NCBI RefSeq assembly: GCF_001049895.1
Contig: NZ_CVPE01000006.1
Span: 62,001 to 126,000 of the forward strand
From: Rubeoparvulum massiliense
GTDB lineage: Bacteria > Bacillota > Bacilli > Rubeoparvulales > Rubeoparvulaceae
Reading direction: 5' to 3'
Length of the DNA: 64,000 nucleotides
Positions 1 to 64,000 of the stretch are shown here, one piece after another. Both the position numbers and the translations under genes were made by a program. The stretch's first letter is position 1. Each line of letters starts with the position of its first letter. Below the pieces are notes generated by a model. The model saw only the letters and a list, made by a program, of their open reading frames with translations. It was not told where the DNA came from and ran no database searches.

Positions 1-1
1 A

Positions 2-88
2 CTGTTCGGGATTATCCTCATCTTCGTCGGGGTCTTGGCGTTGGAGCGGAGGGTGCCATTATTCCCAAGAAAAGCCGAAGCTTCCTAG
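2..88 (+). CDS. C-terminal end of a membrane protein (5' truncated by window)
   Basis: Reading frame 2 is open from the window edge to a TAG at 86-88 and encodes a hydrophobic segment (LFGIILIFVGVLALE) followed by a short basic tail ending in RKAEAS. This looks like the last transmembrane helix and cytoplasmic tail of an integral membrane protein, for example a drug/metabolite transporter. The family cannot be told from 28 residues. The stop codon lies inside the left arm of a terminator hairpin, which supports this being the true gene end. Confidence 0.45.
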   Translation: MFGIILIFVGVLALERRVPLFPRKAEAS

Positions 89-120
89 GCATGAGTACCC
101 TAGAAGCTTCGGCTTTTGAT
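71..120 (+). terminator. Rho-independent terminator overlapping the end of the first gene
   Basis: The left arm (71-88, AAAGCCGAAGCTTCCTAG) pairs with the right arm (100-116) with one bulged base, and is followed by a short T-rich stretch. The A-rich 5' side and T-rich 3' side would let it act in both directions, so it may also serve the convergent gene at 221-949. Confidence 0.75.
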
Positions 121-220
121 TTTGCAGAGTAGGAGCTAGAAACCTAGAAGACATTGGGGCTTGAGGGAGTGAAGTACACCCCAAATATTAGACATCAAAT
201 CTAATGTTTGGAGGTGCATT

Positions 221-949
221 TCAATTTTTACTTTTTGACAGGCGGTGTAGGAGCTTTTTCACTTGGGTCAGTTGGGCTTGTGTTGGTGTATTCTTCGCTT
301 GATAATGCAAGATGTACCGAGATAGTTGCTCTGGTTGGTTGAAGAAGGGAACATGAACCTGTTTAATATTCAGCTCACAGTTAGGATTGGCAATGTAGAC
401 GATCCCTTCAATCCAAAGTGAGAGCTTCTGTTCCTTCATGTTCTGGGAGAGTAACCAGACCTGATTCTTCATCTGAAGGATGGGGTTTCGGACCATTTTA
501 CGAGTCTGCTCACCCTTGGGACCGCGCTTCACCTGCTGCCACTCCTGAGCATCAGCAGAACCTGAGAGCTTACCGCTATGATTCTTCACTTCCACTGCGA
601 AGACCCCATTCTCGCCAACGATAACCAGATCAATCTCTGATTTTTGCCCCTGGTAAGAGACGGGAACAGAGCGATAGATTTCGTAGGAAGCAGGAAGCGA
701 CTTTAAGAACTTCGCCGTCTCCACCTCTCCCTCAATGCCTGCTCGATAGATTTTATACTGCCGCGAATAGCGGGCAGCCACAATCAATGGTAGAAGGGCA
801 AGCAAATGAAAGCCCCAGTGAAGTTGGAACTGCTGTGTAAAGTATAGAACAATATAGATGATGGTTGGTAATGTCCACAGTATTGCACGATTCCGTGCCT
901 GGTGGGCATTTTTCTTTAGGTGTTTACTGCCTTGATGAAGTTTGGCCAT
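221..949 (-). CDS. NERD-domain (nuclease-related) membrane-anchored protein
   Basis: 242 residues. Two hydrophobic segments at about 23-37 and 46-60 suggest a membrane anchor, followed by a NERD domain at about 70-185. The NERD hallmarks are visible: the GIEGE start with Glu74, Asp107 in the EIDLVIV strand, and Glu120-Val-Lys122 in FAVEVKN. These are the acidic and lysine residues of the PD-(D/E)XK-like nuclease core. NERD proteins are widespread in Bacillales and their cellular role is mostly unknown; DNA or RNA processing is inferred from the fold. The basic N-terminus (residues 1-20) would face the cytoplasm. The gene stands alone, convergent with the gene fragment at the window start. Confidence 0.85.
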   Translation of the reverse strand: MAKLHQGSKHLKKNAHQARNRAILWTLPTIIYIVLYFTQQFQLHWGFHLLALLPLIVAARYSRQYKIYRAGIEGEVETAKFLKSLPASYEIYRSVPVSYQGQKSEIDLVIVGENGVFAVEVKNHSGKLSGSADAQEWQQVKRGPKGEQTRKMVRNPILQMKNQVWLLSQNMKEQKLSLWIEGIVYIANPNCELNIKQVHVPFFNQPEQLSRYILHYQAKNTPTQAQLTQVKKLLHRLSKSKN

Positions 950-1230
950 GGGAAGCCTCCTGGGAAATGGTGATAGATTGTAGGGTTAGTATAGCATGTT
1001 GGGTGGGGAGGGGGAAGGGAGAGGGTGGTAGAAATGAGGAAATCTTGATTGCTGTGGGGGATTGGGGGATACTAGGGAGTAGGAAAACGTAAGGATTCAT
1101 GTGGTGATGAGTTATGAAAGCGTTATAGTGTACCGTTAATGATGATATAGATAAGATTGCTGTGTCGTTATCTTTTAGACTAACAGAGTAAACAGACACA
1201 AGAGCTCAAATTAATATAATCCAATACACT

Positions 1231-1253
1231 TAACACTATGTCCGTGTTATAAT
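1231..1253 (+). promoter_or_regulatory. Possible promoter with an overlapping inverted repeat, upstream of the DUF3870 gene
   Basis: A TATAAT (1248-1253) lies about 45 bases before the start of the gene at 1299. It is overlapped by a perfect 6-bp inverted repeat, TAACAC (1231-1236) and GTGTTA (1244-1249). No good -35 is seen, so activator dependence or a weak promoter is possible. The rest of the 950-1298 gap is GT-rich and G-rich (960-1090), shows no convincing gene, and must also hold the promoter of the divergent NERD gene. Confidence 0.35.
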
Positions 1254-1298
1254 ATACCCAACATTTCTCCATTAAGTTCTAAGAAGGGAAGGTGTTAC

Positions 1299-1646
1299 AT
1301 GTCCATTGAAATAAAAGATAGTTATGTGCTTGTGGCAGGTTTTGCACAACTGCCCAAGGGTACTCCAGTGTTCGAATTGCAGAAGACCATCGGGTGTATT
1401 CTGATCGTTGATACAGAGAATGATGTGGTTATCCATTCTACATTCACTTTCTTACAGCCATTAACAAATCATTTTATCGGAGCATTGCTCCAAGGGAAAT
1501 CACTACAGAAGATCGATGAGATTATTACTGAGATCGAGAACCGCTTTATTGTTCCTCCCCAGAAGGCAGTGATCCAAGCAATGATTGCAGCGAATAAAAG
1601 CTACCAAGAAAAAATTTTTGATCAAAAAGAAAACGCTTGCAAATGA
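1299..1646 (+). CDS. DUF3870-family protein
   Basis: 115 residues, preceded by a purine-rich ribosome binding site (AAGGGAAGGTG). The pattern of an N-terminal strand pair (YVLVAGFAQLP), IGCILIVDTEND, and a central F..LLQGKSL segment resembles DUF3870, a small family often found beside catabolic or regulatory genes in Firmicutes. No catalytic residues can be named. Its last codons contain the cre-like site and -35 element of the following homogentisate operon, so the two units are closely packed. The last eight residues (DQKENACK) look like a tail outside the domain. Assignment is by memory of the family pattern. Confidence 0.6.
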   Translation: MSIEIKDSYVLVAGFAQLPKGTPVFELQKTIGCILIVDTENDVVIHSTFTFLQPLTNHFIGALLQGKSLQKIDEIITEIENRFIVPPQKAVIQAMIAANKSYQEKIFDQKENACK

Positions 1647-1664
1647 CAGAAAATTCGATATAAT
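1626..1664 (+). promoter_or_regulatory. Sigma-A promoter with overlapping cre-like (CcpA) site for the homogentisate operon
   Basis: -35 TTGCAA (1637-1642) and -10 TATAAT (1659-1664) are 16 bases apart. A cre-like palindrome AAAGAAAACGCTTGCAAA (1626-1643) matches the WWTGNAARCGNWWWCAWW consensus at 16 of 18 positions and covers the -35. Binding of CcpA-HPr(Ser-P) here would block RNA polymerase, giving glucose repression of aromatic catabolism. This is inferred from the site position. The promoter lies inside the 3' end of the DUF3870 gene. Confidence 0.7.
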
Positions 1665-1689
1665 TTAATTGACAACATAAAGCTAGTGT

Positions 1690-1818
1690 GAAACTGGAAT
1701 ATCTACCGAGGGAAGGACATGAGCTGAACCTCAATCAGTAGATATACAGCCAGTAGCGATAGAAGAGATTAAAATGAAGTTTTTCTTCGTTTAATTTTCT
1801 ATTGCTGCTGGTTTTTTT
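1690..1818 (+). ncRNA. Candidate cis-acting leader RNA (riboswitch or antiterminator type), class not recognised
   Basis: Transcription from the promoter at 1637-1664 would give a leader of about 180 nt. The first structure is a closed stem: ATATCTAC (1699-1706) pairs with GTAGATAT (1738-1745), enclosing GAGG (1708-1711)/CCTC (1729-1732). ACTGG (1693-1697) can extend this stem by pairing with CCAGT (1750-1754), which is also the base of the terminator 5' arm. The two states are therefore mutually exclusive: the extended stem would prevent termination. It does not show the conserved motifs of T-box, FMN, TPP, SAM, purine, lysine, glycine, preQ1 or ykkC leaders known to me. Ligand or protein partner is unknown. 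Confidence 0.5.
1750..1818 (+). terminator. Intrinsic terminator (attenuator) in the leader of the homogentisate operon
   Basis: CCAGTAGCGATAGAA (1750-1764) pairs with TTCTATTGCTGCTGG (1797-1811) over 15 bp with two G-U pairs. A second, coaxial stem follows inside (1769-1779 with 1785-1794). Seven T residues (1812-1818) follow the base. It lies after the promoter and 35 bases before the first gene start, so it can only act as an attenuator. Confidence 0.85.
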
Positions 1819-1853
1819 GTTTGCAAATTTAATTAATCGAGGAGGTTTTCGAG

Positions 1854-2894
1854 ATGGAGTTCGGTTTGTTTACGGTATTTGATAACTATAAAAATTATAA
1901 GGAAGGCTTTGAACGAACACCGGAACAGCTCTTAAATGAGGTATTAGAGCAGTCCATTCTAGCAGATCGTTTAGGATATGATGCTACTTGGTTTGCGGAG
2001 CACCATTTTAGTGAGTATGGAATATTAACCACTCCTCAAACATTTTTTGCAGTTGTAGCGGCAAAAACTCAGAATATCCGTCTAGGTACCGCTATTGTTA
2101 CACTACCTTTTAAAAATCCAATTCAAGTTGCTGAGGATTATGCATTACTGGATGTGTTAAGTAATGGACGCTTAAATCTAGGCTTAGGTAGCGGCTATCT
2201 TCCCCATGAGTTCGCAGGATTTAATGTGGATGGGAAGGATAAGGCATTGCGGTTTAATGATTCTCTTGCAGTAATTGAAAAAGCGTGGAAAGGGGAAAGG
2301 TTCTCACACCAAGGAGATTATTATCAATTTACAGACATCAAGCTGGAAGTCATACCAAAACAGAAAGAAGTACCGCTCTGGATCGGAACATTGAGCAATC
2401 TTGGTGCTAGCTATGTTGGCAAGATGGGTTATAGCATTAGTGGTGTTCCTTATGTAGCTTGTAACTCTATTTCTGAGCTAAAAGAGATTATCGACAATTA
2501 TAAAGAAAATTACCGTCGAGCAGGCCATGATGAAGAAAAAATTACAGTCTCTTTAGCTCTTCATACCTATGTTGCAGAAACAAGGGAAGAAGCGATAGCA
2601 ACAGCGAAGCCACACTTAGATCTCTATCTAGATACAAGAATGTATGGGAAGAGTGCAAAGTATGAAGATTTACGAGACCGAGAGCAAGTTTTAATTGGAG
2701 CGCCAGAAGATGTTATCACCATGTTGAAGAAATACCAGGAAGCAGGCTGTGACCACATTATGATGTTGATGAATTTTGGGGGATTACCACATGAAAAAGT
2801 GATAAAATCCATGGAACTTGTAGCCCAAAAAGTGATGCCAGCATTTCAAAAATCTCAAACAAAAAAAGAACTGGCTACAACAACAAAAGGGTAA
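1854..2894 (+). CDS. LLM-class flavin-dependent monooxygenase, first gene of the homogentisate operon
   Basis: 346 residues of the bacterial luciferase-like TIM-barrel family: N-terminal EFGLFTVFDNY, the typical ADRLGYDATWFAEHHF strand-helix, LGTAIVTLPFKNPIQVAED, NGRLNLGLGSGY, and a C-terminal AGCDHIMMLMNFGGLPHE. Such enzymes use reduced FMN supplied by a separate reductase to hydroxylate or oxidise organic substrates. The next gene is an NAD(P)H:FMN reductase 18 bases away, so the pair probably forms a two-component monooxygenase. Its substrate is unknown; an aromatic acid feeding homogentisate is an inference from context. A clear AGGAGG site precedes the ATG. Confidence 0.85.
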   Translation: MEFGLFTVFDNYKNYKEGFERTPEQLLNEVLEQSILADRLGYDATWFAEHHFSEYGILTTPQTFFAVVAAKTQNIRLGTAIVTLPFKNPIQVAEDYALLDVLSNGRLNLGLGSGYLPHEFAGFNVDGKDKALRFNDSLAVIEKAWKGERFSHQGDYYQFTDIKLEVIPKQKEVPLWIGTLSNLGASYVGKMGYSISGVPYVACNSISELKEIIDNYKENYRRAGHDEEKITVSLALHTYVAETREEAIATAKPHLDLYLDTRMYGKSAKYEDLRDREQVLIGAPEDVITMLKKYQEAGCDHIMMLMNFGGLPHEKVIKSMELVAQKVMPAFQKSQTKKELATTTKG

Positions 2895-2912
2895 ACCTTT
2901 GAAAGGAGAAAG

Positions 2913-3467
2913 ATGATGGAGCTTCTCGGTATCTCCGGTACAATTGTTGGCGTAAAAACAGCTATTCTCGTCCAAACCGTTCTAGATGAAGTAAAGAAAC
3001 AACATCCTGAGATTAAAACAAAAATGTTAGATCTAAGGGATTATGACCTGCAGTTCTGTGATGGCAGAAGTGTGAGCGATTATAACGAGGACACTAGGCT
3101 AGTCATTCAAGCAGTGACTGAAGCTGATTTTTATCTAATTGGCACACCGGTTTTCAATTGTTCCATTCCTGCCCCATTAAAAAACCTCATTGATCTAATC
3201 CAACCAACAGTTTTTCGTCATAAGGTGATGGGCTTTGTCGCTAATGGTGGAACATACCAACACTATTTAATGATTGAAAATCAATTGAAGCCCATTGCTT
3301 CTTACTTACGTGCTTATATTGCACCAAGCTATGTCTATGCCAACGTGAGTCATTTCAATGAGCATAACGAGATCGATGATTTGGAGATTGTAACACGTAT
3401 TCAACACTTAGCAGATGAATTGGTTCATATGCAAAAGAGGCTGGGTCAACCACTGGTTACACAATGA
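2913..3467 (+). CDS. NAD(P)H-dependent FMN reductase, flavodoxin-like fold
   Basis: 184 residues. The N-terminal GISGTIVGVKTA loop is the phosphate-binding loop of the NADPH-dependent FMN reductase family (SsuE/ArsH-type). IGTPVFNCSIPAPLKNLIDL at about residues 75-95 is the family's flavin-side signature. It would provide reduced FMN to the flavin monooxygenase encoded just upstream. The start is either of two adjacent ATGs (2913 or 2916) after an AAAGGAG site. Length agrees with SsuE-like reductases. Role in aromatic catabolism is inferred from operon position. Confidence 0.85.
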   Translation: MMELLGISGTIVGVKTAILVQTVLDEVKKQHPEIKTKMLDLRDYDLQFCDGRSVSDYNEDTRLVIQAVTEADFYLIGTPVFNCSIPAPLKNLIDLIQPTVFRHKVMGFVANGGTYQHYLMIENQLKPIASYLRAYIAPSYVYANVSHFNEHNEIDDLEIVTRIQHLADELVHMQKRLGQPLVTQ

Positions 3468-3505
3468 AAAGACTATAATTCACTAATTAGAAGGGAAGTG
3501 ATTGA

Positions 3506-4462
3506 ATGAAAGGTCTACCAAGCCTTCACGCCTTTTTAAGCCACTTGATCGATTATGCAGGCCTTTTTCCACCTGCCAATTTAGAATTAGATGCTGCCAT
3601 TCAAAATCACTTCAAATATGTTACGAGTGAAGATTCGTGGATATTGGGCCCATTCATTATCCCAATTACGAAAATCCATGAGCTTCAAGCCTATGCAGAT
3701 TTATATAAAGATCATCAAGTACTAAGACTCTCAGTTGTCGGTCGTAAAAGTGGAACAGAAGCTGAGTGCTTACTTCAACTTCAGGAAGATTTAGAACAGA
3801 TTCAATATTTTATGAACCAGCAACAAGATTGGGTAAAGGTTGAAACATTGGAAGTACCCTTGCCACCCATTGTACCAAGTCAGTATTTACTACAGAAAAT
3901 GATGGATGGGGCAAAGAGGATTGGTGTGAATCTATTCTGCGAGGTAGCTTTTCTTGAAAGAGATGATTGGCACCAATATCTCACCAATAGTATCGAAGCA
4001 ATCACTCATTTCAACGCTACACACCATGAGCCACTAGGTGTAAAAATTCGAACAGGTGGCATAAAAGCAGAGATGATACCGAGTACCAAACAGGTTGCTC
4101 AGGGGATCTCATTATGTAGTCAAAGAAAACTACCACTAAAATTCACGGCAGGATTACATCATCCTATTCGTATGTACAGGGATGAGGTTCATGCGGAAAT
4201 GCATGGTTTCCTCAACATATTCATGGCAAGTATGCTCGCTTATCATTACAGTCTTGATGCCGATGTGATTGAAGATATTATCTCTGATGAACGAGATGAT
4301 CACTTCGTCATCCACGATGATCACTTAGCTTGGAAAGAACTTCACCTTACTTCTCAAGAAGTGAGAGCGCTGCGAAATCAATTTGTTCGATCATTTGGGA
4401 GCTGCAGCTTTGATGAACCAAGAGACGAATTACTGGAACTACTCAATAAAAGGGGGCCATGA
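3506..4462 (+). CDS. Conserved protein of unknown function linked to fumarylacetoacetase
   Basis: 318 residues. I recognise the opening pattern (LIDYAGLFPPANL...A...Y..Y...DSWILGPFIIP) from uncharacterised proteins often encoded beside fumarylacetoacetase, but no function is known to me. Alternating strand-helix blocks, with GVNLFCEVAF, GVKIRTGG and LPLKFTAGLHHP near the expected barrel strand ends, suggest a TIM-barrel-like fold; His and Arg residues in the last two motifs could bind a carboxylated substrate. The TGA at 4460-4462 is one base before the GTG of fumarylacetoacetase, so the two are translationally coupled. The operon lacks a glutathione-type maleylacetoacetate isomerase, leaving that step open for this protein. 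Confidence 0.75.
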   Translation: MKGLPSLHAFLSHLIDYAGLFPPANLELDAAIQNHFKYVTSEDSWILGPFIIPITKIHELQAYADLYKDHQVLRLSVVGRKSGTEAECLLQLQEDLEQIQYFMNQQQDWVKVETLEVPLPPIVPSQYLLQKMMDGAKRIGVNLFCEVAFLERDDWHQYLTNSIEAITHFNATHHEPLGVKIRTGGIKAEMIPSTKQVAQGISLCSQRKLPLKFTAGLHHPIRMYRDEVHAEMHGFLNIFMASMLAYHYSLDADVIEDIISDERDDHFVIHDDHLAWKELHLTSQEVRALRNQFVRSFGSCSFDEPRDELLELLNKRGP

Positions 4463-4463
4463 G

Positions 4464-5765
4464 GTGAAATCATTTATTGCTGTGGATGAAAAATCTCACT
4501 TTCCGATTCAAAATCTACCATATGGTATATTTAGCAAGCAAGATGATCCACATCTTCGAGTAGGAGTAGCGATTGGCGATTATGTACTGGATTTATCCAT
4601 TCTTGAAGATAAGGGCTTCTATAAAGATGCGTTGGATCAGAATACGAGGGTATTTAATCGTTCTACACTTAATCCCTTGATGGAGCTTGGCCGAGATGTC
4701 TGGCGTAAAGTACGGAAAATTACGCAACAGTTACTGTCAGCTGATGAATCCCAACTCCGAGACAATATGGAGTTGCGTAAACAAGTACTTGTTCCAATGG
4801 AGAGTGTGAAACTCCATCTACCCGTCACCATTGGTGATTACACCGATTTTTATGCTTCGAAAGAGCATGCAATGAATGTAGGTACGATGTTTCGTGGGAA
4901 AGAGCATGCATTGATGCCGAACTGGGTCTATCTACCTGTGGGATACCACGGGAGAGCTAGTTCAGTTGTTCTCAGTGGCACTCGCATTCGCCGGCCTTGG
5001 GGTCAGATTAAATTAGCGGATCATCCGCCTATTTTTGCACCATGTAGACAGCTAGATTTTGAATTGGAAATCGGTTTTATTATGGGCACTGGAAATAAGC
5101 AAGGAGAACCGATTCCGATTGCAGAGGCTGAAGAACATCTCTTTGGAGCGGTATTGCTCAATGATTGGAGTGCCCGTGATATTCAGTCATGGGAGTACCA
5201 GCCACTGGGTCCCTTCTTAGGAAAAAATTTTGCTACTTCTATCTCTCCTTGGGTAATTCCTTTGGAAGCATTGGAACATTTTCGTGTCCAAGGACCCGTT
5301 CAAGATCCTGAGCCACTAGAGTATCTGCAACAAGGGCAACCAGGTTCATTTCACATTCAACTTGAAGTGCATCTCCGAAGTAAAGCGATGAATCATGCAA
5401 AACCAATCAGTGCAACCAATTATCGCTATTTATATTGGAGCATCGCTCAACAGATTGCTCATCATACTATTGGTGGATGTAATCTGAATCCTGGTGACTT
5501 ACTCGCTTCAGGTACCATTAGTGGACCCGAAAAAGAGACAAGGGGTAGCATGTTAGAATTAACCTGGCGAGGCGATGAACCGATCCACATCAATGAGGAA
5601 GAGACAAGGGAATGGCTGGAAGATGGAGATGAGCTAATCCTCACAGGATGGTGTCAAGGTGAGGGCTATCGTGTGGGCTTTGGCGAAGTGGTAGGAATCA
5701 TAGAACCAGCCCTAGCGAAGGATGAGGTCTTACGGAAGAAGGCTGTAACTGAGAATCATAAATAG
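4464..5765 (+). CDS. fahA: Fumarylacetoacetase
   Basis: 433 residues from the GTG at 4464. This start is preferred over in-frame ATGs further upstream because AGGGGG lies at the right distance and the protein then begins with the family-typical KSFIAVDE.SHFPIQNLPYG. It hydrolyses fumarylacetoacetate to fumarate and acetoacetate, the last step of tyrosine/homogentisate degradation. Visible active-site motifs: GDYTDFYASKEHAMNVG (metal Asp and catalytic His), LDFELEIGF (metal Glu pair), LNDWSARDIQ (metal Asp), LGPFLGKNF and ASGTISGPE (substrate loop). Length matches the single-domain-plus-SH3-like N-terminal family. Cytoplasmic. Confidence 0.95.
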   Translation: MKSFIAVDEKSHFPIQNLPYGIFSKQDDPHLRVGVAIGDYVLDLSILEDKGFYKDALDQNTRVFNRSTLNPLMELGRDVWRKVRKITQQLLSADESQLRDNMELRKQVLVPMESVKLHLPVTIGDYTDFYASKEHAMNVGTMFRGKEHALMPNWVYLPVGYHGRASSVVLSGTRIRRPWGQIKLADHPPIFAPCRQLDFELEIGFIMGTGNKQGEPIPIAEAEEHLFGAVLLNDWSARDIQSWEYQPLGPFLGKNFATSISPWVIPLEALEHFRVQGPVQDPEPLEYLQQGQPGSFHIQLEVHLRSKAMNHAKPISATNYRYLYWSIAQQIAHHTIGGCNLNPGDLLASGTISGPEKETRGSMLELTWRGDEPIHINEEETREWLEDGDELILTGWCQGEGYRVGFGEVVGIIEPALAKDEVLRKKAVTENHK

Positions 5766-5788
5766 TTTGATGAGGAGGGCTTCGATTC

Positions 5789-6952
5789 ATGGCAAGGTAT
5801 CATCAAATGGGAACAATCCCGCAAAAAAGGCACTCGGTTTTTCGAAAAGAGGATCAAACCTTATATCGAGAGCAAGTCATGGGTACGAAAGGATTTTCAG
5901 GTATTCAATCGATCCTGTATCATCAACATCCTCCGACCCAGTTTTTCAAATCTAGTTTATTTGGTCATTGCAGTATAGAGTTCGAAGAGCCAAGTGTACT
6001 TCGCCCACGTCACTTTTATACGGATCGTGTAAACAAAAAGCTCCATGATGCTGTGATGGGAAGGGAATACATCCTTGGGAATGAAGATTTGTTCATTGGG
6101 GTTGTTAATCCTACGGAGTCGATGGAGTATTTTTACCGTAATAGTAATGGCGATGAACTTCTGTTTGTTCATCGTGGTACGGGAAAAATTGAGTCAATAT
6201 TCGGAACTCTTCACTATCAACCTGGCGACTATCTTGTGATTCCTATTGGTACCATTTATCGCATAGAACCGACCACAGAGGATTCGAAGTTTCTGGTAAT
6301 TGAGACGAATAGTTGGATTACAACACCTAAGAGATACAGAAATGAGTTTGGTCAACTCCTTGAGCATAGTCCTTTCTGCGAAAGAGATATCCACGGTCCT
6401 GAAAAGCTTGTCACCCATACAGAACAGGGAGAGTACGAGGTTCGAACAAAGTCAGGAGAGTATCTACATTCCCATTTTTATGAGCATCATCCTCTTGATG
6501 TTGTAGGTTGGGATGGTTTCTTATATCCTTGGAAACTCAATATAGCTGACTTTGAGCCTATTACAGGGCGTATTCATCAGCCACCACCTGTTCATCAGAC
6601 CTTTGAAGGTCATAATTTTGTTGTTTGCTCATTTGTTCCACGCTTATATGATTATCATCCTGAGGCCATTCCTGCACCTTTCTATCATAGCAATATTGAT
6701 AGTGATGAGGTTTTGTATTACGTGGAAGGAAATTTTATGAGTCGGAAGGGAATTCAAGCAGAATCGCTGACACTTCACCCAGCTGGTATTCCCCATGGTC
6801 CACATCCAGGAAAAGTGGAAGAGAGTATCGGTAAGAAAGAGACTTTCGAGCTTGCTGTGATGATTGATACATTTCGTCCTTTAAAGGTTGTTCAAACGGA
6901 GCAGCAACTTGAAGATGGAGGCTATCAATATAGCTGGCTTGAGAAACGCTAG
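5789..6952 (+). CDS. hmgA: Homogentisate 1,2-dioxygenase
   Basis: 387 residues, shorter than the roughly 440 of human and pseudomonad enzymes but typical of the Gram-positive branch. It opens the ring of homogentisate with O2 and Fe(II) to give maleylacetoacetate. Cupin strands are visible; iron-ligand regions are FYHSNIDSDEVLYYVEG (His and acidic residues) and GIPHGPHPG (His), equivalent to YHRNCMSE and TPHGP of the human enzyme. It follows fumarylacetoacetase by 23 bases with a GAGGAGG site. Together with the upstream genes it forms a homogentisate degradation operon; no 4-hydroxyphenylpyruvate dioxygenase is present in the window. Confidence 0.95.
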   Translation: MARYHQMGTIPQKRHSVFRKEDQTLYREQVMGTKGFSGIQSILYHQHPPTQFFKSSLFGHCSIEFEEPSVLRPRHFYTDRVNKKLHDAVMGREYILGNEDLFIGVVNPTESMEYFYRNSNGDELLFVHRGTGKIESIFGTLHYQPGDYLVIPIGTIYRIEPTTEDSKFLVIETNSWITTPKRYRNEFGQLLEHSPFCERDIHGPEKLVTHTEQGEYEVRTKSGEYLHSHFYEHHPLDVVGWDGFLYPWKLNIADFEPITGRIHQPPPVHQTFEGHNFVVCSFVPRLYDYHPEAIPAPFYHSNIDSDEVLYYVEGNFMSRKGIQAESLTLHPAGIPHGPHPGKVEESIGKKETFELAVMIDTFRPLKVVQTEQQLEDGGYQYSWLEKR

Positions 6953-6978
6953 TCAGTTAAATGTGGGAGTGAGATGGG

Positions 6979-8319
6979 ATGAGTCAAATTGTACAGGAAG
7001 TGCCACAAGCGAAAGCAGTTGAGGCTTCAAAGGCTGGAGTTCCCCCATCCTTAATGTATTTCATTCTGTTCATCTGCTTTTTCTGTATCTTAGCAGATGG
7101 TTACGATTTGGGTATTTATGGTGCAGTGCTTCCTAGTCTATTAGATTATCAACCATGGGGCTTATCAGCAGCTCAAGCAGGAGCCATTGGCAGCTATCCG
7201 CTCTTTGGTATGTTGATCGGTGCCATCTGCATAGGCACCAGTACCGATGTGCTAGGAAGAAAATGGACCTTAGTCGTGTGTGTGAGTCTTTTTTCGATTA
7301 CGATGATCATCTGCGCATTGGCTACATCGCCGGGAATATTTGGTCTATTTCGTTTTATCGGAGGCATTGGTTTAGGTGGTGTGATTCCTACTGCATCTGC
7401 ACTTGTCATTGAATATTCTCCATCCCATCGTCGTTCTCTAAATTATGTGCTAATGTTTTCTGGTTACTCATTTGGTACTGTACTTGGTGCGGTCTTAGCT
7501 ATTTTATTACTCGATTCGTTCGGCTGGAGGGGAATGTTTTGGATTGGTGGACTACCATTACTAATCGTTCCAGTAATGATAAAATACTTACCTGAATCGG
7601 TTAGCTTTCTCTTAACTCGACAGCGTGAAGAGGAGGCAAAACAGATTTGCCAACGTTATCAAATTGATCTATCTTTTTTCACAGAGCAAATTAGCAAAGA
7701 GGATCAGCAGTCCAGCAAGAAGAAACAGTCTGTCCAAGTACTTTTCTCAACTAATTATCTGAGAGCAACCTTATTTTTCTGGCTAACCTATATCATGGGC
7801 TTTTATTTAGTCTATGGTCTCAATACTTGGCTACCACAAATTATGCGAGAATTAGGTTATTCACTCAATTCGAGCTTATCATTTTTGCTAGTGATGAATC
7901 TGACAGCAGGAGTAGGGGCATTACTAGCTGGTTCGATCGCTGATCGCTGGGGTTCCAAGCGAGTGATTGCCATCTCTTATTCGCTTGCTTCTGTAAGCGC
8001 TTTCCTACTAACTCTCGGTGCTCCACCTATTGTAGTCACATATTTACTAGTGGGAATTGCAGGCTTTGGTTCTGTAGGTAATACACAAATATTGAATGCT
8101 TTTGTTTCCAAGTATTATCCAGCGCAGGCAAGGGCGACGGCATTAGGATGGGGACTTGGCATTGGTAGGATTGGTGCAATTTCTGGACCGTTGCTCATCG
8201 GTTTCCTCGTTAGCCTCAAGGTCGATTTCATCTGGAGTTTTTATACATTTGTGATAGCAGGTTTTATTGCTGCTATGGGGATGATATTTATACCAGCGAA
8301 GAAGGGCGAAGTGGTGTAG
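6979..8319 (+). CDS. MFS transporter, aromatic acid:H+ symporter type
   Basis: 446 residues with about 12 transmembrane segments split by a hydrophilic loop near residue 230. The first helix carries ADGYDLGIYGAVLP, the D-G-Y/F-D signature of aromatic acid:proton symporters such as PcaK and BenK. The loop-2 motif is GTSTDVLGRKWT and the loop-8 motif is AGSIADRWGSKR. As the last gene of the homogentisate operon (26 bases after hmgA, followed by a strong terminator), it probably imports homogentisate, a hydroxyphenylacetate or a related aromatic acid. The exact substrate cannot be read from sequence. Confidence 0.88.
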   Translation: MSQIVQEVPQAKAVEASKAGVPPSLMYFILFICFFCILADGYDLGIYGAVLPSLLDYQPWGLSAAQAGAIGSYPLFGMLIGAICIGTSTDVLGRKWTLVVCVSLFSITMIICALATSPGIFGLFRFIGGIGLGGVIPTASALVIEYSPSHRRSLNYVLMFSGYSFGTVLGAVLAILLLDSFGWRGMFWIGGLPLLIVPVMIKYLPESVSFLLTRQREEEAKQICQRYQIDLSFFTEQISKEDQQSSKKKQSVQVLFSTNYLRATLFFWLTYIMGFYLVYGLNTWLPQIMRELGYSLNSSLSFLLVMNLTAGVGALLAGSIADRWGSKRVIAISYSLASVSAFLLTLGAPPIVVTYLLVGIAGFGSVGNTQILNAFVSKYYPAQARATALGWGLGIGRIGAISGPLLIGFLVSLKVDFIWSFYTFVIAGFIAAMGMIFIPAKKGEVV

Positions 8320-8325
8320 GAGGCT

Positions 8326-8375
8326 GTGGCCATTTCTTCAGCATATTAAGATGCTGAAGAAGTGGCCATTTTTTT
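8326..8375 (+). terminator. Terminator of the homogentisate operon
   Basis: TGGCCATTTCTTCAGCAT (8327-8344) pairs with ATGCTGAAGAAGTGGCCA (8351-8368) over 18 bp with one G-U pair and is followed by seven T residues. Stop of the transporter is seven bases before. Confidence 0.92.
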
Positions 8376-8574
8376 CTCGAAACTAGCAACTTTCTACTTC
8401 CTAACTGGATCGATGTGGTAATGACTCAAGGCGTTTGATACAATCAAATTGAAGATCCATAGTATGACTAAATACCTAGTTGTTCCTCCATTCAACATGG
8501 TTAATATTGTAGTAATTTTCTGGAGATAGAATAGAGCAAGCAATACGATACTAGGAGATAGGAGACTGGAGCAA

Positions 8575-10332
8575 ATGAAAAAACAGATCATCGTTCTACT
8601 ACTTATGATTTTTTTAATTGCACCCCAGGTTAACGCAGAGTCTGCCCTGACAGATATTAACGGTCATTGGGCGGAGTCGAATATTCAGAACTTAGTAGGG
8701 TTAAACATTATCTCAGGTTATCCAGATTCAACCTTTCGCCCAGATCAAAATATATCGAGGGCAGCCTTTGTTAAAATATTGATCATCGCTTCTGAAAATA
8801 TTGAGAAGTATGATACGACATTAGAGAAGAGCGTTTTCAATGACGTCTCTCAATCTTACTGGGGCTATCCATATATTATGAAAGCTGTTGAGAAGGGGAT
8901 CATTATTCCTAGTGATTACCCTAATTCATCCTTTTCTCCTGATACAAACATCACTCGTTTAGAGATGGCCATGATGGTTTCACGATTGCTTGGGAATGAT
9001 ACGAATACCCTTCAAGCTGAATTTACAGACAATAATCAAATCCCTGCATATGCTCTAAAGAATGTTTCTCTTGTAGTTAATAAAGGGATCATTCAAGGGT
9101 TTCCAGATGGATCATTTGCTCCTTATAGTCCAGCAACAAGAGCACAAGCAACTGTAATCATCGAGCGTTATCTCAATCATATAAGTCAAAATTCTAGCAA
9201 TCTAAGCAATCCAACAGATCCTAAAATTGAGAATCCAGTCGATAAAGGGGGCAATGCCGAGTTATCAGCAAAAGATATCGTAGCACGTAATGATAATAAG
9301 GTTGTCCTAATCAAAATCTTTGATGAAGCTCAACGTGAAATTAGTGGTGGAAGTGGTGTTTTTGTCAAAGAGGGCATACTCGTAACCAATTATCATGTAA
9401 TCGAGGGAGCAAGCTATGCGGTTATTAATACTGTAGACAATAGCACTTATGCCATTGAAGGCGTGGTTGCTTATGATCCAGAAAAGGACTTAGCTCTGAT
9501 AAAGACAACCACTCTTCCCAAGATTGCACCTGTAACCATTGGGAATGCTGGTAAGCTAAGTAAGGGAGATAAAATTATTACGATAGGTAGTCCTTATGGT
9601 CTGAAGAATACTGTCTCAGAAGGATTAGTAAGTGGATTTCGAAATGATGGTTATGTTGACTTAATTCAAATTAATGCACCTATCGATCATGGAAGTTCGG
9701 GCGGGGGATTATTTAATACTAGAGGGGAGCTTGTCGGAATCACTTCATCTGGTAATACCACAAGCGTGGCGGATTTAAATTTTGCGATTCCGATTAATTA
9801 TATCAATTCCTGGCTATCTGATTTAACTAATAAGAGATTCGCAAATATTGCTTCTACTTCACTGGCTGACTTTAATCCGTCTCAAGTGAATTACGAAATG
9901 GAAGAAGTAAATGAAGAAAACCTTCAACGATTATCAGACATATTAACTGAGTATGTTTCAGTCATTGAAACCTCAGAGGGAAACATTTATCTGAGTCAAT
10001 ATGATGCGTTTTTTCTTGATGACAATAGTACAATCGGAATTAATGCTGCAATCGATTTAGAAAATTACAAGTTTTACATTACCAACTTTGATGCAATATA
10101 TGAGGATTTATCAAATTATGCCTATGAGATGGGTACATTTTTCAATGAGGTTTTTCCAAATAAAAACTATAGTTTTATACTTTTCTTTCAAGATTATTCT
10201 TCTATCTTTCCTTCTGTTTTTGATCCGTCAGATTACGATTATATCCCAGAGAAAGATAGTTGGCTGATTACACATGCGATTATTAAGGTGGCAAAAATTG
10301 ATGGTCAGTTCTATGGAGATATTCTACCATAA
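8575..10332 (+). CDS. Secreted SLH-anchored trypsin-like (S1C/HtrA-type) serine protease
   Basis: 585 residues. A signal peptide (residues 1-21, ending VNA) is followed by three S-layer homology repeats (about 25-70, 85-135, 150-200; e.g. HWAESNIQNLVGLNIISGYPD), then a Ser/Asn-rich linker (205-225) and a trypsin-like domain (about 232-415). The catalytic triad is His274 (TNYHV), Asp305 (DLALIK) and Ser375 (GSSGGG). The last 165 residues form an acidic aromatic-rich domain I do not recognise; the PDZ domain usual for HtrA is absent. It is expected on the cell surface, bound to secondary wall polymer. A monocistronic unit, preceded by a 255-base gap with no clear structure. Confidence 0.9.
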   Translation: MKKQIIVLLLMIFLIAPQVNAESALTDINGHWAESNIQNLVGLNIISGYPDSTFRPDQNISRAAFVKILIIASENIEKYDTTLEKSVFNDVSQSYWGYPYIMKAVEKGIIIPSDYPNSSFSPDTNITRLEMAMMVSRLLGNDTNTLQAEFTDNNQIPAYALKNVSLVVNKGIIQGFPDGSFAPYSPATRAQATVIIERYLNHISQNSSNLSNPTDPKIENPVDKGGNAELSAKDIVARNDNKVVLIKIFDEAQREISGGSGVFVKEGILVTNYHVIEGASYAVINTVDNSTYAIEGVVAYDPEKDLALIKTTTLPKIAPVTIGNAGKLSKGDKIITIGSPYGLKNTVSEGLVSGFRNDGYVDLIQINAPIDHGSSGGGLFNTRGELVGITSSGNTTSVADLNFAIPINYINSWLSDLTNKRFANIASTSLADFNPSQVNYEMEEVNEENLQRLSDILTEYVSVIETSEGNIYLSQYDAFFLDDNSTIGINAAIDLENYKFYITNFDAIYEDLSNYAYEMGTFFNEVFPNKNYSFILFFQDYSSIFPSVFDPSDYDYIPEKDSWLITHAIIKVAKIDGQFYGDILP

Positions 10333-10334
10333 TT

Positions 10335-10395
10335 GGGGTCAGTCCCCCATTACAGTGGTACTTTAACGCACTAATTAAGTGGGGGTCTGACCCCC
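10335..10395 (+). repeat. Compact palindromic repeat, copy A (REP/MITE-like)
   Basis: The left end GGGGTCAGTCCCCCATTA (10335-10352) and right end GGGGGTCTGACCCCC (10381-10395) are each self-complementary and also pair with each other. The interior contains a TTTAA core (ACTTTAACGCA). It begins three bases after the protease stop codon and ends 21 bases before the ATG of the aldehyde dehydrogenase. Related ends recur at 11837 and 12066, so it is a dispersed element rather than a simple terminator (no T tract). Confidence 0.7.
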
Positions 10396-10416
10396 AAAGT
10401 GAAGGAGCGATGCGCA

Positions 10417-11835
10417 ATGGAAGAGTATCTATTGATTATTAATGGTCAAGATGCAGGTTCATCTCTACCCAAAATGGAAGTCAGCAATCCAGCAACGGGC
10501 GAGGTATTCGCTACGGTACCAAGGGGTGGGCAAGCAGAAGCGAAAGCAGCCATCGCTGCAGCCTATGCTGCTTTTCCAGCTTGGTCTAGCTTATCTGCGT
10601 ATGAACGCAGTGCATTGGTCTATAAATGGTATGAATTAATCAAGGAGCATACAGAGGATCTGGCAAGAACCATGACCATGGAGCAAGGGAAGCCACTGGC
10701 AGAAGCACGGGGTGAAATCAATTATGCCAATGGTTATGTTCTTTGGTATGCCGAGGAAGGAAAGCGGGTTTATGGTGAGACGATTCCTGCAACTACTACC
10801 AATAAGCGAATTTTTGTCCACAAGCAGCCTGTAGGAGTGGTGGCTGTGATCACACCCTGGAACTTTCCTGCAGCGATGATTACACGCAAGGTGGCACCTG
10901 CCCTTGCAGCAGGATGTACGGTGATGATCAAGCCTGCTGGGCAGACCCCTTTGACCGCCATTAAACTTGTCCAATTGGCACGCGAGGCTGGTATTCCAGA
11001 TGGAGTTGTGAATGTGGTGACCGGTAATTCTAAGGAAATCGGTGCAGCTTGGTTAGAAGATACGCGGGTTCGAAAGTTAACCTTTACAGGCTCAACAGAA
11101 GTAGGAAAGCTATTAATGAAAGGCGCCGCTGATACGGTGAAGAAGGTTTCACTGGAGCTAGGTGGTCATGCACCAACCATTGTGATGGCAGATTGTAATT
11201 TAGATAAGGCTGTGGAGGGTGTTATTGCAGCAAAGTTCCGTAACGCTGGGCAAACCTGTGTCTGCGCTAATCGTGTCTACGTGCATGAATCCATTGCTGA
11301 GGAATTCACAAAAAAACTAGTGGAAAAGGTCATTCGTTTGAAGATTGGCAATGGTCTTGAGGAAGGTGTAACCATCGGTCCATTGATTGATGAGGCAGCA
11401 GTTCAGAAGGTACAGTCACATATCTCAGATGCAGTGTCCAAAGGTGCGAAGGTTACGGTGGGTGGGAAAGTGATCAATGGACTCTTTTTTACGCCAACGG
11501 TATTATCCAATGTTTCCGATAACATGGTGTGTATGAATGAGGAAACCTTTGGACCGTTAATGCCCATCACCACCTTCAAGACAGAGGATGAGGTCATTGC
11601 ACGGGCCAATGATACTGTATTTGGATTAGCAGCCTATGTATTCACAGAGAATATCTCACAAGGGGTACGGATTGCTGAAAAGCTGGAGTATGGAATCGTG
11701 GGATTAAATGATGGACTTCCCTCGACACCGCAAGCACCATTTGGTGGATTTAAGCAGAGTGGTCTCGGCCGTGAAGGGGGACATCATGGGATGGATGAGT
11801 ATTTGGAGATGAAGTATATATCACTAGGCTTATAA
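10417..11835 (+). CDS. gabD: NAD(P)+-dependent aldehyde dehydrogenase, succinate-semialdehyde dehydrogenase type
   Basis: 472 residues from the ATG at 10417, chosen because AAGGAG (10402-10407) is correctly spaced; an in-frame GTG at 10399 is too close to that site. ALDH motifs: cofactor pocket ITPWNFPAAM and FTGSTEVGK, general base Glu in LELGGHAP, catalytic Cys in GQTCVCANR, and the C-terminal PFGGFKQSGLGREGG. The GQTCVCANR stretch with FRNAGQ is typical of GabD-like succinate-semialdehyde dehydrogenases, which make succinate from GABA-derived semialdehyde; other semialdehydes are possible. No GABA aminotransferase is adjacent. The gene is bracketed by the repeat copies A and B. Confidence 0.85.
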   Translation: MEEYLLIINGQDAGSSLPKMEVSNPATGEVFATVPRGGQAEAKAAIAAAYAAFPAWSSLSAYERSALVYKWYELIKEHTEDLARTMTMEQGKPLAEARGEINYANGYVLWYAEEGKRVYGETIPATTTNKRIFVHKQPVGVVAVITPWNFPAAMITRKVAPALAAGCTVMIKPAGQTPLTAIKLVQLAREAGIPDGVVNVVTGNSKEIGAAWLEDTRVRKLTFTGSTEVGKLLMKGAADTVKKVSLELGGHAPTIVMADCNLDKAVEGVIAAKFRNAGQTCVCANRVYVHESIAEEFTKKLVEKVIRLKIGNGLEEGVTIGPLIDEAAVQKVQSHISDAVSKGAKVTVGGKVINGLFFTPTVLSNVSDNMVCMNEETFGPLMPITTFKTEDEVIARANDTVFGLAAYVFTENISQGVRIAEKLEYGIVGLNDGLPSTPQAPFGGFKQSGLGREGGHHGMDEYLEMKYISLGL

Positions 11836-11836
11836 A

Positions 11837-12080
11837 GGGGTCAGTCCCCCATTGATGCACTGTGTTAAAGTGCCACTTTACAGGAAATATGAACAAAAAC
11901 TCACACTTAATGGTGTGAGTTTTTTTACTTTATGCTGTTTTGTGTAAATATACTCTTTGTATCCCATTTTTTTCATATCTAGTCCCTAATGAATATGCTA
12001 TCCTATGATCAGAAAAAGCGTAGAGTCATTATCAACTGGGTAATACTTTAATGCGTTAATGTAATGGGGGACTGACCCCC
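11837..12080 (+). repeat. Inverted-repeat element, copy B (MITE-like, 244 bp)
   Basis: Begins GGGGTCAGTCCCCCATT (11837-11853) and ends AATGGGGGACTGACCCC (12063-12079), a 17-bp perfect terminal inverted repeat. Both ends carry an inner TTAAAGT/ACTTTA motif shared with copy A. It starts one base after the aldehyde dehydrogenase stop and its right end is directly followed by the GAAAGGAG ribosome binding site of the response regulator gene. No transposase is encoded. The gabD terminator lies inside it. Confidence 0.65.
11894..11926 (+). terminator. Terminator after gabD
   Basis: AAAACTCACAC (11896-11906) pairs with GTGTGAGTTTT (11913-11923), six-base loop, T run to 11926. It stands inside repeat copy B. 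Confidence 0.9.
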
Positions 12081-12097
12081 CGAAAGGAGTTAGAGAG

Positions 12098-12805
12098 ATG
12101 TACAAGATCTATATCGTTGAAGATGATCAGAAGATTGCTAATATCCTAGCGGAGCATCTGGAGAAGTATGGATACCAGCCTATGATTGCGAAGGCTTTAG
12201 ATAATATCAAGGCAGAGTTTCTGCAAATCAATCCAGATTTAGTTTTATTAGATATTAATCTCCCATACTATGATGGCTTCTACTGGTGTCGGCAGATTCG
12301 GACGGTCTCCAATCTCCCCATCATCTTCGTCTCAGCACGAGATAGTGAGATGAATCAAGTCCTAGCCATTGAGCATGGTGGCGATGATTATATTATTAAG
12401 CCCTTCCATCTTGATGTGGTAGTGGCGAAGGTAAAGGGTGTGCTACGGCGTGCTTATGGTGAGTATGCCATGAATAACCTACAGGAAGGGGATGTGCAGG
12501 AGCTAGCAGGCCTCTTCATCCATCGCAATAAATTAGAACTCGAGTATGGCGGGAAGAGTGTTATCCTATCGCCAAAGGAGTTTCGTCTTCTCGATACACT
12601 AGTGCGGAAGGTGGATCAGGTGGTGAGCCGTGATGAGTTACTAGAGGCGCTCTGGGATGAGGTGGAGTTTGTGGATGATAACACCCTTACCGTCAATGTG
12701 ACCCGTGTACGGAAGCGCCTTGCAGAGCTAGGCATTGAGGATGCCATCGCCACGGTCCGAGGTCAAGGCTATCGCTTAAGTGCGAACTGGGGGCCTGATG
12801 CTTAA
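12098..12805 (+). CDS. bceR: Response regulator, OmpR/PhoB family, BceR-like
   Basis: 235 residues. Receiver domain (1-115) with acidic pocket Glu8-Asp9-Asp10, phospho-acceptor Asp52 (LLDINLPYYDG) and conserved Lys near residue 100 (YIIKPF). A winged-helix DNA-binding domain follows (about 130-232; LSPKEFRLLDTLVRK, RGQGYRL). It lies directly before a short intramembrane-type sensor kinase and a Bce-type ABC transporter, the standard arrangement for detection of cell-wall-active peptide antibiotics in Firmicutes. The probable operator is at 13962-13975 in front of the transporter genes. The gene symbol is by family, not proven orthology. Confidence 0.85.
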   Translation: MYKIYIVEDDQKIANILAEHLEKYGYQPMIAKALDNIKAEFLQINPDLVLLDINLPYYDGFYWCRQIRTVSNLPIIFVSARDSEMNQVLAIEHGGDDYIIKPFHLDVVVAKVKGVLRRAYGEYAMNNLQEGDVQELAGLFIHRNKLELEYGGKSVILSPKEFRLLDTLVRKVDQVVSRDELLEALWDEVEFVDDNTLTVNVTRVRKRLAELGIEDAIATVRGQGYRLSANWGPDA

Positions 12806-13887
12806 TGAGATTTCAACAGTATCTCCATGATCGCCTTGCCTATCTGGTCTTTCCTTTCATTAATATCATTCTTGTACTGACGGTGATCTTCCTAGCCATG
12901 CTGGAGCAGAATGTATGGATTGGCTGGGGAAATCTATTCTACTTATTTTTACTCACTATCGTGCTCTTAGGAATCGTCATTGCCGTGGATTATTTTCGGC
13001 TACGTCCATTTTATCGACGCCTCAACCATGCGCTAGATTCCAAGCAAATGGGGATGGATGCGATCCTTCAGTTGAGTGACCCAGTGAGTGAAGAGCAGCA
13101 AGCATTTAACCATGTCATCAATCAAAACTATCAGCACTATATTGCCGAACTCGATCGTTATAAACGGAGCCAGGAGCAACATCTCAATTTCACCAATCAA
13201 TGGGTGCATCATATGAAGACGCCGGTCTCTGTCATCTCTCTCTTAATCCAGCAAGGGCGTAATCAACAACTTTCGAAAGAAGCGGAGGGACTCCTACAGG
13301 AGATTGATGAGGAAAATGAGCGCTTTCGCCATGGCTTAGATATGATGCTCCATCTAGCCCGCATTAACCACTTCGCCTTAGATCTTCGGGCAGAAAAAGT
13401 GGAGCTCATTGAACTCGTTCGCAGTGTCATTAATGAAGAACGGCGCCTCTTCATCCGCCATCAGCTCTATCCTAAACTGGAGACAACACTAGAGCAAGTG
13501 ATTGTGGAGAGCGATCCGAAGTGGCTCGCCTTCGTCATTCATCAATTAGAATTGAATGCCATTAAGTATTCGCCCAAGGGAGAGGGCGCACCCATCCGTT
13601 TTGTTATTGAAAAGAAAGGGGAGGGGATTCTCCTACATGTAGAAGACCGTGGGATTGGTATTCCGCAAAGTGATTTGCCCCGGATATTTGATCCGTTTTT
13701 CACAGGCGAAAACGGCCGGAAGGTAAAGGAATCCACAGGAATGGGGCTTTACTTAAGCAAGGAGATCTGTCGCCAGCTAGGACATGGGATTACGGTAGAA
13801 TCGCAGGAAGGGGTAGGGACTACCATCACCATCCGCTTCCAAGTCCAGACGACCTACAAGGATCTCCAATGGAGCACCTCTCATTAA
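12805..13887 (+). CDS. bceS: Sensor histidine kinase, BceS-like (intramembrane sensing)
   Basis: 360 residues; its ATG overlaps the response regulator stop by one base (TAATG). Two transmembrane helices (about 12-32 and 43-61) enclose fewer than ten extracellular residues, the hallmark of intramembrane-sensing kinases that read the state of their ABC transporter instead of binding a ligand. The H-box is WVHHMKTP (His135 the likely phosphorylated residue), followed by N-, G1- and G2-boxes (HQLELNAIKYSPKG, VEDRGIGIPQSDL, STGMGLYLSKEI). No extracellular sensor domain. Works with the adjacent BceR-like regulator. Confidence 0.87.
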   Translation: MRFQQYLHDRLAYLVFPFINIILVLTVIFLAMLEQNVWIGWGNLFYLFLLTIVLLGIVIAVDYFRLRPFYRRLNHALDSKQMGMDAILQLSDPVSEEQQAFNHVINQNYQHYIAELDRYKRSQEQHLNFTNQWVHHMKTPVSVISLLIQQGRNQQLSKEAEGLLQEIDEENERFRHGLDMMLHLARINHFALDLRAEKVELIELVRSVINEERRLFIRHQLYPKLETTLEQVIVESDPKWLAFVIHQLELNAIKYSPKGEGAPIRFVIEKKGEGILLHVEDRGIGIPQSDLPRIFDPFFTGENGRKVKESTGMGLYLSKEICRQLGHGITVESQEGVGTTITIRFQVQTTYKDLQWSTSH

Positions 13888-13961
13888 TCCATTCGTGCCA
13901 TTTACGTACGATGCATCGACGAATCAAATCTGATCGAACATCATGAAGGTGACAAGCAAGC

Positions 13962-14035
13962 TGACAATATTGTAAGGTAGGATGTTCCATTTGTAAGGCT
14001 CTTCGATGGGAAGCAATGAGCGTCCTCCGTATACT
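13962..14035 (+). promoter_or_regulatory. BceR-type operator and promoter of the ABC transporter operon
   Basis: TGACA-ATAT-TGTAA (13962-13975) fits the TNACA-N4-TGTAA consensus for BceR-like regulators. A second half-site-like TTGTAAGG (13991-13998) repeats the TGTAAGG of the first after about 15 bases. A -10 candidate TATACT (14030-14035) has only a poor -35 (TGGGAA), as expected for an activator-dependent promoter. The 168-base gap between kinase and ATPase genes thus looks like an inducible promoter region. Confidence 0.65.
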
Positions 14036-14064
14036 AAGGGTAGAAAACAAGGAGGATGAATAAC

Positions 14065-14844
14065 ATGTATATCTTAGAAGCTGAAGGCTTAACCAAAATA
14101 TATGGCTCAAAAAAAGGCACGGTCACCTATAAAGCACTTGACCAATTTGATCTTGCGGTGGAGGAAGGCGAGTTCGTCGGTGTCATGGGTCCTTCCGGTA
14201 GTGGGAAGACGACCTTGCTCAATTTGTTGGCTACTATCGATCGACCCACCTCTGGTTCCTTAAAAATCAATGGTACCAATCCAACTCTCTTAAATAATCG
14301 GAAGCTAGCCCTCTTCCGTCGGCAAGAGCTGGGCTTCATCTTCCAGGATTTTAACCTGATGGATACATTGACGATTAAGGAGAATATCCTCTTACCGCTC
14401 GCCTTGGATCGGGTAAAGGTAAGCGAAATGGAACAGCGTGTTGAGGAGATTGCCAAGCTATTAAATATCACAGAAATCCTAGATAAGCGTACCTACGAAG
14501 TATCGGGTGGTCAACAGCAACGGGCAGCCTGTGCACGGGCCATGATTCATCAGCCTGCTCTTCTTCTCGCCGATGAGCCCACCGGGAATCTGGATTCGAA
14601 GGCAGCTAAGGATGTCATGGATGCCCTCACCTCCCTCAATGAGCAGAAGGGAGCCACTATCCTCATGGTTACCCATGACCCTGCCGTAGCAAGCTATTGT
14701 GACCGCATCATCTTCATTAAGGATGGCAAGTTTTTCTCGGAAATTCGGAAGGGTAGCCAACGCCAAGCCTTTTTCCAACAGATTCTGGATTGTGTCAGTA
14801 TGCTAGGGGGGAACTTCAATGAGCTTGAAGCGTCTCGCTCTTAG
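14065..14844 (+). CDS. bceA: ABC transporter ATP-binding protein, BceA-like
   Basis: 259 residues from the ATG at 14065; AAGGAGG (14049-14055) is well spaced for this start but abuts the ATG at 14056. Walker A is GPSGSGKTT, the Q-loop is in FIFQDFNLMDTLT, the signature is VSGGQQQR, and Walker B is LLLADEPTGNLDS, all typical of the MacB/Bce (3-exporter) subfamily. It energises removal of peptide antibiotics from their lipid targets together with the following FtsX-fold permeases. Two permease genes follow this single ATPase gene. Confidence 0.9.
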   Translation: MYILEAEGLTKIYGSKKGTVTYKALDQFDLAVEEGEFVGVMGPSGSGKTTLLNLLATIDRPTSGSLKINGTNPTLLNNRKLALFRRQELGFIFQDFNLMDTLTIKENILLPLALDRVKVSEMEQRVEEIAKLLNITEILDKRTYEVSGGQQQRAACARAMIHQPALLLADEPTGNLDSKAAKDVMDALTSLNEQKGATILMVTHDPAVASYCDRIIFIKDGKFFSEIRKGSQRQAFFQQILDCVSMLGGNFNELEASRS

Positions 14845-16759
14845 GAATATTCGAGGTAACTGGCATCAGTATGTAGCTTACTTCCTCAGTAGTGTCTTTG
14901 CCGTAACCATCTTCTTTATCTACGCCTCCTTTATCTTTCATCCGGATGTGATGAATGGGCAGATTCCAGGTGGAAGAGCGGTGCGGCAAGGGATTATCGC
15001 TGCAGAGTATGTCATTGTCATCTTTGCCTTCTTCTTTGTCCTCTACTCCAACTCCGCGTTTATTAAGTCACGGAAGCGTGAATTTGGGCTATATTCCCTG
15101 TTTGGGATGAATAAGTACCAGATGCGCTGGCTTGTCTATCTGGAGAACACCGTGATTTCATTGCTAGCTATTGGCACAGGGATCGGGTTAGGGATTCTGT
15201 TTTCCAAGCTCTTCTTCATGGGGATTGGTCAACTGATGGGAACAGGTGCACTCATCCCCTTCATGATTGTGGGGAAGGCCATTATTGTCACAGCCCTTGG
15301 GTTCTTTTTCCTCTTTCAAGTGAATACCATTGTGGCTCTTCTTCGTATGGGGAAGCTGGAGATTGTGGAACTGCTCAAAGCAGCGAAGCAACCCAAGCCT
15401 TTTCCTGTTCATTCACGCTGGCTGGCAGCCACAGCCTTTATTACCCTCGCTGCTGGTTATGCTTTAGCGAGCACGATGAATCTCATGACGGTGATCATCA
15501 CCATGTTTCCTGTCCTCTTTCTCGTGGTGATTGGTACCTACTTTCTCTTCACCCAAGGAAGTGTGGCCATTTTACGCCGTCTCCAAATGCGTAAGGGTTT
15601 TTACTATCAAGGGACCAATTTATTAACCACATCGAATTTAGTCTTTCGGATCAAGGATAATGCCCGGATGCTCTTTATGGTGGCCATTCTCAGTGCTGTT
15701 GTCATTTCGGCTTCTGGTTACATCTTCATCATGTATACCAATATGCAGGATCAAGTGATGGACCTCTATCCTCAGACCATTGGCTATCTTCAAGATGGAG
15801 ATGAGGAGAGTAGCTTTGATCCAGCTAAGGTAGAAGCCATTTTACAAGAGGATGGCATTGAATTGGAATATGCTGTTCACGCCAATGCCCTTGTTTTTGA
15901 TGGAACAGTGTATGAAGCCAATCAAAATCTTTGGAAAGAGAAGTTCCTTGTGCTTTCCACGACGCAATATAATCAGATCGCCGAAGCGAAGGACTTGAAA
16001 ACCTTAGAGGTGGCTGAGGGAGATACTTACCTCATCTATCCATCCAAAAGTATGGAGATCCAGCATATCAAGAAGGGAGACCAAGTAGAAGGGAATGTAG
16101 GACCTACTTCGGGCTCCCTCACCTTTCAAGGGCAGATCAATAATGGGGTAATCCCACGTCCTACGGGGAACAATCTGGTGCTTGTGGTGAATGATGCCCA
16201 GTATGAGGCTTGGTTCAAGGAAGTAATGCCTAGCGAGATGGTGCAGATCCATGGCTATGAATGGAAGGATTGGAGGCATGGACAGGCCACCATTGAACGG
16301 ATTCAAGCTACCCTTGCACCTGAAGATCAATACCGTTTTGAAGAACGGATTACAACCTATATGGGGATGCAAAAAACAGGGAATCTCATCATCTTTATCG
16401 GACTCTTTATCAGTATCCTCTTCTTTATTGCTACAGGAAGCCTGATCTACTTTAAGCTCTTTACGGAGCTAGGTGAGAACCAGCAGCAATATCGTGCCCT
16501 CTATCGAATGGGGGTATCGAAGCGGGAGATGCACAAAATCCTTAAGCGTCAGGTAGGAGCTATCTTTTTCATCCCCGCCTTTGTAGGGATTCTCCATGGG
16601 GCGTTCGCTTACAAAGCATTGAATGGCGTGACTGGATTCTCTGTTTGGTACGGTGGACTCATTGTGGTAGGGCTCTTCTTACTTGCCCAATTCATCTACT
16701 ATCTATTAACCATGCGTACCTATAGTAACGCAGTGATGAAAGCAGGTGATGTGAGATGA
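14819..16759 (+). CDS. bceB: Bce-type ABC permease 1 (FtsX domains, 10 transmembrane helices)
   Basis: 646 residues, the normal full length for BceB. Four helices in the first 300 residues include the FtsX core; a long extracellular domain (about residues 300-525) lies before the last helix group (from about 525). The N-terminal LRNIRGNWHQYVAYFLSS and SAFIKSRKREFGLYSLFGM are family hallmarks. The start overlaps the ATPase gene by 26 bases. It would form the antibiotic-sensing and export channel and signal to the BceS-like kinase. A closely related second permease follows directly. Confidence 0.9.
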   Translation: MSLKRLALRNIRGNWHQYVAYFLSSVFAVTIFFIYASFIFHPDVMNGQIPGGRAVRQGIIAAEYVIVIFAFFFVLYSNSAFIKSRKREFGLYSLFGMNKYQMRWLVYLENTVISLLAIGTGIGLGILFSKLFFMGIGQLMGTGALIPFMIVGKAIIVTALGFFFLFQVNTIVALLRMGKLEIVELLKAAKQPKPFPVHSRWLAATAFITLAAGYALASTMNLMTVIITMFPVLFLVVIGTYFLFTQGSVAILRRLQMRKGFYYQGTNLLTTSNLVFRIKDNARMLFMVAILSAVVISASGYIFIMYTNMQDQVMDLYPQTIGYLQDGDEESSFDPAKVEAILQEDGIELEYAVHANALVFDGTVYEANQNLWKEKFLVLSTTQYNQIAEAKDLKTLEVAEGDTYLIYPSKSMEIQHIKKGDQVEGNVGPTSGSLTFQGQINNGVIPRPTGNNLVLVVNDAQYEAWFKEVMPSEMVQIHGYEWKDWRHGQATIERIQATLAPEDQYRFEERITTYMGMQKTGNLIIFIGLFISILFFIATGSLIYFKLFTELGENQQQYRALYRMGVSKREMHKILKRQVGAIFFIPAFVGILHGAFAYKALNGVTGFSVWYGGLIVVGLFLLAQFIYYLLTMRTYSNAVMKAGDVR

Positions 16760-18693
16760 GATTACGCAATTTAGCCATCCGAAATATCCGGGGGAACTGG
16801 CATCAATATATCGCCTATATTCTAAGTAGTATCTTTACGGTCACCGTTTTCTTCATCTATGCTTCATTCATCTTCCACCCTGATGTGGCCAGTGGCTATA
16901 TCCGGGGAGGGGATAGTGTTCGGCAGGGTATGGTGGCAGCTGAGTATGTTATCGTGATCTTTGCTTTCTTATTTGTGCTCTACTCCAATTCGGCCTTTAT
17001 CAAATCGCGGAAAAAAGAGTTTGGTCTCTATTCTCTCTTTGGGATGAGCCGAAATCAGCTGCGCTGGATGATTTACGTAGAAAACACGCTCATTTCTTTG
17101 CTTTCCATCGTAGTAGGGATCGGATTTGGCTTACTCTTTTCCAAGCTCTTTCTCATGGGCATGAGCAGTCTGCTTGCGGTAGAGTCTCCCATCCGTTACA
17201 TGGTCGTGCCCAAAGCGTTGCTCTATACGGCTGTTGGTTTCTTCCTGCTCTTTCAGATCATGACCCTAGTAGTGCTCTTACAATTACGTAAGGTGGAGAT
17301 CATCCAATTATTGAAGGCATCCAAACAAGCAAAGCCCCTGCCCGTCTATTCACGCTGGTTGGTTTTGCTGGCTATCGTTACTATTGGGGCAGGTTATTAC
17401 TTAGCGTCCATTGCTACGCTGCAAAACGTTTTCGCTTTAATATTACCAGTGCTCTTTCTCGTGGTGCTTGGTACTTATTTTCTCTTTACCCAGGCCAGTG
17501 TGGCCATCTTCCGGCACTTGCAGAAACGGAAGGGGATGTATTATAAGGGAACCAATTTAATCACCATCTCCAACTTGGTTTATCGGATGAAGGATAATGC
17601 CCGCGTTCTATTTCTAGTGGCAACCATGAGTGCGGTCATTCTAACAGCATCGGGAACACTCTATATTCTGCTTGCGGATACCTCATCCATGGCTGCGCAG
17701 CAATATCCCTATGTGGTTAGCTATGTGGATACCACAGGTGGAACCAACTCCAGCTTCGATCCAGAGAAGGTGGAAGCGATCATCGCAGAGGATGGCTATG
17801 AGCTTACGCAAAAATTGGATATTTTAGCCCTTCCTATTGATGGTATGTTTCAGGGTACACATCAGATGGTGCACAGTGCGGAGTTTTTTATGATTGCTAA
17901 TCGAGATTATAATCGTTTGGCTACTGAGCACGATCTACCAACCGTAAGCCTCACACAAGGTGAGACACGTCTACTTAATCCGTTTAAAGATTGGGGTGTT
18001 CAAATCGTAGGAGCAGGTCAACCACTACAAGGTGAGCTGGGTTCATCGAAGGTGGAGCTAAATATCAGCGGTGAACAGGGTGGTGCCATCTTGCCATTCC
18101 AAAGTAGCGTCGGTTTTGTCTTTATTATCTCCGATGAGGAATACGATGGTTGGCTGCAGCAGATCCCAGTAGATCAACAGGTTCGTATCTATGGATACGA
18201 CTGGAAGGGCTGGGAACGAAGTCAAGCTACCATTGAGAAAATCGGAGCGATGATCGCCATGGAGGATCAGGGCAATTTTGATGATATGCGTGTTCCGAGT
18301 TATCTTGAATTACGGCAAATTTTTGCCTTAACCTTCTTTATCGGGCTCTTTGTGAGTATCCTCTTCTTCATTGCCAATGGCAGTCTGATCTATTTCAAGC
18401 TCTTTACGGAGTTAGAGGAGAATCAACAGCAGTTCCGTTCTCTCTATCGAATTGGGATTACGAAGCAGGAAGTGAAGAAGACCCTATCCCAGCAGATCGG
18501 TCTCATCTTTCTCATCCCATCCTTGGTTGGGATCTCCCATGCAAGCTTCGCTTACATCATGTTAAATGGCTTGATCAACTCTAATATTTGGATGTTTGGT
18601 CTAAGTGTTATCCTCGTCTTCTTAGCCCTACAGCTCGTCTATTATCTGCTGACGAAGCGGATGTACCTACGGTCCGTTTTCCGTGAGGGATAA
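16756..18693 (+). CDS. Bce-type ABC permease 2 (tandem paralogue)
   Basis: 645 residues, starting in a 4-base ATGA overlap with permease 1. The membrane parts are very similar to permease 1 (for example NWHQYIAYILSSIFTVTVFF, AAEYVIVIFAF, SAFIKSRKKEFGLYSLFGM), while the extracellular domain (about 300-525) differs much more. This pattern indicates a tandem duplication with divergence of the ligand-facing part. Both copies are intact with no stop or frameshift. Bce transporters normally use one permease per two ATPases, so the pair could form a heteromeric transporter or two with different specificity. Ends just before a terminator repeat. Confidence 0.9.
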   Translation: MRLRNLAIRNIRGNWHQYIAYILSSIFTVTVFFIYASFIFHPDVASGYIRGGDSVRQGMVAAEYVIVIFAFLFVLYSNSAFIKSRKKEFGLYSLFGMSRNQLRWMIYVENTLISLLSIVVGIGFGLLFSKLFLMGMSSLLAVESPIRYMVVPKALLYTAVGFFLLFQIMTLVVLLQLRKVEIIQLLKASKQAKPLPVYSRWLVLLAIVTIGAGYYLASIATLQNVFALILPVLFLVVLGTYFLFTQASVAIFRHLQKRKGMYYKGTNLITISNLVYRMKDNARVLFLVATMSAVILTASGTLYILLADTSSMAAQQYPYVVSYVDTTGGTNSSFDPEKVEAIIAEDGYELTQKLDILALPIDGMFQGTHQMVHSAEFFMIANRDYNRLATEHDLPTVSLTQGETRLLNPFKDWGVQIVGAGQPLQGELGSSKVELNISGEQGGAILPFQSSVGFVFIISDEEYDGWLQQIPVDQQVRIYGYDWKGWERSQATIEKIGAMIAMEDQGNFDDMRVPSYLELRQIFALTFFIGLFVSILFFIANGSLIYFKLFTELEENQQQFRSLYRIGITKQEVKKTLSQQIGLIFLIPSLVGISHASFAYIMLNGLINSNIWMFGLSVILVFLALQLVYYLLTKRMYLRSVFREG

Positions 18694-18698
18694 TGAAT

Positions 18699-18750
18699 AT
18701 AACAATGAGGAAGGCTCAGTGGATTGTTCAAATCCTGCTGGGCCTTCTTT
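18699..18750 (+). terminator. Terminator of the Bce operon, copy 1 of a duplicated sequence
   Basis: AAGGCTCAG (18711-18719) pairs with CTGGGCCTT (18738-18746) around a smaller inner stem (GGATT/AATCC), followed by CTTTAAAT. Positions 18699-18743 recur at 19427-19471 with a single mismatch over 45 bases. Confidence 0.75.
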
Positions 18751-18891
18751 AAATCTAAACTTTTAAGGATGTCCAAGAGCTTGCATTAAACTATCCTGAA
18801 ACTTTCATAACTAGAAGGTGTACTAGCGACTACGGAAAGAGACAATGATACGTAAGGCCCTAGAATTATAATATATGGAGGAGATACCGAC

Positions 18892-19110
18892 ATGAAAAGA
18901 ATGGTGAATTTGCTTTTATGTTATACTCTTATCGGGATGTTCTCTATACCCTTCAGATAGAAGCAATTCAAAGTTAGAATATGAATATACATATCATGAA
19001 AAAGGCTATTTTGTACAAGAGATGATTTATAATCATACAATTCTTGAGCGTTCAACAATACGATAGGATAGATAATCGAAATGAAATAATCATTGAGCAA
19101 GTGGCTTAAG
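18892..19110 (+). pseudogene. Decayed small exported or membrane protein gene
   Basis: A GGAGG site precedes an ATG (18892) that opens MKRMVNLLLCYTLIGMFS, a signal-like segment, then stops at 18958-18960. Shifting frame, the sequence continues SNSKLEYEYTYHEKGYFVQ...NHTILERS, then after another shift QYDRIDNRNEIIIEQVA before a stop. The piecewise open frames with coding-like composition suggest one small gene broken by two frameshifts. No homologue recognised. Frame changes were read by eye, so a non-coding origin cannot be excluded. Confidence 0.4.
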
Positions 19111-19125
19111 AGGGGAGGAAACGCG

Positions 19126-19410
19126 ATGAAGAACAGGAAGGTATGGCGCTGGATGATCATCGTTGTGATTGTTCTAGTTTTCGTGTCACCCATTATAAAT
19201 TATGGTTTGGCTTTATTGGATTATCCTCCGATCTTTGCTGTTCCCATTGAGCATTATAAGGATGGTGGGACGGTGGTGTATAAAGGCTTATGGCATGTTG
19301 TCATCGATTATAATGAACTTGAGGGACCTGATTCTCGTCAAGACGTGGTCTATATCTCCCGTTTCCTGAAAAAAGGTGAACCGAATACCAATCATCGCTT
19401 AGACTTTTAG
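19126..19410 (+). CDS. Small single-pass membrane protein of unknown function
   Basis: 94 residues from the ATG at 19126, which has a good GGGGAGG site; an upstream in-frame TTG at 19093 has none. One transmembrane segment (about residues 5-27, IIVVIVLVFVSPIINYGLALL) is followed by a short domain outside (PPIFAVPIEHYKDGGTVVYKGLWHVVIDYN). I do not recognise the family. It lies between two copies of the same terminator sequence and directly after a decayed gene, so this region looks recently rearranged. Confidence 0.6.
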   Translation: MKNRKVWRWMIIVVIVLVFVSPIINYGLALLDYPPIFAVPIEHYKDGGTVVYKGLWHVVIDYNELEGPDSRQDVVYISRFLKKGEPNTNHRLDF

Positions 19411-19426
19411 TGTGGACAATGTTGAA

Positions 19427-19480
19427 ATAACAACGAGGAAGGCTCAGTGGATTGTTCAAATCCTGCTGGGCTTTTATTTA
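19427..19480 (+). terminator. Copy 2 of the duplicated terminator
   Basis: Same 45-base sequence as 18699-18743 with one substitution; here the right arm is followed by a T-rich TTTTATTTATTT tract, making a better terminator than copy 1. It ends the small membrane protein gene. Confidence 0.75.
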
Positions 19481-19537
19481 TTTCAGGGACCAAAGATTCT
19501 TAATGTAAAAAATATACATCAAAAGTTAAAGTAAATA

Positions 19538-19566
19538 TTCAAAATTATCAAATAATACTTTATAAT
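19538..19566 (+). promoter_or_regulatory. Sigma-A promoter of the acyl-CoA synthetase gene
   Basis: TTCAAA (19538-19543), 17-base spacer, TATAAT (19561-19566), in an AT-rich stretch 33 bases before the GTG start. Confidence 0.6.
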
Positions 19567-19598
19567 AATGGATATGGAAAACGAGGGAGGGTATTTAG

Positions 19599-21185
19599 GT
19601 GAAACAGGGGGAGTTCATTGCTGATGAATGGTATAATCTGACTAGCGAATTCGCAAGACATGCGGAGGATCCGCAGAAGTTGGCACTAATCTGGCAGGAT
19701 GAGCAAGGGAACACAGAGAGGATTACCTACGCAGATTTAATGAAGCGAGCGAATCAAATTGCCAATGTGTTGCTGGATTTAGGCGTGAAGAAGGGTGATC
19801 CAGTTCTGGTCATCATGCCGCGCTTAATCGAAACCTATGCAGTTTATATTGCCTGTTTACAATCGGGGATCGTGATAATTCCATCCTCAGAGATGCTACG
19901 AGCGCAGGATATTGCGTATCGCTTGCAGCATAGTGAAGCAGCTGCTGTCATCTGTCACCATGAGTTCACCGACGAAGTGGATCGGGTAAACAGCCTACCT
20001 GTAAGCTGTCAGCATAAATTGATCACTGGCGGTACCAAAGTAGGGTGGCAGGAGCTGTCCCTGCTAGCAGCTCAGGCATCTCCGCAATTTGAAACCCTGA
20101 AGACTCATCGAGATGATATGGCATTCCTATCCTATACCTCAGGGACAACGGGACAACCGAAGGGGGCAGTTCATACCCATGGCTGGGGCTATGCCCATCT
20201 GCGGATCGCTGCGAAGAATTGGCTGGCCATTGAGGAGAATGATATGGTCTGGGCAACGGCAGGACCAGGCTGGCAGAAGTGGATCTGGAGCCCCTTTGTT
20301 TCTGTACTTGGCAGTGGTGCGACAGGTTTTATCTATCGTGGACGTTTTGACCCCATCCAATATCTTAAGCTAATCGAAGCCTATGGAATCAATGTGCTCT
20401 GCTGTACACCCACAGAATACCGGTTAATTGCGAAGGTGGATCAGCTAGCAGAGTTTAATCTATCCTCACTCCGCAGTGCGGTCTCTGCTGGCGAGCCTCT
20501 CAATCGAGAAGTGATCGATACCTTCCAACGTCACTTCCAGCTGAAGGTACGCGATGGCTATGGCCAGACTGAAAACACCCTCCTGGTAGGGACTATGCTA
20601 GATATGGAGGTAAAGCCAGGCTCCATGGGTAAGCCCACACCAGGCAATCTGGTGGAGATTATTGATGAGGATGGGCAGCCTGTACCTGTGGGTGAAGTAG
20701 GTGATATTGCAGTTCATCGTTCAACGCCTACCCTTTTTAAAGAGTATTACCGTGAGCCAGAGCGGACGATGGCAGCATTCCGAGGCGATTACTATATCAC
20801 TGGGGATAAAGCCTCTAAGGATGAAGATGGGTATTTATGGTTTGAGGGTCGGGGCGATGATATTATTATTAGCTCCGGATATACCATCGGCCCATTCGAG
20901 GTAGAGGATGCACTGACCAAGCATCCTGCGGTACAGGAATGTGCTGTGGTGGCAAGTCCCGATGAGGTGCGGGGGAATATTGTGAAGGCCTTTATTGTCT
21001 TAAAAAGTAGCTATAACCCCAGCGAAGAGCTGACGACGGAGCTACAGGAGCATGTAAAAGCCCTAACGGCACCCTATAAATATCCTCGGAAGATTGAATA
21101 CTTGCAGGATCTACCCAAAACAACATCGGGTAAGATCCGACGAATTGAGCTGCGCGTCCATGAACTGCAAGGAAAAAGCAGGTGA
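19599..21185 (+). CDS. AMP-forming acyl-CoA synthetase (acetyl-/medium-chain type)
   Basis: 528 residues from a GTG start with GGGAGGG upstream. ANL-superfamily motifs in order: the P-loop-like SYTSGTTGQPKGAVHTHGW (about 177-195), DGYGQTE (core A5), GDKASKDEDGYLWFEGRGDDII (A7-A8 hinge), and the C-terminal TTSGKIRR with the catalytic Lys. It activates a carboxylic acid with ATP and couples it to CoA. The WxxGPGWQKWIWSP region is like acetyl-CoA synthetase-related MACS enzymes (YtcI type), so a short or aromatic acid is possible. Monocistronic; downstream is a mobile-element remnant. Confidence 0.85.
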   Translation: MKQGEFIADEWYNLTSEFARHAEDPQKLALIWQDEQGNTERITYADLMKRANQIANVLLDLGVKKGDPVLVIMPRLIETYAVYIACLQSGIVIIPSSEMLRAQDIAYRLQHSEAAAVICHHEFTDEVDRVNSLPVSCQHKLITGGTKVGWQELSLLAAQASPQFETLKTHRDDMAFLSYTSGTTGQPKGAVHTHGWGYAHLRIAAKNWLAIEENDMVWATAGPGWQKWIWSPFVSVLGSGATGFIYRGRFDPIQYLKLIEAYGINVLCCTPTEYRLIAKVDQLAEFNLSSLRSAVSAGEPLNREVIDTFQRHFQLKVRDGYGQTENTLLVGTMLDMEVKPGSMGKPTPGNLVEIIDEDGQPVPVGEVGDIAVHRSTPTLFKEYYREPERTMAAFRGDYYITGDKASKDEDGYLWFEGRGDDIIISSGYTIGPFEVEDALTKHPAVQECAVVASPDEVRGNIVKAFIVLKSSYNPSEELTTELQEHVKALTAPYKYPRKIEYLQDLPKTTSGKIRRIELRVHELQGKSR

Positions 21186-21449
21186 TTCCCTCAGGTAGTA
21201 AGGACGTTCTGCTTAATCGTAGAGAATTAGTCACATTCAACTCTTAAATCCAATGGAAAACCCGTACGACACGCTTATAATATAAAATATTGGAATAAGA
21301 TTTGACCTATTATGCCAACAATTGAATATCTCCGAGCTTTTCATCCTAAAGGATTCCAATGGATGGATCGCCTGAGCTGTCTGCTCACAGGGTATGATTG
21401 GAAACAGTTATACCTCCCGTTTTGGAAAGGAGAAAGGATTCTACATAGG

Positions 21450-21620
21450 TTGAGACTCCCACGACTAAAGTCGCAAGCCCTGACGGGTGGGATTCCTGCA
21501 TGGCTTTGCGTTCTCAGTCCATTTCTGTTTTGAACAGCCTGCAAGATGAGGGTGTCTCATCACCCCTCCATATCCAGTGCATATAGCAGATATGGCTACG
21601 CTACTATGACCATCGCGTAC
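21450..21620 (-). ncRNA. Omega-RNA-like (TnpB guide RNA scaffold) remnant
   Basis: On the minus strand this stretch contains a hairpin GAGGGGTGATGAGACACCCTC (21546-21568), a conserved-type internal segment, then TCCCAC (21457-21463 region) paired with GTGGGA (21487-21492) around CGACT/AGTCG. In TnpB systems the guide begins just past the right end, here around position 21450 and lower. Without TnpB in cis it could only work in trans with another copy. Assignment is from memory of right-end sequences, not alignment. Confidence 0.4.
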
Positions 21621-21781
21621 AGTTTTTTCGTTCGTGGTGTTTTAGCGTCTTGTTCTTGACGACACATATCGTTTTACCGATCGCATGTATTAGGCGATCG
21701 AACCTTATACGATATCCAATTTTCAAAGAACGAGGTTGTGTTAGAGACTTGTACTTGTCTATAAGCAAATTATAGTACAAT

Positions 21782-21820
21782 TCAGACAATTATGGTAGCC
21801 ATAAGCTACCCCTTGTCTGA
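21782..21820 (-). repeat. Long perfect subterminal hairpin of the IS605-like remnant
   Basis: TCAGACAA (21782-21789) pairs with TTGTCTGA (21813-21820), and inside it GGTAGC (21794-21799) pairs with GCTACC (21805-21810). No T tract follows, so it is not a standard terminator; a subterminal transposase-recognition hairpin at the left end is the best reading. Confidence 0.5.
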
Positions 21821-21982
21821 CCTCGCTTTCATCCCATATCTAAAGACGGTCTACGCCCTGCATGGGCTTTCTCGTTCGGAAAATCGGTAATGTGGCATCT
21901 GGTGATGATCTTTGTCTTCTTCACGAAGGCAGGGATTTTTTTAAGCTGTGAGACATTATTATCGTGCTTGGGGAGGATCAAG

Positions 21983-23209
21983 ATGAGAGAGAATATTTCA
22001 TTAGAAGAAGCAGAGCAGCTATTGCTGGATCATTGTAAGGTTTATAACACAAAGAGCGTCTTGCTTTCCGATGCACTTGGTCGAGTATTAGCAGAGGATG
22101 TTGTGGCAGGGGAGAATATACCTCCATTCGATCGCACGCCCTTAGATGGTTATGCCATGGCAGCGAAGGATACAGAGGGAGCAAGTGTGGAGCATCCGAT
22201 ATCATTACGGGTCATTGAAGAAGTACCAGCAGGTTATACTGCCACGCAAGGGATTACAACAGGGACAACTATTAAGGTGATGACTGGAGCCCCAATCCCG
22301 GAGGGGGCTGATGCCATAATTAAATTCGAAGCCGTGGAACGGCAGGGTGACAAAATCAGCCTGCAAAGGGGAATGCACTCTGGTGAGAATATTATCTGGG
22401 GCGGTGAGGATGTAAGGATTGGTCAGATCGTAGCACAACGAGGAATGATCATCACGCCACCTATTATGGGGCTCTGTGCTGCTCTTGGTATTAACAAGTT
22501 GACCGTCTATGAGCAGCCACAGATTGCACTTGTAAGCACCGGTGATGAATTGGTGGATGTAACAGAACCCCTTCAGCCAGGTCAGATCAGGAATAGTAAT
22601 TCCTATAGCTTACAGGGCTATTGCAAACAGGAAGGGGCCATTCCTGTTGTAATTGGAACAGTCAAGGATGAGGTGGATGCCATCGTTGCTATGATTGAGC
22701 GTGGATTGGAGCAAGCAAACATGGTGATCACAACAGGTGGTGCATCGGTAGGCGATTATGATGTAATCGCTGATGCACTTCAAGCACTTGGGGCAGAGAT
22801 GATTTTTCGCAGGATTAATGTGAAGCCTGGGATGCCTACCATGGCTGCAGTCAAGGATGGTAAGGTGATCCTAGGATTATCAGGGAATCCAGCAGCGAGT
22901 CTCATTGTCTATCAGCTCCTGGGGATTCCGTTCATTCGTAAGCTGGCAGGGCGGAAGGAGTATCAGCTACCGAAGCTGGAGGCAATCGTGCGAGATCAAT
23001 TTCGCAAAGCTAGCCCACAGCGGCGGTTTCTAAGAGGGAAGTTGATCTTGGAGCATGGACAGATTGCAGTAGATTTAACGGGGAGTCAGGGCAATGGGAT
23101 ACTTAGCTCCATGGTGGGCTGCAATGTACTGGTGGAGGTTCCAGCCGGAAGTCCTGCACTTATGGGTGGGGAAAGATTAGTAGCCTATCTTGTAGAGCAG
23201 ATTGGCTAA
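21983..23209 (+). CDS. moeA: Molybdopterin molybdotransferase MoeA
   Basis: 408 residues from the ATG at 21983, preceded by GGGGAGG; longer upstream extensions run into the mobile-element remnant. MoeA inserts molybdate into adenylylated molybdopterin to complete the molybdenum cofactor. Motifs in order: PPFDRTPLDGYA (domain III), MTGAPIPEGADAII, VSTGDELV and GQIRNSNSYSL (MoCF-like domain), TTGGASVGDYD, GLSGNPAASL, then the C-terminal domain IV. Full length. No other Moco genes or molybdoenzymes are in the window, so it is isolated here. A clear terminator follows. Confidence 0.93.
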   Translation: MRENISLEEAEQLLLDHCKVYNTKSVLLSDALGRVLAEDVVAGENIPPFDRTPLDGYAMAAKDTEGASVEHPISLRVIEEVPAGYTATQGITTGTTIKVMTGAPIPEGADAIIKFEAVERQGDKISLQRGMHSGENIIWGGEDVRIGQIVAQRGMIITPPIMGLCAALGINKLTVYEQPQIALVSTGDELVDVTEPLQPGQIRNSNSYSLQGYCKQEGAIPVVIGTVKDEVDAIVAMIERGLEQANMVITTGGASVGDYDVIADALQALGAEMIFRRINVKPGMPTMAAVKDGKVILGLSGNPAASLIVYQLLGIPFIRKLAGRKEYQLPKLEAIVRDQFRKASPQRRFLRGKLILEHGQIAVDLTGSQGNGILSSMVGCNVLVEVPAGSPALMGGERLVAYLVEQIG

Positions 23210-23232
23210 CTAGCAAGGATCCCCTTTTAGTG

Positions 23233-23293
23233 AAGGAAGGTGCTATTCTAACAATCCTTTGCATAGATTGCAGAACCAACACCTTCCTTTTTC
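23233..23293 (+). terminator. Terminator after moeA
   Basis: AAGGAAGGTG (23233-23242) pairs exactly with CACCTTCCTT (23280-23289), followed by TTTT. The 37-base loop is long. It also faces the end of the convergent aspartase gene at 23331. Confidence 0.7.
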
Positions 23294-23330
23294 ATATGCT
23301 TTGCAAATGAGAAGATCTGCGAAACCAAGT

Positions 23331-24746
23331 TTACTTTGTTCGTTGGCTAATCATTTGGCTGCTTTGCTTGATATTGGTCATGGCAACTGGATCACAAAGC
23401 TGATGTACCTCTTCAGGGGCGATGCCTTTTTCGATGAGAAGCTCTTGAATGGATAGCTTGCGTGCCAGTGCCTCTTTAGCGATCTCACTTGCTTTTGTAT
23501 AGCCAAGGATGGGAACGAGGACAGTAGCTAAGGCAAGGGAGGAGTTGGCATAGGTTTCACAGACTTCACGATTCGCCACAAGCCCAGCAATACACTTGTC
23601 AATAAAGAGTGGGATGCTATTGGTAAGCAGATGACATGATTCGAATAAGCAGGTCATGATAATGGGTTCCCAGATATTGAGGTCCAGCTCACCACGGTCA
23701 GCAGCGAGGGTGATGGTCACATCATTACCATAGACGCGGAAGCAGACCTGCATCACCATCTCGGGGAGCACAGGGTTCACTTTGCCAGGCATGATAGATG
23801 AGCCTGGCTGAATGGCAGGTAGGGTGATCTCCTGTAATCCTGCACGGGGTCCAGAGGAGAGAAGGCGGAAGTCACTGGCCATCTTGGACAGACCTGTGGC
23901 GATGCTCTTTAATACTGCGGAGACTTTAACATAAAGATCAGCATTCTGTAAGCCATCGAAGAAGTTTAACTCCATCATCACCGGTATTCCAGATACCTGT
24001 GGAAGGAAAGTATAAACATGCTCTAAGTAGCCGGGGAAGGTACCAACACCCGTTCCAACAGCAGTCGCACCGAGAGGAAGATAGAGGCAGCGATTTTTCA
24101 TCTCTTCCACATCCTCTACCATCCGTTCTGCAAAGGAGCGATAACCACTAAATTGCTGGCTCATCATGATGGGAACAGCATCTTGGAGGCAGGTGCGTGC
24201 TGTTTTCACCACATCCTTAAATTCCTCTTCCTTCTTAGTGAGTACATAGACCAGTTCCTTTAACTGCTCCACTAGTGTGTGCAAGGAGAGGAAGGTGGCC
24301 ATCTTCATGGCAGCGGGGATCACGTCATTTGTGGATTGTCCCATATTCACATGGGTATTGGGGTGTATGGGATCATAGCCCTTAACACCGATCAGGATTT
24401 CGTTGGCCCGATTAGCAATTACTTCATTTACATTCATGTTTAATGAGGTGCCGCCACCGCCATGGTAGGGATCGATGGGAAATTGTCCTGCCATCTCACC
24501 TTCCATAATTTCATCGCAGGCGTTACAGATGGCATCTGCTAGTTCTTTGGGGAGGGCACCGATCTGCTGATTGGCGAGGGCAGCTGCTTTTTTAATGGCT
24601 GCAATACTCCAGATCATATTGGGAAACTCTTCTACCGTACGATCCGACACATTGAAGTTACGAAGAGCACGTACGGTTTGGATTCCATAGTAATATTCTG
24701 CATCCACTTCTAGTTCACCTAATGAGTCTTTCTCTTTACGCATCAT
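23331..24746 (-). CDS. aspA: Aspartate ammonia-lyase (second gene of the tandem pair)
   Basis: 471 residues of the class II fumarase/aspartase superfamily. N-terminal EKDSLGELEVDAEYYYGIQT, NMGQSTNDVIPAAMKMA (substrate loop), and the catalytic loop signature GSSIMPGKVNPVLPEM are complete. The YGIQTVRALRNF opening and overall length favour aspartase over fumarase. It interconverts aspartate with fumarate and ammonia. The gene lies 15 bases downstream of a second aspartase-like gene in the same operon, and near a Dcu-type C4-dicarboxylate transporter, so aspartate-driven fumarate supply is a sensible role. Confidence 0.88.
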   Translation of the reverse strand: MMRKEKDSLGELEVDAEYYYGIQTVRALRNFNVSDRTVEEFPNMIWSIAAIKKAAALANQQIGALPKELADAICNACDEIMEGEMAGQFPIDPYHGGGGTSLNMNVNEVIANRANEILIGVKGYDPIHPNTHVNMGQSTNDVIPAAMKMATFLSLHTLVEQLKELVYVLTKKEEEFKDVVKTARTCLQDAVPIMMSQQFSGYRSFAERMVEDVEEMKNRCLYLPLGATAVGTGVGTFPGYLEHVYTFLPQVSGIPVMMELNFFDGLQNADLYVKVSAVLKSIATGLSKMASDFRLLSSGPRAGLQEITLPAIQPGSSIMPGKVNPVLPEMVMQVCFRVYGNDVTITLAADRGELDLNIWEPIIMTCLFESCHLLTNSIPLFIDKCIAGLVANREVCETYANSSLALATVLVPILGYTKASEIAKEALARKLSIQELLIEKGIAPEEVHQLCDPVAMTNIKQSSQMISQRTK

Positions 24747-24761
24747 GTGAGGGACCCCTTT

Positions 24762-26216
24762 CTATGCTTGAATAGCTACCTGTTTTTTCTTTGCAAAAAT
24801 CGCTTCCATATGTTCCAGATAATGAGCCATAGCAAGAGGGTTGAGGAGTTGTTCTGCTTCATCCGCTGTCAGCAGACCCATTTCAACAGTGACTTGCTTA
24901 ACTGTCTTGTGCTCACGCAAGGCCTCTTTTGCAACCTTACTACCCATGGGATACCCATAGATGGCAGAAATGATGGTTGCCATGGCAGGGGACCATTCGG
25001 CTTCGTGCTGACAACGCTCACGATTAGCTTCAATGCCAGAGATACAGGAACCAAGTACAGGAAGAAAATGTTGTAGCATGGTACAGGATTGGAAGAGGGC
25101 ATTGCTAGCCATATTGAGATAGAGTTGGAGCTCGAGGTTATCGCCTTCACCCTCCACCTGCATGGTGACTGTTACATCCTGTCCACATACTTGGTGGGCG
25201 ATATCCACCATCGCCATGAAGACGACAGGGTTCACCTTACCAGGCATGATGGATGAGCCTGGTTGTATCGCTGGTATTGTGATTTCTCCGATTCCTGCCT
25301 GAGGTCCAGATGACATGAACATCAGATCCTTAGCCATCCGTGCAAGGCCGGTGGCAAGACTTTTGAGGGAAGCCGATACCCGAATAAATGTATCAGCGCT
25401 TTGGAAGGCATCGAAGAGATTCTCAGCCTGCGTCACAGGAAGATCAAATATGGCTGCTACTTCATCACAGACCTGTTCGACATAGCCAGGGAAGGTTCCT
25501 ACACAGGTTCCAATCGCCGTTCCACCCAGGGGAAGAACTAAGAGTTCCTGAGCCGTCTGCGCGATCTCTTGATATTGACGGTGAAGAAAGCTTTGATAGC
25601 CACTGAATTGCTGACCGATGGTAATGGGAAGCGCATCCTGTAAACAGGTACGACCAACCTTCACTACATCCTTAAATTGCTCCGCTTTATATGTCAGGAT
25701 ACTCTCCAAATCGTTGATTTTAGGTAATAGCTCTTGGATGGTGAGGTAGAGAGCAAGCTTTAGCCCAGAAGGATGGACATCGTTGGTGGATTGACCCATA
25801 TTTACATGGGTATTGGGATGAACAAGATCATTCCCTTTATGACCGGTGAGGATCTCATTAGCACGATTTGCAATAATCTCATTGACGCTCATATTGCCAG
25901 GGGTTCCATTAGCTACAAGATCGATGGGGATAGAGACCTGTAAGCGACCATCCATGAGTTCTTCGGCTGCTTGACAGATGGCGGAGACAATCTGCCCGTC
26001 GAGGGCGCCGATTTTCCCATTGGTGATCGCGCATGCTTTTTTGAGCCCAGCCATGCAATAGAGATAGTGGGGGAGATGCTCAGAAAGATTCCACCCAGTA
26101 ATCCTGCCAAAGTTTTTCCGAACACGTTCGGTCATGATACCATAGTAGACCTCGTCAGGGATCTGTAGGGTTCCCAATGAATCTTGCTCTTCGCGTAATT
26201 TTGGTTCGTGATCCAT
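24762..26216 (-). CDS. Aspartate ammonia-lyase-like protein (first gene of the tandem pair)
   Basis: 484 residues from the ATG at 26216; AGGAGG is seven bases upstream, whereas an in-frame ATG at 26234 would overlap that site. It keeps the superfamily motifs NMGQSTNDVHPSGLKLAL and GSSIMPGKVNPVVFMAM, but differs from the downstream paralogue after the catalytic loop (DVTVTMQVEGEGDNLELQLYLN) and in the N-terminal region (YGIMTERVRKNFGRITGW). The substrate might be aspartate or another amino/carboxylic acid; distinction by eye is not possible. Intact, no frameshift. Confidence 0.8.
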   Translation of the reverse strand: MDHEPKLREEQDSLGTLQIPDEVYYGIMTERVRKNFGRITGWNLSEHLPHYLYCMAGLKKACAITNGKIGALDGQIVSAICQAAEELMDGRLQVSIPIDLVANGTPGNMSVNEIIANRANEILTGHKGNDLVHPNTHVNMGQSTNDVHPSGLKLALYLTIQELLPKINDLESILTYKAEQFKDVVKVGRTCLQDALPITIGQQFSGYQSFLHRQYQEIAQTAQELLVLPLGGTAIGTCVGTFPGYVEQVCDEVAAIFDLPVTQAENLFDAFQSADTFIRVSASLKSLATGLARMAKDLMFMSSGPQAGIGEITIPAIQPGSSIMPGKVNPVVFMAMVDIAHQVCGQDVTVTMQVEGEGDNLELQLYLNMASNALFQSCTMLQHFLPVLGSCISGIEANRERCQHEAEWSPAMATIISAIYGYPMGSKVAKEALREHKTVKQVTVEMGLLTADEAEQLLNPLAMAHYLEHMEAIFAKKKQVAIQA

Positions 26217-26245
26217 CTTCATTCCTCCTATCATTGAAGGTGAAT

Positions 26246-26273
26246 ATTATAAGAAGGTTATCAACGCTATCAA
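26246..26273 (-). promoter_or_regulatory. Promoter of the aspartase pair
   Basis: On the minus strand, TTGATA (26268-26273) and TATAAT (26246-26251) are separated by 16 bases, 30 bases before the start at 26216. An upstream hairpin, ATCCGCTGG/CCAGCGGAT (26301-26334), separates this unit from the ureohydrolase gene but lacks a T tract. Confidence 0.6.
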
Positions 26274-26440
26274 CAGAGAAGAGATGATAGAATGACAGAG
26301 ATCCGCTGGTAGTTTGGGGGAACTTCCAGCGGATTTCTGCTTACGGGGGTGTACATCAATGATTTGGTGGAACCATTGATATCGAGTAGCAATCTATTTG
26401 ATCAGATGCCCTACCATCTGCCTACTCGCTATTTCACGAG

Positions 26441-27391
26441 CTATTTCATTTCGCCTTTTTTCTCTTTTTGTTTTAAAATTTGACCAAGGAAGTTGAGGAT
26501 GGTCATGGCAGCAACCCGTGGTGTAACACCAGCTGGGTCATATTGCGGTGCCACTTCTACAAGGTCAAAGCCCACAACCTCACCTTTTTTCGCTAAGGCG
26601 GCTAACATATCATTTAGTTCATCGAAGGTGAAGCCACCAGGGGAAGGAGAGCCTGCACCAGGTGCATAGGTGAGATCCAGTGAATCAATATCGATGGTGA
26701 CGAAGTATTTTTCCGATTGAGGAATCTTCGCCATGACACCTTCCACACCAATGGCTTTGGCTTCTTTGGCAGGGATTAAGACACTGCCATAGGCGCGAGC
26801 ATCCTCAAAGTCTTCCTTCCGGCTACTACCAAGGCCACGGATACCTACTTGAGCCATACCTTCTACATAGTCGAGTCCAGACATATTGCGCATTGGAGTA
26901 CCATTTCCGAAGTGTTGACGGGACCAGTCGAGATGAGCATCGAACTGTACCACTGTGAATGGACCTTTCTCCTTCAAGCCACGACATACAGCATAGGTGA
27001 TAGAGTGGTCACCGCCCATGACCACTGGAATGGCACCTTTTTCCACGATTTTTGCCACGGATGTTTCAATATTGATGAAGGATTGTTCCACATCAGCAAT
27101 CACCACATCAGCATCACCACAATCGACAATTTTCCATGGTGCAGCGAGGAATACTTCATCGGTCTCGGGGTCATAGAAGCCAGCATCACCGCGTCCATAG
27201 TGGGTAGAAACCTCACGGATCCGGCGTGGGCCTAGACGAGTACCAGATAGAAATCCGATTCCGAGGTCATAAGGCACACCAAGGACAGCAGCATCGGCAT
27301 CCAATTCTTCAAGGTCGGTGCAAATGGGGTACTTGGCAAAGGAACAGATTCCAACGATTGGTGCGTGTGTAGGCGTGTTTTTGTTACTCAT
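26441..27391 (-). CDS. Ureohydrolase, agmatinase/guanidinobutyrase family
   Basis: 316 residues. All six Mn-ligand positions of the arginase/agmatinase fold are present: His in GGDHSIT, Asp/His/Asp in DAHLD, and the two Asp of TIDIDSLD. The loop after these, LTYAPGAGSPSPGG, resembles the agmatinase group but has Leu where most have Pro. It would release urea from a guanidino compound; agmatine (giving putrescine), guanidinobutyrate or another substrate cannot be decided. The same-strand neighbours are a Dcu-type transporter upstream and two aspartases downstream. Confidence 0.82.
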   Translation of the reverse strand: MSNKNTPTHAPIVGICSFAKYPICTDLEELDADAAVLGVPYDLGIGFLSGTRLGPRRIREVSTHYGRGDAGFYDPETDEVFLAAPWKIVDCGDADVVIADVEQSFINIETSVAKIVEKGAIPVVMGGDHSITYAVCRGLKEKGPFTVVQFDAHLDWSRQHFGNGTPMRNMSGLDYVEGMAQVGIRGLGSSRKEDFEDARAYGSVLIPAKEAKAIGVEGVMAKIPQSEKYFVTIDIDSLDLTYAPGAGSPSPGGFTFDELNDMLAALAKKGEVVGFDLVEVAPQYDPAGVTPRVAAMTILNFLGQILKQKEKKGEMK

Positions 27392-27464
27392 TTCACAAAT
27401 CCCCTTTCAGTATGTTCATAAATTGGTAAGTAGGTTGAGCATCGGTTGATATGGTTGATAGGAA

Positions 27465-28784
27465 TTAGAAGAAGAGCGCCATTAAGCCGTAACCTATGAG
27501 AACGGAGAAGAAGCAAGCGATTAAACCAGGTACCATAAAGCTGTGGTTAAAGAGATACTTACCGATTCTCGTTGTTCCAGTCCGGTCAAAGTTGATACCC
27601 GCAACGATGGTGCCATAGCAAGGAACGACAAAGTATCCATTCACTGCAGGGAACATCGCGATTAGAGCAGGAGCTGGAATACCTAGGGCAATTCCTAGTG
27701 GCATTAAAGCACGAACTGTAGCCGCTTGACTGAACAGCATGGCAGAGAGAATAAAGAGTGCGAAGGCAAACAAGAAAGGATAAGCTGTAACCATCTCTGT
27801 TAATGCGCCTTTAATTTGAGCCATATTGTTTTGGAAGAAGGTATCACCGAGCCAAGCCACACCGAAGATGGCGATTACAGAAGCCATACCAGTTCGGAAT
27901 ACATCACTGTCGATAATATCCTGTACCTTTGGCTTACAGAAGGTAAGGATGGCTGCAGCAGCAGTCAGCATGACGATTTCAATGGCGAGGGTCATAGAGA
28001 GACGAACCTCACTACCATCCACAATCCAGACAGGGCGTAAACTTTGAACTGTACCTACGAGTGTAACGATCAAGGCTGCTCCGATAAAGAGAGCAACAGA
28101 TAACTTAGCGGATTTGGAGAACTCCTTATAGACAGGTTCACCGGTACGGACTGGAGGAATCAGGCCTTCACGGACGCGACGTTGGTACTCTTCATCCAGG
28201 TGTAATTCCTTCCCTTTCTTAGAAACGAGAAAAGCTGCAATCAGTACACTGATAATGGTAGCAGGGATACAAACCTTTAGAATATCGAAGAGGGTAATCC
28301 CTTGCGGACTTAACATGGCTAATAGGGTAACAGTTGCTGCTGAGATGGGGCAAGCAGTAATCGCTTGCTGTGAGGCGATAATCCCGATGGAGAGGGGACG
28401 CTCTGGACGAACACCAGATTCACGAGCCACTTCTGCTACAACAGGAATTAGTGCGAAAGCGATATTACCTGTACCTGCACAAATGGTAAAGATATACATA
28501 ACGATGGGTGCCATATAGGTGATACGGGAAGGATTTTTCCGTAGCATTTTTTCAGCGATTTGAACCAGATAATCCATCCCTTTTGTTGCTTGTAATGTTG
28601 AAGCTGCAGTAACTACGGAAATGATAATTAGCATTACATCAATCGGTGGGGAGGTAGGCTGTAGCTTAAAGACGAAGACGAGAATCAGTAGGCCAACCCC
28701 GCCGTAAAACCCTAGCCCCATTGCGCCTTTGCGTGCTCCAATTAGAATACATGCAAGAACGATAGCTAGTTCTATATAGATCAT
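27465..28784 (-). CDS. dcuB: Anaerobic C4-dicarboxylate transporter, Dcu family
   Basis: 439 residues, about 11-12 transmembrane segments. Family pattern: N-terminal ELAIVLACILIGARKGAMGLG, ICAGTGNIAFALIPVVAEVA, SIGIIASQQAITACPISAAT, and the C-terminal PCYGTIVAGINFDRTGTTRIGKYLFNHSF. Dcu proteins exchange aspartate, fumarate or malate for succinate across the cytoplasmic membrane. With two aspartase-like genes downstream, import of aspartate and use of fumarate as respiratory acceptor is the probable role. DcuA versus DcuB cannot be separated with certainty. A GGAGG site lies directly upstream. Confidence 0.88.
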   Translation of the reverse strand: MIYIELAIVLACILIGARKGAMGLGFYGGVGLLILVFVFKLQPTSPPIDVMLIIISVVTAASTLQATKGMDYLVQIAEKMLRKNPSRITYMAPIVMYIFTICAGTGNIAFALIPVVAEVARESGVRPERPLSIGIIASQQAITACPISAATVTLLAMLSPQGITLFDILKVCIPATIISVLIAAFLVSKKGKELHLDEEYQRRVREGLIPPVRTGEPVYKEFSKSAKLSVALFIGAALIVTLVGTVQSLRPVWIVDGSEVRLSMTLAIEIVMLTAAAAILTFCKPKVQDIIDSDVFRTGMASVIAIFGVAWLGDTFFQNNMAQIKGALTEMVTAYPFLFAFALFILSAMLFSQAATVRALMPLGIALGIPAPALIAMFPAVNGYFVVPCYGTIVAGINFDRTGTTRIGKYLFNHSFMVPGLIACFFSVLIGYGLMALFF

Positions 28785-28826
28785 ATTCTTTTTCCTCCTC
28801 TTCCTTAGCAGTGGAAGGCATCGGCG

Positions 28827-28871
28827 TCAGTCGCGTTGTCCAATTGGGTACTCATTCATTGTGTCTGTCAT
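28827..28871 (-). CDS. Possible 14-residue leader peptide upstream of dcuB
   Basis: A near-ideal ribosome binding site (AGGAGGTGATC) precedes an ATG (28871) that encodes MTDTMNEYPIGQRD and a TGA at 28827, 42 bases before dcuB on the same strand. The quality of the binding site is better than that of most genes here. It could be a regulatory leader peptide or a very small protein. No repeated regulatory codons are seen. Confidence 0.45.
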   Translation of the reverse strand: MTDTMNEYPIGQRD

Positions 28872-28934
28872 TGATCACCTCCTGATATAATTAGCAAAAT
28901 TCAAAAGATTGGGAAAGTAAGACGCCAACCGTAT

Positions 28935-28980
28935 GGGTAGGAGTCCATCTATTCTACCCCGTACTTTTTCGTGGAAGTAC
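28935..28980 (-). promoter_or_regulatory. Two consecutive hairpins in the dcuB upstream region
   Basis: GTACTT/AAGTAC (28961-28966 with 28975-28980) and GGGTAG/CTACCC (28935-28940 with 28954-28959) are adjacent on the dcuB side of the 440-base dcuB-lysR gap. Neither is followed by a T run. The rest of the gap (28985-29224) contains LysR-type candidate dyads, such as AAGAG-G-CTCTT near 29040 and repeated TATAGAAAA near 29062-29090, but no further gene. Confidence 0.35.
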
Positions 28981-29224
28981 GAGAGAGAATATGCTTCACT
29001 TGCTAACTCAACAGTAACACGGAATAGGCTCTGTATAGCCAAGAGGCTCTTTATCCACTTATAGAAAAAAGTTATAACCTATAGAAAATAAGGAGCCATT
29101 CATTAGAAATCATCGCTTCGCATCAAGGAAGATCCTTCAATTTGCCAAAATATTTAGCCAGCTAACATGGTAGACTCAGAGTATAGATAAGTTCGGATAA
29201 CAAAGGTGAGGAAGGGATGGGGTC

Positions 29225-30121
29225 ATGAATATTGAGCAGATCAAGTCGTTTCTCTATGCGGTGTATTACGGTAGCTTTAATAAGGCTGCTGAGGCACTCT
29301 TTTTAACACAGCCTTCCATCACAGCGCGGATCCGTACACTAGAAGAGGAGCTAGGGCGAGAGCTATTCCATCGTGAGGGGAATAAACTTGCGCTGACGGA
29401 GAGTGGCAATATCTTTCTGCCTTATGCTGAGAAGCTGCTTGGTATGTGCAATGAAGTGGAGTATAAATTACAACAGCAGCTCTCCGTTTCTAATGAGCTA
29501 AAGATTGGCTGCTCCAAAGCCATCTCCAACTATGTAATCCCAGAAATTATGCCTGAACTACGGAGAAAGCATCCAGAAGTTCAGGTGAACCTCATCTCTG
29601 GAAATTCCAAGGATATCGTGGATCTTGTCATGAAAGAGGAAGTAGACTTTGGCATTATTCGAACGATCACCAATCCAATTCTAAAGATTAGACCATTATT
29701 CAAGTCGAGGGTCAGTCTCTTTGCAAAACCGGATCACCCATTATTAGAAAAAGGTAAGCCGATTCAATTATCAGAGATGTTCGCCTATGATTTGATCTTT
29801 TATGATCATCAATCCCTCGATTGGCTTTTCTTTTGTCGTTTACTGGATCAGGCCAAGCATTCAGCGAAGGTAATCGTGGAGGTGGATTGTACGGAGACGG
29901 CAAAGCGCTTGATTATGAAGGACTTAGGTATCTGTTTCTTACCAGAGTTTGCGGTATGTGATGAAGTGAACAATGGGATGCTGGCGAAGGTGCCATTGGC
30001 GGAGGAGATCAATATCTATGACGAAACCGCCTTAACCTATCTACCGAAATTTGAGGAGAGTCCCTTTATGCAGTTTTTTTCCACACTCTCCTTTGAAAAC
30101 TGTCACCTTCACTTGGACTGA
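29225..30121 (+). CDS. LysR-family transcriptional regulator
   Basis: 298 residues. N-terminal winged helix (1-65) with FLYAVYYGSFNKAAEALFLTQPSITARIRTLEEELG, followed by a periplasmic-binding-protein-like effector domain (about 88-290; LKIGCSKAISNYVIPEIMPELRRKHPEV). It is divergent from dcuB and the aspartase/ureohydrolase genes, which makes those its most probable targets, with a dicarboxylate or amino acid as co-inducer. This is context inference. Full-length and intact. Confidence 0.88.
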   Translation: MNIEQIKSFLYAVYYGSFNKAAEALFLTQPSITARIRTLEEELGRELFHREGNKLALTESGNIFLPYAEKLLGMCNEVEYKLQQQLSVSNELKIGCSKAISNYVIPEIMPELRRKHPEVQVNLISGNSKDIVDLVMKEEVDFGIIRTITNPILKIRPLFKSRVSLFAKPDHPLLEKGKPIQLSEMFAYDLIFYDHQSLDWLFFCRLLDQAKHSAKVIVEVDCTETAKRLIMKDLGICFLPEFAVCDEVNNGMLAKVPLAEEINIYDETALTYLPKFEESPFMQFFSTLSFENCHLHLD

Positions 30122-30288
30122 GCTGGAATAAGGTGAAGCAGAAGAAGCCCCATGCTGATGGTACAAATGGCATCTATTTCAGTTTGTACGTCCGGATAAA
30201 TGAAGCTAAACAATCTGCGCCATTAGTTCCTGTGCCCGTATTCATGACTTCTTAAGTTTTGAAATCTCTCTTTTGGCAACCCTTACAC

Positions 30289-30327
30289 GAAAAAAGCCAT
30301 GAGAGTGATTCCTCATGGCTTTAAAAA
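30289..30327. terminator. Terminator after the LysR gene
   Basis: AAAGCCATGAG (30293-30303) pairs with CTCATGGCTTT (30312-30322). The A-run before and A-run after mean the T tract is on the minus strand, but the hairpin may work for both directions. The remaining 30330-30500 shows only short fragments, no supportable gene. Confidence 0.55.
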
Positions 30328-30503
30328 GAGTTAGGTTTTAAGTGGTAGGTAGTTCACGAATCTTTATGGATTAGTCAAGAACACTCGTGGCTTTAGCTAT
30401 GACAGGTTCAAATGTAACGGTATAATCACCAAAAGTAGTTACATAATATAAACGTGGAGATGAAGATTATGGAGCTTACTATATAGAAAAGGACTAAATT
30501 ATT

Positions 30504-30537
30504 AAGTCTAGAACAATAATATTATTGTGCTAGACTT
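30504..30537 (-). terminator. Terminator of the lipoprotein gene
   Basis: AAGTCTAG (30504-30511) pairs with CTAGACTT (30530-30537), and inner ACAATAAT/ATTATTGT extends the stem almost to the loop. On the minus strand it is followed by TAATAATTT. The gene's TAA stop (30536-30538) is inside the stem. Confidence 0.7.
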
Positions 30538-31327
30538 ATTGATTGATGAGGGATTTTTCTAGTTTAATCGTATGCTCTTCTTCAACTCGAGTTCTCGCAT
30601 TTCTTTTTATATATATGATGGAATATTCATCTTTCCACTCTTTAGGATAAAGAATATGCTCATCATCTGCCTCGATCAACGTTATAAGTTGTTGTTTTTC
30701 AAGATCATACATTGCTAAATCAAATGTATTTTCTAATTCTGTCTCATTGCGATATTTATAAGGTGTATTATTTTTCAGGCTAATGGAGATAAACCGTGAA
30801 TCTGGAGAGAAGATCGGATCACGAGTATATTCAATTTTGCTTGCTATAACACTCAAATCGCTTGTACGAATAATATATCCTTCACGAACCATGGAGGTCC
30901 CAGTATCGATAAATAATGCTTGGCTATCAGGTGACCAAATAATATCGCCAATAAACTGAGATCCGATATCTAATTGGGTGGGGATAGGATTACCCACACT
31001 CCAAATATAGGATAACCCTAAATTTTCAATATATGGTTGTCCTTGATCGTTTATTTGCTTTTCACCTATACCAAACGCCACCATTTCTTGATTCGGTGAT
31101 ACCGTCATGCTTCGCACGGGTTCATGTTGTAGTTCACTAACAATTGTTTCTAAATTTGCTTCGTCAATGAACAATTTGAGATTATCCATTTCAACTTCTT
31201 CAATTTCTATACCAGCTTGCCCAGAATCATTTACCTTTGGGGTCGTTGTAGATTCATTTTGTTCAGAACAACCAGAAAGAAGAACTAAGATGATAGAAGA
31301 AATGATGGTCACCATACATTTTTTCAT
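30536..31327 (-). CDS. Lipoprotein with beta-propeller-like repeats, unknown function
   Basis: 263 residues. Signal peptide with lipobox LLSGC (Cys20), so lipid-anchored outside the membrane. After a Ser/Thr/acidic linker, several repeats of the TolB/WD40-like type are visible (SVSPNQEMVAFG-like, IIWSPDSQALFID, IFSPDSRFISIS), pointing to a partial beta-propeller. Four or so blades would be few for a closed propeller. No enzymatic motif is seen. It stands alone with its own terminator. Confidence 0.7.
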   Translation of the reverse strand: MKKCMVTIISSIILVLLSGCSEQNESTTTPKVNDSGQAGIEIEEVEMDNLKLFIDEANLETIVSELQHEPVRSMTVSPNQEMVAFGIGEKQINDQGQPYIENLGLSYIWSVGNPIPTQLDIGSQFIGDIIWSPDSQALFIDTGTSMVREGYIIRTSDLSVIASKIEYTRDPIFSPDSRFISISLKNNTPYKYRNETELENTFDLAMYDLEKQQLITLIEADDEHILYPKEWKDEYSIIYIKRNARTRVEEEHTIKLEKSLINQ

Positions 31328-31495
31328 AATTGCCCTCCTAAACTGCCATCATTTTACAACTAAAACCAATATTATGCAAATTAGATGATGTGTTTAGGTA
31401 GTGGATAGCCCTGTGGAAGCATCTTAGGTTGTACTAGGATTCAATGACCTTGTAGTTGTTGAATTTCTGTCTTGATAAAAATAGAAATCGTGATC

Positions 31496-32356
31496 CTATC
31501 TCTTCACATTCCAGTACATCCATGCCAGCTTTGATTGAACCTGCTCTAATACCACGCCTTGGTGCTGTGCTGCATCTTGTTGTAGTGCTGATTGTAGGCG
31601 GTTTTGCTGATCTGCCGATAGAGGGTGCTCCTGTTCGGCTTCGAAGTAGAGGGTGAAGTACTCTATAGCTTCGTCCAGCTGCCACTCAATCTCCCAATCC
31701 CGCTCTAAATATTGCAAGGCAGGATAGTAACCTTCTAGCCAGAGAACATTGAAGGTGGCATAGACGGCATCCCCTTCACGGTACGTCTTCTCAGGAAGTC
31801 CAAGGAGAGAGCGCAGTCGATTCTGTAAGGGATTCCGCTTATAGACGAAGTTGCTATAGAAGCAGCCATGCCTGCTTACCTGATTCATCTTCGCAATCGC
31901 TTCTAAGCTGGAGATCCCTGGTGTCTTCGAAGCGAAGACGAGATCGAAGCCATCGCTACCTAGATCAGCAGGCGTCAACTGCTCCCAGGGTGCATGGATG
32001 AACTGAATTTGTTGAGCGACACCAGCCTCACTACTATTGGCCTTGGCCTTCTCTAACATTCCTTCGGAGATATCTAATGCGGTTACCGCGTGATCGCGCT
32101 TCGCAAAATTCACAGCAAATTTACCAGGGCCACAGCCGATATCCAGCACATTGAAGCTGGGTTGGATGCCTCCTAAATCGGAAAGCCAAGCATAGAGCTT
32201 ATCCCAGTTTGGGTCTTCCTTGGTCCGTTTCACATGTTGATTATAGCGGGTGGAGCGGAAGTTCCAAAACTTCTCCTGCTCCGGTCGATCATTCTGTTCT
32301 TCCTGCCAGAGGGTGGCGAATGCTTCTACAGTAAATGATGTATCTTGTTGGTCCAA
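31496..32356 (-). CDS. Class I SAM-dependent methyltransferase
   Basis: 286 residues. Motif I is VLDIGCGPGKFA (about 78-89), followed by the acidic end of strand 2 (VTALDISEGML), giving a Rossmann-like SAM site. The N-terminal helix-rich segment (residues 1-60, with the FWNFRSTRYN pattern) and C-terminal half are shared with the next gene, so the pair are paralogues. The substrate is unknown; proteins of this form are often near metal or cofactor genes, but none is here. Confidence 0.8.
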   Translation of the reverse strand: MDQQDTSFTVEAFATLWQEEQNDRPEQEKFWNFRSTRYNQHVKRTKEDPNWDKLYAWLSDLGGIQPSFNVLDIGCGPGKFAVNFAKRDHAVTALDISEGMLEKAKANSSEAGVAQQIQFIHAPWEQLTPADLGSDGFDLVFASKTPGISSLEAIAKMNQVSRHGCFYSNFVYKRNPLQNRLRSLLGLPEKTYREGDAVYATFNVLWLEGYYPALQYLERDWEIEWQLDEAIEYFTLYFEAEQEHPLSADQQNRLQSALQQDAAQHQGVVLEQVQSKLAWMYWNVKR

Positions 32357-32470
32357 GCTATATCCTCCTTCTGTATCTGAGTGCTTTATCTATCTGATGA
32401 AGAAGTAATTACCCCCTCTAGTATACCTCGGCCTGAAGCTAGCAGCTACTCTTTCCCGATCTGATGGAGA

Positions 32471-33307
32471 CTAATTCACATTCCAATAGAGCCAAGCCAC
32501 CTTGGTATGAACCTCCTGGCGGATAAGATGGTCAGCTTGTTCGGTGGCCATTTCTTGTAATGTACTTGCGATGATTTGATCCAATTGGGGATCATCCACC
32601 GGATTGATCCGTAAGAAGAGCCGAAAATGTTCGATGGCCTCTTCAAGGGTAAATTTATTCTCCCAGCTAGAGTCGACATAGAAGATGGTTGGAAAATATC
32701 CTTTTAGCCAGAGGATATTGAAAACAGCGTAGATTCGTTGCATGTGGAAGTTCTGATCCTTGTTCATCTGAAGGAGTGCACGAAGACGTTCAGCAATGGG
32801 CTCATGCTTGGAAACAGAGCTACTAAGAAAGCATCCACCACGACTACAACGAATCATCTTATCCAATGCCGCTTCGTTGCGGATGGCGGGGGTCATGGAC
32901 GCGAAGGTGAGGTCGAAGGCACCAGTCCAGCCAGCTTTCTCTACATCGAGTTCTTCCCATATATCACAATCAAATTGGGTTCGCTCCTTTACCCCATACT
33001 TATCAGCATTCTCCTTTGCATACTGTATCATGGCTGATGAGATATCGATGCCTACCACTTCGTGACCTGCTTGGGCGAAGGGGATGGCATACTTCCCAGA
33101 GCCACAGCCAATATCAAGAATTCTACCTGGCGATTGGAGTGCATTATTCCCCTTGAGCCATGCCATTAGCTTGGCCACACGTTCAAGATGCTCCTCATCT
33201 TCCATCTGCTGATTGAATTGGGCTGCACGATAATTCCAGAACTCCTCCTGCTCCTTGTATCGTGCCTCCTCACCCCAAAGCTTGCTGAACTCCTCCACAT
33301 TGATCAT
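32471..33307 (-). CDS. Class I SAM-dependent methyltransferase (paralogue)
   Basis: 278 residues from the ATG at 33307, chosen because GGGAGG is well placed before it. Motif I is ILDIGCGSGKYA, then VVGIDISSAMI. It shares FWNYRAAQFNQ near the N-terminus, the SMTPAIRNEAALDKM loop and the ending KVAWLYWNVN with the downstream gene (ending KLAWMYWNVK), so the two arose by tandem duplication. The 114-base gap between them has no terminator, consistent with one operon. Substrate unknown. Confidence 0.8.
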   Translation of the reverse strand: MINVEEFSKLWGEEARYKEQEEFWNYRAAQFNQQMEDEEHLERVAKLMAWLKGNNALQSPGRILDIGCGSGKYAIPFAQAGHEVVGIDISSAMIQYAKENADKYGVKERTQFDCDIWEELDVEKAGWTGAFDLTFASMTPAIRNEAALDKMIRCSRGGCFLSSSVSKHEPIAERLRALLQMNKDQNFHMQRIYAVFNILWLKGYFPTIFYVDSSWENKFTLEEAIEHFRLFLRINPVDDPQLDQIIASTLQEMATEQADHLIRQEVHTKVAWLYWNVN

Positions 33308-33478
33308 GATGCTACCTCCCTTAGTCAAGTCAGGCTATGTATGGAACCGTGGATTTTCGGATGAATTTTACATGTCTAATAGCATCATACCATAGTGTGA
33401 TAAGTTGAACGCGGCATCGCATAAAAACACCATCATGATCCAAATACTAGATGGTGATGTAATCATTAGGAAAGGGTG

Positions 33479-34042
33479 ATGACTGTGTTTAATCGTAAAA
33501 CGATGGGGTGGGTCATGGTACTTGCCTTGGCTGTGACCATTCTGCTCACAGGCTTTGGTGGTAAAGACGAGACAGAGGTACTTCAGGTGGTTTTAGTGAA
33601 TCCAGAAGGAAAAGCAGTGGGGGAAGCCACCTTGCGGGAGACCAATTCAGGTGTTCTCATCCATGTCCGTGCTCAGGAGCTTCAGCCTGGCAAGCATGCG
33701 CTGCATATTCATGAGTTTGGACTCTGTGAAGGACCTGAATTCACCTCAGCAGGTGGACATTTCAATCCATATAACAAAGAGCATGGTTTCGAGAATCCTA
33801 AAGGGCCTCATGCAGGTGATTTACCCAATGTGTATGTGACACCGCAGGGAACATTAGAAGTGGAAGTGCTCGCCCATCAGGTGACGCTTAAGAAGGGGAA
33901 GAAAAACTCCCTCGTACGGAAGGATGGGGCCACACTCATGCTCCATGCCATGGAAGATGATTACCGTACCAATCCAGCTGGCAATGCAGGTGCACGTGTA
34001 GTCTGTGGTGTGATTAGTCCCAAGGAAATGGAGAAAAAGTAA
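33479..34042 (+). CDS. sodC: Cu/Zn-type superoxide dismutase, exported
   Basis: 187 residues from the ATG at 33479. All metal ligands are recognisable: HIHEFG (two Cu His), GGHFNP (bridging His), KEHGF and GPHAGD (Zn His, His, Asp), MLHAMEDD (fourth Cu His). The disulfide Cys pair (GLCEG, VVCG) and the active-site Arg (AGARVVCG) are conserved. It removes superoxide outside the membrane. The signal sequence ends LLTGFGG, where lipoprotein SodCs of Bacillus have LTGCG: one base change (TGT to TTT) would lose the lipid-anchor Cys, so the protein may stay as an N-terminally anchored or secreted form. Confidence 0.88.
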   Translation: MTVFNRKTMGWVMVLALAVTILLTGFGGKDETEVLQVVLVNPEGKAVGEATLRETNSGVLIHVRAQELQPGKHALHIHEFGLCEGPEFTSAGGHFNPYNKEHGFENPKGPHAGDLPNVYVTPQGTLEVEVLAHQVTLKKGKKNSLVRKDGATLMLHAMEDDYRTNPAGNAGARVVCGVISPKEMEKK

Positions 34043-34170
34043 CGTATACAAAAAGTAATGCAGGCTTTGTTCAGATAAAGGTTCATTAAATTGACACATC
34101 TCCCGCTAGATGGAATGGGAATATAAAGAATAGGAGGAATCCTAGTACAATTAAACGAGGAGGATGGATC

Positions 34171-34638
34171 ATGCGTTACTTACGAAAACCAAACCGTAGC
34201 GATGACAATTGGGCCGTACAGTTACAGCGGGAGATGAATAATCTGATTGAACGCTTTTTTCAGGAGCCATTTGGTCGATCTAATTCTCTCCTAGAACCTA
34301 CTCTTACTTTTACACCTGCATTAAATGTCCGAGAGTCAGAGACCAACTATATTGTTGAGGCAGAGGTACCTGGCATGGATGTGAAGGATTTGGAAGTGGA
34401 GATCAATGATCGCGTTCTTACCATCCGTGGAGAGAAACGGGATGAACGTACTTCAGAGGAAGGGGAAACCTTTCTAACTGAGCGGCAGTATGGATCATTT
34501 AAACGTTCATTTACCTTACCAGAGAATGCATTGGTGGATGAAGTAAAGGCTTATACCAAGAATGGGGTGCTCTTTATTGAGATCCCCAAGGAGAAGCCAA
34601 CGGATGTACGAAAGATCGATATTGATAATCGTGAATAA
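34171..34638 (+). CDS. Hsp20/alpha-crystallin small heat shock protein
   Basis: 155 residues. N-terminal arm (1-45), alpha-crystallin domain (about 50-140) with FTPALNVRESETNYIVEAEVPGMDVKDLEVEINDRV-type strands, YGSFKRSFTLPENALVDEVKAYTKNGVLFIEIPK and a short C-terminal tail. It is an ATP-independent holdase for unfolding proteins. A strong GAGGAGG site precedes the ATG. No CIRCE or CtsR site is seen in the short upstream gap (34043-34170). A terminator follows. Confidence 0.92.
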   Translation: MRYLRKPNRSDDNWAVQLQREMNNLIERFFQEPFGRSNSLLEPTLTFTPALNVRESETNYIVEAEVPGMDVKDLEVEINDRVLTIRGEKRDERTSEEGETFLTERQYGSFKRSFTLPENALVDEVKAYTKNGVLFIEIPKEKPTDVRKIDIDNRE

Positions 34639-34654
34639 GCTAGGTGATTGTATG

Positions 34655-34683
34655 GGCTCCATGATATGGAGCCTTATTTTTTT
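34655..34683 (+). terminator. Terminator after hsp20
   Basis: GGCTCCAT (34655-34662) pairs with ATGGAGCC (34666-34673), followed by TTATTTTTTT. The rest of the gap to 35043 holds the promoter described next and is otherwise AT-rich without features. Confidence 0.9.
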
Positions 34684-34906
34684 CCGCTTTTTCAAAGCTA
34701 GATGACTAGAATAATGAAAAAGAAGCAGCCAGTTGAAAAAATGAACCGAAAGTCTTATGCAACTACTGGAAAGCCTGCTTTATATAACATAATTGTGTAA
34801 AGAAATGATTATAAAAATGTTAATTTTTCGTAAACGGTGGGAATAACTCCTTTCCTTGGGCTGCATAAAGCATGATTTATATTATAAAAAGAGCAAAACA
34901 AGTAGT

Positions 34907-34936
34907 TTGACAAGGTGTATATAGTACTTTGATAAT
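34907..34936 (+). promoter_or_regulatory. Sigma-A promoter of the globin chemoreceptor gene
   Basis: TTGACA (34907-34912), 18-base spacer, GATAAT (34931-34936), giving a leader of about 100 bases before the ATG at 35044. Confidence 0.6.
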
Positions 34937-35043
34937 TAAAATATTAGAATATTAAAATTTTCATTGGCTTTTTGAGATCAATATGGGAAATGGAAGAGTA
35001 GAAAGTTGACTTCAAGAAATGCAGCTAAGGAGGAGTTAATAAG

Positions 35044-36780
35044 ATGTTTGCAAGAAAACCGGTAGAAGAACATGTGAATATTAAAGCCTGGCAGGAAGTG
35101 ATTTCACCGCAACTGAAGGAGAAATTAGATTTTCTTTTCTTTACAGCAGAGGATCTTCAGAGAATCCATCAACTAAGGGAGTTACTGGAAGAATCGGCTC
35201 AGCCCATTACAGAGAAGCATGTGAAAGCCCTTCTACAGCAACCCCATACGCAGAAGATCATTCCTACGCCACAGCTTCAAGAACGAATCCGTCATACCTT
35301 CGCCGAGTATATTCGTACCTTAGGAAGTGTAGAGTTGAATGAGCAGTATGTAATATCGCGCATCAAGATCGGTCAGGTTCATCATCGGATTCAACTGGCA
35401 CCAGACTGGTTTATTGCCTCTTACTCTCATCTAATGAATGAACTGCTCCCTGCTGTGCAGAAGCGATTTGGAAAGCGTGGCTTTGCGCTGATTAATTCTT
35501 TACAGAAGCTCCTCCTCCTCGATGCGCAGATCGTCTTAGAATCCTATGAAGAAGCCCATGAATATCGTTTCGTCGATGTAAACAGCCAGATTATCGAAGA
35601 AGTGGTCCAATTAAATCAGTTTGCCAATGTGGTGGAGACCATGGGTGAAACCATGCAGGACGCCACCAATGTAAGTGCAGCTTCACAACAGCTTACAGCG
35701 GCTGTTAATGATGTGGCCACGGAGATGATCCGAATCGCCCAAGAGGTGGATGAAATCGGAAGTAATACTCGTAACAACCAAGAGCAATTACACCAGACCC
35801 TCCAAGGCTTTAATGAGATGACTATGCTTTTTAATGCAACCAAAGGGGATATTCAAGAATTACGTCAGGAGATTGAAGGAATTGAAGGGATCGTTCAATT
35901 GATCAAAGGATTGGCAGACTCGACCAACCTCCTAGCTCTCAATGCTTCCATTGAGGCTGCTCGTGCTGGTGAGGAGGGGAAAGGATTTGCTGTTGTAGCT
36001 CAAGAGGTAAGGAAGCTGGCAGAGCAGACGAAGGCATCCATTGAGCAAATTACAACGGTGATCGAACAGGTGCAAGGAGAAGCGAAAAAGGTGAGTGACC
36101 GTACAGAGGGTTTAGTGCTTCACCTTCATCAACAGATCGATGAAGCGAAGCAAGCGGTCACTTACTTCGATGAGGTGGTGGATCAGGTGAACAAGATTCA
36201 TACACGGATCGATGGCTTTACAAGCGTTGTGGATGAATCCTCAGAAGCGACTCGTGATATTGCTGAGCGGATGTACCATGTGGTGCAAGCGACTGAGAAT
36301 AATCAGGGTCTGGTAGGTCAAATGGGCCTTCAGCTCTATAAGATGAGCCGCAATGTAGATGAGCTACGGGATCTCTCTTCTGCCAATCTTTCTAAGCTTG
36401 CCAACCCCCAATTCTTACGGATGGTACGAACGGATCATATTCTAATAGGCTGGTGGGCCTATAATGCCTTATTAGGCTATCACTCACTTGATGGCGACAC
36501 CTCATTAGATGCCCATAATTGCACGTTGCAGAAATGGATCAGCGAACAGCGTACACAACAGGATCCCATCGTTCATCATTCCCTCTTCGCTCAGCTTGAA
36601 GTGCTTGACCAAGAGCTTCACGGGAGGGTGAAAGAGATTGCCCAGCTCATCTCCTTGGCTCAACATGATGAAGCCAAGCAGGTATATGAGAAGTTAATTC
36701 AACTGACTCAGCGTATTACAGAGGTTCTAGATCAACTGCGGGAAGCAAGCTCTCAGCACAGCACTTTTCATAAGCAGTAA
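35044..36780 (+). CDS. Soluble globin-coupled methyl-accepting chemotaxis protein with C-terminal CZB domain
   Basis: 578 residues, no transmembrane segment and no HAMP. Residues 1-175 are a HemAT-like globin sensor: the [12 protein letters not shown] segment matches HemAT's VHVRIGLEPKWY, giving His113 as proximal haem ligand. A coiled-coil MCP signalling domain follows (about 190-440) with the hairpin tip region [20 protein letters not shown]. The last 120 residues look like a chemoreceptor zinc-binding (CZB) domain: DHILIGWW (His), [10 protein letters not shown] (Cys), and a later ELHGRV His, fitting the 3His/1Cys zinc site. It would sense O2 (or NO/CO) and zinc or hypochlorite in one cytoplasmic receptor. 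Confidence 0.85.
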
Positions 36781-36956
36781 GCTACTAGAAGAATGCATCA
36801 ATAATGCCCACTTTCTTTTCAAGGCAAAATAGCTTAAAATATTTGAATATGATGGCAATTCACAAATAGAAACAGGTCAAAAGACATTGGTTGGCGAAGT
36901 CCTTAACTACACTTCAAAAATAGTAAAGAGAAGAAGAGAAGAGAGGAACTCAACCC

Positions 36957-38570
36957 ATGATCGCATTTGATCCACAGAGTTACCCGTATCCGTCTCGTCG
37001 TATGCTCAGTTATGCTAAAAATGGTATGGTGGCCACTTCACAAGCCCTCGCAGCTCAAGCTGGGCTCGAAATCCTGCGAAAGGGTGGAAACGCAGTTGAT
37101 GCAGCCATTGCTACAGCAGCTTGTTTAACTGTTGTAGAGCCCACTTCCAATGGAATAGGCGGAGATAACTTTGCCATTGTCTGGTTTAATGGGAAGATTC
37201 ATGGTCTAAACAGCAGTGGACCAGCACCTCGGCAGATTTCCATCGAAGCCCTACAGGAACGGGGCTATGCAGAGATGCCTACCCATGGTGTTATTCCCAT
37301 CACTGTGCCAGGTGCTCCGGCAGGCTGGGTGGAATTATGGCGGCGGTTTGGAAGCTTACCGCTAACAGATTTACTCGCACCAGCCATCCGCTATGCGGAA
37401 GAAGGGTTTCCTTTGTCTGCAGTGGTAGGGAAGTACTGGAATATCGCCTCTCGTAAATACCAGGAGAAAGAGCCAAAGGCCTTGTTTCAGCCTTGGTTTG
37501 ACACCTTCGCTCCAGGGGGGAAAGCACCGCAGATTGGCGAGATATGGCGCTCACCTGATCATGCAGCCACATTACGTGCTATTGCGGAAACAGAGGGTGC
37601 TGCCTTCTATCAAGGGGAGCTGGCAGAGCGGATTGTTGCCTATGTTAAAGAACATGGGGGCTATCTGAGCTTAGGGGATTTAGCTGAGTATCAACCAGAG
37701 TGGGTTCAGCCCCTTTCCGTCTCCTATCGGGGGTACGACGTGTGGGAACTCCCTCCCAATGGACAAGGGATGGTTGCTTTAATGGCCTTGAATATCTTGA
37801 AGGGTCTATCCATACATGAAAAAGAGTCTGTCACCACCTATCATCAGCAGATCGAAGCGATGAAGCTGGCTTTTGCAGATGGCTTGCACTATATTACAGA
37901 GCCTGGAGCCATGCCTGTTCCGGCAGAACGACTACTCTCTGAGGAGTTTGCAGCCCAGCGTCGGCAAATGATTGGCACTACAGCCCTACAGCCTACACCT
38001 GGAGAACCTCCCAAGGGTGGTACTGTCTATCTCGCTACCGCCGATGGGGATGGGAATATGGTCTCCTTCATACAGAGTAACTATATGGGCTTTGGCTCTG
38101 GCGTGGTGATTCCAGGCACAGGCATTGCCATGCAGAACCGTGGGCATAACTTCTCCTTGGATCCCACGGCGGTTAATGCCTTGAAGCCAGGAAAACGGAC
38201 CTATCATACGATTATCCCAGGCTTTCTCAGTAAGGATGGATCCGCCCTTGGACCATTCGGAGTAATGGGTGGCTTTATGCAGCCACAAGGGCATGTGCAA
38301 GTGGTGATGAATCTCATTGATTTTCATTTAAACCCGCAAGCAGCCTTGGATGCTCCACGCTGGCAGTGGCTGGAAGGGAAGAAGGTAGCGGTAGAGCCTC
38401 ACCTATTTCGTGATATTGCCCAAGCCTTAGCACGAATGGGGCATGAGATTATTCCCACCCTCGATGGTGATTCCTTCGGCCGTGGTCAGATTATTCTCCG
38501 TGATCCTGTCACAGGTATACTCATGGGGGGGACGGAACCGCGCTGTGATAGTACCATTGCATTATGGTAG
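36957..38570 (+). CDS. Gamma-glutamyltransferase family protein, YwrD-like, non-secreted
   Basis: 537 residues. Ntn-hydrolase of the GGT family: N-terminal KNGMVATSQALAAQAGLEIL, GGNAVDAAIA, GIGGDNFAI. The self-cleavage nucleophile would be Thr356 (KGGT-VYLA), followed by FIQSNYMGFGSGVVIPGTGI, NRGHNF and GVMGGFMQPQGHVQV. Secreted Ggt has a signal peptide and D-x-GTT-H at the cleavage site; here there is no signal peptide and the site is GGTVY, as in cytoplasmic YwrD-like proteins. It may hydrolyse gamma-glutamyl amides or beta-lactam analogues. Monocistronic with a strong terminator. Confidence 0.85.
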   Translation: MIAFDPQSYPYPSRRMLSYAKNGMVATSQALAAQAGLEILRKGGNAVDAAIATAACLTVVEPTSNGIGGDNFAIVWFNGKIHGLNSSGPAPRQISIEALQERGYAEMPTHGVIPITVPGAPAGWVELWRRFGSLPLTDLLAPAIRYAEEGFPLSAVVGKYWNIASRKYQEKEPKALFQPWFDTFAPGGKAPQIGEIWRSPDHAATLRAIAETEGAAFYQGELAERIVAYVKEHGGYLSLGDLAEYQPEWVQPLSVSYRGYDVWELPPNGQGMVALMALNILKGLSIHEKESVTTYHQQIEAMKLAFADGLHYITEPGAMPVPAERLLSEEFAAQRRQMIGTTALQPTPGEPPKGGTVYLATADGDGNMVSFIQSNYMGFGSGVVIPGTGIAMQNRGHNFSLDPTAVNALKPGKRTYHTIIPGFLSKDGSALGPFGVMGGFMQPQGHVQVVMNLIDFHLNPQAALDAPRWQWLEGKKVAVEPHLFRDIAQALARMGHEIIPTLDGDSFGRGQIILRDPVTGILMGGTEPRCDSTIALW

Positions 38571-38624
38571 GAATAACCTGAACCAAGATTACTATTATGT
38601 ATAAATATGGAGCTTAGATCAAAG

Positions 38625-38664
38625 GAAGCTTGGTGAGATGGGTAATCTCACCGAGCTTCTTTTT
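38625..38664 (+). terminator. Terminator after the gamma-glutamyltransferase gene
   Basis: GAAGCTTGGTGAGAT (38625-38639) pairs with ATCTCACCGAGCTTC (38645-38659), followed by TTTTT. It ends just before the stop codon of the convergent arsC gene. Confidence 0.93.
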
Positions 38665-38665
38665 C

Positions 38666-39109
38666 CTAGTAGAGGTTCGAAGGCGTATCTCCTTCGCTTT
38701 CCTTCGCAAATTTAATGATTCGCCGAGCGATCTCATCACGTACCTGCTGAAATGCCAGCCAGCGTTCTTCCTCTGTACCCTTCACCTTGGCTGGGTCAGG
38801 TAATCCCCAATGAATACGCTTCACATGGGGAGGTGTGGTGGGGCACTTATCATTGGCATCACCACATAAGGTGATCACCACATCAGCCTGCTGAAGCAGA
38901 TCCATGTCAATGAGTTCTGAGGTTTGCTCCGAGATGTCGATGCCGATCTCCGCCATGGCACGTACAGCATTAGGATTCACACCATGAGCTTCGATGCCTG
39001 CAGAGTAGACTTGGTATCCATCTCCTAAATAGTGTTTGCCCAAGCCTTCTGCCATCTGACTGCGACAGGAGTTCCCAGTACATAAAAAGTAGAGGATTTT
39101 TTTCTTCAT
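38666..39109 (-). CDS. arsC: Arsenate reductase, thioredoxin-coupled (low-MW phosphatase fold)
   Basis: 147 residues from the ATG at 39109 with GGAGTG seven bases upstream; an in-frame TTG further upstream has no binding site. The catalytic loop is [13 protein letters not shown] (CX5R). The redox Cys pair is in [11 protein letters not shown], equivalent to Cys82 and Cys89 of the S. aureus pI258 enzyme. It reduces arsenate to arsenite through a disulfide cascade ending in thioredoxin. It lies downstream of the arsenite efflux gene in the same operon. Confidence 0.93.
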
Positions 39110-39152
39110 CCACGAACACTCCAATCATCCAGAATTTTCATTCTGTAATTTC

Positions 39153-40445
39153 TTAGAGGATTAATAACCAAAGATAGAGTCCCAATAATGTGATGAAAAG
39201 GGTTGGGACTGTAAGAATGATTCCCACCTTAAAGTAATAGCCCCAGGTGATGCGTACACCCTTAGAATGCAGGACGTGGAGCCATAATAGGGTGGCTAGT
39301 GAACCGATGGGCGTAATCTTCGGACCGAGATCGGAGCCGATGACATTGGCATAGATGAGGGCTTCTTTAATCACCCCAGTGGTCTCAGTATCAGCGATGG
39401 CCAAGGCATCGATCATAACCGTAGGTAGATTATTCATCACTGAGGAGAGGAAGGCTGCCATAAAGCCCATAGCGACGGTGGCTACGAATAAGCCTTGCTC
39501 CGCCGCTTGTTTTATCAATACCGCCAGGGCACTAGTTAAGCCCACATTCCGTAAGCTATAGACCACCACATACATTCCGATGGAGAAAAAGACGATAGCC
39601 CATGGTGCTCCCCGTATAATTTTTTTCGGCTCAATGCTTGGCCGCTGTCCGGCGATCCAAAGAAAGAGCAGAGCAATGGTTCCAGCGATGAAGGAGATTG
39701 GGATATGAATGGCCTCACCGCTAAGATAGCCAACTAATAAGAGAGCTAATACGAGCCAAGCTAGGCGGAACAAATAGGGGTCACGAATGGCTTCAGCAGG
39801 CTGCTTCAAGTGAGAAAGAGCCAATTGTTTCGGGATATTTTTGCGAAAAAAGAGATAGAGAACGCTCATACTAGCCAGTAGGCTAAACAGATTGGGTATG
39901 ATCATATGGACGGCATATTCACCGAAACTGATCTGAAAATAATCAGCAGAGACAATATTGACCAGATTACTCACGACAAAGGGCAAGGACGTCGTATCAG
40001 CGATGAAGCCAGACGCCATGATAAACGGTAGAATCATCTTTTCTTTCAGGTCCAATTCTCTCATCATGGCCAGCACAATGGGGGTCAAGATTAAGGCAGC
40101 GCCATCATTGGCGAAGAGGGCAGCGACCCCAGCTCCTAAGAGAATAATCAGGAGAAACATGCGGATTCCATTCCCATGAGAAAAGCGTACCATATGGAGT
40201 GCAGCCCATTCAAAGAAGCCGATTTCATCAAAGATTAATGAGATGATAATCAAGGCCACAAAGGTGATGGTGGCATTCCAGACGATCCCTGTTACATCCA
40301 GCACATCCTGAAATGAAACAACGCCAGCCATCAAGGCGAGTAAGGCGCCACCACAGGCGGACCAGCCAATGGATAAGCCCTTTGGCTGCCAGATCACAAA
40401 GATGAGCGTAATTAAAAAGATAAGAATTGCGAGAGTAATTTCCAT
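39153..40445 (-). CDS. arsB: Arsenite efflux permease ArsB
   Basis: 430 residues, about 12 transmembrane segments, ArsB/ArsAD ion transporter superfamily. Recognised by [62 protein letters not shown] and [20 protein letters not shown]. It extrudes arsenite (and antimonite) using the proton motive force. First gene of arsB-arsC; no arsR is in the operon, so regulation must be by a regulator elsewhere. Upstream is an inverted repeat over the promoter. Confidence 0.93.
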
Positions 40446-40493
40446 GCTTGATTTTCCACCACCATCAAGTCATTCATTATCATAACGAACTAT

Positions 40494-40524
40494 ATTATAA
40501 ACATTGATTTACATATAAGTAAAT
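40494..40524 (-). promoter_or_regulatory. arsB promoter with ArsR-type inverted repeat
   Basis: On the minus strand, TTTACT (40518-40523) and TATAAT (40494-40499) are 18 bases apart. The repeat ATTTAC-N6-GTAAAT (40507-40524) covers the -35 and spacer, the usual position and AT-rich form for an ArsR/SmtB-family operator. Confidence 0.5.
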
Positions 40525-40568
40525 ACTAATATATTTGAGAATGCAAATTTGATTATTCGTTATCTCAC

Positions 40569-40629
40569 AAAAAAAGCCCCTTCTCCATGGAGTAGAAACA
40601 TCTTACTTTCTACTCCATGGGAGAAGGGG
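40569..40629 (-). terminator. Terminator of the peptide-binding protein gene
   Basis: CCCCTTCTCCATGGAGTAGA (40577-40596) pairs with TCTACTCCATGGGAGAAGGGG (40609-40629) with one bulge. On the minus strand it is followed by a run of T residues (complement of 40569-40575). Confidence 0.9.
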
Positions 40630-40693
40630 TACATTGTTTTATATGATGGGGTTGATCAATTCACATGAAACAAGGGTTGGCAAAGATGAAACA

Positions 40694-42289
40694 CTATTTC
40701 AAAGAAACATCTTGTAACATCAAGATACCAGATGGGTGAATCCAGAAGCCCTGAACATCCTTACTAATGACGGCAAGACGTTCATCATTCCGTAGGAAGA
40801 TCATGGGTGCTTCCTGCATTTCAATCTCTTGTGCCTCAGCATAGATGGCTAAACGTTTGGTAGGATCCGTCTCTTTACGACCGAGGTCGATCAACTCATC
40901 CACACGTTCATTCGAGAAGAAGGTATTATTACCCATCTTGCCACGAGCATCGCTATGGAAGAGAAAGAACTGGTTGTAGTCTGCGTCACCTGTCATGTTG
41001 GACCAGCCAAGGATGAACATATCATGTTCACCTTTCTCCGTTGCTTCGAGGTAAGCGCCCCATTCGAGCACCTTGATCTCAGCATTGATTCCGATCCCTT
41101 TTAATTGAGATTGAACCACTTCAGCTACACCAACACGTGCTTTATTATCATTGGTCCAGATTGTTGTCTTAAAGCCATCGGGGTAACCGGCGTCAGCAAG
41201 TAATTCCTTTGCTTTATTAATATCATAAGGATAATTCTTCACATTGGGATTATGTCCCCATACACCAGGCCCCATAGGAGCTGTAGCAGGTGTACCTACA
41301 TTGTTATAGATTCCTTGTACGATAGCATCGACGTCAACAGCGTAATTAATCGCTTGACGTACACGGACATCAGTAAATGGTTCCTTCTCCGTATTAAAGC
41401 CAAGATAATCAATTCCTAAGCCGTCGGTACGATACAAGGCCATCACATCTGAGGATTCAATCCGCTGCACATCATCGACGGGAACAGGCTCGGCAATATG
41501 AGCTTTCCCTGTTTCTACAAGGGCGATCCGTGTAGCATCCTCAGGAATAACCTGGAAAACAATCTTATCTAATTGCGGTTCATTACCCCAGTAATTTGGA
41601 TTCTTCTTAATGACAATTTCAGAGCCAGGTGTCCAAGAATCAAAGACAAAGGGGCCTGTCCCTGTAGGATGTAAGCCAAGGTCATCACCATATTGGTCAA
41701 TTGCAGTAGGACTGATAATACCAGCAGAGTAGTGGGATAGGTTGGCCAATAATGGTGCATAAGGATAGGCGGTGACAAATTGAATAGTATATTCATCGAT
41801 CACCTTCATCTCACTGATCATGTCAAAGAGTTTCTTCCGTGGAGAAGCCGTGTTGGGATCAAGGATCCGTTCAAAGCTTTTCTTCACAGCCTCGGCATTG
41901 AATGCAGCGCCATCATGGAAGGTGACACCTTCACGTAGTTTAAACTCCCAGGTTAAGTCATTGATTTGCTTCCACTCCGTGGCTAAGAGAGGAACGGTCT
42001 CCATTTTTTGATTCTGTGCCACTAAGCCTTCATAAACTTTACCATGATACACATTGGCAGAAGGAATATCCGTTCCTTTTTGGGGGTCAAGCTGTGCTGC
42101 GTCAGATAGTTCGGCAACGATTAATGTTTTTTCACCAGATGCCTCTTCCTGCGCAGGTTCCTTTGGAGCTTCTTGCCCAGCCGGTGTTGAAGTCTCCTTT
42201 GAACTGGAGCAGCCACCCAATATTCCGGTTGTTAATAGGATTAAACTGATGCCTAAAGCTGATAAAACTCGCCATCTTCGTAACTTCAT
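40694..42289 (-). CDS. Peptide/nickel-type ABC transporter substrate-binding lipoprotein
   Basis: 531 residues, SBP family 5. Signal peptide with lipobox LGGC (about residue 27), Ser/Pro/Glu linker, then LDPQKGTDIPSANVYHGKVYEGLV and GVTFHDGAAFNAEAVKKSFER, the family signature, plus GTGPFVFDSW and AINYAVDVDAI. It delivers di/oligopeptides, glutathione or similar ligands to the permease. Divergent from the permease and ATPase genes at 42517-46386, which share the intergenic region, so all five genes probably form one transporter. Confidence 0.9.
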   Translation of the reverse strand: MKLRRWRVLSALGISLILLTTGILGGCSSSKETSTPAGQEAPKEPAQEEASGEKTLIVAELSDAAQLDPQKGTDIPSANVYHGKVYEGLVAQNQKMETVPLLATEWKQINDLTWEFKLREGVTFHDGAAFNAEAVKKSFERILDPNTASPRKKLFDMISEMKVIDEYTIQFVTAYPYAPLLANLSHYSAGIISPTAIDQYGDDLGLHPTGTGPFVFDSWTPGSEIVIKKNPNYWGNEPQLDKIVFQVIPEDATRIALVETGKAHIAEPVPVDDVQRIESSDVMALYRTDGLGIDYLGFNTEKEPFTDVRVRQAINYAVDVDAIVQGIYNNVGTPATAPMGPGVWGHNPNVKNYPYDINKAKELLADAGYPDGFKTTIWTNDNKARVGVAEVVQSQLKGIGINAEIKVLEWGAYLEATEKGEHDMFILGWSNMTGDADYNQFFLFHSDARGKMGNNTFFSNERVDELIDLGRKETDPTKRLAIYAEAQEIEMQEAPMIFLRNDERLAVISKDVQGFWIHPSGILMLQDVSLK

Positions 42290-42356
42290 CGCATTTCCTC
42301 CTCATTTGCTATTTTCCCTGTGACCTACTGTTTGCTGGGTTAGTTGTTATTATAGA

Positions 42357-42371
42357 AAAGTTCCGAAAATT
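42357..42371 (+). promoter_or_regulatory. Possible CodY box between the divergent peptide-transport genes
   Basis: AAAGTTCCGAAAATT matches the CodY consensus AATTTTCWGAAAATT at 12 of 15 positions. It is next to a minus-strand TATAAT (42349-42354) for the binding-protein gene and upstream of a plus-strand TATAAT (42398-42403). Repression of peptide uptake in nutrient-rich growth would fit known CodY targets. Confidence 0.4.
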
Positions 42372-42516
42372 TTGTTTATAAAATCTTTACTGAAATTTAT
42401 AATTTTTTTACCTATTGAAAAAACCTACTTTACTTCATCCCTTAGAATCGGTACGGTGGAAATCAAACAATTCACTTCAATCTATGGAGAGGGTATCGCA
42501 AAGGGAGGGTGTAAAC

Positions 42517-43371
42517 ATGATGTCACCGAGGAAAAAAAGGTATCGGGAGATCACTGCACGTCTAGTCAAAAATAAAAGCGCTATGATTGGCGCAACACTT
42601 GTCCTCATTTTTGTTATCTTAGCCATCTTAGCACCCTTGATTGCACCGTATGATCCAGAAGCGATCAATTTGGGGGAACGCTTACAAGCACCCTCGGCGG
42701 ATCACTGGTGTGGTACCGATGATAAGGGGCGAGATATTTTCAGTCGACTTCTCTATGGTGCACAGCTTTCCTTAACTGTAGGTGTTGTCTCTGTGGCCAT
42801 CGGAGCATTTTTTGGGATCTTATTAGGATTGCTATCTGGTTACTATGGAGGGTGGGTGGATGCCATCATCATGCGCTGCATCGATGTTTTACTGGCCTTT
42901 CCAGGCTTGCTTTTAGCCTTAGCCATTGTGAGTGCCCTCGGACCAGGCTTAGTCAATGTGATGATTGCAGTAGGGATCTTCTCCATTCCCGCCTTTGCAC
43001 GGATCGTTCGTGGCTCTACGTTAGAGGTGAAGAAGCTGGAGTATGTGGAAGCGGTAAAGGCTCTTGGTGCCAATGATGTGCGGATTATTATGGGACATAT
43101 TCTACCTAATATTTTTTCTCCCATCATTGTCCAAGCTACCCTGCGGGTCGCTTCTGCCATCTTAACAGCTGCAGGACTCTCCTTCTTAGGGCTCGGTGCA
43201 CAGCCTCCTACACCAGAATGGGGCGCGATGCTTAGTGATGGACGGAGTTACTTATGGAATGCACCCTATATTGCTACTTTCCCAGGCTTAGCGATTTCGT
43301 TGGTGGTAATTGGCTTTAACTTATTCGGTGATGGTTTACGTGATGCACTCGATCCAAGGATGAAAGGTTAA
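42517..43371 (+). CDS. Peptide ABC transporter permease, DppC/OppC-like
   Basis: 285 residues from the ATG at 42517 (GGGAGG upstream); an extension to 42415 lacks a binding site and is not family-like. About six transmembrane helices; N-terminal KNKSAMIGATLVLIFVILAILAPL, GTDDKGRDIFSRLLYGAQLSL and the inner-membrane EAA loop EAVKALGANDVRIIMGHILPNI. Partner of the DppB-like permease that follows; here the C gene precedes the B gene, the reverse of the usual dpp/opp order. Confidence 0.9.
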   Translation: MMSPRKKRYREITARLVKNKSAMIGATLVLIFVILAILAPLIAPYDPEAINLGERLQAPSADHWCGTDDKGRDIFSRLLYGAQLSLTVGVVSVAIGAFFGILLGLLSGYYGGWVDAIIMRCIDVLLAFPGLLLALAIVSALGPGLVNVMIAVGIFSIPAFARIVRGSTLEVKKLEYVEAVKALGANDVRIIMGHILPNIFSPIIVQATLRVASAILTAAGLSFLGLGAQPPTPEWGAMLSDGRSYLWNAPYIATFPGLAISLVVIGFNLFGDGLRDALDPRMKG

Positions 43372-43385
43372 AGGGGGGAATCCAG

Positions 43386-44306
43386 ATGTTTGTTTATACT
43401 ATCCGGCGTTTATTACAGACGATCCCTGTCATATTAGGTGTTATTCTGGTTGTCTTCCTGATCATGCAGATGGTGCCCGGCGATCCTGCCCAGATTCTAG
43501 CTGGTGAGAGCGCCACCGATGAGCAGGTACAGGAGCTCCGTCATCAGCTCGGGTTGGACAAGCCCTTGCTGGTCCAATATGTGGATTATGTGGTTCAAGT
43601 GGCACAAGGGGATCTAGGCACATCCATTCGTAGCCATCGTCCTGTATTGGATGAGATTCTTGTTCGTCTCCCAACAACCATGCAATTGGCTACAGCAAGT
43701 ATTGTGATCACCATTGTTTTAGGCTTATTCGTTGGGATTATCTCAGCAACACGCCAGCACACCTGGATCGACTTCTCCAGTATGTTGGTGGCGCTTATTG
43801 GGGTTTCGCTACCGAACTTCTGGCTTGGGTTGATGCTCATCTTGGCCTTTGCTGTACAGTGGCCCATCTTTCCGGTGGCAGGCTGGGGGAGCTGGAGTCA
43901 TGTGGTTCTTCCTGCCATTACGCTAGGAACAGGTGGTGCCGCCATCGTTGCAAGGATGACGCGCTCGAGCATGCTAGAGGTGATCAACCAGGACTATATT
44001 CGAACGGCTCGATCCAAAGGGGTGAAGGAGCGGATTATCACGTATAAGCACGCCCTTCGCAATGCCTTGATTCCCGTCATCACGGTGGTAGGCTTACAGT
44101 TCGGTGCCTTGCTTGGAGGAACGGTCCTAACAGAGTCCGTCTTTGCTATCAATGGTTTAGGAAGGTTGATGGTGGATGCCATTCGTATGCGTGACCTCCC
44201 CTTAGTTCAGGGCTCTGTACTTGTGGTATCTCTCATCTTCGTCACCGTGAATCTAGTCGTCGATCTATTATATAAGGTCTTCAATAAACGAATTGAGCTA
44301 TCCTAG
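43386..44306 (+). CDS. Peptide ABC transporter permease, DppB/OppB-like
   Basis: 306 residues, six transmembrane segments. Typical N-terminus (RRLLQTIPVILGVILVVFLIM..VPGDPA), LGLDKPLLVQYVDYV, GDLGTSIRSHRPVLDEI and EAA loop (RTARSKGVKERIITYKHALRNALIP). Forms the membrane channel with the DppC-like protein encoded 14 bases upstream. Confidence 0.92.
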   Translation: MFVYTIRRLLQTIPVILGVILVVFLIMQMVPGDPAQILAGESATDEQVQELRHQLGLDKPLLVQYVDYVVQVAQGDLGTSIRSHRPVLDEILVRLPTTMQLATASIVITIVLGLFVGIISATRQHTWIDFSSMLVALIGVSLPNFWLGLMLILAFAVQWPIFPVAGWGSWSHVVLPAITLGTGGAAIVARMTRSSMLEVINQDYIRTARSKGVKERIITYKHALRNALIPVITVVGLQFGALLGGTVLTESVFAINGLGRLMVDAIRMRDLPLVQGSVLVVSLIFVTVNLVVDLLYKVFNKRIELS

Positions 44307-44318
44307 GAGGTGAGGTTG

Positions 44319-45371
44319 ATGACAGCACAGGAAGAATGCTTATTAGAAATAGAACAATTGGTGACAGAGCTAGAGATTTCAGTAGGAAGGGTTCGGGCTC
44401 TCGATGGTGTCAGCCTTACGATCAAGCGTGGTGAAACACTAGGTCTTGTGGGGGAATCTGGCTGTGGTAAAAGTCTCACCTCCCTTTCCATCATGAAGCT
44501 GCTTCCCAAGGGCATTGGTCGCATTACGGAAGGAAAGATCCGCTTTCAAGGGCAGGATCTGGTTCCCCTTTCTGAGGATGAGATGCGTTCCATCCGTGGT
44601 AATCAAATCTCCATGATCTTTCAAGAGCCCATGACATCCTTGAATCCTGTTCTCACCATTGGGGAGCAGATTGGGGAGGTGCTACGGATCCATCAAAAGC
44701 TGAATCGGAAGGAAGCGAAGGAGAAAGCCATAGAGATGCTCCAACTGGTTGGTATTCCTTCGCCAGAGAAGCGGTTCAAGCAGTATCCCCATGAGCTAAG
44801 TGGTGGGATGCGGCAGCGGGTGATGATCGCCATTGCCCTGGCGTGTAAACCGACATTATTGATCGCTGATGAGCCAACCACAGCGTTGGATGTGACCATT
44901 CAAGCGCAGATCATTCATTTGATGAAGGAGCTACAAGGGGAATTTGGGATGGCCATTCTGTTTATCACCCATGACCTCGGGGTGGTAGCTGAGACCTGTG
45001 ATCGTGTCTGTGTGATGTATGCGGGGCAGGTGGTAGAGGAAGGGGAGACTCAGGCGCTCTTTCGTGAACCCTATCATCCTTATACAGAGGGATTGCTTGC
45101 ATCCATTCCGAAGTTAACAGAGGAGAGAGAACGGCTGGAGGTGATCCCAGGTCATGTACCGGGCTTACATCAGATGTCCCAGGGATGTCGCTTCGCCCCC
45201 CGCTGTGCAAAGGCAAAGGAGCGCTGTCACGTTGAGTTGCCTCCATTGCGTGAGCTATCCAACGGACGGAAGGTCCGATGTTGGAAGGTAACGGAAAGAG
45301 AGCAAGCTACACAAGGCAAAGGGGCAGAAGTAGTAGGGAAAGGAGGAGTACAACATGTGGAATCAGAATGA
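44319..45371 (+). CDS. Peptide ABC transporter ATP-binding protein, DppD/OppD-like
   Basis: 350 residues from the ATG at 44319, eight bases after AGGAGG; an upstream GTG overlaps that site. Walker [12 protein letters not shown]-loop [12 protein letters not shown], signature LSGGMRQR, Walker [13 protein letters not shown], and the C-terminal oligopeptide extension with the Cys-rich [14 protein letters not shown] motif that binds an iron-sulfur cluster in the DppD family. Overlaps the next ATPase gene by 17 bases. Confidence 0.92.
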
Positions 45372-46386
45372 AGGAGCAAGCTCTCATGGACAGACTGCTA
45401 GCGATGTTCAACAACCTCCTTTATTAGATATTCGTGATCTTAAGGTGCATTTTCCCTTAAAGGGTGGAATCCTGGGGAAAACGGTGAATGTGGTCCGTGC
45501 AGTAGATGGCATTCGCTTTCAGATTCATGCGGGGGAGACGGTAAGTATCGTTGGAGAATCAGGCTGTGGTAAATCGACCACCGGCCGAGCCATTCTTCGC
45601 CTCGTCGAGCCTACTGCTGGAGAAGTATATTATGATGGCAAGGATTTGCTCAGTCTATCAAAAGCAGAGATGCGAAAAATGCGTAGCCAAATGCAGATCA
45701 TTTTCCAGGATCCTTTCGCATCCTTGAATCCGCGCCAGACCATTCGTCAAATCTTGCAGGAAGCACTGGAGATTCAACAAGTGGTTCCCCGTGAACAGTA
45801 CGCAGAGCGCTTGAACCAATTGATTGAACGTGTGGGTCTGCGTCCTGAAGCCCTCGATCGTTATCCCCATGAATTCAGCGGTGGACAACGACAACGGATC
45901 GGGATCGCCCGTGCTTTAGCGGTTGAACCACGGTTTATCATCTGTGATGAAGCCGTCTCCGCCCTCGATGTTTCTATTCAAGCTCAGGTACTGAATCTAT
46001 TACAGGATTTGCAGGAGCTCTATCAGCTTACCTATCTTTTTATCGCCCATGATTTAGCGGTGGTACGTCATATCTCCGACCGGATTATTGTCATGTATCT
46101 TGGCAAGATTGTGGAGATTGCGAAGAAAGAGACGCTCTTCTCTCAACCGTTGCACCCATATACTAAGGCATTGCTCTCCTCCATTCCCACAGTGGAAGCA
46201 GGAGAACGAAAGGAACGGATTATCCTGAAGGGAGAAGTACCTTCACCCCTCAATCCCCCTCAAGGCTGCCATTTCCATACCCGTTGTCCCATGGCAACCA
46301 CAGCTTGTAAAACAGTAGTACCAACCCTCCGTGAGGTTGGTCCTGATCATGCCGTCTCCTGCTTACTCTATCAGGAGAACGATTAA
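45355..46386 (+). CDS. Peptide ABC transporter ATP-binding protein, DppF/OppF-like
   Basis: 343 residues. Walker [12 protein letters not shown]-loop [15 protein letters not shown], signature FSGGQRQR, Walker [13 protein letters not shown], and C-terminal [14 protein letters not shown]. Note DEAVSALD rather than DEPTSALD, as usual for OppF/DppF. Heterodimer partner of the preceding ATPase. A chromate-transport pair follows 20 bases later with its own binding site and may be co-transcribed. Confidence 0.92.
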
Positions 46387-46406
46387 TGGAATAAGGAGTC
46401 TATGAC

Positions 46407-46955
46407 ATGCTACGAATCTATGGTGAACTTTTTCTAGGATTTTTTCGTGCAGGAATCTTTGGTTATGGAGGCGGTCCTGCCTCTATTCCCTTGATGCATG
46501 AAGAGGCCGTCAAACGTTATCATTGGCTGACAGATGAAGAATTTGCAGATATTTTAGCGTTAGGCAATACATTGCCTGGTCCCATCGCTACGAAAATGTC
46601 GGGCTATATCGGATATCGTGTTGCTGGGGTCATGGGGTTAATTGTTGCTCTCGTGGCAACCATTGTTCCCACCGTGCTACTCATGGGGTTATTTCTTGGC
46701 TTTCTCATGCAGTATAAGGATTCGCCACGAGTGCAAGGGATCACAACAGCCATTCAGCCAGTGATTGCTGTGATGCTGTTGAAAATGTCCTATGATTTCT
46801 TAAAGAAAGCTACAATGAAGCAGGGTCTCAAAAAGACAATTTTCCTCGCATTACTTAGTGTGATCTTCCTGCTTGTGCTGGATCTTCATCCAGCCATTTT
46901 CATTATCGCTATCATGGTGTTGGCCTTCTTGCCACGAAAGGGGGATAAAGCATGA
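46407..46955 (+). CDS. Chromate transporter, first half-size subunit (ChrA N-domain type)
   Basis: 182 residues, about five to six transmembrane segments. CHR-family motif: FLGFFRAGIFGYGGGPASIPLMHEEAV, LALGNTLPGPIATKMSGYIGYR. The single-domain form works as a pair with the next gene; similar pairs in Bacillus (YwrB/YwrA) belong to the chromate ion transporter family. Start after AAGGAG. May be the end of the peptide-transporter operon, with no evident functional link. Confidence 0.88.
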   Translation: MLRIYGELFLGFFRAGIFGYGGGPASIPLMHEEAVKRYHWLTDEEFADILALGNTLPGPIATKMSGYIGYRVAGVMGLIVALVATIVPTVLLMGLFLGFLMQYKDSPRVQGITTAIQPVIAVMLLKMSYDFLKKATMKQGLKKTIFLALLSVIFLLVLDLHPAIFIIAIMVLAFLPRKGDKA

Positions 46956-47482
46956 AGTACTGGGAGATCTTCGTGGCATTTTTTATCCCTGGTATTTTAG
47001 GATATGGTGGGGGTCCATCCTCCATCCCCCTTGTACAGCATGAGGTGGTGAATCGTTTTGGCTGGCTAACCATGGATGAGTTTGCCAATATTCTGGCGCT
47101 CGGCAATATGTTACCTGGACCCATCGCTACCAAGATGGCAGGGTATATCGGCTATGAGGAGGGGGGACTGTTAGGATCCCTCGTTGCCATTGGAGCGACG
47201 GTTCTACCATCTTTGCTGGCGATGATGCTTCTCTTTAAACTGATCTATAAGCATAAGGATTCTCCCAAGGTGAAGCGGATGGCCAATATGATCCGTCCAG
47301 TCATCGCCATTCTACTCGCAGGGATTGCCTTAGATTTTTTGCTGAGGACATGGGGTAATAGCGGGGGCTTGCAAGCGGTAGGAATTGCAGTGGTAAGCTT
47401 TTTCTTACTGGAGAAGATAAAAGTACATCCTGCATTTGTGATTCTTTTAGCCATGGGATATGGTGCCTTTATCCTAGGTTAG
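46952..47482 (+). CDS. Chromate transporter, second half-size subunit
   Basis: 176 residues, overlapping the first half by ATGA. It repeats the motif (FFIPGILGYGGGPSSIPLVQHEVV, LALGNMLPGPIATKMAGYIGYE) in what is expected to be opposite membrane topology. The pair would form a functional CHR transporter that expels chromate or carries sulfate-like anions. Confidence 0.88.
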   Translation: MKYWEIFVAFFIPGILGYGGGPSSIPLVQHEVVNRFGWLTMDEFANILALGNMLPGPIATKMAGYIGYEEGGLLGSLVAIGATVLPSLLAMMLLFKLIYKHKDSPKVKRMANMIRPVIAILLAGIALDFLLRTWGNSGGLQAVGIAVVSFFLLEKIKVHPAFVILLAMGYGAFILG

Positions 47483-47548
47483 GGGGATTGCCCCACCCAA
47501 ATCAAATATTAGTATAATAGAATTGAGAGAATTGTCATAATTATTTCC

Positions 47549-47597
47549 TTGTTTACTTTAACGTAGCGCAGTATAGTAAGAAGTAATATCTACTGCG
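47549..47597 (+). promoter_or_regulatory. Promoter of the YesMN-like operon with an inverted repeat
   Basis: -35 TTGTTT (47549-47554), 17-base spacer, -10 TATAGT (47572-47577). A perfect 7-bp inverted repeat CGCAGTA (47567-47573)/TACTGCG (47591-47597) overlaps the -10 and start site. It could be an operator or form an early hairpin in the mRNA. Confidence 0.55.
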
Positions 47598-47606
47598 AAA
47601 TCAGGG

Positions 47607-48389
47607 ATGGCAATGATTAGCTTTCAAACCTTCACCATTTTTATATTGCTTGCGGTAGTAGCTCCTATTATAGGGGCTATTACTATATTATTTATCATCT
47701 TGTTTGAGCGAAAATTAGCCATTGTGGAGCAGCGCCATGTGCAGGAGATCTTGGAGCAGGAATTGCATCATACCCAATATCTGCAGTTAAATCAGCAGAT
47801 TCAACCGCATTTTCTCTTCAATTCTCTTAATGCCATTTTGAGTTTGGCCCGCTTACAGCGGATTTCTGAATTGATCAATGCCCTCGAGCATTTTTCAGCT
47901 TTTTTAAAAGGAAAGCATCAGCAGCAGGCTACACTTCTTACCATTGAGGATGAGCTCAGCTATACCCAGCACTATTTGGCCATTCAGCAGTTGCGTTTTG
48001 GGAGCCGCCTTCATGTGGAGATGGAGTGTAGTGACGAGGCAGTATGTGGTTTAATTCCACCGTTTCTGATTCAAACCTTGGTGGAGAATAGCTTCAAGCA
48101 TGGACTAGAGCAGACTCGTGGTCATGTCCAATTGCATATCCGCATGAAGCGCGAGGACGAACAGATGATTTTGCAGGTGAGTAATACCAGTCCTAAGGTA
48201 GCTGTATCTACACCGCCATCCCCATCGGGATATGGGTTAGAAAACATACAGCGTCGGCTACAGTTGCTCTTTCCCGAGAATACAACGGTAAAGCTCGTGC
48301 GAGGAGAAGGGGAAGTAAGTGTGATCGTTTGCTGGCCCTTTATCCGTGAGGGAGAAAAGAATCCATGGCTGGAGGTGAACCCATCTTGA
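47607..48389 (+). CDS. Sensor histidine kinase, LytS/YesM family, minimal sensor
   Basis: 260 residues. One N-terminal hydrophobic stretch (about 5-33), no extracellular sensor, then the His_kinase domain with LQLNQQIQPHFLFNSLNAI (phosphorylated His in QPHFLFN) and an ATPase domain with FLIQTLVENSFKHG (N-box) and GYGLENIQRRLQLLF (G-box). Such short kinases usually sense through a membrane partner. The response regulator overlaps its stop, and a polytopic membrane protein follows, making that protein the candidate sensor or target. Confidence 0.85.
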   Translation: MAMISFQTFTIFILLAVVAPIIGAITILFIILFERKLAIVEQRHVQEILEQELHHTQYLQLNQQIQPHFLFNSLNAILSLARLQRISELINALEHFSAFLKGKHQQQATLLTIEDELSYTQHYLAIQQLRFGSRLHVEMECSDEAVCGLIPPFLIQTLVENSFKHGLEQTRGHVQLHIRMKREDEQMILQVSNTSPKVAVSTPPSPSGYGLENIQRRLQLLFPENTTVKLVRGEGEVSVIVCWPFIREGEKNPWLEVNPS

Positions 48390-49105
48390 ATCTTCTTATT
48401 GTGGATGATGAGACATTAGAAGTGGAGCAACTAGAATACTTAATTGAATCACTCTATCCGGCATGGCAAATTTTCAAGGCCTATGATGGTAAGGAAGCAT
48501 TGGATGTGGCGACCTCCGTTGTGTTTGATCTTGCTTTGTTGGATATCCATCTACCAGAGATGTCCGGTCTCCAATTAGGTAGTGCGCTACGGGAGAAGCA
48601 GCCTGAGCTAGATATTGTTATGGTCACCGCCTCCCATGACTTCTACGCAGCGCAGCAGTCGATTAAACTAGGGGTGGTAGACTATCTAACGAAGCCGATC
48701 ATCCGCAAGGAGCTGGAACAGATCCTCAAGCGCTATGAACTGGGACAGACACCGATTATTCCACCAGAATACTGCGATATTGTCGGAGAGGCCATTCTCT
48801 TTATGCATCGTCACTATGATGAGCATCTTTCCCTCTCCATCGTAGCTTCTTGGATTCATGTCAATCCTTCGTATTTGAGTCGCAAGTTTCATGAGGAGGT
48901 GAAGGTCCCTTTCTCAGAATATCTGAATCAATACCGGATTGAGATGTCGAAGAAGTGGCTCGTGGAAAATCCTGATCTCACCATTGGGGAAATTGCGGAG
49001 AAGGTAGGCTTTTCTAATCAGTACTATTTTAGTACACTCTTTCGAAAGAGTGTAGGGATGAGTCCCACACAATTTCGAAATCAGCAATCTGGTGATAACC
49101 AATGA
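48386..49105 (+). CDS. Response regulator with AraC-type DNA-binding domain (YesN-like)
   Basis: 239 residues from a TTG at 48386, with GGAGGTG nine bases upstream and the start overlapping the kinase stop (TTGA). An ATG at 48365 would add seven residues not seen in such regulators. Receiver domain with LLIVDDE, phospho-acceptor Asp in LALLDIHLPEMSG, Lys in VVDYLTKPI. C-terminal AraC/XylS helix-turn-helix pair (about 140-235; GEIAEKVGFSNQYYFSTLFRKSVGMSPTQFR). Probably controls the downstream membrane protein gene and its own promoter. Confidence 0.87.
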   Translation: MNLLIVDDETLEVEQLEYLIESLYPAWQIFKAYDGKEALDVATSVVFDLALLDIHLPEMSGLQLGSALREKQPELDIVMVTASHDFYAAQQSIKLGVVDYLTKPIIRKELEQILKRYELGQTPIIPPEYCDIVGEAILFMHRHYDEHLSLSIVASWIHVNPSYLSRKFHEEVKVPFSEYLNQYRIEMSKKWLVENPDLTIGEIAEKVGFSNQYYFSTLFRKSVGMSPTQFRNQQSGDNQ

Positions 49106-50439
49106 GAGGCAGTGTGGAACGAGAGCGCGGTTGGGGAGTCGGCTTAACTTCATCCTTGTTACTTCTCCGTTGGATCGATGGTAGTATCATTATCCTATCC
49201 TACTATTATTTACAGCCCTTTGGGTTACTAGGCTTAGCCATCTCATTGTTGGTTAGTTCTCTTCTCTTACTGACCTATCCGCCCTTGATGCGCTGGATCG
49301 AGAAAAATCAACAAGGCTTCTGGTTTTTGACGGAGCAGGAGCGTCTGCGAAATCGCCAAACCTCCAAGGGGAAGAGAGGTTCGCTCCTCTTTCTTTCGCT
49401 CTTTAGTAGTGGCTGGCTTTTGCTTTTTCATAGTTGGTTGATAGCAGGCATACTGGTACTGGTTCTTCAACCGCCTATCTGGACTGCTTATTTACTCCTA
49501 CTATTACTCGTTCTGTTCATCACTCTTTTTCTCAGCGAGGGGAGGAGGGTGAGACTGATTCCTTGGGAGCTGTTCATTCTCTTTCTCTCATCCATTCTAT
49601 TGCCGCTCTTCTTTTTCGTCCGTCATGGTGTGGAGCCAGTCTATCAGGGAATCCGTCTCTATCATCCCTATATGCTCGTCTTGAACCATAAAGCCATGTG
49701 GCTCGCTGTGCTTACCGCTGCCATCGTACAGTGGGCGATTTACTGGATTGATGGTACCACCTGGTATTGGATGCAGAAGCAGTATGATGGCAAGCGTTCA
49801 AAAACCTATCTCGCTGCTGGATTTCTCCAAGTGAGTCTCGGTCTGCCCTTGCTAGCGATCCTTGCGATTTTTCTTTATCCTGGAAGCTATAATGGGATGG
49901 ATTGGTGGTATCATGCCATGCAGAGCCTCTTTCCCAATCCCTTGTTCTGGCAGGTGCTCATCGCTGCGCTGATGATCATGCTGATTTCCAGCTTCGCCTT
50001 TGAATTATTTACCTTTAAGACAATGTTAAGCCTTGCACTTTGGGAAGGAAGGGATCAGAAGCAACGGAGAGCTGATTCTACGCATTGGGTTTTCATCGTG
50101 GCCTACGCCCTTCTTTTACTAGGACTCTTTAGTTGGAGACCTTCACCATTTACATTATTCTATCTTTATCAAGGATTTGCGGTAGCAGTCCTTCCTCCTC
50201 TTTTCGTACTCTTAAAAGGAGGTTCTGCAATCAAGGGATTATGGCTCGGCGCAGGAGTTGCGTTCCTATGGGGTATGTTCCATTGGTATCAGGGTGGATC
50301 CGTGATCACATCGCTCTGGCAGATCTTACTACTCTCGATGGCATGGTCAGTTGGGACCTGGATCTTCAAGGGATTGAAAGGTAGGAGCCCAAAACAAATC
50401 CACTCCAATAGTGAGCATTCTATACAAAAACCAGTGTGA
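49102..50439 (+). CDS. Polytopic membrane protein of unknown function, coupled to the YesMN-like pair
   Basis: 445 residues with about 11-12 transmembrane segments, starting in an ATGA overlap with the response regulator gene. I do not recognise it with confidence. The middle (IYWIDGTTWYWMQKQYDGKRSKTYLAAG then a long hydrophobic stretch) faintly recalls the TM-adjacent QR..A....K.AR..... segment of sodium:solute symporters, but the sodium-binding motifs are not seen, and it may be a diverged relative. Tight coupling to a kinase without a sensor domain suggests it is either the sensory partner or the regulated transporter. Confidence 0.7.
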   Translation: MRGSVERERGWGVGLTSSLLLLRWIDGSIIILSYYYLQPFGLLGLAISLLVSSLLLLTYPPLMRWIEKNQQGFWFLTEQERLRNRQTSKGKRGSLLFLSLFSSGWLLLFHSWLIAGILVLVLQPPIWTAYLLLLLLVLFITLFLSEGRRVRLIPWELFILFLSSILLPLFFFVRHGVEPVYQGIRLYHPYMLVLNHKAMWLAVLTAAIVQWAIYWIDGTTWYWMQKQYDGKRSKTYLAAGFLQVSLGLPLLAILAIFLYPGSYNGMDWWYHAMQSLFPNPLFWQVLIAALMIMLISSFAFELFTFKTMLSLALWEGRDQKQRRADSTHWVFIVAYALLLLGLFSWRPSPFTLFYLYQGFAVAVLPPLFVLLKGGSAIKGLWLGAGVAFLWGMFHWYQGGSVITSLWQILLLSMAWSVGTWIFKGLKGRSPKQIHSNSEHSIQKPV

Positions 50440-50467
50440 GTACGTGAAACCCACACTGGTTTTTTTT
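50426..50467. terminator. Bidirectional terminator between convergent genes
   Basis: AAAAACCAGTGTG (50426-50438) pairs with CACACTGGTTTTT (50452-50464), with T tract to 50467 on the plus strand and A tract (T on minus) at 50426-50430. It serves both the membrane protein gene and the large activase gene. Confidence 0.92.
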
Positions 50468-50481
50468 GCATGATTCTCTAA

Positions 50482-53400
50482 TCAAGTTTTTTTGGATTGT
50501 AAGGCTACAAATGCATTGGTGAGCATCAGCTTCAAGCGATTGAGCTGATTCACCTCACTGGCGCCTGGATCATAGTCAATGGCAGAAATATTGGCCTGTG
50601 GGAAATGATCCCGTAGGGTCTTCACAATGCCTTTCCCCGTCACATGGTTGGGTAAGCAAGCGAAGGGCTGGACACAGACGATATTAGGCACATCCTGATG
50701 CAAGAGCTCTACCATCTCTGCTGTTAAGAACCAGCCTTCACCAGTCTGATTCCCCAAGGAGAGAAACTGTTCAGCCAGTTGCGCTTTCTCTTCAATGGTA
50801 GCAGGGGCGGTGAAGTGGACGCTCCTTGTGAGGGCATCGCGAATGGGTTTCCGCTGCTTCTCGACATAGTTAATAAAGAGCTGTCCAAGACTTTTTGCCG
50901 ACCATTTTCCATCGAGATGGCTATATTTAAAGCGTTGGTTATAGGAACAGTAGAGGAAGAAGTCGGTAAGATCAGGCATAACCGCTTCTGCGCCTTCCTC
51001 CTCTAGGACATGAACTAGGTCATTATTGGCACCAGGGTGGAACTTCACGAGGATTTCGCCGACAATGCCTACCTTGGGCTTCAGCTGATGCTGACGAGGT
51101 AGCGCATCGAAGTCTGCTACCATCTGTGTTACATCATCACGGAAGCGCCGCCAATGATTGATCCGGACACTCTCCTTCGCCCGCTCCATCCAGTGGCGGA
51201 AGAGCTGCTTAGCACTACCTGCTTCTTCTTCGTAGGGGCGGGTAGCATAGAGGAGACGCATGAGGAGGTCTCCATAGAGCGCAGCCATGATCGCCTGCTT
51301 CAGCATGGTAGGTGTGATGCTTAAGCCTGGATTGGATTCTAGTCCTGCCACATTGAGGGAGATGACTGGCACCTGGGGCAAGCCTGCATCCCTCAGAGCT
51401 TTACGAATGAAGCCAATATAATTGGTCGCGCGACAACCGCCACCTGTCTGTGTAATGATGACAGCCGTTGTATCTGGGTCATACTCTCCAGAGCGTAGCG
51501 CATGGAGGAGCTGTCCTGTTACAAGGATGGAAGGATAGCAGGCATCATGATTGACGAAGTGTAAGCCTTCTTCCACCGTAGCATGATTCACCGTTGGTAG
51601 CACCTTCAGATCATAGCCTGCTGCTTGGAATACAACTTCAAACAGCTCGAAATGAATAGGGGACATCTGTGGTGCTAGGATCGTATGGGTTTTGCGCATC
51701 GCTTTCGTAAAGGGAACACGTTGTAGCGATGGTGCGTCATCAGCATGAATGCTTCCTTTGTGCCGTAGTCGATCCAATACTGCCGCCTTTAATGAACGGA
51801 GGCGGATCCGGATGGCTCCCAGATTGGAGCCTTCATCGATCTTGATCAAGGTATAGGTCTTACCATGCTGGCGTAGGATCTCTTCTACCTGATCGCTAGT
51901 GATGGCGTCTAATCCACAACCGAAAGACGTAAGCTGTACCAGCTCCAACTGATCTTCTTTGGCCACGAAGCTGGCGGCAGCATAGAGTCGAGAGTGGTAC
52001 ATCCACTGATCTACTACACGGAGGGGGCGTTCCACATCGCCGAGATGGGCTACTGAATCCTCCGTTAACACAGCGATCCCCATACTGGTTAATACTTGAG
52101 GAATCCCATGGTTGATCTCCGGGTCAATATGATAGGGCCGTCCTGCTAGTACCACACCAGGTGTTCCGCTCTCCTTCAAATACTGGAGAATCTCTTCACC
52201 CTTCTGCTGAATCTCTGCTTTAAATTGCTCCTTTTCGGTCCAGGCGGCCGCAGCAGCTGCCCTCACTTCCTCTTTTCCAATTCCCATGGGGACGAACTCT
52301 TCCACCAAGCGTTCTTGGAGACGCTGTAAGCGATTCATAGGGAGGAAGGGATGGAGGAAGGGGATCCCTTGTTCCGTTAACGCCTCTACATTATGGTCGA
52401 TCACTTCTGGATAGGAGGTGACCACCGGACAATTAAATTGATTATCTGCTTTTTCCTGTTCCTTCTCTTCATAGGGGATGGAGGGATAGAAGATGAAATC
52501 CACCCCTTTTGCGATCAGACTCATGATATGTCCATGACTCAATTTGGCAGGATAGCAGACTGATTCGGAGGGAATGGTTTCAATTCCCATTTCATAGACC
52601 GCTTTGGTCGAACGGCGTGAGAGTACCACGCGGTATCCCAACTTGGTGAAGAAGGTGAACCAGAAGGGATAGTTTTCATACATATTGAGCACTCGGGGGA
52701 TACCAACAGTTCCTCGCCATGCTTCCTCTTCCTTCAGGGGATGGTACTGGAAGAGTCGTTGATATTTATACTCATAGAGATTGGGTAAGCTTTCCTTACG
52801 TAAGGGTAGACCAGCCCCACGTTCACAACGATTTCCTGTGATGGCAGTACGGCCATCCTGAAAATGGGAGATGGTCAAGAGACAGTTATTACCACAGCGA
52901 CCACAGCGCTGTAGATTGGTAGAGAAGTCAAAGCATTCCACCTCGGCGGCAGTGAGGAGGGTGCTTTTTTCACCATGATAGCGTTCCTTGGCGATGAGAG
53001 CCGCACCAAATGCCCCCATCAGCCCTGCGATGGAAGGGCGTACCACCTCTCGCTCCGTGATGAGTTCAAAAGCACGGAGGACGGCATTATTGTAAAAGGT
53101 TCCGCCTTGTACAACGATTTTCTTCCCGAGCTCTTCAGGATTACGGAACTTTATCACCTTAAATAGGGCATTTTTTATAATAGAGTAGGAGAGCCCAGCA
53201 GAAATATCACCGATGGAGGCGCCTTCCTTCTGCACTTGCTTCACACGGGAATTCATAAAAACAGTGCAACGTGAACCGAGATCCACCGGCTGAGGTGCGA
53301 GGAGGGCAGCCTCTGCAAAATCCTCGATCTCCATTTGTAATGAATGGGCAAAGGTTTCGAGAAAGGAGCCACAGCCAGAAGAGCAGGCTTCATTTAAGGT

Positions 53401-54714
53401 GATGCTCTGAATGATCCCATCGCGAAGGGAGAGCGCCTTCATATCTTGGCCCCCGATGTCTAGGATAAAATCCACATCAGGGACAAAGTATTGGGCTGCT
53501 CTGCAGTGAGCAATGGTCTCAACCTCACCCATATCCACCTTCAAGGCCTGCTTAATGAGATCCTCTCCATAGCCAGTGACAGCGGAAGCGGCAATAGATG
53601 CTGTAGCAGGGAGCTTGTCATAGATATCTCGCAATAGATGAACGGAGAGGGCAAGGGGGTTCCCTTCATTACTTCCATAGTAGGAATAGAGAATTCGTCC
53701 TCCTTCATCGAGGAGGATAGCTTTGGTGGTGGTAGAGCCTGCATCGATCCCCAAAAAGCAAGGTCCCTTGTAGTTATCAAGGGAGGCTTGCTCAACGAGG
53801 GACGCTTGATGACGCTCTGTAAATTGCTTTAGCTCTGCTTCATTGTGAAATAGCGGCTCGATATGCTCGGTTTTCGTCACATTATTTCTCTTGGTTTCCA
53901 TGGTTTTTAGCAGGTCAGAGTAGTTTAGTAGTTGTTCATTCCTAGCCTCCAGGGCACTTCCCATGGCGACGTAGAGATGGGAATGAGCAGGAAAGATCAC
54001 ATCATCTTCCTGTAAGTTAAGGGTGTCTATAAAGTGTTTGCGTAATTGGGACAGATAGGTGAGGGGCCCACCGAGAAAGGCCACCTTCCCACGAATGGGC
54101 TTACCACATGCAAGGCCACTGATGGTTTGATTAACCACAGCTTGCAGGATGGACGATGCCACATCCTCACGGGCTGCCCCTTGATTGAGTAGGGGCTGTA
54201 CATCGGTCTTGGCAAAGACGCCACAGCGCGAAGCAATTTCATAGGTGGTGCGAGCTTCTTTCGCCAATTTATTTAAGCCGGCTGCATCGGTATGCAAGAG
54301 CGTGGCCATTTGATCAATAAAAGCACCGGTGCCACCGGCGCAGGTTCCATTCATTCGTTGTTCCGTGGTGGGAGAAAAGTACGTGATCTTCGCATCCTCA
54401 CCACCCAATTCAATGGCGACATCGGTTTCAGGGATCCAGGTCTGCACAGCCTTGGTACAAGCAATAACCTCTTGGATGAAAGGAAGCTGAAGCCATTCTG
54501 CAACCCCTAAACCACTGGACCCACTCACCATGATGTTGACATTTGTATTGTGTAGTTGCGCTTGAAGATCGGTGAGAAGCTGGGTTACAGCGCTATTGAT
54601 CTGAGAATAGTGACGTTTATATGTGGAATAGATCATTTCATTCTTTTCATTTAGGATGACTAATTTGATGGTGGTTGATCCCACATCTAAACCTAAAGCG
54701 TAACAACTGGTCAT
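50482..54714 (-). CDS. Giant acyl-CoA dehydratase activase-type protein (two ASKHA domains plus DUF2229/HgdB-like regions)
   Basis: 1410 residues. Two BadF/HgdC-type ASKHA ATPase domains: residues 1-265 ([14 protein letters not shown]) and about 318-575 ([14 protein letters not shown]). In the first, Cys125 ([11 protein letters not shown]) and Cys164 ([11 protein letters not shown]) have the spacing of the [4Fe-4S] ligands of HgdC (Cys127, Cys166). The second has [18 protein letters not shown] motif (about 606) precedes a DUF2229 region ([15 protein letters not shown]) and a C-terminal HgdB-like half. Enzymes of this group drive ATP-dependent low-potential electron transfer in radical dehydratases or reductases; the substrate of this long form is not known. 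No dehydratase subunits are adjacent. Confidence 0.85.
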
Positions 54715-54747
54715 TGCATTCGCAGTATGAAACTGCTTTCACCTCCC
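54715..54747 (-). promoter_or_regulatory. Distant Shine-Dalgarno with intervening hairpin before the activase gene
   Basis: GGGAGGTG (complement of 54740-54747) is 25 bases before the ATG at 54714, too far for direct use. Between them GCAGT/ACTGC (54722-54726 with 54732-54736) can fold into a small hairpin, which would bring the site to about ten bases from the ATG. No alternative in-frame start is available, as a TGA interrupts the frame upstream. Confidence 0.45.
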
Positions 54748-54797
54748 AAATACATTATAATCCAAGGAATTGGGGGTAATTGCTAACAATGTATGAA

Positions 54798-55547
54798 TTA
54801 TTTAAAGAAGAGGCGAATGGCCATGACGACCACCATGATAATCAGCATGATACGTACTAGCTTGTCTCCCTTAGCAATAGCAAATTTGCTAGCTAGGGCT
54901 GCACCTACCCCATTTCCTAAGGCGAGGACAATCCCATAAACCCAGTTTACCTCACCATGGATGATAAAAATGATCAGGGAGGAGATGGAGAATGCACCGA
55001 TGACGAACACCTTGATGCTATTGATCTCCACAAGGGAGAGCTGGGTGAGTAATAGTAAAACCGCAATCATAAAGAAGCCGATACCCGCTTGCAAAAAGCC
55101 ACCGTACACACCAAAAAGGAAGAAGAGAATCACAGCGATAATTTTGCTTCTTCGGCTCATCTCTTTGGTTTTACGACGCATTCGTTTTTGGGGCTGCCAG
55201 ATTAAGATGGCTAGTACGACGATCATGGCTGTAGCTAGGATCTTATTAAAAATATCTTCGGAGATAGTGATGGCCATATTAGCACCAATAATCGACCCGA
55301 TGACAGCAGGAATGCCCAGTAAGATCCCGAGCTTCCAAGGGAAGACGCCATGCTGATGGAAACCTTTGATCGCCACTAAACTCTGAACAAGCAGTGCGAT
55401 GCGATTGGTTCCATTGGCAATGGCAGGAGGTAAGCCGAGAAATATCATAACAGGTAAGGTAAGCAGTGAACCACCGCCAGCCATTACATTAATAAAGCCA
55501 GCAAGGAGTCCAGTTGCGAGGATAATCAAGGAAGTTAGCAGATCCAA
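54798..55547 (-). CDS. Sulfite exporter TauE/SafE family protein
   Basis: 249 residues, eight hydrophobic segments, from a TTG start with GGGGG eight bases upstream. Family pattern: GFINVMAGGGSLLTLPVMIFLGLPPAIANGTNRIALLVQS near the N-terminus, mirrored by GVYGGFLQAGIGFFMIAVLLL in the second half. Transports sulfur-containing anions or sulfonates across the membrane; ligand unknown. Separated from the upstream activase gene on the same strand, transcription order TauE then activase. Confidence 0.88.
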   Translation of the reverse strand: MDLLTSLIILATGLLAGFINVMAGGGSLLTLPVMIFLGLPPAIANGTNRIALLVQSLVAIKGFHQHGVFPWKLGILLGIPAVIGSIIGANMAITISEDIFNKILATAMIVVLAILIWQPQKRMRRKTKEMSRRSKIIAVILFFLFGVYGGFLQAGIGFFMIAVLLLLTQLSLVEINSIKVFVIGAFSISSLIIFIIHGEVNWVYGIVLALGNGVGAALASKFAIAKGDKLVRIMLIIMVVVMAIRLFFK

Positions 55548-55719
55548 TATCGTTGCCCCCTAGCAATAAAATAAACAGGAATAGTTTCATCATAACACGT
55601 ACTGTGCTGAGATTCACACGGGAATGCGAAGTTTTTCATAGAAAGCATCCTAGAAAGAATAGTATAATAGAATCACTACATATGATGACGAAAAATATCT
55701 TAGGAAAAGGAGGATGATT

Positions 55720-56943
55720 ATGAATTGGTTTCGTTCTTACCGCTTTCCCCTGATCTTACTAGCAGCCATTGTCATCGGTTCGGTTGTGGGGATGGTGATG
55801 GGTCAGGATGCAGATATCCTCAAGCCTTTGGGGGATCTTTTTCTCAATCTCATGTTTACCATCGTTGTACCCCTTGTCTTTTTTAGTATTGCTTCCACCA
55901 TTGGAAATATGGATAATATGAAGCGTTTTGGAAAGATCATGGGTTCCATGCTTACGATCTTTATTATTACCGGTATTATCTCAGGTATTGTGATGCTCTT
56001 TGTTGTTCAGATGGCACCACCCTCTCAGGGTGTGCAAGTTGAACTGGAGGTTCCAGCAGATGTAGAGCAGCTAAGCGTAGGGGAGCAATTGGTGCAGGCC
56101 TTTACGCAGCCTGACTTTTTGAATCTCCTCTCTCGCCGTAATATGCTAGCTCTTATCGTCTTTGCCATGCTGGTGGGAATTGCCACCAGCCTCAGTGGGG
56201 AGAAGGGTCGACCTTTTGCGCAATTTCTTTCCTCAGGCTCAACGGTGATGATGAAGGTGGTCTCCATCATCATGTGGTATGCTCCCATCGGATTGGGTGC
56301 CTACTTTGCATCCCTAGTGGGCGTCTTTGGTCCAGAGCTCTTAGGCTCCTATGCCCGAGCCATGGCGGTCTACTATCCTGTCGCTATTCTTTACTTTTTT
56401 ATCTTCTTTACCCTCTATGCCTTTATTGGAGGAGGGGCAACAGGCACCCGCCTCTTTTGGCGAAATGCAGTTTCACCTGCGGTCACGTCCTTAGCAACAG
56501 GTAGCAGTGTTGCCACCATTCCTGCCAATCTGCTTGCAGCTGAACGTACCGGTGTGCCTAAGGATATTCGGGAGACGGTAATCCCCATCGGCGCCTCTAT
56601 TCATATGGATGGGTCAGCACTATCAGCCATATTGAAAATCTCCTTTCTCTTCGGGATCTTTCAGATGGATTTCCATGGCTTCGGAACCTATGCAACTGCA
56701 GTGGGGATTGCCTTACTTAGTGGTGTAGTCATGGGTGGGATTCCTGGCGGTGGCTTCCTCGGTGAGATGCTCATCGTCACCATGTATGGCTTCCCACCGG
56801 AAGCATTGCCGATCTTAGCTGTCCTAGGCACCCTTGTTGATCCTCCCGCTACCATGGTGAACGCTACTGGCGACTATGTGAGTAGCATGATGGTTACCCG
56901 GATGGTGGAAGGGAAGGAATGGTTGAAGGCGAAATTATCATGA
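55720..56943 (+). CDS. Dicarboxylate/amino acid:cation symporter (DAACS, GltP/GltT-like)
   Basis: 407 residues from the ATG at 55720; AAGGAGG is six bases before it and directly abuts the ATG at 55714. About eight helices and two re-entrant loops: serine-rich loop region SPAVTSLATGSSVATIPANL, then IPIGASIHMDGSAL and GGIPGGGFLGEML, where substrate and Na+ or H+ bind. It takes up glutamate, aspartate or C4-dicarboxylates. Shorter loops than GltT. Monocistronic. Confidence 0.92.
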   Translation: MNWFRSYRFPLILLAAIVIGSVVGMVMGQDADILKPLGDLFLNLMFTIVVPLVFFSIASTIGNMDNMKRFGKIMGSMLTIFIITGIISGIVMLFVVQMAPPSQGVQVELEVPADVEQLSVGEQLVQAFTQPDFLNLLSRRNMLALIVFAMLVGIATSLSGEKGRPFAQFLSSGSTVMMKVVSIIMWYAPIGLGAYFASLVGVFGPELLGSYARAMAVYYPVAILYFFIFFTLYAFIGGGATGTRLFWRNAVSPAVTSLATGSSVATIPANLLAAERTGVPKDIRETVIPIGASIHMDGSALSAILKISFLFGIFQMDFHGFGTYATAVGIALLSGVVMGGIPGGGFLGEMLIVTMYGFPPEALPILAVLGTLVDPPATMVNATGDYVSSMMVTRMVEGKEWLKAKLS

Positions 56944-56965
56944 AGTAGCAACATGAAGATGAAGA

Positions 56966-57001
56966 GGACCGATTTCAACAGGTGAAATCGGTCCTTTACT
57001 T
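56966..57001. terminator. Terminator between convergent symporter and binding-protein genes
   Basis: GGACCGATTTC (56966-56976) pairs with GAAATCGGTCC (56984-56994), followed by TTTACTT. The complement gives a weaker tail, so mainly plus-strand. Confidence 0.8.
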
Positions 57002-57020
57002 GTTCTCATAATCATTTGAT

Positions 57021-58394
57021 CTAGCCTCTTTCGTCCAAGTTTACTCGATCTAGAATGGCTTGCCCTTCCTGCTCCATTTTTTCTAAGGCTTCGTCAATGC
57101 TGATCTTATTCTGAAGGATCTGCGTGAAATATTTTTCAATGACATCATGGATTTCATAACGCTTGGTTTGTAGTGCTTTCTCTTCATGACGATGGGATGG
57201 AGCAGGTGGTGAGAGTAAGTGGAAGGCATCCCAATGAAGATCTTGATTGAAATGGATGGTAGCATCTTGAAAGGCATGTAATTGGCTGTATCGATCCTTA
57301 GGCGGGTGTTCTAGAGCGAATTGGATGAATTCCCAAGCCAGCTCAGTGCGTGGACTTTCTCCATAGATGGTATAGAATTCAGGGAAATAGATGGTAGCGC
57401 CAATTCCAGGACGATCAGGATGGACTGGCACAGTTACAAGATCGAAGTCGACCCACTCATCGTATTGAATAAGACTCGTGGATGATGGAGTCAGGATCCC
57501 TAAATCTGTACTGGATATTTCCATCATGGCAACACGCCCGGATAAAAAAGGAGGGAAGTCTTGCTGCTCTTTTTCCTGATTTGATTGGGAGTGATCATAA
57601 TGGGTATTGACATAAGGAATGAGAGCCCCAGAGTTCAAAATATGGATGGCATCTGCAAAGACTTGCCGCCATGTGGCGTTATTGATGCTCATCTGATTGG
57701 CATGGGGGTCGATGAAGTCTACCTGTAGTGGTTTAATAAAGTCAAGAAAGAAATGGTATTCAGAGACATCCTGACGGCGAAAGAGGGATAAGTCCATGCC
57801 ATAGATTCCATCTTCCGGATGGGTCACCTGTAATGCGAGATCCACAAATTGTTCCCAGGTCATAAAGTCTTGAGGATAAGGTATTTGATAGCGATCAAAG
57901 ATTTTTTTATTATAGGCAAGCGCACTGGACTCATAGGTGCTGGCTAAACCGAAGAGTGTTCCATTACCTAAATGCTGTAGACTTTCGAGGATCGTTGGAT
58001 GAAAACGTCCAAGATCAAATTGATCTCGCTTGATCAAGCCATCTAGTGGCAGAAGGATCTCATTCTCGATCAACAGTTGTTGATCAAAGCTGGGAGCGAT
58101 GAGCACATCGGGAGGATTCTCAGTGGCTAACAGCTCGGCCATGGCGAGTTCAAATGCATCGGGGTAAGGAATTCCTTCCGCTAAGTACTTTTCGAGGAGC
58201 GGATAATATTCGACCGTCATAAGATCTACAGCAGGATGGGTCACTTGGAAGTTGGCAATCCCCCCATCGGAAGATAAATGATTGGATAAGACTGCAATCA
58301 CCAGTTGTTCGGCAGGCTCAGAAGTGGTTGAACTACAGGCAACGAGGCTGAATAGAAGCAAGAACATGCTTAGAAATAGAAATGCTCTTTTCAT
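57021..58394 (-). CDS. Orphan ABC transporter substrate-binding lipoprotein (sugar-type, family 1)
   Basis: 457 residues. Signal peptide with lipobox LVACS (Cys20). Typical SBP family 1 features: FELAMAELLATENPPDVLIAPS, a central LPLDGLIKRDQFDLGRFHP and GLASTYESSALAYNKKIFDRYQIPYPQDFMTWEQFVDLALQV, which resemble multiple-sugar or polysaccharide binding proteins. No permease or ATPase gene is near, so it must work with a transporter encoded elsewhere or act as a sensor lipoprotein. Intact. Confidence 0.82.
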   Translation of the reverse strand: MKRAFLFLSMFLLLFSLVACSSTTSEPAEQLVIAVLSNHLSSDGGIANFQVTHPAVDLMTVEYYPLLEKYLAEGIPYPDAFELAMAELLATENPPDVLIAPSFDQQLLIENEILLPLDGLIKRDQFDLGRFHPTILESLQHLGNGTLFGLASTYESSALAYNKKIFDRYQIPYPQDFMTWEQFVDLALQVTHPEDGIYGMDLSLFRRQDVSEYHFFLDFIKPLQVDFIDPHANQMSINNATWRQVFADAIHILNSGALIPYVNTHYDHSQSNQEKEQQDFPPFLSGRVAMMEISSTDLGILTPSSTSLIQYDEWVDFDLVTVPVHPDRPGIGATIYFPEFYTIYGESPRTELAWEFIQFALEHPPKDRYSQLHAFQDATIHFNQDLHWDAFHLLSPPAPSHRHEEKALQTKRYEIHDVIEKYFTQILQNKISIDEALEKMEQEGQAILDRVNLDERG

Positions 58395-58658
58395 AAGATT
58401 TCTCCTCTGGTCCTATTTTTTCTTTGTAGTGGCTCAGATGTGTCACTTTATGGATATAACTGCAACCAAATATACCACAATACCCCAATACAGTAAACTT
58501 AAAGAATGCTGTCGTTGCTACCAATGCTCTCGATGTAATGAAGAGTTTCTGCACCTTTTTTAGTCGAATCTTCGTATATAGTATTGAGAGAAATGTAAAT
58601 TCTTCCGTATGATTTGGTACAATATAGGGAGACGATATACAAAGAAAGGGTGAAATGG

Positions 58659-59672
58659 ATGAGTCTATTACTCTCGCCGTATCATGTAAAGGATCTCCAA
58701 TTAAAGAACCGAATTGTGATGTCACCCATGTGTATGTATGCTTGTGAGGAGAAGGATGGAAAGGTAACCCCATGGCATCTTACACACTATGGATCGAGAG
58801 CCATCGGTCAAGTTGGACTGATTATTCAAGAGGCTACTGCAGTGTTGCCAGCAGGCCGTATTAGTGAGGAAGATCTGGGCATCTGGGAAGATGAGCAAGT
58901 AGCAGGACTCACTCAGCTGGTACAGACCATCCATGCTTTTGGTAGCAAGGCAGGCATTCAATTAGCTCATGCAGGAAGAAAGGCGCTGGTTCCAGGTACG
59001 ATCTTCGCACCCTCGGCTATTCCTTATAATGAACAGATGCGCGTTCCCAAGGCGATGACGCAAGAGGAGATTGACGGAACTATCGAAGCCTTTGGGATGG
59101 CTGCCAGGCGTGCACGTTTGGCGGGCTATGATCTCATCGAAATTCATGGAGCCCATGGCTACTTAATCAATGAGTTTCTTTCACCCCTAACTAATCACCG
59201 CCAGGATCAGTATGGAGGTAACATAGAGAATCGCTATCGCTTCTTACACCAAGTGATTGAAGCGGTGAAAGAGGAGTGGGATGGTCCGCTCTTTGTCCGC
59301 ATCTCAGGTCATGAATACCATCCAGATGGACAAGGCATGACAGAATCGATTCAGCTTGCGCAATGGATGAAGGAGGATGGCGTCGATCTCATTGATGTGA
59401 GCTCAGGCGGCGTGGTTTCCTATAAGATACATGCCTATCCGGGCTATCAGGTTCCATTTGCCGAAGGGATTAAACGGGAAGCAGGGATTCCTACTGGCGC
59501 GGTGGGATTGATTACACAGGGCATTCAAGGGGAAGAGATTCTGCAAAATCAGCGGGCCGATCTCATCTTTATCGGCCGAGAGTTACTTCGTGATCCCTAT
59601 TGGCCAAGAACAGCAGCGTTACAATTACATGAAGAAATTTCTGTACCAAAACCCTATGAACGGGGTTGGTAA
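58659..59672 (+). CDS. namA: Old yellow enzyme family NADPH dehydrogenase (NamA/YqjM-like)
   Basis: 337 residues from the ATG at 58659, which gives the family length and start ([24 protein letters not shown]). FMN-binding TIM barrel: the YqjM-type Cys in SPMCMYAC, active-site [21 protein letters not shown] near the N-terminal third, and the C-terminal [11 protein letters not shown]. It reduces alpha,beta-unsaturated carbonyls and nitro compounds with NADPH. The downstream DUF456 gene overlaps only by an upstream extension; real spacing is 14 bases. Confidence 0.92.
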
Positions 59673-59686
59673 GGGGGGTAAGCGTT

Positions 59687-60169
59687 ATGAACATATTTTT
59701 ATGGATTCTCATTCTCATCCTATTTGGACTTAGTTTTGTAGGGCTGATCTTTCCCGTATTACCTTCTGTTCTCCTTCTCTGGATTGGTTTCCTTCTCTAC
59801 CAGTTTGCCCTTCATGGAACAGCATTGACAGCTGTCTTCTGGTGGGCGATGGCCATTCTCACCATCTTGATCTTCTTGGCAGATATTTTAGCCAATAGCT
59901 ATTTTGTAAAACGGTATGGCGGTTCCGCATGGGGACGGCGGGCAGGAGCCCTTGGGATCATCGTGGGTAGCTTTATCTTTCCACCCTTTGGACTCTTGAT
60001 CGTTCCCTTCATTGCAGTGCTTATTACGGAAATTTTACTAGAACCCAATGTAGAACGAGCTTTTCGTGCATCCATTGGCTCACTCATCGGCTTTTTAAGT
60101 AGTTCTGTGGCGAAATTAATGATTCAGCTCGTCATGATTCTTTGGTTTTTCTTTACCATTTGGTTCTAA
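59687..60169 (+). CDS. DUF456 family membrane protein
   Basis: 160 residues from the ATG at 59687 after a GGGGGG site. About four to five hydrophobic segments. The pattern SFVGLIFPVLPSVLLLWIGFLLYQF at the start and KRYGGSAWGRRAGALGIIVGSFIFPPFGLLIVPFIAVLITEI with a glycine-rich loop is the DUF456 signature, membrane proteins of unknown function common in Bacillales. Probably co-transcribed with the OYE gene upstream and the HEPN-like gene downstream. Confidence 0.85.
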   Translation: MNIFLWILILILFGLSFVGLIFPVLPSVLLLWIGFLLYQFALHGTALTAVFWWAMAILTILIFLADILANSYFVKRYGGSAWGRRAGALGIIVGSFIFPPFGLLIVPFIAVLITEILLEPNVERAFRASIGSLIGFLSSSVAKLMIQLVMILWFFFTIWF

Positions 60170-60196
60170 GCCTATTCAGCAAGGGAGGAAGAGAGA

Positions 60197-61282
60197 GTGG
60201 GGGAGAGCTTATGGGAATTGGCGTATGTCCTACCCAACCTAAATCTATCCGAATGCTTTCAATGCTCACAGATGGCCTTGGTTCCTGCAAAGGATCCCCG
60301 CGTTCAACAAATTGAGGAAGCCATACCTTCTGCAAGAAAATTACTTCACGCTTTTGTGGATATGACAGGTCAAGCCATTGAGCCAGCTGTGTTATTAATT
60401 CATCCAGAAGCCCCAGCCTCTGCAGTGACTGCAGAGGCTCTTGTGGCTTTTCGTAATATGGTAGCTTTGTCCATTCAACTACGGGAGTGGGCTCATGTGC
60501 GGAAGCAGGGACAACCTGAGCATCCGCTCTTTTCTGATTCATTTGATTTTTATCCAGTGACCATGGCAGATCAAGATCACCTGGTCATCCTATCTCCTGC
60601 TTTACAGGCAATAGTCACGCTAGAGGCACCTTTTCAAGGCATGGCAGCACCCCATGTTCCCCGCTTTTATCATCAGCGCTATGGCTTGGACTTTATCCTA
60701 TATGAAGGGCTGCGTCTTCATTGGGAGCGAAGATTTGCTGAGAATAATGAAGAACGGGAGACACGGGTAATTTTCCGCTCATTAGAGATGGCCTATCATG
60801 CTAGCTCCGTTCCGCTGAAGAATCAGGCCAACCTCTTTGATTATGGACTCTACCTCTCCATTTGGGTGAGTGCCATGGAGATTTTGGTACATCCGAAGAA
60901 GCGAACAGCTTCGCAGGAACAGGTGTTGCGGTTACTTGGATCCTTTTCCTGGAATGATTCAAGATTAAATCAAGAAAAATTCGAAATAGTCTTGAATCGG
61001 GAGTATCAATATGTTAACTTAATACAAAAGTTATATAAAGAGATCTACCGAGCACGTGGCTATTTCCTTCATGGTAATCCTGTGAAGGAGGAGTCGTTAT
61101 ATCCATTCGGTAATACGAAGTATCCTGATTTATGGAGTCTAGCCCCCCTTGTTTATCGGACAGCGTTACTAGCTTATCTCCAAGAATTGCATCCCCATTT
61201 CGCTGTAGTCTGGCCTTCGGAAGTGTGGGAGTTGGCCCAATTGGAGTATGAAGATGCGCTACTACAACTAATCCAAACCTAG
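60197..61282 (+). CDS. HEPN-like domain protein of unknown function
   Basis: 361 residues from a GTG at 60197, nine bases after GGGAGG. Acidic and neutral, no transmembrane segment. The N-terminal half (1-185) is unrecognised. The C-terminal part (about 210-330) looks like an all-helical HEPN domain of the Apea-like type: a WVSAMEILVHP helix followed by LYKEIYRARGYFLHGNP, which contains the R-x4-H motif (Arg287, His292) of HEPN ribonucleases. HEPN proteins are often toxins or RNA-cleaving effectors; whether this one is active is not known. It sits between DUF456 and aspartate kinase genes. Confidence 0.55.
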   Translation: MGESLWELAYVLPNLNLSECFQCSQMALVPAKDPRVQQIEEAIPSARKLLHAFVDMTGQAIEPAVLLIHPEAPASAVTAEALVAFRNMVALSIQLREWAHVRKQGQPEHPLFSDSFDFYPVTMADQDHLVILSPALQAIVTLEAPFQGMAAPHVPRFYHQRYGLDFILYEGLRLHWERRFAENNEERETRVIFRSLEMAYHASSVPLKNQANLFDYGLYLSIWVSAMEILVHPKKRTASQEQVLRLLGSFSWNDSRLNQEKFEIVLNREYQYVNLIQKLYKEIYRARGYFLHGNPVKEESLYPFGNTKYPDLWSLAPLVYRTALLAYLQELHPHFAVVWPSEVWELAQLEYEDALLQLIQT

Positions 61283-61308
61283 AAACGTTCACACCTGGAG
61301 GAATGACG

Positions 61309-62670
61309 ATGAAAGTGAGTAAATTTGGCGGCACATCCCTAGCATCAGCCGCACAGATGAAGAAGGTTGTTCAGATCGTACTAGCGGACCCCGAGCGGAA
61401 GGTAGTGGTGGTCTCAGCGCCAGGCAAACGCTTTGCCTCAGATCAGAAGGTGACTGATTTACTCATCACCTGTGCCGAGGAGAAGCTACAGACTGGTAAG
61501 ATCGAGACGGACTCGCTCCTAGCAATTCTCCAGCGCTATGAGGAGATTACCACTGGACTTGCATTACCGCCTACTTTACTCGATGAATTGGAGAGCCGAT
61601 TACGCCATCGTTTGGCTCAGCCCATCGTTGAAAAGGCGCCTTGGATCGATGGGGTAAAAGCAACTGGTGAGGAAGCGAGCTCATTGATTCTCGCTGCTCT
61701 ATTACGGAAACAGGGGCAGGACGCAACAGCCATTGACCCAAAGGAAGCAGGTATGCTCCTAACCTCTGAATATGGTCAGGCGAGAGTGTTGCCTGAGGCG
61801 TATGAACGCTTATCATCCCTTCGTGAGCGAGAGGGGATTCTTGTTTTTCCAGGATTTTATGGCTTCACGAGCGAGGGGAATCTAGTCACATTTCCTCGAG
61901 GTGGATCAGACATTACTGGATCGATTCTAGCAAAAGCGGTGGGTGCTCAACTCTATGAGAATTTTACGGATGTAGATGCGGTCTACTCCGTTTCTCCCGC
62001 CTATGTGGCCAATCCGAAGCCCATCTCCGTTTTGACCTATCAAGAGATGCGTGAGCTCTCCTATGCAGGCTTTAGCGTTTTCAATGATGAGGCACTACAG
62101 CCTGCCTTTCAGGCGAAGATACCGGTGTGCATCAAGAACACGAACAATCCTAGTGCACCAGGTACGATGGTAGTTTTCGAACGCGAGGCGAAGCCTTCCA
62201 CCATTGCCGGGATCGCCTGTGATCATCCCTTCTGCAGTATTCTGGTCAGTAAATATCTCTTGCACCGTGAGATTGGATTTGGTCGTAGATTACTAGAGAT
62301 TATTGAGGATGAAGGGATCTCCTACGAGCACTCCCCTTCAGGGATTGACCAAATCTCTGTAATCCTTCGTCAGGATTCGCTCTCTGCAGAGAAAGAAGTG
62401 CGAATTCGTCAACGGATCGAAGAAGAACTACAGGTGGATCATATTGAGGTAGTGCATGATCTATCGATGATTATGGTGGTAGGGGAAGGAATGCGGAGTT
62501 ATCCAGGGATTGCCGCAAAAGCCACCAACGCATTGGCCCAAGCTGAGGTGAACATCGTCATGATCAACCAAGGGTCATCTGAGGTGAGCATGATGTTTGG
62601 TATTAAGCAATCGGATGAACACCGAGCGATCAGTAGCTTATATCAGGCGTTTTTTGAAGAGAATAACTAA
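61309..62670 (+). CDS. Aspartate kinase, ThrA/LysC class III-like (YclM type)
   Basis: 453 residues from the ATG at 61309, seven bases after GGAGG; an ATG at 61303 is too near. Amino-acid kinase domain: KVSKFGGTSLASAAQM (ATP loop), TGEEASSLILAALL, FPRGGSDITGSILAKAV. Two ACT domains follow (about 310-450; ISVILRQD..., IMVVGEGMRSYPGIAAKATNALAQAEVNI). It phosphorylates aspartate for lysine, threonine and methionine synthesis. In B. subtilis the YclM-type enzyme is the isoform related to threonine or lysine+threonine control; no lysine riboswitch is seen here. Ends at the hairpin at 62678. Confidence 0.92.
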   Translation: MKVSKFGGTSLASAAQMKKVVQIVLADPERKVVVVSAPGKRFASDQKVTDLLITCAEEKLQTGKIETDSLLAILQRYEEITTGLALPPTLLDELESRLRHRLAQPIVEKAPWIDGVKATGEEASSLILAALLRKQGQDATAIDPKEAGMLLTSEYGQARVLPEAYERLSSLREREGILVFPGFYGFTSEGNLVTFPRGGSDITGSILAKAVGAQLYENFTDVDAVYSVSPAYVANPKPISVLTYQEMRELSYAGFSVFNDEALQPAFQAKIPVCIKNTNNPSAPGTMVVFEREAKPSTIAGIACDHPFCSILVSKYLLHREIGFGRRLLEIIEDEGISYEHSPSGIDQISVILRQDSLSAEKEVRIRQRIEEELQVDHIEVVHDLSMIMVVGEGMRSYPGIAAKATNALAQAEVNIVMINQGSSEVSMMFGIKQSDEHRAISSLYQAFFEENN

Positions 62671-62677
62671 AATATTG

Positions 62678-62719
62678 CGACGTTTCATGGAAATGATTGA
62701 AATTTCCAATGGAACGTCG
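62678..62719 (+). terminator. Hairpin after aspartate kinase, sharing bases with the clpE promoter
   Basis: CGACGTTTCATGGAAAT (62678-62694) pairs with ATTTCCAATGGAACGTCG (62702-62719) with one G-U pair and one bulge. It is followed by TATAAT, not by a T tract, so termination is uncertain. The loop holds the clpE -35. Confidence 0.6.
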
Positions 62720-62725
62720 TATAAT
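62697..62725 (+). promoter_or_regulatory. Sigma-A promoter of clpE
   Basis: TTGAAA (62697-62702), exact 17-base spacer, TATAAT (62720-62725). Transcription would start near 62732, immediately before the CtsR operator. Confidence 0.8.
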
Positions 62726-62736
62726 AAAAATATAAA

Positions 62737-62790
62737 GGTCAAAGAAAGTCAAAGTCAAAGTTAAAGCCAAAGTTGAAAGTGGGAGTCAAA
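62737..62790 (+). promoter_or_regulatory. CtsR operator with extended tandem repeats
   Basis: GGTCAAAGAAAGTCAAA (62737-62753) is a full match to the CtsR consensus GGTCAAANANRGTCAAA. After it come more hexamer-like units with period six (GTCAAA 62754, GTTAAA 62760, GCCAAA 62766, GTTGAA 62772) and one more GTCAAA at 62785. Placed right after the predicted start site, CtsR binding would block transcription until heat or thiol stress. Confidence 0.88.
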
Positions 62791-62830
62791 CGAAAAATCA
62801 AATTGAATTTTGGTGGGAGGGAAGAAAAGA

Positions 62831-64000
62831 ATGTTATGTATGCGTTGTGGTCAGCAGGAAGCGACTGTATTGATGGAGCGTCGTGTGAATCATCAGCATG
62901 AACAATTGGCGCTCTGCTCCTCTTGTTATGAAGCAATGGTCAAAGCGAAAGAGATTGAATCCGTTGATGCCTTCACCAATCCATCATCCCTCTTCCAGTC
63001 CTTCTGGAAGGAGTTCTCTTCTACTCCTACGTTCTGGCCATTTCACCAAGCTCTTGATGGAGAAATGGATCATCTGGAAGGTGGAAGCAATGAAGAGGGA
63101 ACCATTGATCCAGGTAAGAAGATGGTTCAGCACAGTTCTGTAAGTAAAGGTAAGGGGGTTTTAGGGCAGTTTGGACGAAACTTAACCGACATCGCAAAAA
63201 CAGGGATGATCGATCCAGTAATCGGTCGGGATGATGAGATTGAGCAGGTTGTGGAGATCTTAAATCGTCGCAATAAGAATAATCCTGTCTTAATTGGTGA
63301 GCCTGGTGTTGGTAAAACGGCCATTGCTGAGGGTCTAGCTCTCCGCGTCGTAGAAGGGAAGGTTCCCACGAAGCTACTGGACAAAGAGATCATCTCTCTG
63401 GATGTGGCATCCCTATTAGCTGGAACGTCTTATCGGGGTCAGTTTGAAGAACGGATGAAGCAGCTTGTGCAGGAATTGGAGCAGAATCAGCAAGTGATTC
63501 TTTTCATTGATGAGATTCACCAGATTGTGGGAGCAGGGAAGACAGAAGGCAGCACTGATGCAGGGAATATTCTCAAGCCTGCTCTAGCCCGTGGTGATAT
63601 TCAGGTGATTGGTGCTACCACCTTGAAGGAGTATCGGGAGATTGAGAAGGATGCAGCACTGGAGCGTCGCTTCCAACCTGTTCTTGTGAAGGAGCCTAGC
63701 GTCGAGGATACTGTTCAAATTTTAAAGGGATTACGTCCTCACTATGAGGCATACCATGGTGTCACCTATTCAGACGAAGTATTAGCAGCATGTGCCCAGC
63801 TTTCTCAGCGGTATATTCAGGATCGGCATCTTCCTGATAAGGCCATTGACCTCATGGATCAGGCTGGTTCCATGGTGAACTTAAAGCTCCATGATCAGGA
63901 TCTGAACGCCATGAAAAAACGCTTCGAAGAAGTGGTGAAGGAGAAAGCGGAAGCTGCTGAACAAGAGAATTATGAAAAAGCTGCCTACTTACGTCAAGAG
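62831..64000 (+). CDS. clpE: ATP-dependent Clp protease ATP-binding subunit ClpE (3' end beyond window)
   Basis: 390 codons are inside the window with no stop. The N-terminal zinc finger (MLCMRCG and LCSSCYE, C-x2-C twice) is the ClpE hallmark that separates it from ClpC. After a linker (about 45-95) comes the first AAA+ domain: Walker A GEPGVGKT, Walker [16 protein letters not shown], and the sensor/arginine region ALERRF. The last residues enter the middle coiled coil ([23 protein letters not shown]). ClpE unfolds proteins for ClpP during heat stress and helps relieve CtsR repression. GGGAGGG precedes the ATG and a CtsR box the gene. Confidence 0.95.

Follow-up and report, generated by a model that had tools for sequence, protein, structure and literature searches.

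What decides whether the operon starting at position 1854 is transcribed is the question raised by this part of the window (the whole analysed stretch of 64,000 nt of Rubeoparvulum massiliense DNA). The operon follows an RNA leader with two competing structures, which a sequence-only reading of the locus had taken for an RNA that senses a ligand or binds an antiterminator protein. Just upstream of the leader lies a gene that this reading did not include: it encodes a DUF3870 protein of 115 aa (1299–1646, + strand; PF12986, 61.1 bits against a cut-off of 22), the sole DUF3870 match in the source genome (G000) and our candidate for the antiterminator protein.

The leader RNA and its operon

The antiterminator hairpin (1693–1754, + strand) is closed by ACUGG (1693–1697) paired with CCAGU (1750–1754), inside which lie P1 (AUAUCUAC, 1699–1706, paired with GUAGAUAU, 1738–1745, both read directly from the window sequence) and, between the P1 strands, a variable P2. 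The same CCAGU opens the 5′ arm of an intrinsic terminator (1750–1818, + strand), the 3′ arm of which ends at 1811 and is followed by a T7 tail (1812–1818). The fold of 1685–1825 had an energy of −47.7 kcal/mol (z = −5.48), which none of 200 shuffled sequences equalled; the terminator alone reached −32.8 kcal/mol and the antiterminator alone −18.4 kcal/mol, compared with −47.7 kcal/mol for the full leader. When the transcript was folded as it grew, the CUGG:CCAG helix (1694–1697 with 1750–1753) had a probability of 0.95–0.99 in transcripts ending at 1756–1807 and of 0 from an end at 1810, and CCAG lay within the terminator from 1813. The antiterminator and the terminator are mutually exclusive, and the equilibrium favours the terminator. 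The stem at 1699–1706/1738–1745, its extension by ACTGG/CCAGT, and the exclusion of one structure by the other had all been proposed from the sequence and were borne out here, the antiterminator also by its homologues (see below). The terminator described in the same proposal (1750–1811, T7) does share CCAGT, but it is longer than the 15 bp given, with 17–18 pairs before the first internal loop.

The promoter proposed for the leader is present as a sigma-A-like TTGCAA-16-TATAAT (1637–1664, + strand), within and just past the 3′ end of the DUF3870 gene; because 2.5 such hexamer pairs are expected by chance and one was found, the match alone is no proof. A cre-like site (CcpA box) with one mismatch to the consensus (1628–1641, + strand) overlaps the −35 hexamer. 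Downstream, the first controlled gene encodes an LLM flavin monooxygenase (1854–2894; PF00296, 205.6 bits). The genes that follow, likewise on the + strand, encode a member of the NADPH-dependent FMN reductase family (2913–3467; PF03358, 97.3 bits), a 318-aa protein without any Pfam or NCBIfam match at E 0.001 (3506–4462), a fumarylacetoacetase (listed ORF 4383–5765, of which the true start, by eye, is probably GTG 4464; TIGR01266, 599.5 bits against a cut-off of 375.3), a remotely homogentisate 1,2-dioxygenase-like (HmgA-like) protein (5789–6952; TIGR01015, 61.7 bits, below 510.75; PF20510, 47.5 bits, over 20.2), and an aromatic acid/H+ symport-like MFS transporter (6979–8319; TIGR00895, 330.5 bits, below 418.55; PF07690, 216.6 bits). 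The earlier assignment to tyrosine/homogentisate catabolism fits the fumarylacetoacetase, which scores well over its cut-off, but the HmgA-like match is only remote, and the name is reasonable rather than proven. Elsewhere around the operon, the window carries a NERD-domain protein gene (221–949, − strand; PF08378, 84.9 bits) and a long ORF (8575–10332, + strand) in which SLH repeats followed by a trypsin-like serine protease can be seen by eye.

The leader had been said to carry no known riboswitch or T-box motif, and the Rfam 15 covariance search agrees: at E values up to 10, the window leader matched only eukaryotic miRNA and snoRNA models (E 0.8–5.9), far under their gathering scores, and no match at the gathering threshold fell on a leader in the window or in 38 loci (20 + 18, scanned whole) of five leader types. 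That the leader belongs to a described class, such as the T-box or a known riboswitch, has no supporting point among our results, and with nothing except noise up to E 10 its probability is practically negligible. Two matches in the scanned loci, both riboswitches, lie elsewhere in L037 of Aneurinibacillus thermoaerophilus: one, an azaaromatic (yjdF) riboswitch (5779–5898, + strand), follows the monooxygenase gene at a distance of about 1.8 kb, and the other, a c-di-AMP riboswitch (528–654, + strand), is located upstream in the same locus. The window itself has a molybdenum cofactor/tungsten riboswitch (RF01055) at 21318–21448 (+ strand; 90.9 bits, gathering score 36).

Covariation in homologous leaders

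Leaders before related monooxygenase genes could be aligned with that of the window; they come from Bacillus, Cytobacillus, Siminovitchia, Sporosarcina, Aneurinibacillus, Brevibacillus, and further genomes. A covariance model (R1) trained on 15 such leaders, which were selected by the downstream monooxygenase and not by DUF3870, matched 23 places in 15 of 398 Bacilli genomes; we designate these RNAs type A. Additional genomes from the families of G055, G086, and G126 (2, 39, and 11 genomes) yielded no new type A places. Covariation in homologous leaders, the check that the sequence-only reading had called for, was present: in 36 aligned matches (31 distinct), 95.3% of the pair cells were standard pairs, and changes on both sides occurred at 14 of 17 pairs. 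For the 31 distinct leaders, none of 500 shuffles gave covariation as high, and slid controls came nowhere near. This alignment leans towards the structure because it was fitted to it; in a free MAFFT alignment of the 15 leaders, both-side changes occurred at 11 of 16 pairs. The outer pair of the CUGG:CCAG helix is GC in 15 and AU in 13 of the 31 leaders, and compensatory change was also found in P1. The 3′ CCAG, or its counterpart, doubles as the base of the terminator in all 32 homologous leaders examined (the terminator arm drawn by the script was convincing in 30, and the terminators of L044 and L091 were located by eye).

A similar picture might arise if the DUF3870 gene simply ended in a normal terminator and a hairpin stood before it by chance, given that gene-end terminators are common. 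A scan for terminators with competing hairpins found them at 44 of 48 typed loci, but 22 of the 59 other loci and 19 of the 63 control ORF ends also had them; the scan was set aside as evidence because it is too unspecific, and the hairpins that it reported in L166 and L182 differed from the proposed antiterminator. The compensatory changes in the CUGG:CCAG helix and P1, however, bring the chance-hairpin reading close to refutation. It is further opposed by promoter-like pairs between the DUF3870 gene and the leader, at a similar place in several species, and by L038 of Aneurinibacillus danicus, in which two type A leaders stand in tandem before the monooxygenase gene (a weaker third match, 26.2 bits, precedes an MFS-like gene). 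We regard this explanation as very improbable.

The genes directly after type A RNAs, named from their sequences without a family search, include those for a monooxygenase, an ABC transporter binding protein, a RibF-like flavin kinase, an MFS transporter, an FAH-family protein, and a quinone-reductase-like protein, as well as the 318-aa family (the similar ORF, identified by eye, is first in L087). Cre-like sites with up to two mismatches lie upstream of 14 of 30 type A leaders, compared with 41 of 600 shuffles. Four loci with monooxygenase relatives (L039, L040, L006, and L010) had no R1 match, and no recognisable type A leader, directly before the gene; in L040 a terminator is present there, and no matching hairpin was seen by eye.

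DUF3870 genes beside several leader types

At 17 of the 23 type A places, a DUF3870 gene on the same strand ends between 2 nt inside the RNA and 86 nt before it, and among the places outside the R1 training set, an adjacent DUF3870 gene was found in 11 of 14. The other six type A places, which have no DUF3870 gene within 200 nt upstream, lie in G126 (two), G055 (two), G040, and G204, and each of these genomes has a DUF3870 gene elsewhere. In G055 and G126, the type A RNAs outnumber the DUF3870 genes next to them, in keeping with a trans-acting factor. Several species have a cre-like box and promoter-like sequences in the stretch that separates the DUF3870 gene from the leader. In others, such as the monooxygenase leaders L082, L094, L083, L085, and L084 (two Brevibacillus and three further genomes), the RNA begins 3–11 nt past the DUF3870 stop codon, so RNA polymerase could transcribe the regulator gene and reach the attenuator in a single transcript.

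Leaders of other types lie beside other DUF3870 genes. Type B leaders share the design of type A with a different sequence (CUG; P1, UUUAUUUAU/GUAARUAAA; P2; CCCAG with the terminator) and are located 3′ of a second DUF3870 subfamily, before dipeptide-permease-like or D-aminopeptidase-like genes in the loci that were read. The corresponding model, R2, matched 28 places in 28 of 398 genomes, and every one of them has a DUF3870 gene no more than 176 nt upstream (the largest gap, 176 nt, is that of L122, a locus at a contig end). Because the 11 training loci of R2 were all chosen 3′ of DUF3870, this linkage is partly circular; 17 of the 28 places lie outside the training set but are closely related to it. 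The 3′ arm of P2 was set one column off in R2, and no pair counts were drawn from this model.

Type C leaders were identified 3′ of members of the largest DUF3870 subfamily, about 100–200 nt beyond the gene. In nine sequences, 95.4% of the cells were paired, and both-side changes occurred at 7 of 17 pairs; in the shuffle test, 23 of 500 shuffles were as high for further pair types, and none of 500 for the other four measures. The model R3, with nine training loci likewise chosen 3′ of DUF3870, matched 22 places in 16 of 398 genomes. A DUF3870 gene lies 97–193 nt upstream at 11 of these places and about 1.8–1.9 kb upstream at three; at one the RNA precedes the DUF3870 gene, and seven stand apart. 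Outside the R3 training set, only 2 of 13 places have DUF3870 within 200 nt upstream. The first genes, read by eye, include gabT-like, gabD-like, permease-like, and CaiB-like genes, and an unidentified ORF with a recurrent start similar to KFVQKQAGYEV.PHP..R.YHI is first after 16 of the 22 type C RNAs (for example, L193, L194, and L203; by eye). The place at which the RNA precedes the gene is L214 (1501–1560, in G319), an arrangement that suggests autoregulation; two further type C RNAs (L204 and L209) are situated about 13 and 16 kb away on the same contig. L137, proposed by eye as a type C leader, was rejected on its single-sequence fold, which does not agree.

Two smaller types, D and E, were recognised from single-sequence folds alone. 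Type D overlaps the DUF3870 stop codon in L066, L067, L071, and L072, adjoins it in L047, and precedes DUF819-like or LD-carboxypeptidase-like genes; L072 folds only partly as proposed, and an alignment of the five leaders, in which L047 was misplaced, was left out of the counts. In the minimal type D hairpin of the four overlapping cases, the stop codon lies in the loop, so translation termination could affect the switch. Type E, based on the folds of L140, L151, L166, and L180, precedes CoA-transferase-like or thiolase-like genes; L182 had no antiterminator fold and was rejected. In cross-detection, R1 matched five type C leaders (E 1.2e−5 to 0.02) and R2 matched two type D leaders (E 0.0015 and 0.044); R3 matched the window leader weakly (18.4 bits, E 0.055), a score to be read beside the 17.9 bits that reverse strands of R3 training leaders reach. 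We read the leader types as a putative RNA superfamily.

All 48 genomes with any of the three modelled RNAs contain DUF3870, compared with 88 of the 299 sampled Bacilli genomes, a contrast that does not amount to a probability because the genomes are related; DUF3870 was found in none of 14 well-known control genomes, a set that includes Bacillus subtilis. On the DUF3870 tree, the RNA type follows the protein, with 13 label changes compared with 53.0 after shuffling, the type labels being partly assigned by eye (the count rose from 7 to 13 once 10 rows of the large clade were relabelled from "none" to type C and the type E label of L182 was corrected). Type B forms one clade (support 99/96), and the three DUF3870 genes of G104 are each followed by a different RNA type (L066, L156, and L079). 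No adjacent attenuator was recognised for 49 of the 108 tree rows, among which at least L160 is probably miscounted: R2 matches it at 553–618 (− strand; E 0.0049), 3′ of a DUF3870 gene, and a hairpin and a downstream CoA-transferase-like ORF are visible by eye. Both the co-occurrence and the agreement with the tree partly reflect simple inheritance of neighbourhoods.

The main rival to a protein effector is a metabolite-sensing riboswitch, in which a pathway compound would bind the P1/P2 junction and DUF3870 would be a neighbour with another role (enzyme, chaperone, or transport helper). The design and the covariation would suit a small riboswitch, conservation extends to some unpaired positions (for example, the A just 5′ of the P1 3′ strand is invariant in 15 of 15 leaders), and at half of the type C places no DUF3870 gene is close by. 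On the other hand, a riboswitch gives no account of DUF3870 genes beside unlike RNAs before aromatic, dipeptide, GABA-like, and CoA-transferase-like genes, nor of their presence in 48 of 48 genomes. The sequence of P1 also looks, by eye, better conserved than that of the P2 hairpin, a pattern no less suited to a protein target. We consider the riboswitch reading possible but unlikely. The attenuator that the sequence-only reading had proposed stands, outside Rfam and with covariation; that reading had left ligand and protein open as effectors, and the linkage to DUF3870 favours the protein.

The DUF3870 protein as a candidate antiterminator

We consider it rather probable that the DUF3870 protein encoded upstream is an antiterminator, which would hold the leader hairpin of an attenuator that is off by default. 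This reading builds on the mutually exclusive structures, the covariation of the antiterminator, the common CCAG, the linkage to DUF3870, and the leaders of this design that follow genes of other DUF3870 subfamilies and precede other operons. By default, the polymerase would first make the antiterminator hairpin (P1/P2 closed by CUGG:CCAG); the more stable terminator would then capture CCAG, and transcription would stop. The antiterminator hairpin is the probable target of DUF3870 in concert with a pathway metabolite; the bound protein would keep CCAG, the base of the terminator could not close, and the operon would be transcribed. We infer that the protein binds RNA, as the linkage suggests, responds to a ligand, and acts as an antiterminator.

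The same linkage data would suit a negative regulator, that is, a bound protein that disfavours the antiterminator and favours termination like PyrR or TRAP, with an inducer releasing it, and the sequence cannot tell the direction. However, folding by itself already yields the terminator, which makes the need for a positive factor the simpler assumption, and catabolic operons are usually induced. We regard negative regulation as improbable.

All 29 DUF3870 proteins compared match PF12986, which is the only Pfam match of the window protein. An AlphaFold2 model of DUF3870 built from a 12-sequence alignment (pLDDT 88.7, pTM 0.81) superseded a poor single-sequence model (pLDDT 45.5). In structure comparison, the best rows were IscU scaffold proteins (Z 8.5, which is middling on the scale; 95 residues, 3.1 Å), and the top Foldseek row was also IscU, at E 1.5e−3, with no row at E 0.001 or less. 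A sequence relation between DUF3870 and IscU was considered and dropped as not significant (yeast Isu1, E 0.56, among noise). The cluster ligands of IscU are cysteines; in contrast, the invariant and near-invariant columns of the 29 DUF3870 rows contain no cysteine, and the nearly invariant C33 is a feature of the 12 type A rows only and does not make a triad. For DUF3870, the prediction is a putative IscU-like fold that lacks the cysteine triad. Among the type A rows, K20, G21, F51, T56, N57, and A90 are invariant and P86 nearly so. The model places these residues in the loop that follows strand 1 and near the N-terminal ends of the first and last helices, the region in which IscU holds its cluster; as a guess, they may form a small-molecule site. 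We know of no RNA-binding protein with an IscU-like fold. PMC4387736 applies the name PF12986/DUF3870 to a C-terminal, beta-rich domain in a Bacteroides protein (PDB 3kog). This description does not fit the present Pfam model matched by these proteins, which points to another domain or a changed label, and 3kog is not among the PDB sequence matches of DUF3870.

The hut attenuator of Bacillus is among the closest known systems. Its regulator gene, hutP, precedes the attenuator, and the present loci show a similar order, in which catabolic genes follow the attenuator and the candidate regulator gene stands immediately before it. A nearby upstream DUF3870 gene was counted at 17 of 23 type A places, at all 28 of type B, and at 11 of 22 of type C. 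The proteins differ: DUF3870 proteins match PF12986 and not PF09021 (HutP), and their predicted fold is IscU-like. The 14 families listed for the 29 DUF3870 proteins (E up to 10) did not include PF09021, the source genome has no PF09021 match, and the conserved NAG clusters of the HutP system were not seen by eye. A resemblance between DUF3870 and the C-terminal portion of HutP, an early guess, was abandoned, given the lack of a Pfam match to HutP and the IscU proteins as best PDB rows; HutP is also missing from the structure-comparison lists, an absence that by itself excludes nothing. HutP is described in PMC7430163 as a small protein that lets transcription pass the hut terminator, and LicT/SacY as proteins that stabilise an imperfect hairpin that excludes the terminator. 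The role proposed for DUF3870, as a protein stabilising a terminator-excluding hairpin, would be like that of HutP or LicT/SacY but filled by another protein family; unlike LicT, the window protein, with its 115 aa and PF12986 only, has neither an RNA-binding domain of the LicT kind nor PRD domains. Any likeness to the IscU/SufU scaffold would lie in the predicted fold and ends at the Fe–S ligand cysteines, which are not conserved. Terminating riboswitches have the same on/off geometry with exclusive hairpins; in contrast to them, the present leaders have no Rfam match and are linked to one protein family. What the loci share with protein-dependent attenuation in general is the pair of mutually exclusive terminator and antiterminator.

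Protein-dependent attenuation is known as a kind; this RNA family and DUF3870 as a regulator were not found in the open-licence literature searched, and the RNA is also absent from Rfam 15. We give an even chance to the wider proposal that DUF3870 proteins are metabolite-responsive RNA-binding antiterminators with an IscU-like fold, in which the metal-cluster site would have turned into a small-molecule site, and that their subfamilies have co-evolved with their own hairpin-terminator RNAs and control catabolic operons of several kinds (aromatic, dipeptide, GABA, CoA-transferase, and others) across Bacilli. Were the RNAs riboswitches instead, they would make up a superfamily with several ligands. 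The present results provide a testable function for DUF3870, a domain of unknown function present in 88 of 299 sampled Bacilli genomes; its absence from the 14 well-known control genomes may be why it has gone unstudied. If the proposal is true, one more protein family would join the few RNA-binding antiterminators, and the leaders would predict the regulons, and hence the inducers, of several little-studied catabolic pathways.

Follow-up and report, generated by a model that had tools for sequence, protein, structure and literature searches.

A family of predicted TIM-barrel proteins encoded beside fumarylacetoacetase is a candidate for the glutathione-free maleylacetoacetate isomerase

In the homogentisate pathway of tyrosine breakdown, the cis-trans isomerization of maleylacetoacetate to fumarylacetoacetate is textbook glutathione chemistry. 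The step is carried out by MaiA, a zeta-class glutathione S-transferase (TIGR01262) that probably acts by addition of the glutathione thiol to the double bond of the substrate, whereupon fumarylacetoacetase (FahA) splits the product into fumarate and acetoacetate. However, many organisms that carry the rest of the pathway have neither glutathione nor MaiA. A mycothiol-dependent maleylpyruvate isomerase (DinB-type) appears to perform the equivalent isomerization on a related diketo acid in organisms without glutathione. Here we describe an unnamed gene, found next to fahA in hundreds of bacteria and some archaea, that most likely encodes the missing isomerase, although the activity is inferred from genomic and structural evidence only.

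The gene was encountered in a 64,000-nucleotide stretch of Rubeoparvulum massiliense DNA (the window). A first-pass annotation of this sequence noted that an operon with homogentisate dioxygenase and fumarylacetoacetase genes lacks a zeta-type isomerase, and proposed that a 318-residue orphan protein translationally coupled to FahA may fill the missing step. The relevant features of the window, in order, are as follows.

1299-1646, a small DUF3870 protein that precedes the operon
1692-1818 (+), leader RNA
1854-2894 (+), luciferase-like flavin monooxygenase (PF00296)
2913-3467 (+), NADPH-dependent FMN reductase-like protein (PF03358)
3506-4462 (+), proposed glutathione-independent maleylacetoacetate isomerase, 318 aa, predicted TIM barrel
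4464-5765 (+), fahA, fumarylacetoacetase, with a GTG start
5789-6952 (+), divergent homogentisate 1,2-dioxygenase-like cupin
6979-8319 (+), MFS transporter of the aromatic acid/H+ symport type
8326-8369 (+), strong terminator-like hairpin closing the operon
8575-10332, predicted trypsin-like protease with S-layer homology domains, just after the operon
21318-21448 (+), molybdenum cofactor riboswitch (RF01055, 90.9 bits)

The observation is confirmed. The TGA of the 318-aa ORF ends at 4462 and the fahA GTG begins at 4464, such that one base lies between them. The fahA product scores 599.8 bits against TIGR01266 (cut-off 375.3). The hmgA-like cupin passes the Pfam HgmA_N threshold (47.5 bits, cut-off 20.2) but is far below that of TIGR01015 (61.7 against 510.75), although relatives in the same kind of operon are annotated as homogentisate 1,2-dioxygenase. 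The best model for the transporter is TIGR00895 (330.5 bits), which is below its cut-off of 418.55. The genome (2.84 Mb) also has a 4-hydroxyphenylpyruvate dioxygenase (hppD) at positions 3423-4481 of its contig C6, about 61 kb away, whereas no maiA was found in it even at E<=10. Luciferase-like monooxygenase and FMN reductase genes are likewise paired in two other fahA loci, designated L014 and L020, in which no hppD is present in the locus. This pair is perhaps an alternative, flavin-dependent source of homogentisate.

The operon is preceded by a leader RNA with an aptamer-like stem whose 3′ strand also opens a terminator hairpin, and which is a candidate riboswitch or attenuator. A covariance model finds this RNA in eight places beyond those it was built from, counting near-duplicates. 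Over 12 distinct copies, 96.5% of cells are paired and the covariation score is 0.302, against 0.193 in shuffles. The RNA is not in Rfam. Copies occur in L014 (1071-1135, 1273-1333 and 3755-3819; in tandem), in L020 (3684-3748 and 5140-5205), and in three further loci (L186, L188 and L191). The genes that follow include the same flavin monooxygenase, an FAD synthetase homologue, an ABC substrate-binding protein and the aromatic-acid transporter, and the DUF3870 protein also lies near the leader RNAs in L014 (3309-3635) and L020 (4744-5061).

We next asked whether the 318-aa protein has relatives. It has no match in Pfam, NCBIfam or PDB sequences, either alone or as a profile. A scan of the genome collection with the single protein found nothing, because its peptide patterns were not conserved, and a scan of a phylum of 398 genomes found only the protein itself. 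The first relatives were obtained by a tblastn search of plasmids, which found 24 records: Priestia (43% identity), a cyanobacterium, Rhodococcus, Streptomyces, Pseudonocardia, Nonomuraea and Tsukamurella (24-33%). In every annotated locus read, the gene is labeled a hypothetical protein and is directly upstream of fahA, often with hmgA and hppD. A profile of 12 members then matched 557 places in one-per-species genomes, which is a lower bound. The best 80 come from Bacillota, Bacteroidota, Rhodothermota, Balneolota, Ignavibacteriota, Chlorobiota, Planctomycetota, Verrucomicrobiota, Acidobacteriota, Chloroflexota, Armatimonadota, Gemmatimonadota, Actinomycetota, Cyanobacteria, several candidate phyla, Marine Group II/III archaea and a Heimdall archaeon. 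Thus, the protein is neither a lone orphan nor a Firmicutes peculiarity. It is also carried by cyanobacteria, although they generally make glutathione. Among the 77 loci not cut by a contig end, fahA follows on the same strand in 69, whereas eight lack fahA nearby.

To evaluate the proposed replacement of MaiA, we examined co-occurrence in draws made on fahA rather than on the family. In a phylum of 58 genomes, 19 have fahA (one in fragments), of which 12 have the family and the other 7 have maiA over cut-off, and none has both or neither (Fisher P 2e-5, ignoring kinship). In Bacilli, 10 of 300 genomes have fahA, and all 10 have the family and none has maiA. In Actinomycetota, 21 of 198 genomes have fahA, of which 10 have the family and 11 do not, and none has maiA. 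In Bacteroidota, 75 of 198 genomes have fahA, and 30 of these have a family member, compared with 0 of the 123 genomes without fahA. The 30 fahA-bearing Bacteroidota genomes checked for maiA had none. Furthermore, none of 30 fahA-negative genomes from the first three draws has the family, and the gene is directly upstream of fahA in all 32 family-positive genomes of those draws. The fact that 11 of 21 fahA-bearing Actinomycetota and 45 of 75 fahA-bearing Bacteroidota lack the family, and that those checked lack maiA too, indicates that the step can also be solved otherwise; no recurrent neighbor of fahA was found in the few such genomes examined. Of 49 genomes chosen for carrying the family, none has maiA over cut-off and 41 have no hit to that model at all. 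On a quick FahA tree of 117 sequences, the three partner states need 11 changes, and starred branches force at least 3 changes of the maiA label, and so the partner has been exchanged several times. In the Sphingobium and Acinetobacter plasmid loci read, maiA occupies the slot beside fahA, whereas it is not beside fahA in the Paracoccus locus read.

AlphaFold2 with 79 natural sequences yields a confident model (pLDDT 96.6, pTM 0.93) with eight strands (15-17, 47-53, 73-78, 110-118, 142-146, 178-182, 211-214 and 294-299) alternating with helices, which is a TIM barrel. The residues invariant over 90 members are D16, A18, P22, P23, E116, K180, R182, G184, G185, P192, K212, T214, G216, L217, H218, G234, G298, C300 and P305. 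The polar ones lie on or just after strands 1, 4, 6, 7 and 8, and E146 on strand 5 is nearly invariant. The first-pass annotation had singled out the strings GVKIRTGG and FTAGLHHP as barrel-like strand motifs with His and Arg. These lie on strands 6 and 7 of the predicted barrel, and the invariance of K180, R182, G184, G185, K212, T214, G216, L217 and H218 in them is far beyond chance. The codons of the residues considered most closely below are located in the window as follows.

4043-4051 (+), codons of invariant Lys180 and Arg182 (barrel strand 6)
4139-4159 (+), codons of Lys212 to His218, motif KFTAGLH (strand 7 and its loop), of which K212, T214, G216, L217 and H218 are invariant
4403-4405 (+), codon of invariant Cys300, just after strand 8, the proposed nucleophile

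A natural control is provided by six more Bacteroidota genomes that have only a low-scoring family member, far from fahA. The two such paralogues read (locus L149, 5383-6360, and locus L151, 5430-6407) have N for D16, E or K for R182, N for H218, and T or S for C300, but keep E116, K180 and K212.

Every genomic prediction that could be tested held, namely coupling to fahA, absence of maiA, co-occurrence with fahA, clean exclusion of maiA within one phylum, and an enzyme-like barrel with invariant polar residues. The interpretation offered in the first-pass annotation is therefore supported, and we hold with good confidence, in the absence of any biochemical measurement, that the protein is the maleylacetoacetate cis-trans isomerase of organisms without the glutathione-dependent MaiA. 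It probably needs no free thiol, although this too is inferred. An invariant cysteine at the barrel mouth in the protein that takes the place of MaiA suggests the same chemistry with an internal thiol. In this more tentative mechanism, the thiol of Cys300 adds to the cis double bond of maleylacetoacetate; the bond becomes single, rotates, and is eliminated as the trans isomer. Lys180, helped by Lys212, Glu116 and Glu146, would activate the neighboring ketone, perhaps as a Schiff base as in class I aldolases, and Arg182 and His218 would bind a carboxylate or move protons.

Other explanations are unlikely. The protein could assist FahA as an assembly partner, in metal or substrate delivery, or as a tautomerase of its substrate, with isomerization being spontaneous or using another thiol such as bacillithiol or mycothiol. 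Consistent with this, the closest tie is to fahA rather than to hmgA or hppD. However, FahA in the maiA-bearing genomes of the same phylum does without the protein (7 of 7), a helper of FahA should not be exclusive with maiA, and the invariant residues look like an active site. Slightly less likely still is a bypass, wherein the protein is a hydrolase or lyase that cleaves maleylacetoacetate directly. The resemblance of the fold to class I aldolases, with a weak register of lysines and acids, would fit such a role, but fahA is retained beside the gene almost everywhere, and a bypass would make fahA dispensable. A role elsewhere in aromatic degradation, on side products or an upper step, is suggested only by the variable operons with their other catabolic genes and is very unlikely, as the gene follows fahA rather than a given upper pathway and is exclusive with maiA.

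A family that no family library names, sitting in the right slot, gives this gap in the pathway a candidate gene and an active-site hypothesis. If the assignment is correct, it would change hypothetical protein annotations in many phyla. Although the reaction is known, the protein family, its predicted fold for this job and its likely independence of a thiol cofactor are new as far as could be determined; no paper on this family or on a gene for a glutathione-independent maleylacetoacetate isomerase was found in a literature search that did not cover most subscription journals. It is about as likely as not that a cofactor-free TIM-barrel isomerase with a built-in cysteine and an activating lysine is a major solution for this step across bacteria and archaea, with glutathione-dependent MaiA being the alternative used mainly by glutathione makers.

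The predicted fold gives no decisive clue to function. A PDB fold search returned only generic barrels, as did a search among viral models. The best PDB match is deoxyribose-phosphate aldolase DeoC (2a4a, E 1.7e-4), a class I aldolase barrel of another pathway with no matching Cys300 motif. A local profile alignment with seven DeoC proteins places K180 and K212 on the DeoC strand-6 and strand-7 lysines and E116 near its strand-4 aspartate, but the similarity is not significant (hhalign probability 1.7%) and is only a lead toward a Schiff base. Relative to the mycothiol-dependent maleylpyruvate isomerase, the protein has no Pfam hit at E<=1, none is significant in 12 members, and the predicted structure is a barrel rather than a helix bundle. 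With MaiA the protein shares the slot beside fahA, the proposed reaction and the proposed thiol chemistry. It has no NCBIfam hit at E<=1, is predicted to form a TIM barrel instead of the thioredoxin-like plus helical GST fold, and probably relies on a built-in cysteine instead of glutathione, and would be a non-homologous replacement in which an enzyme builds in the thiol that others borrow from a cofactor.
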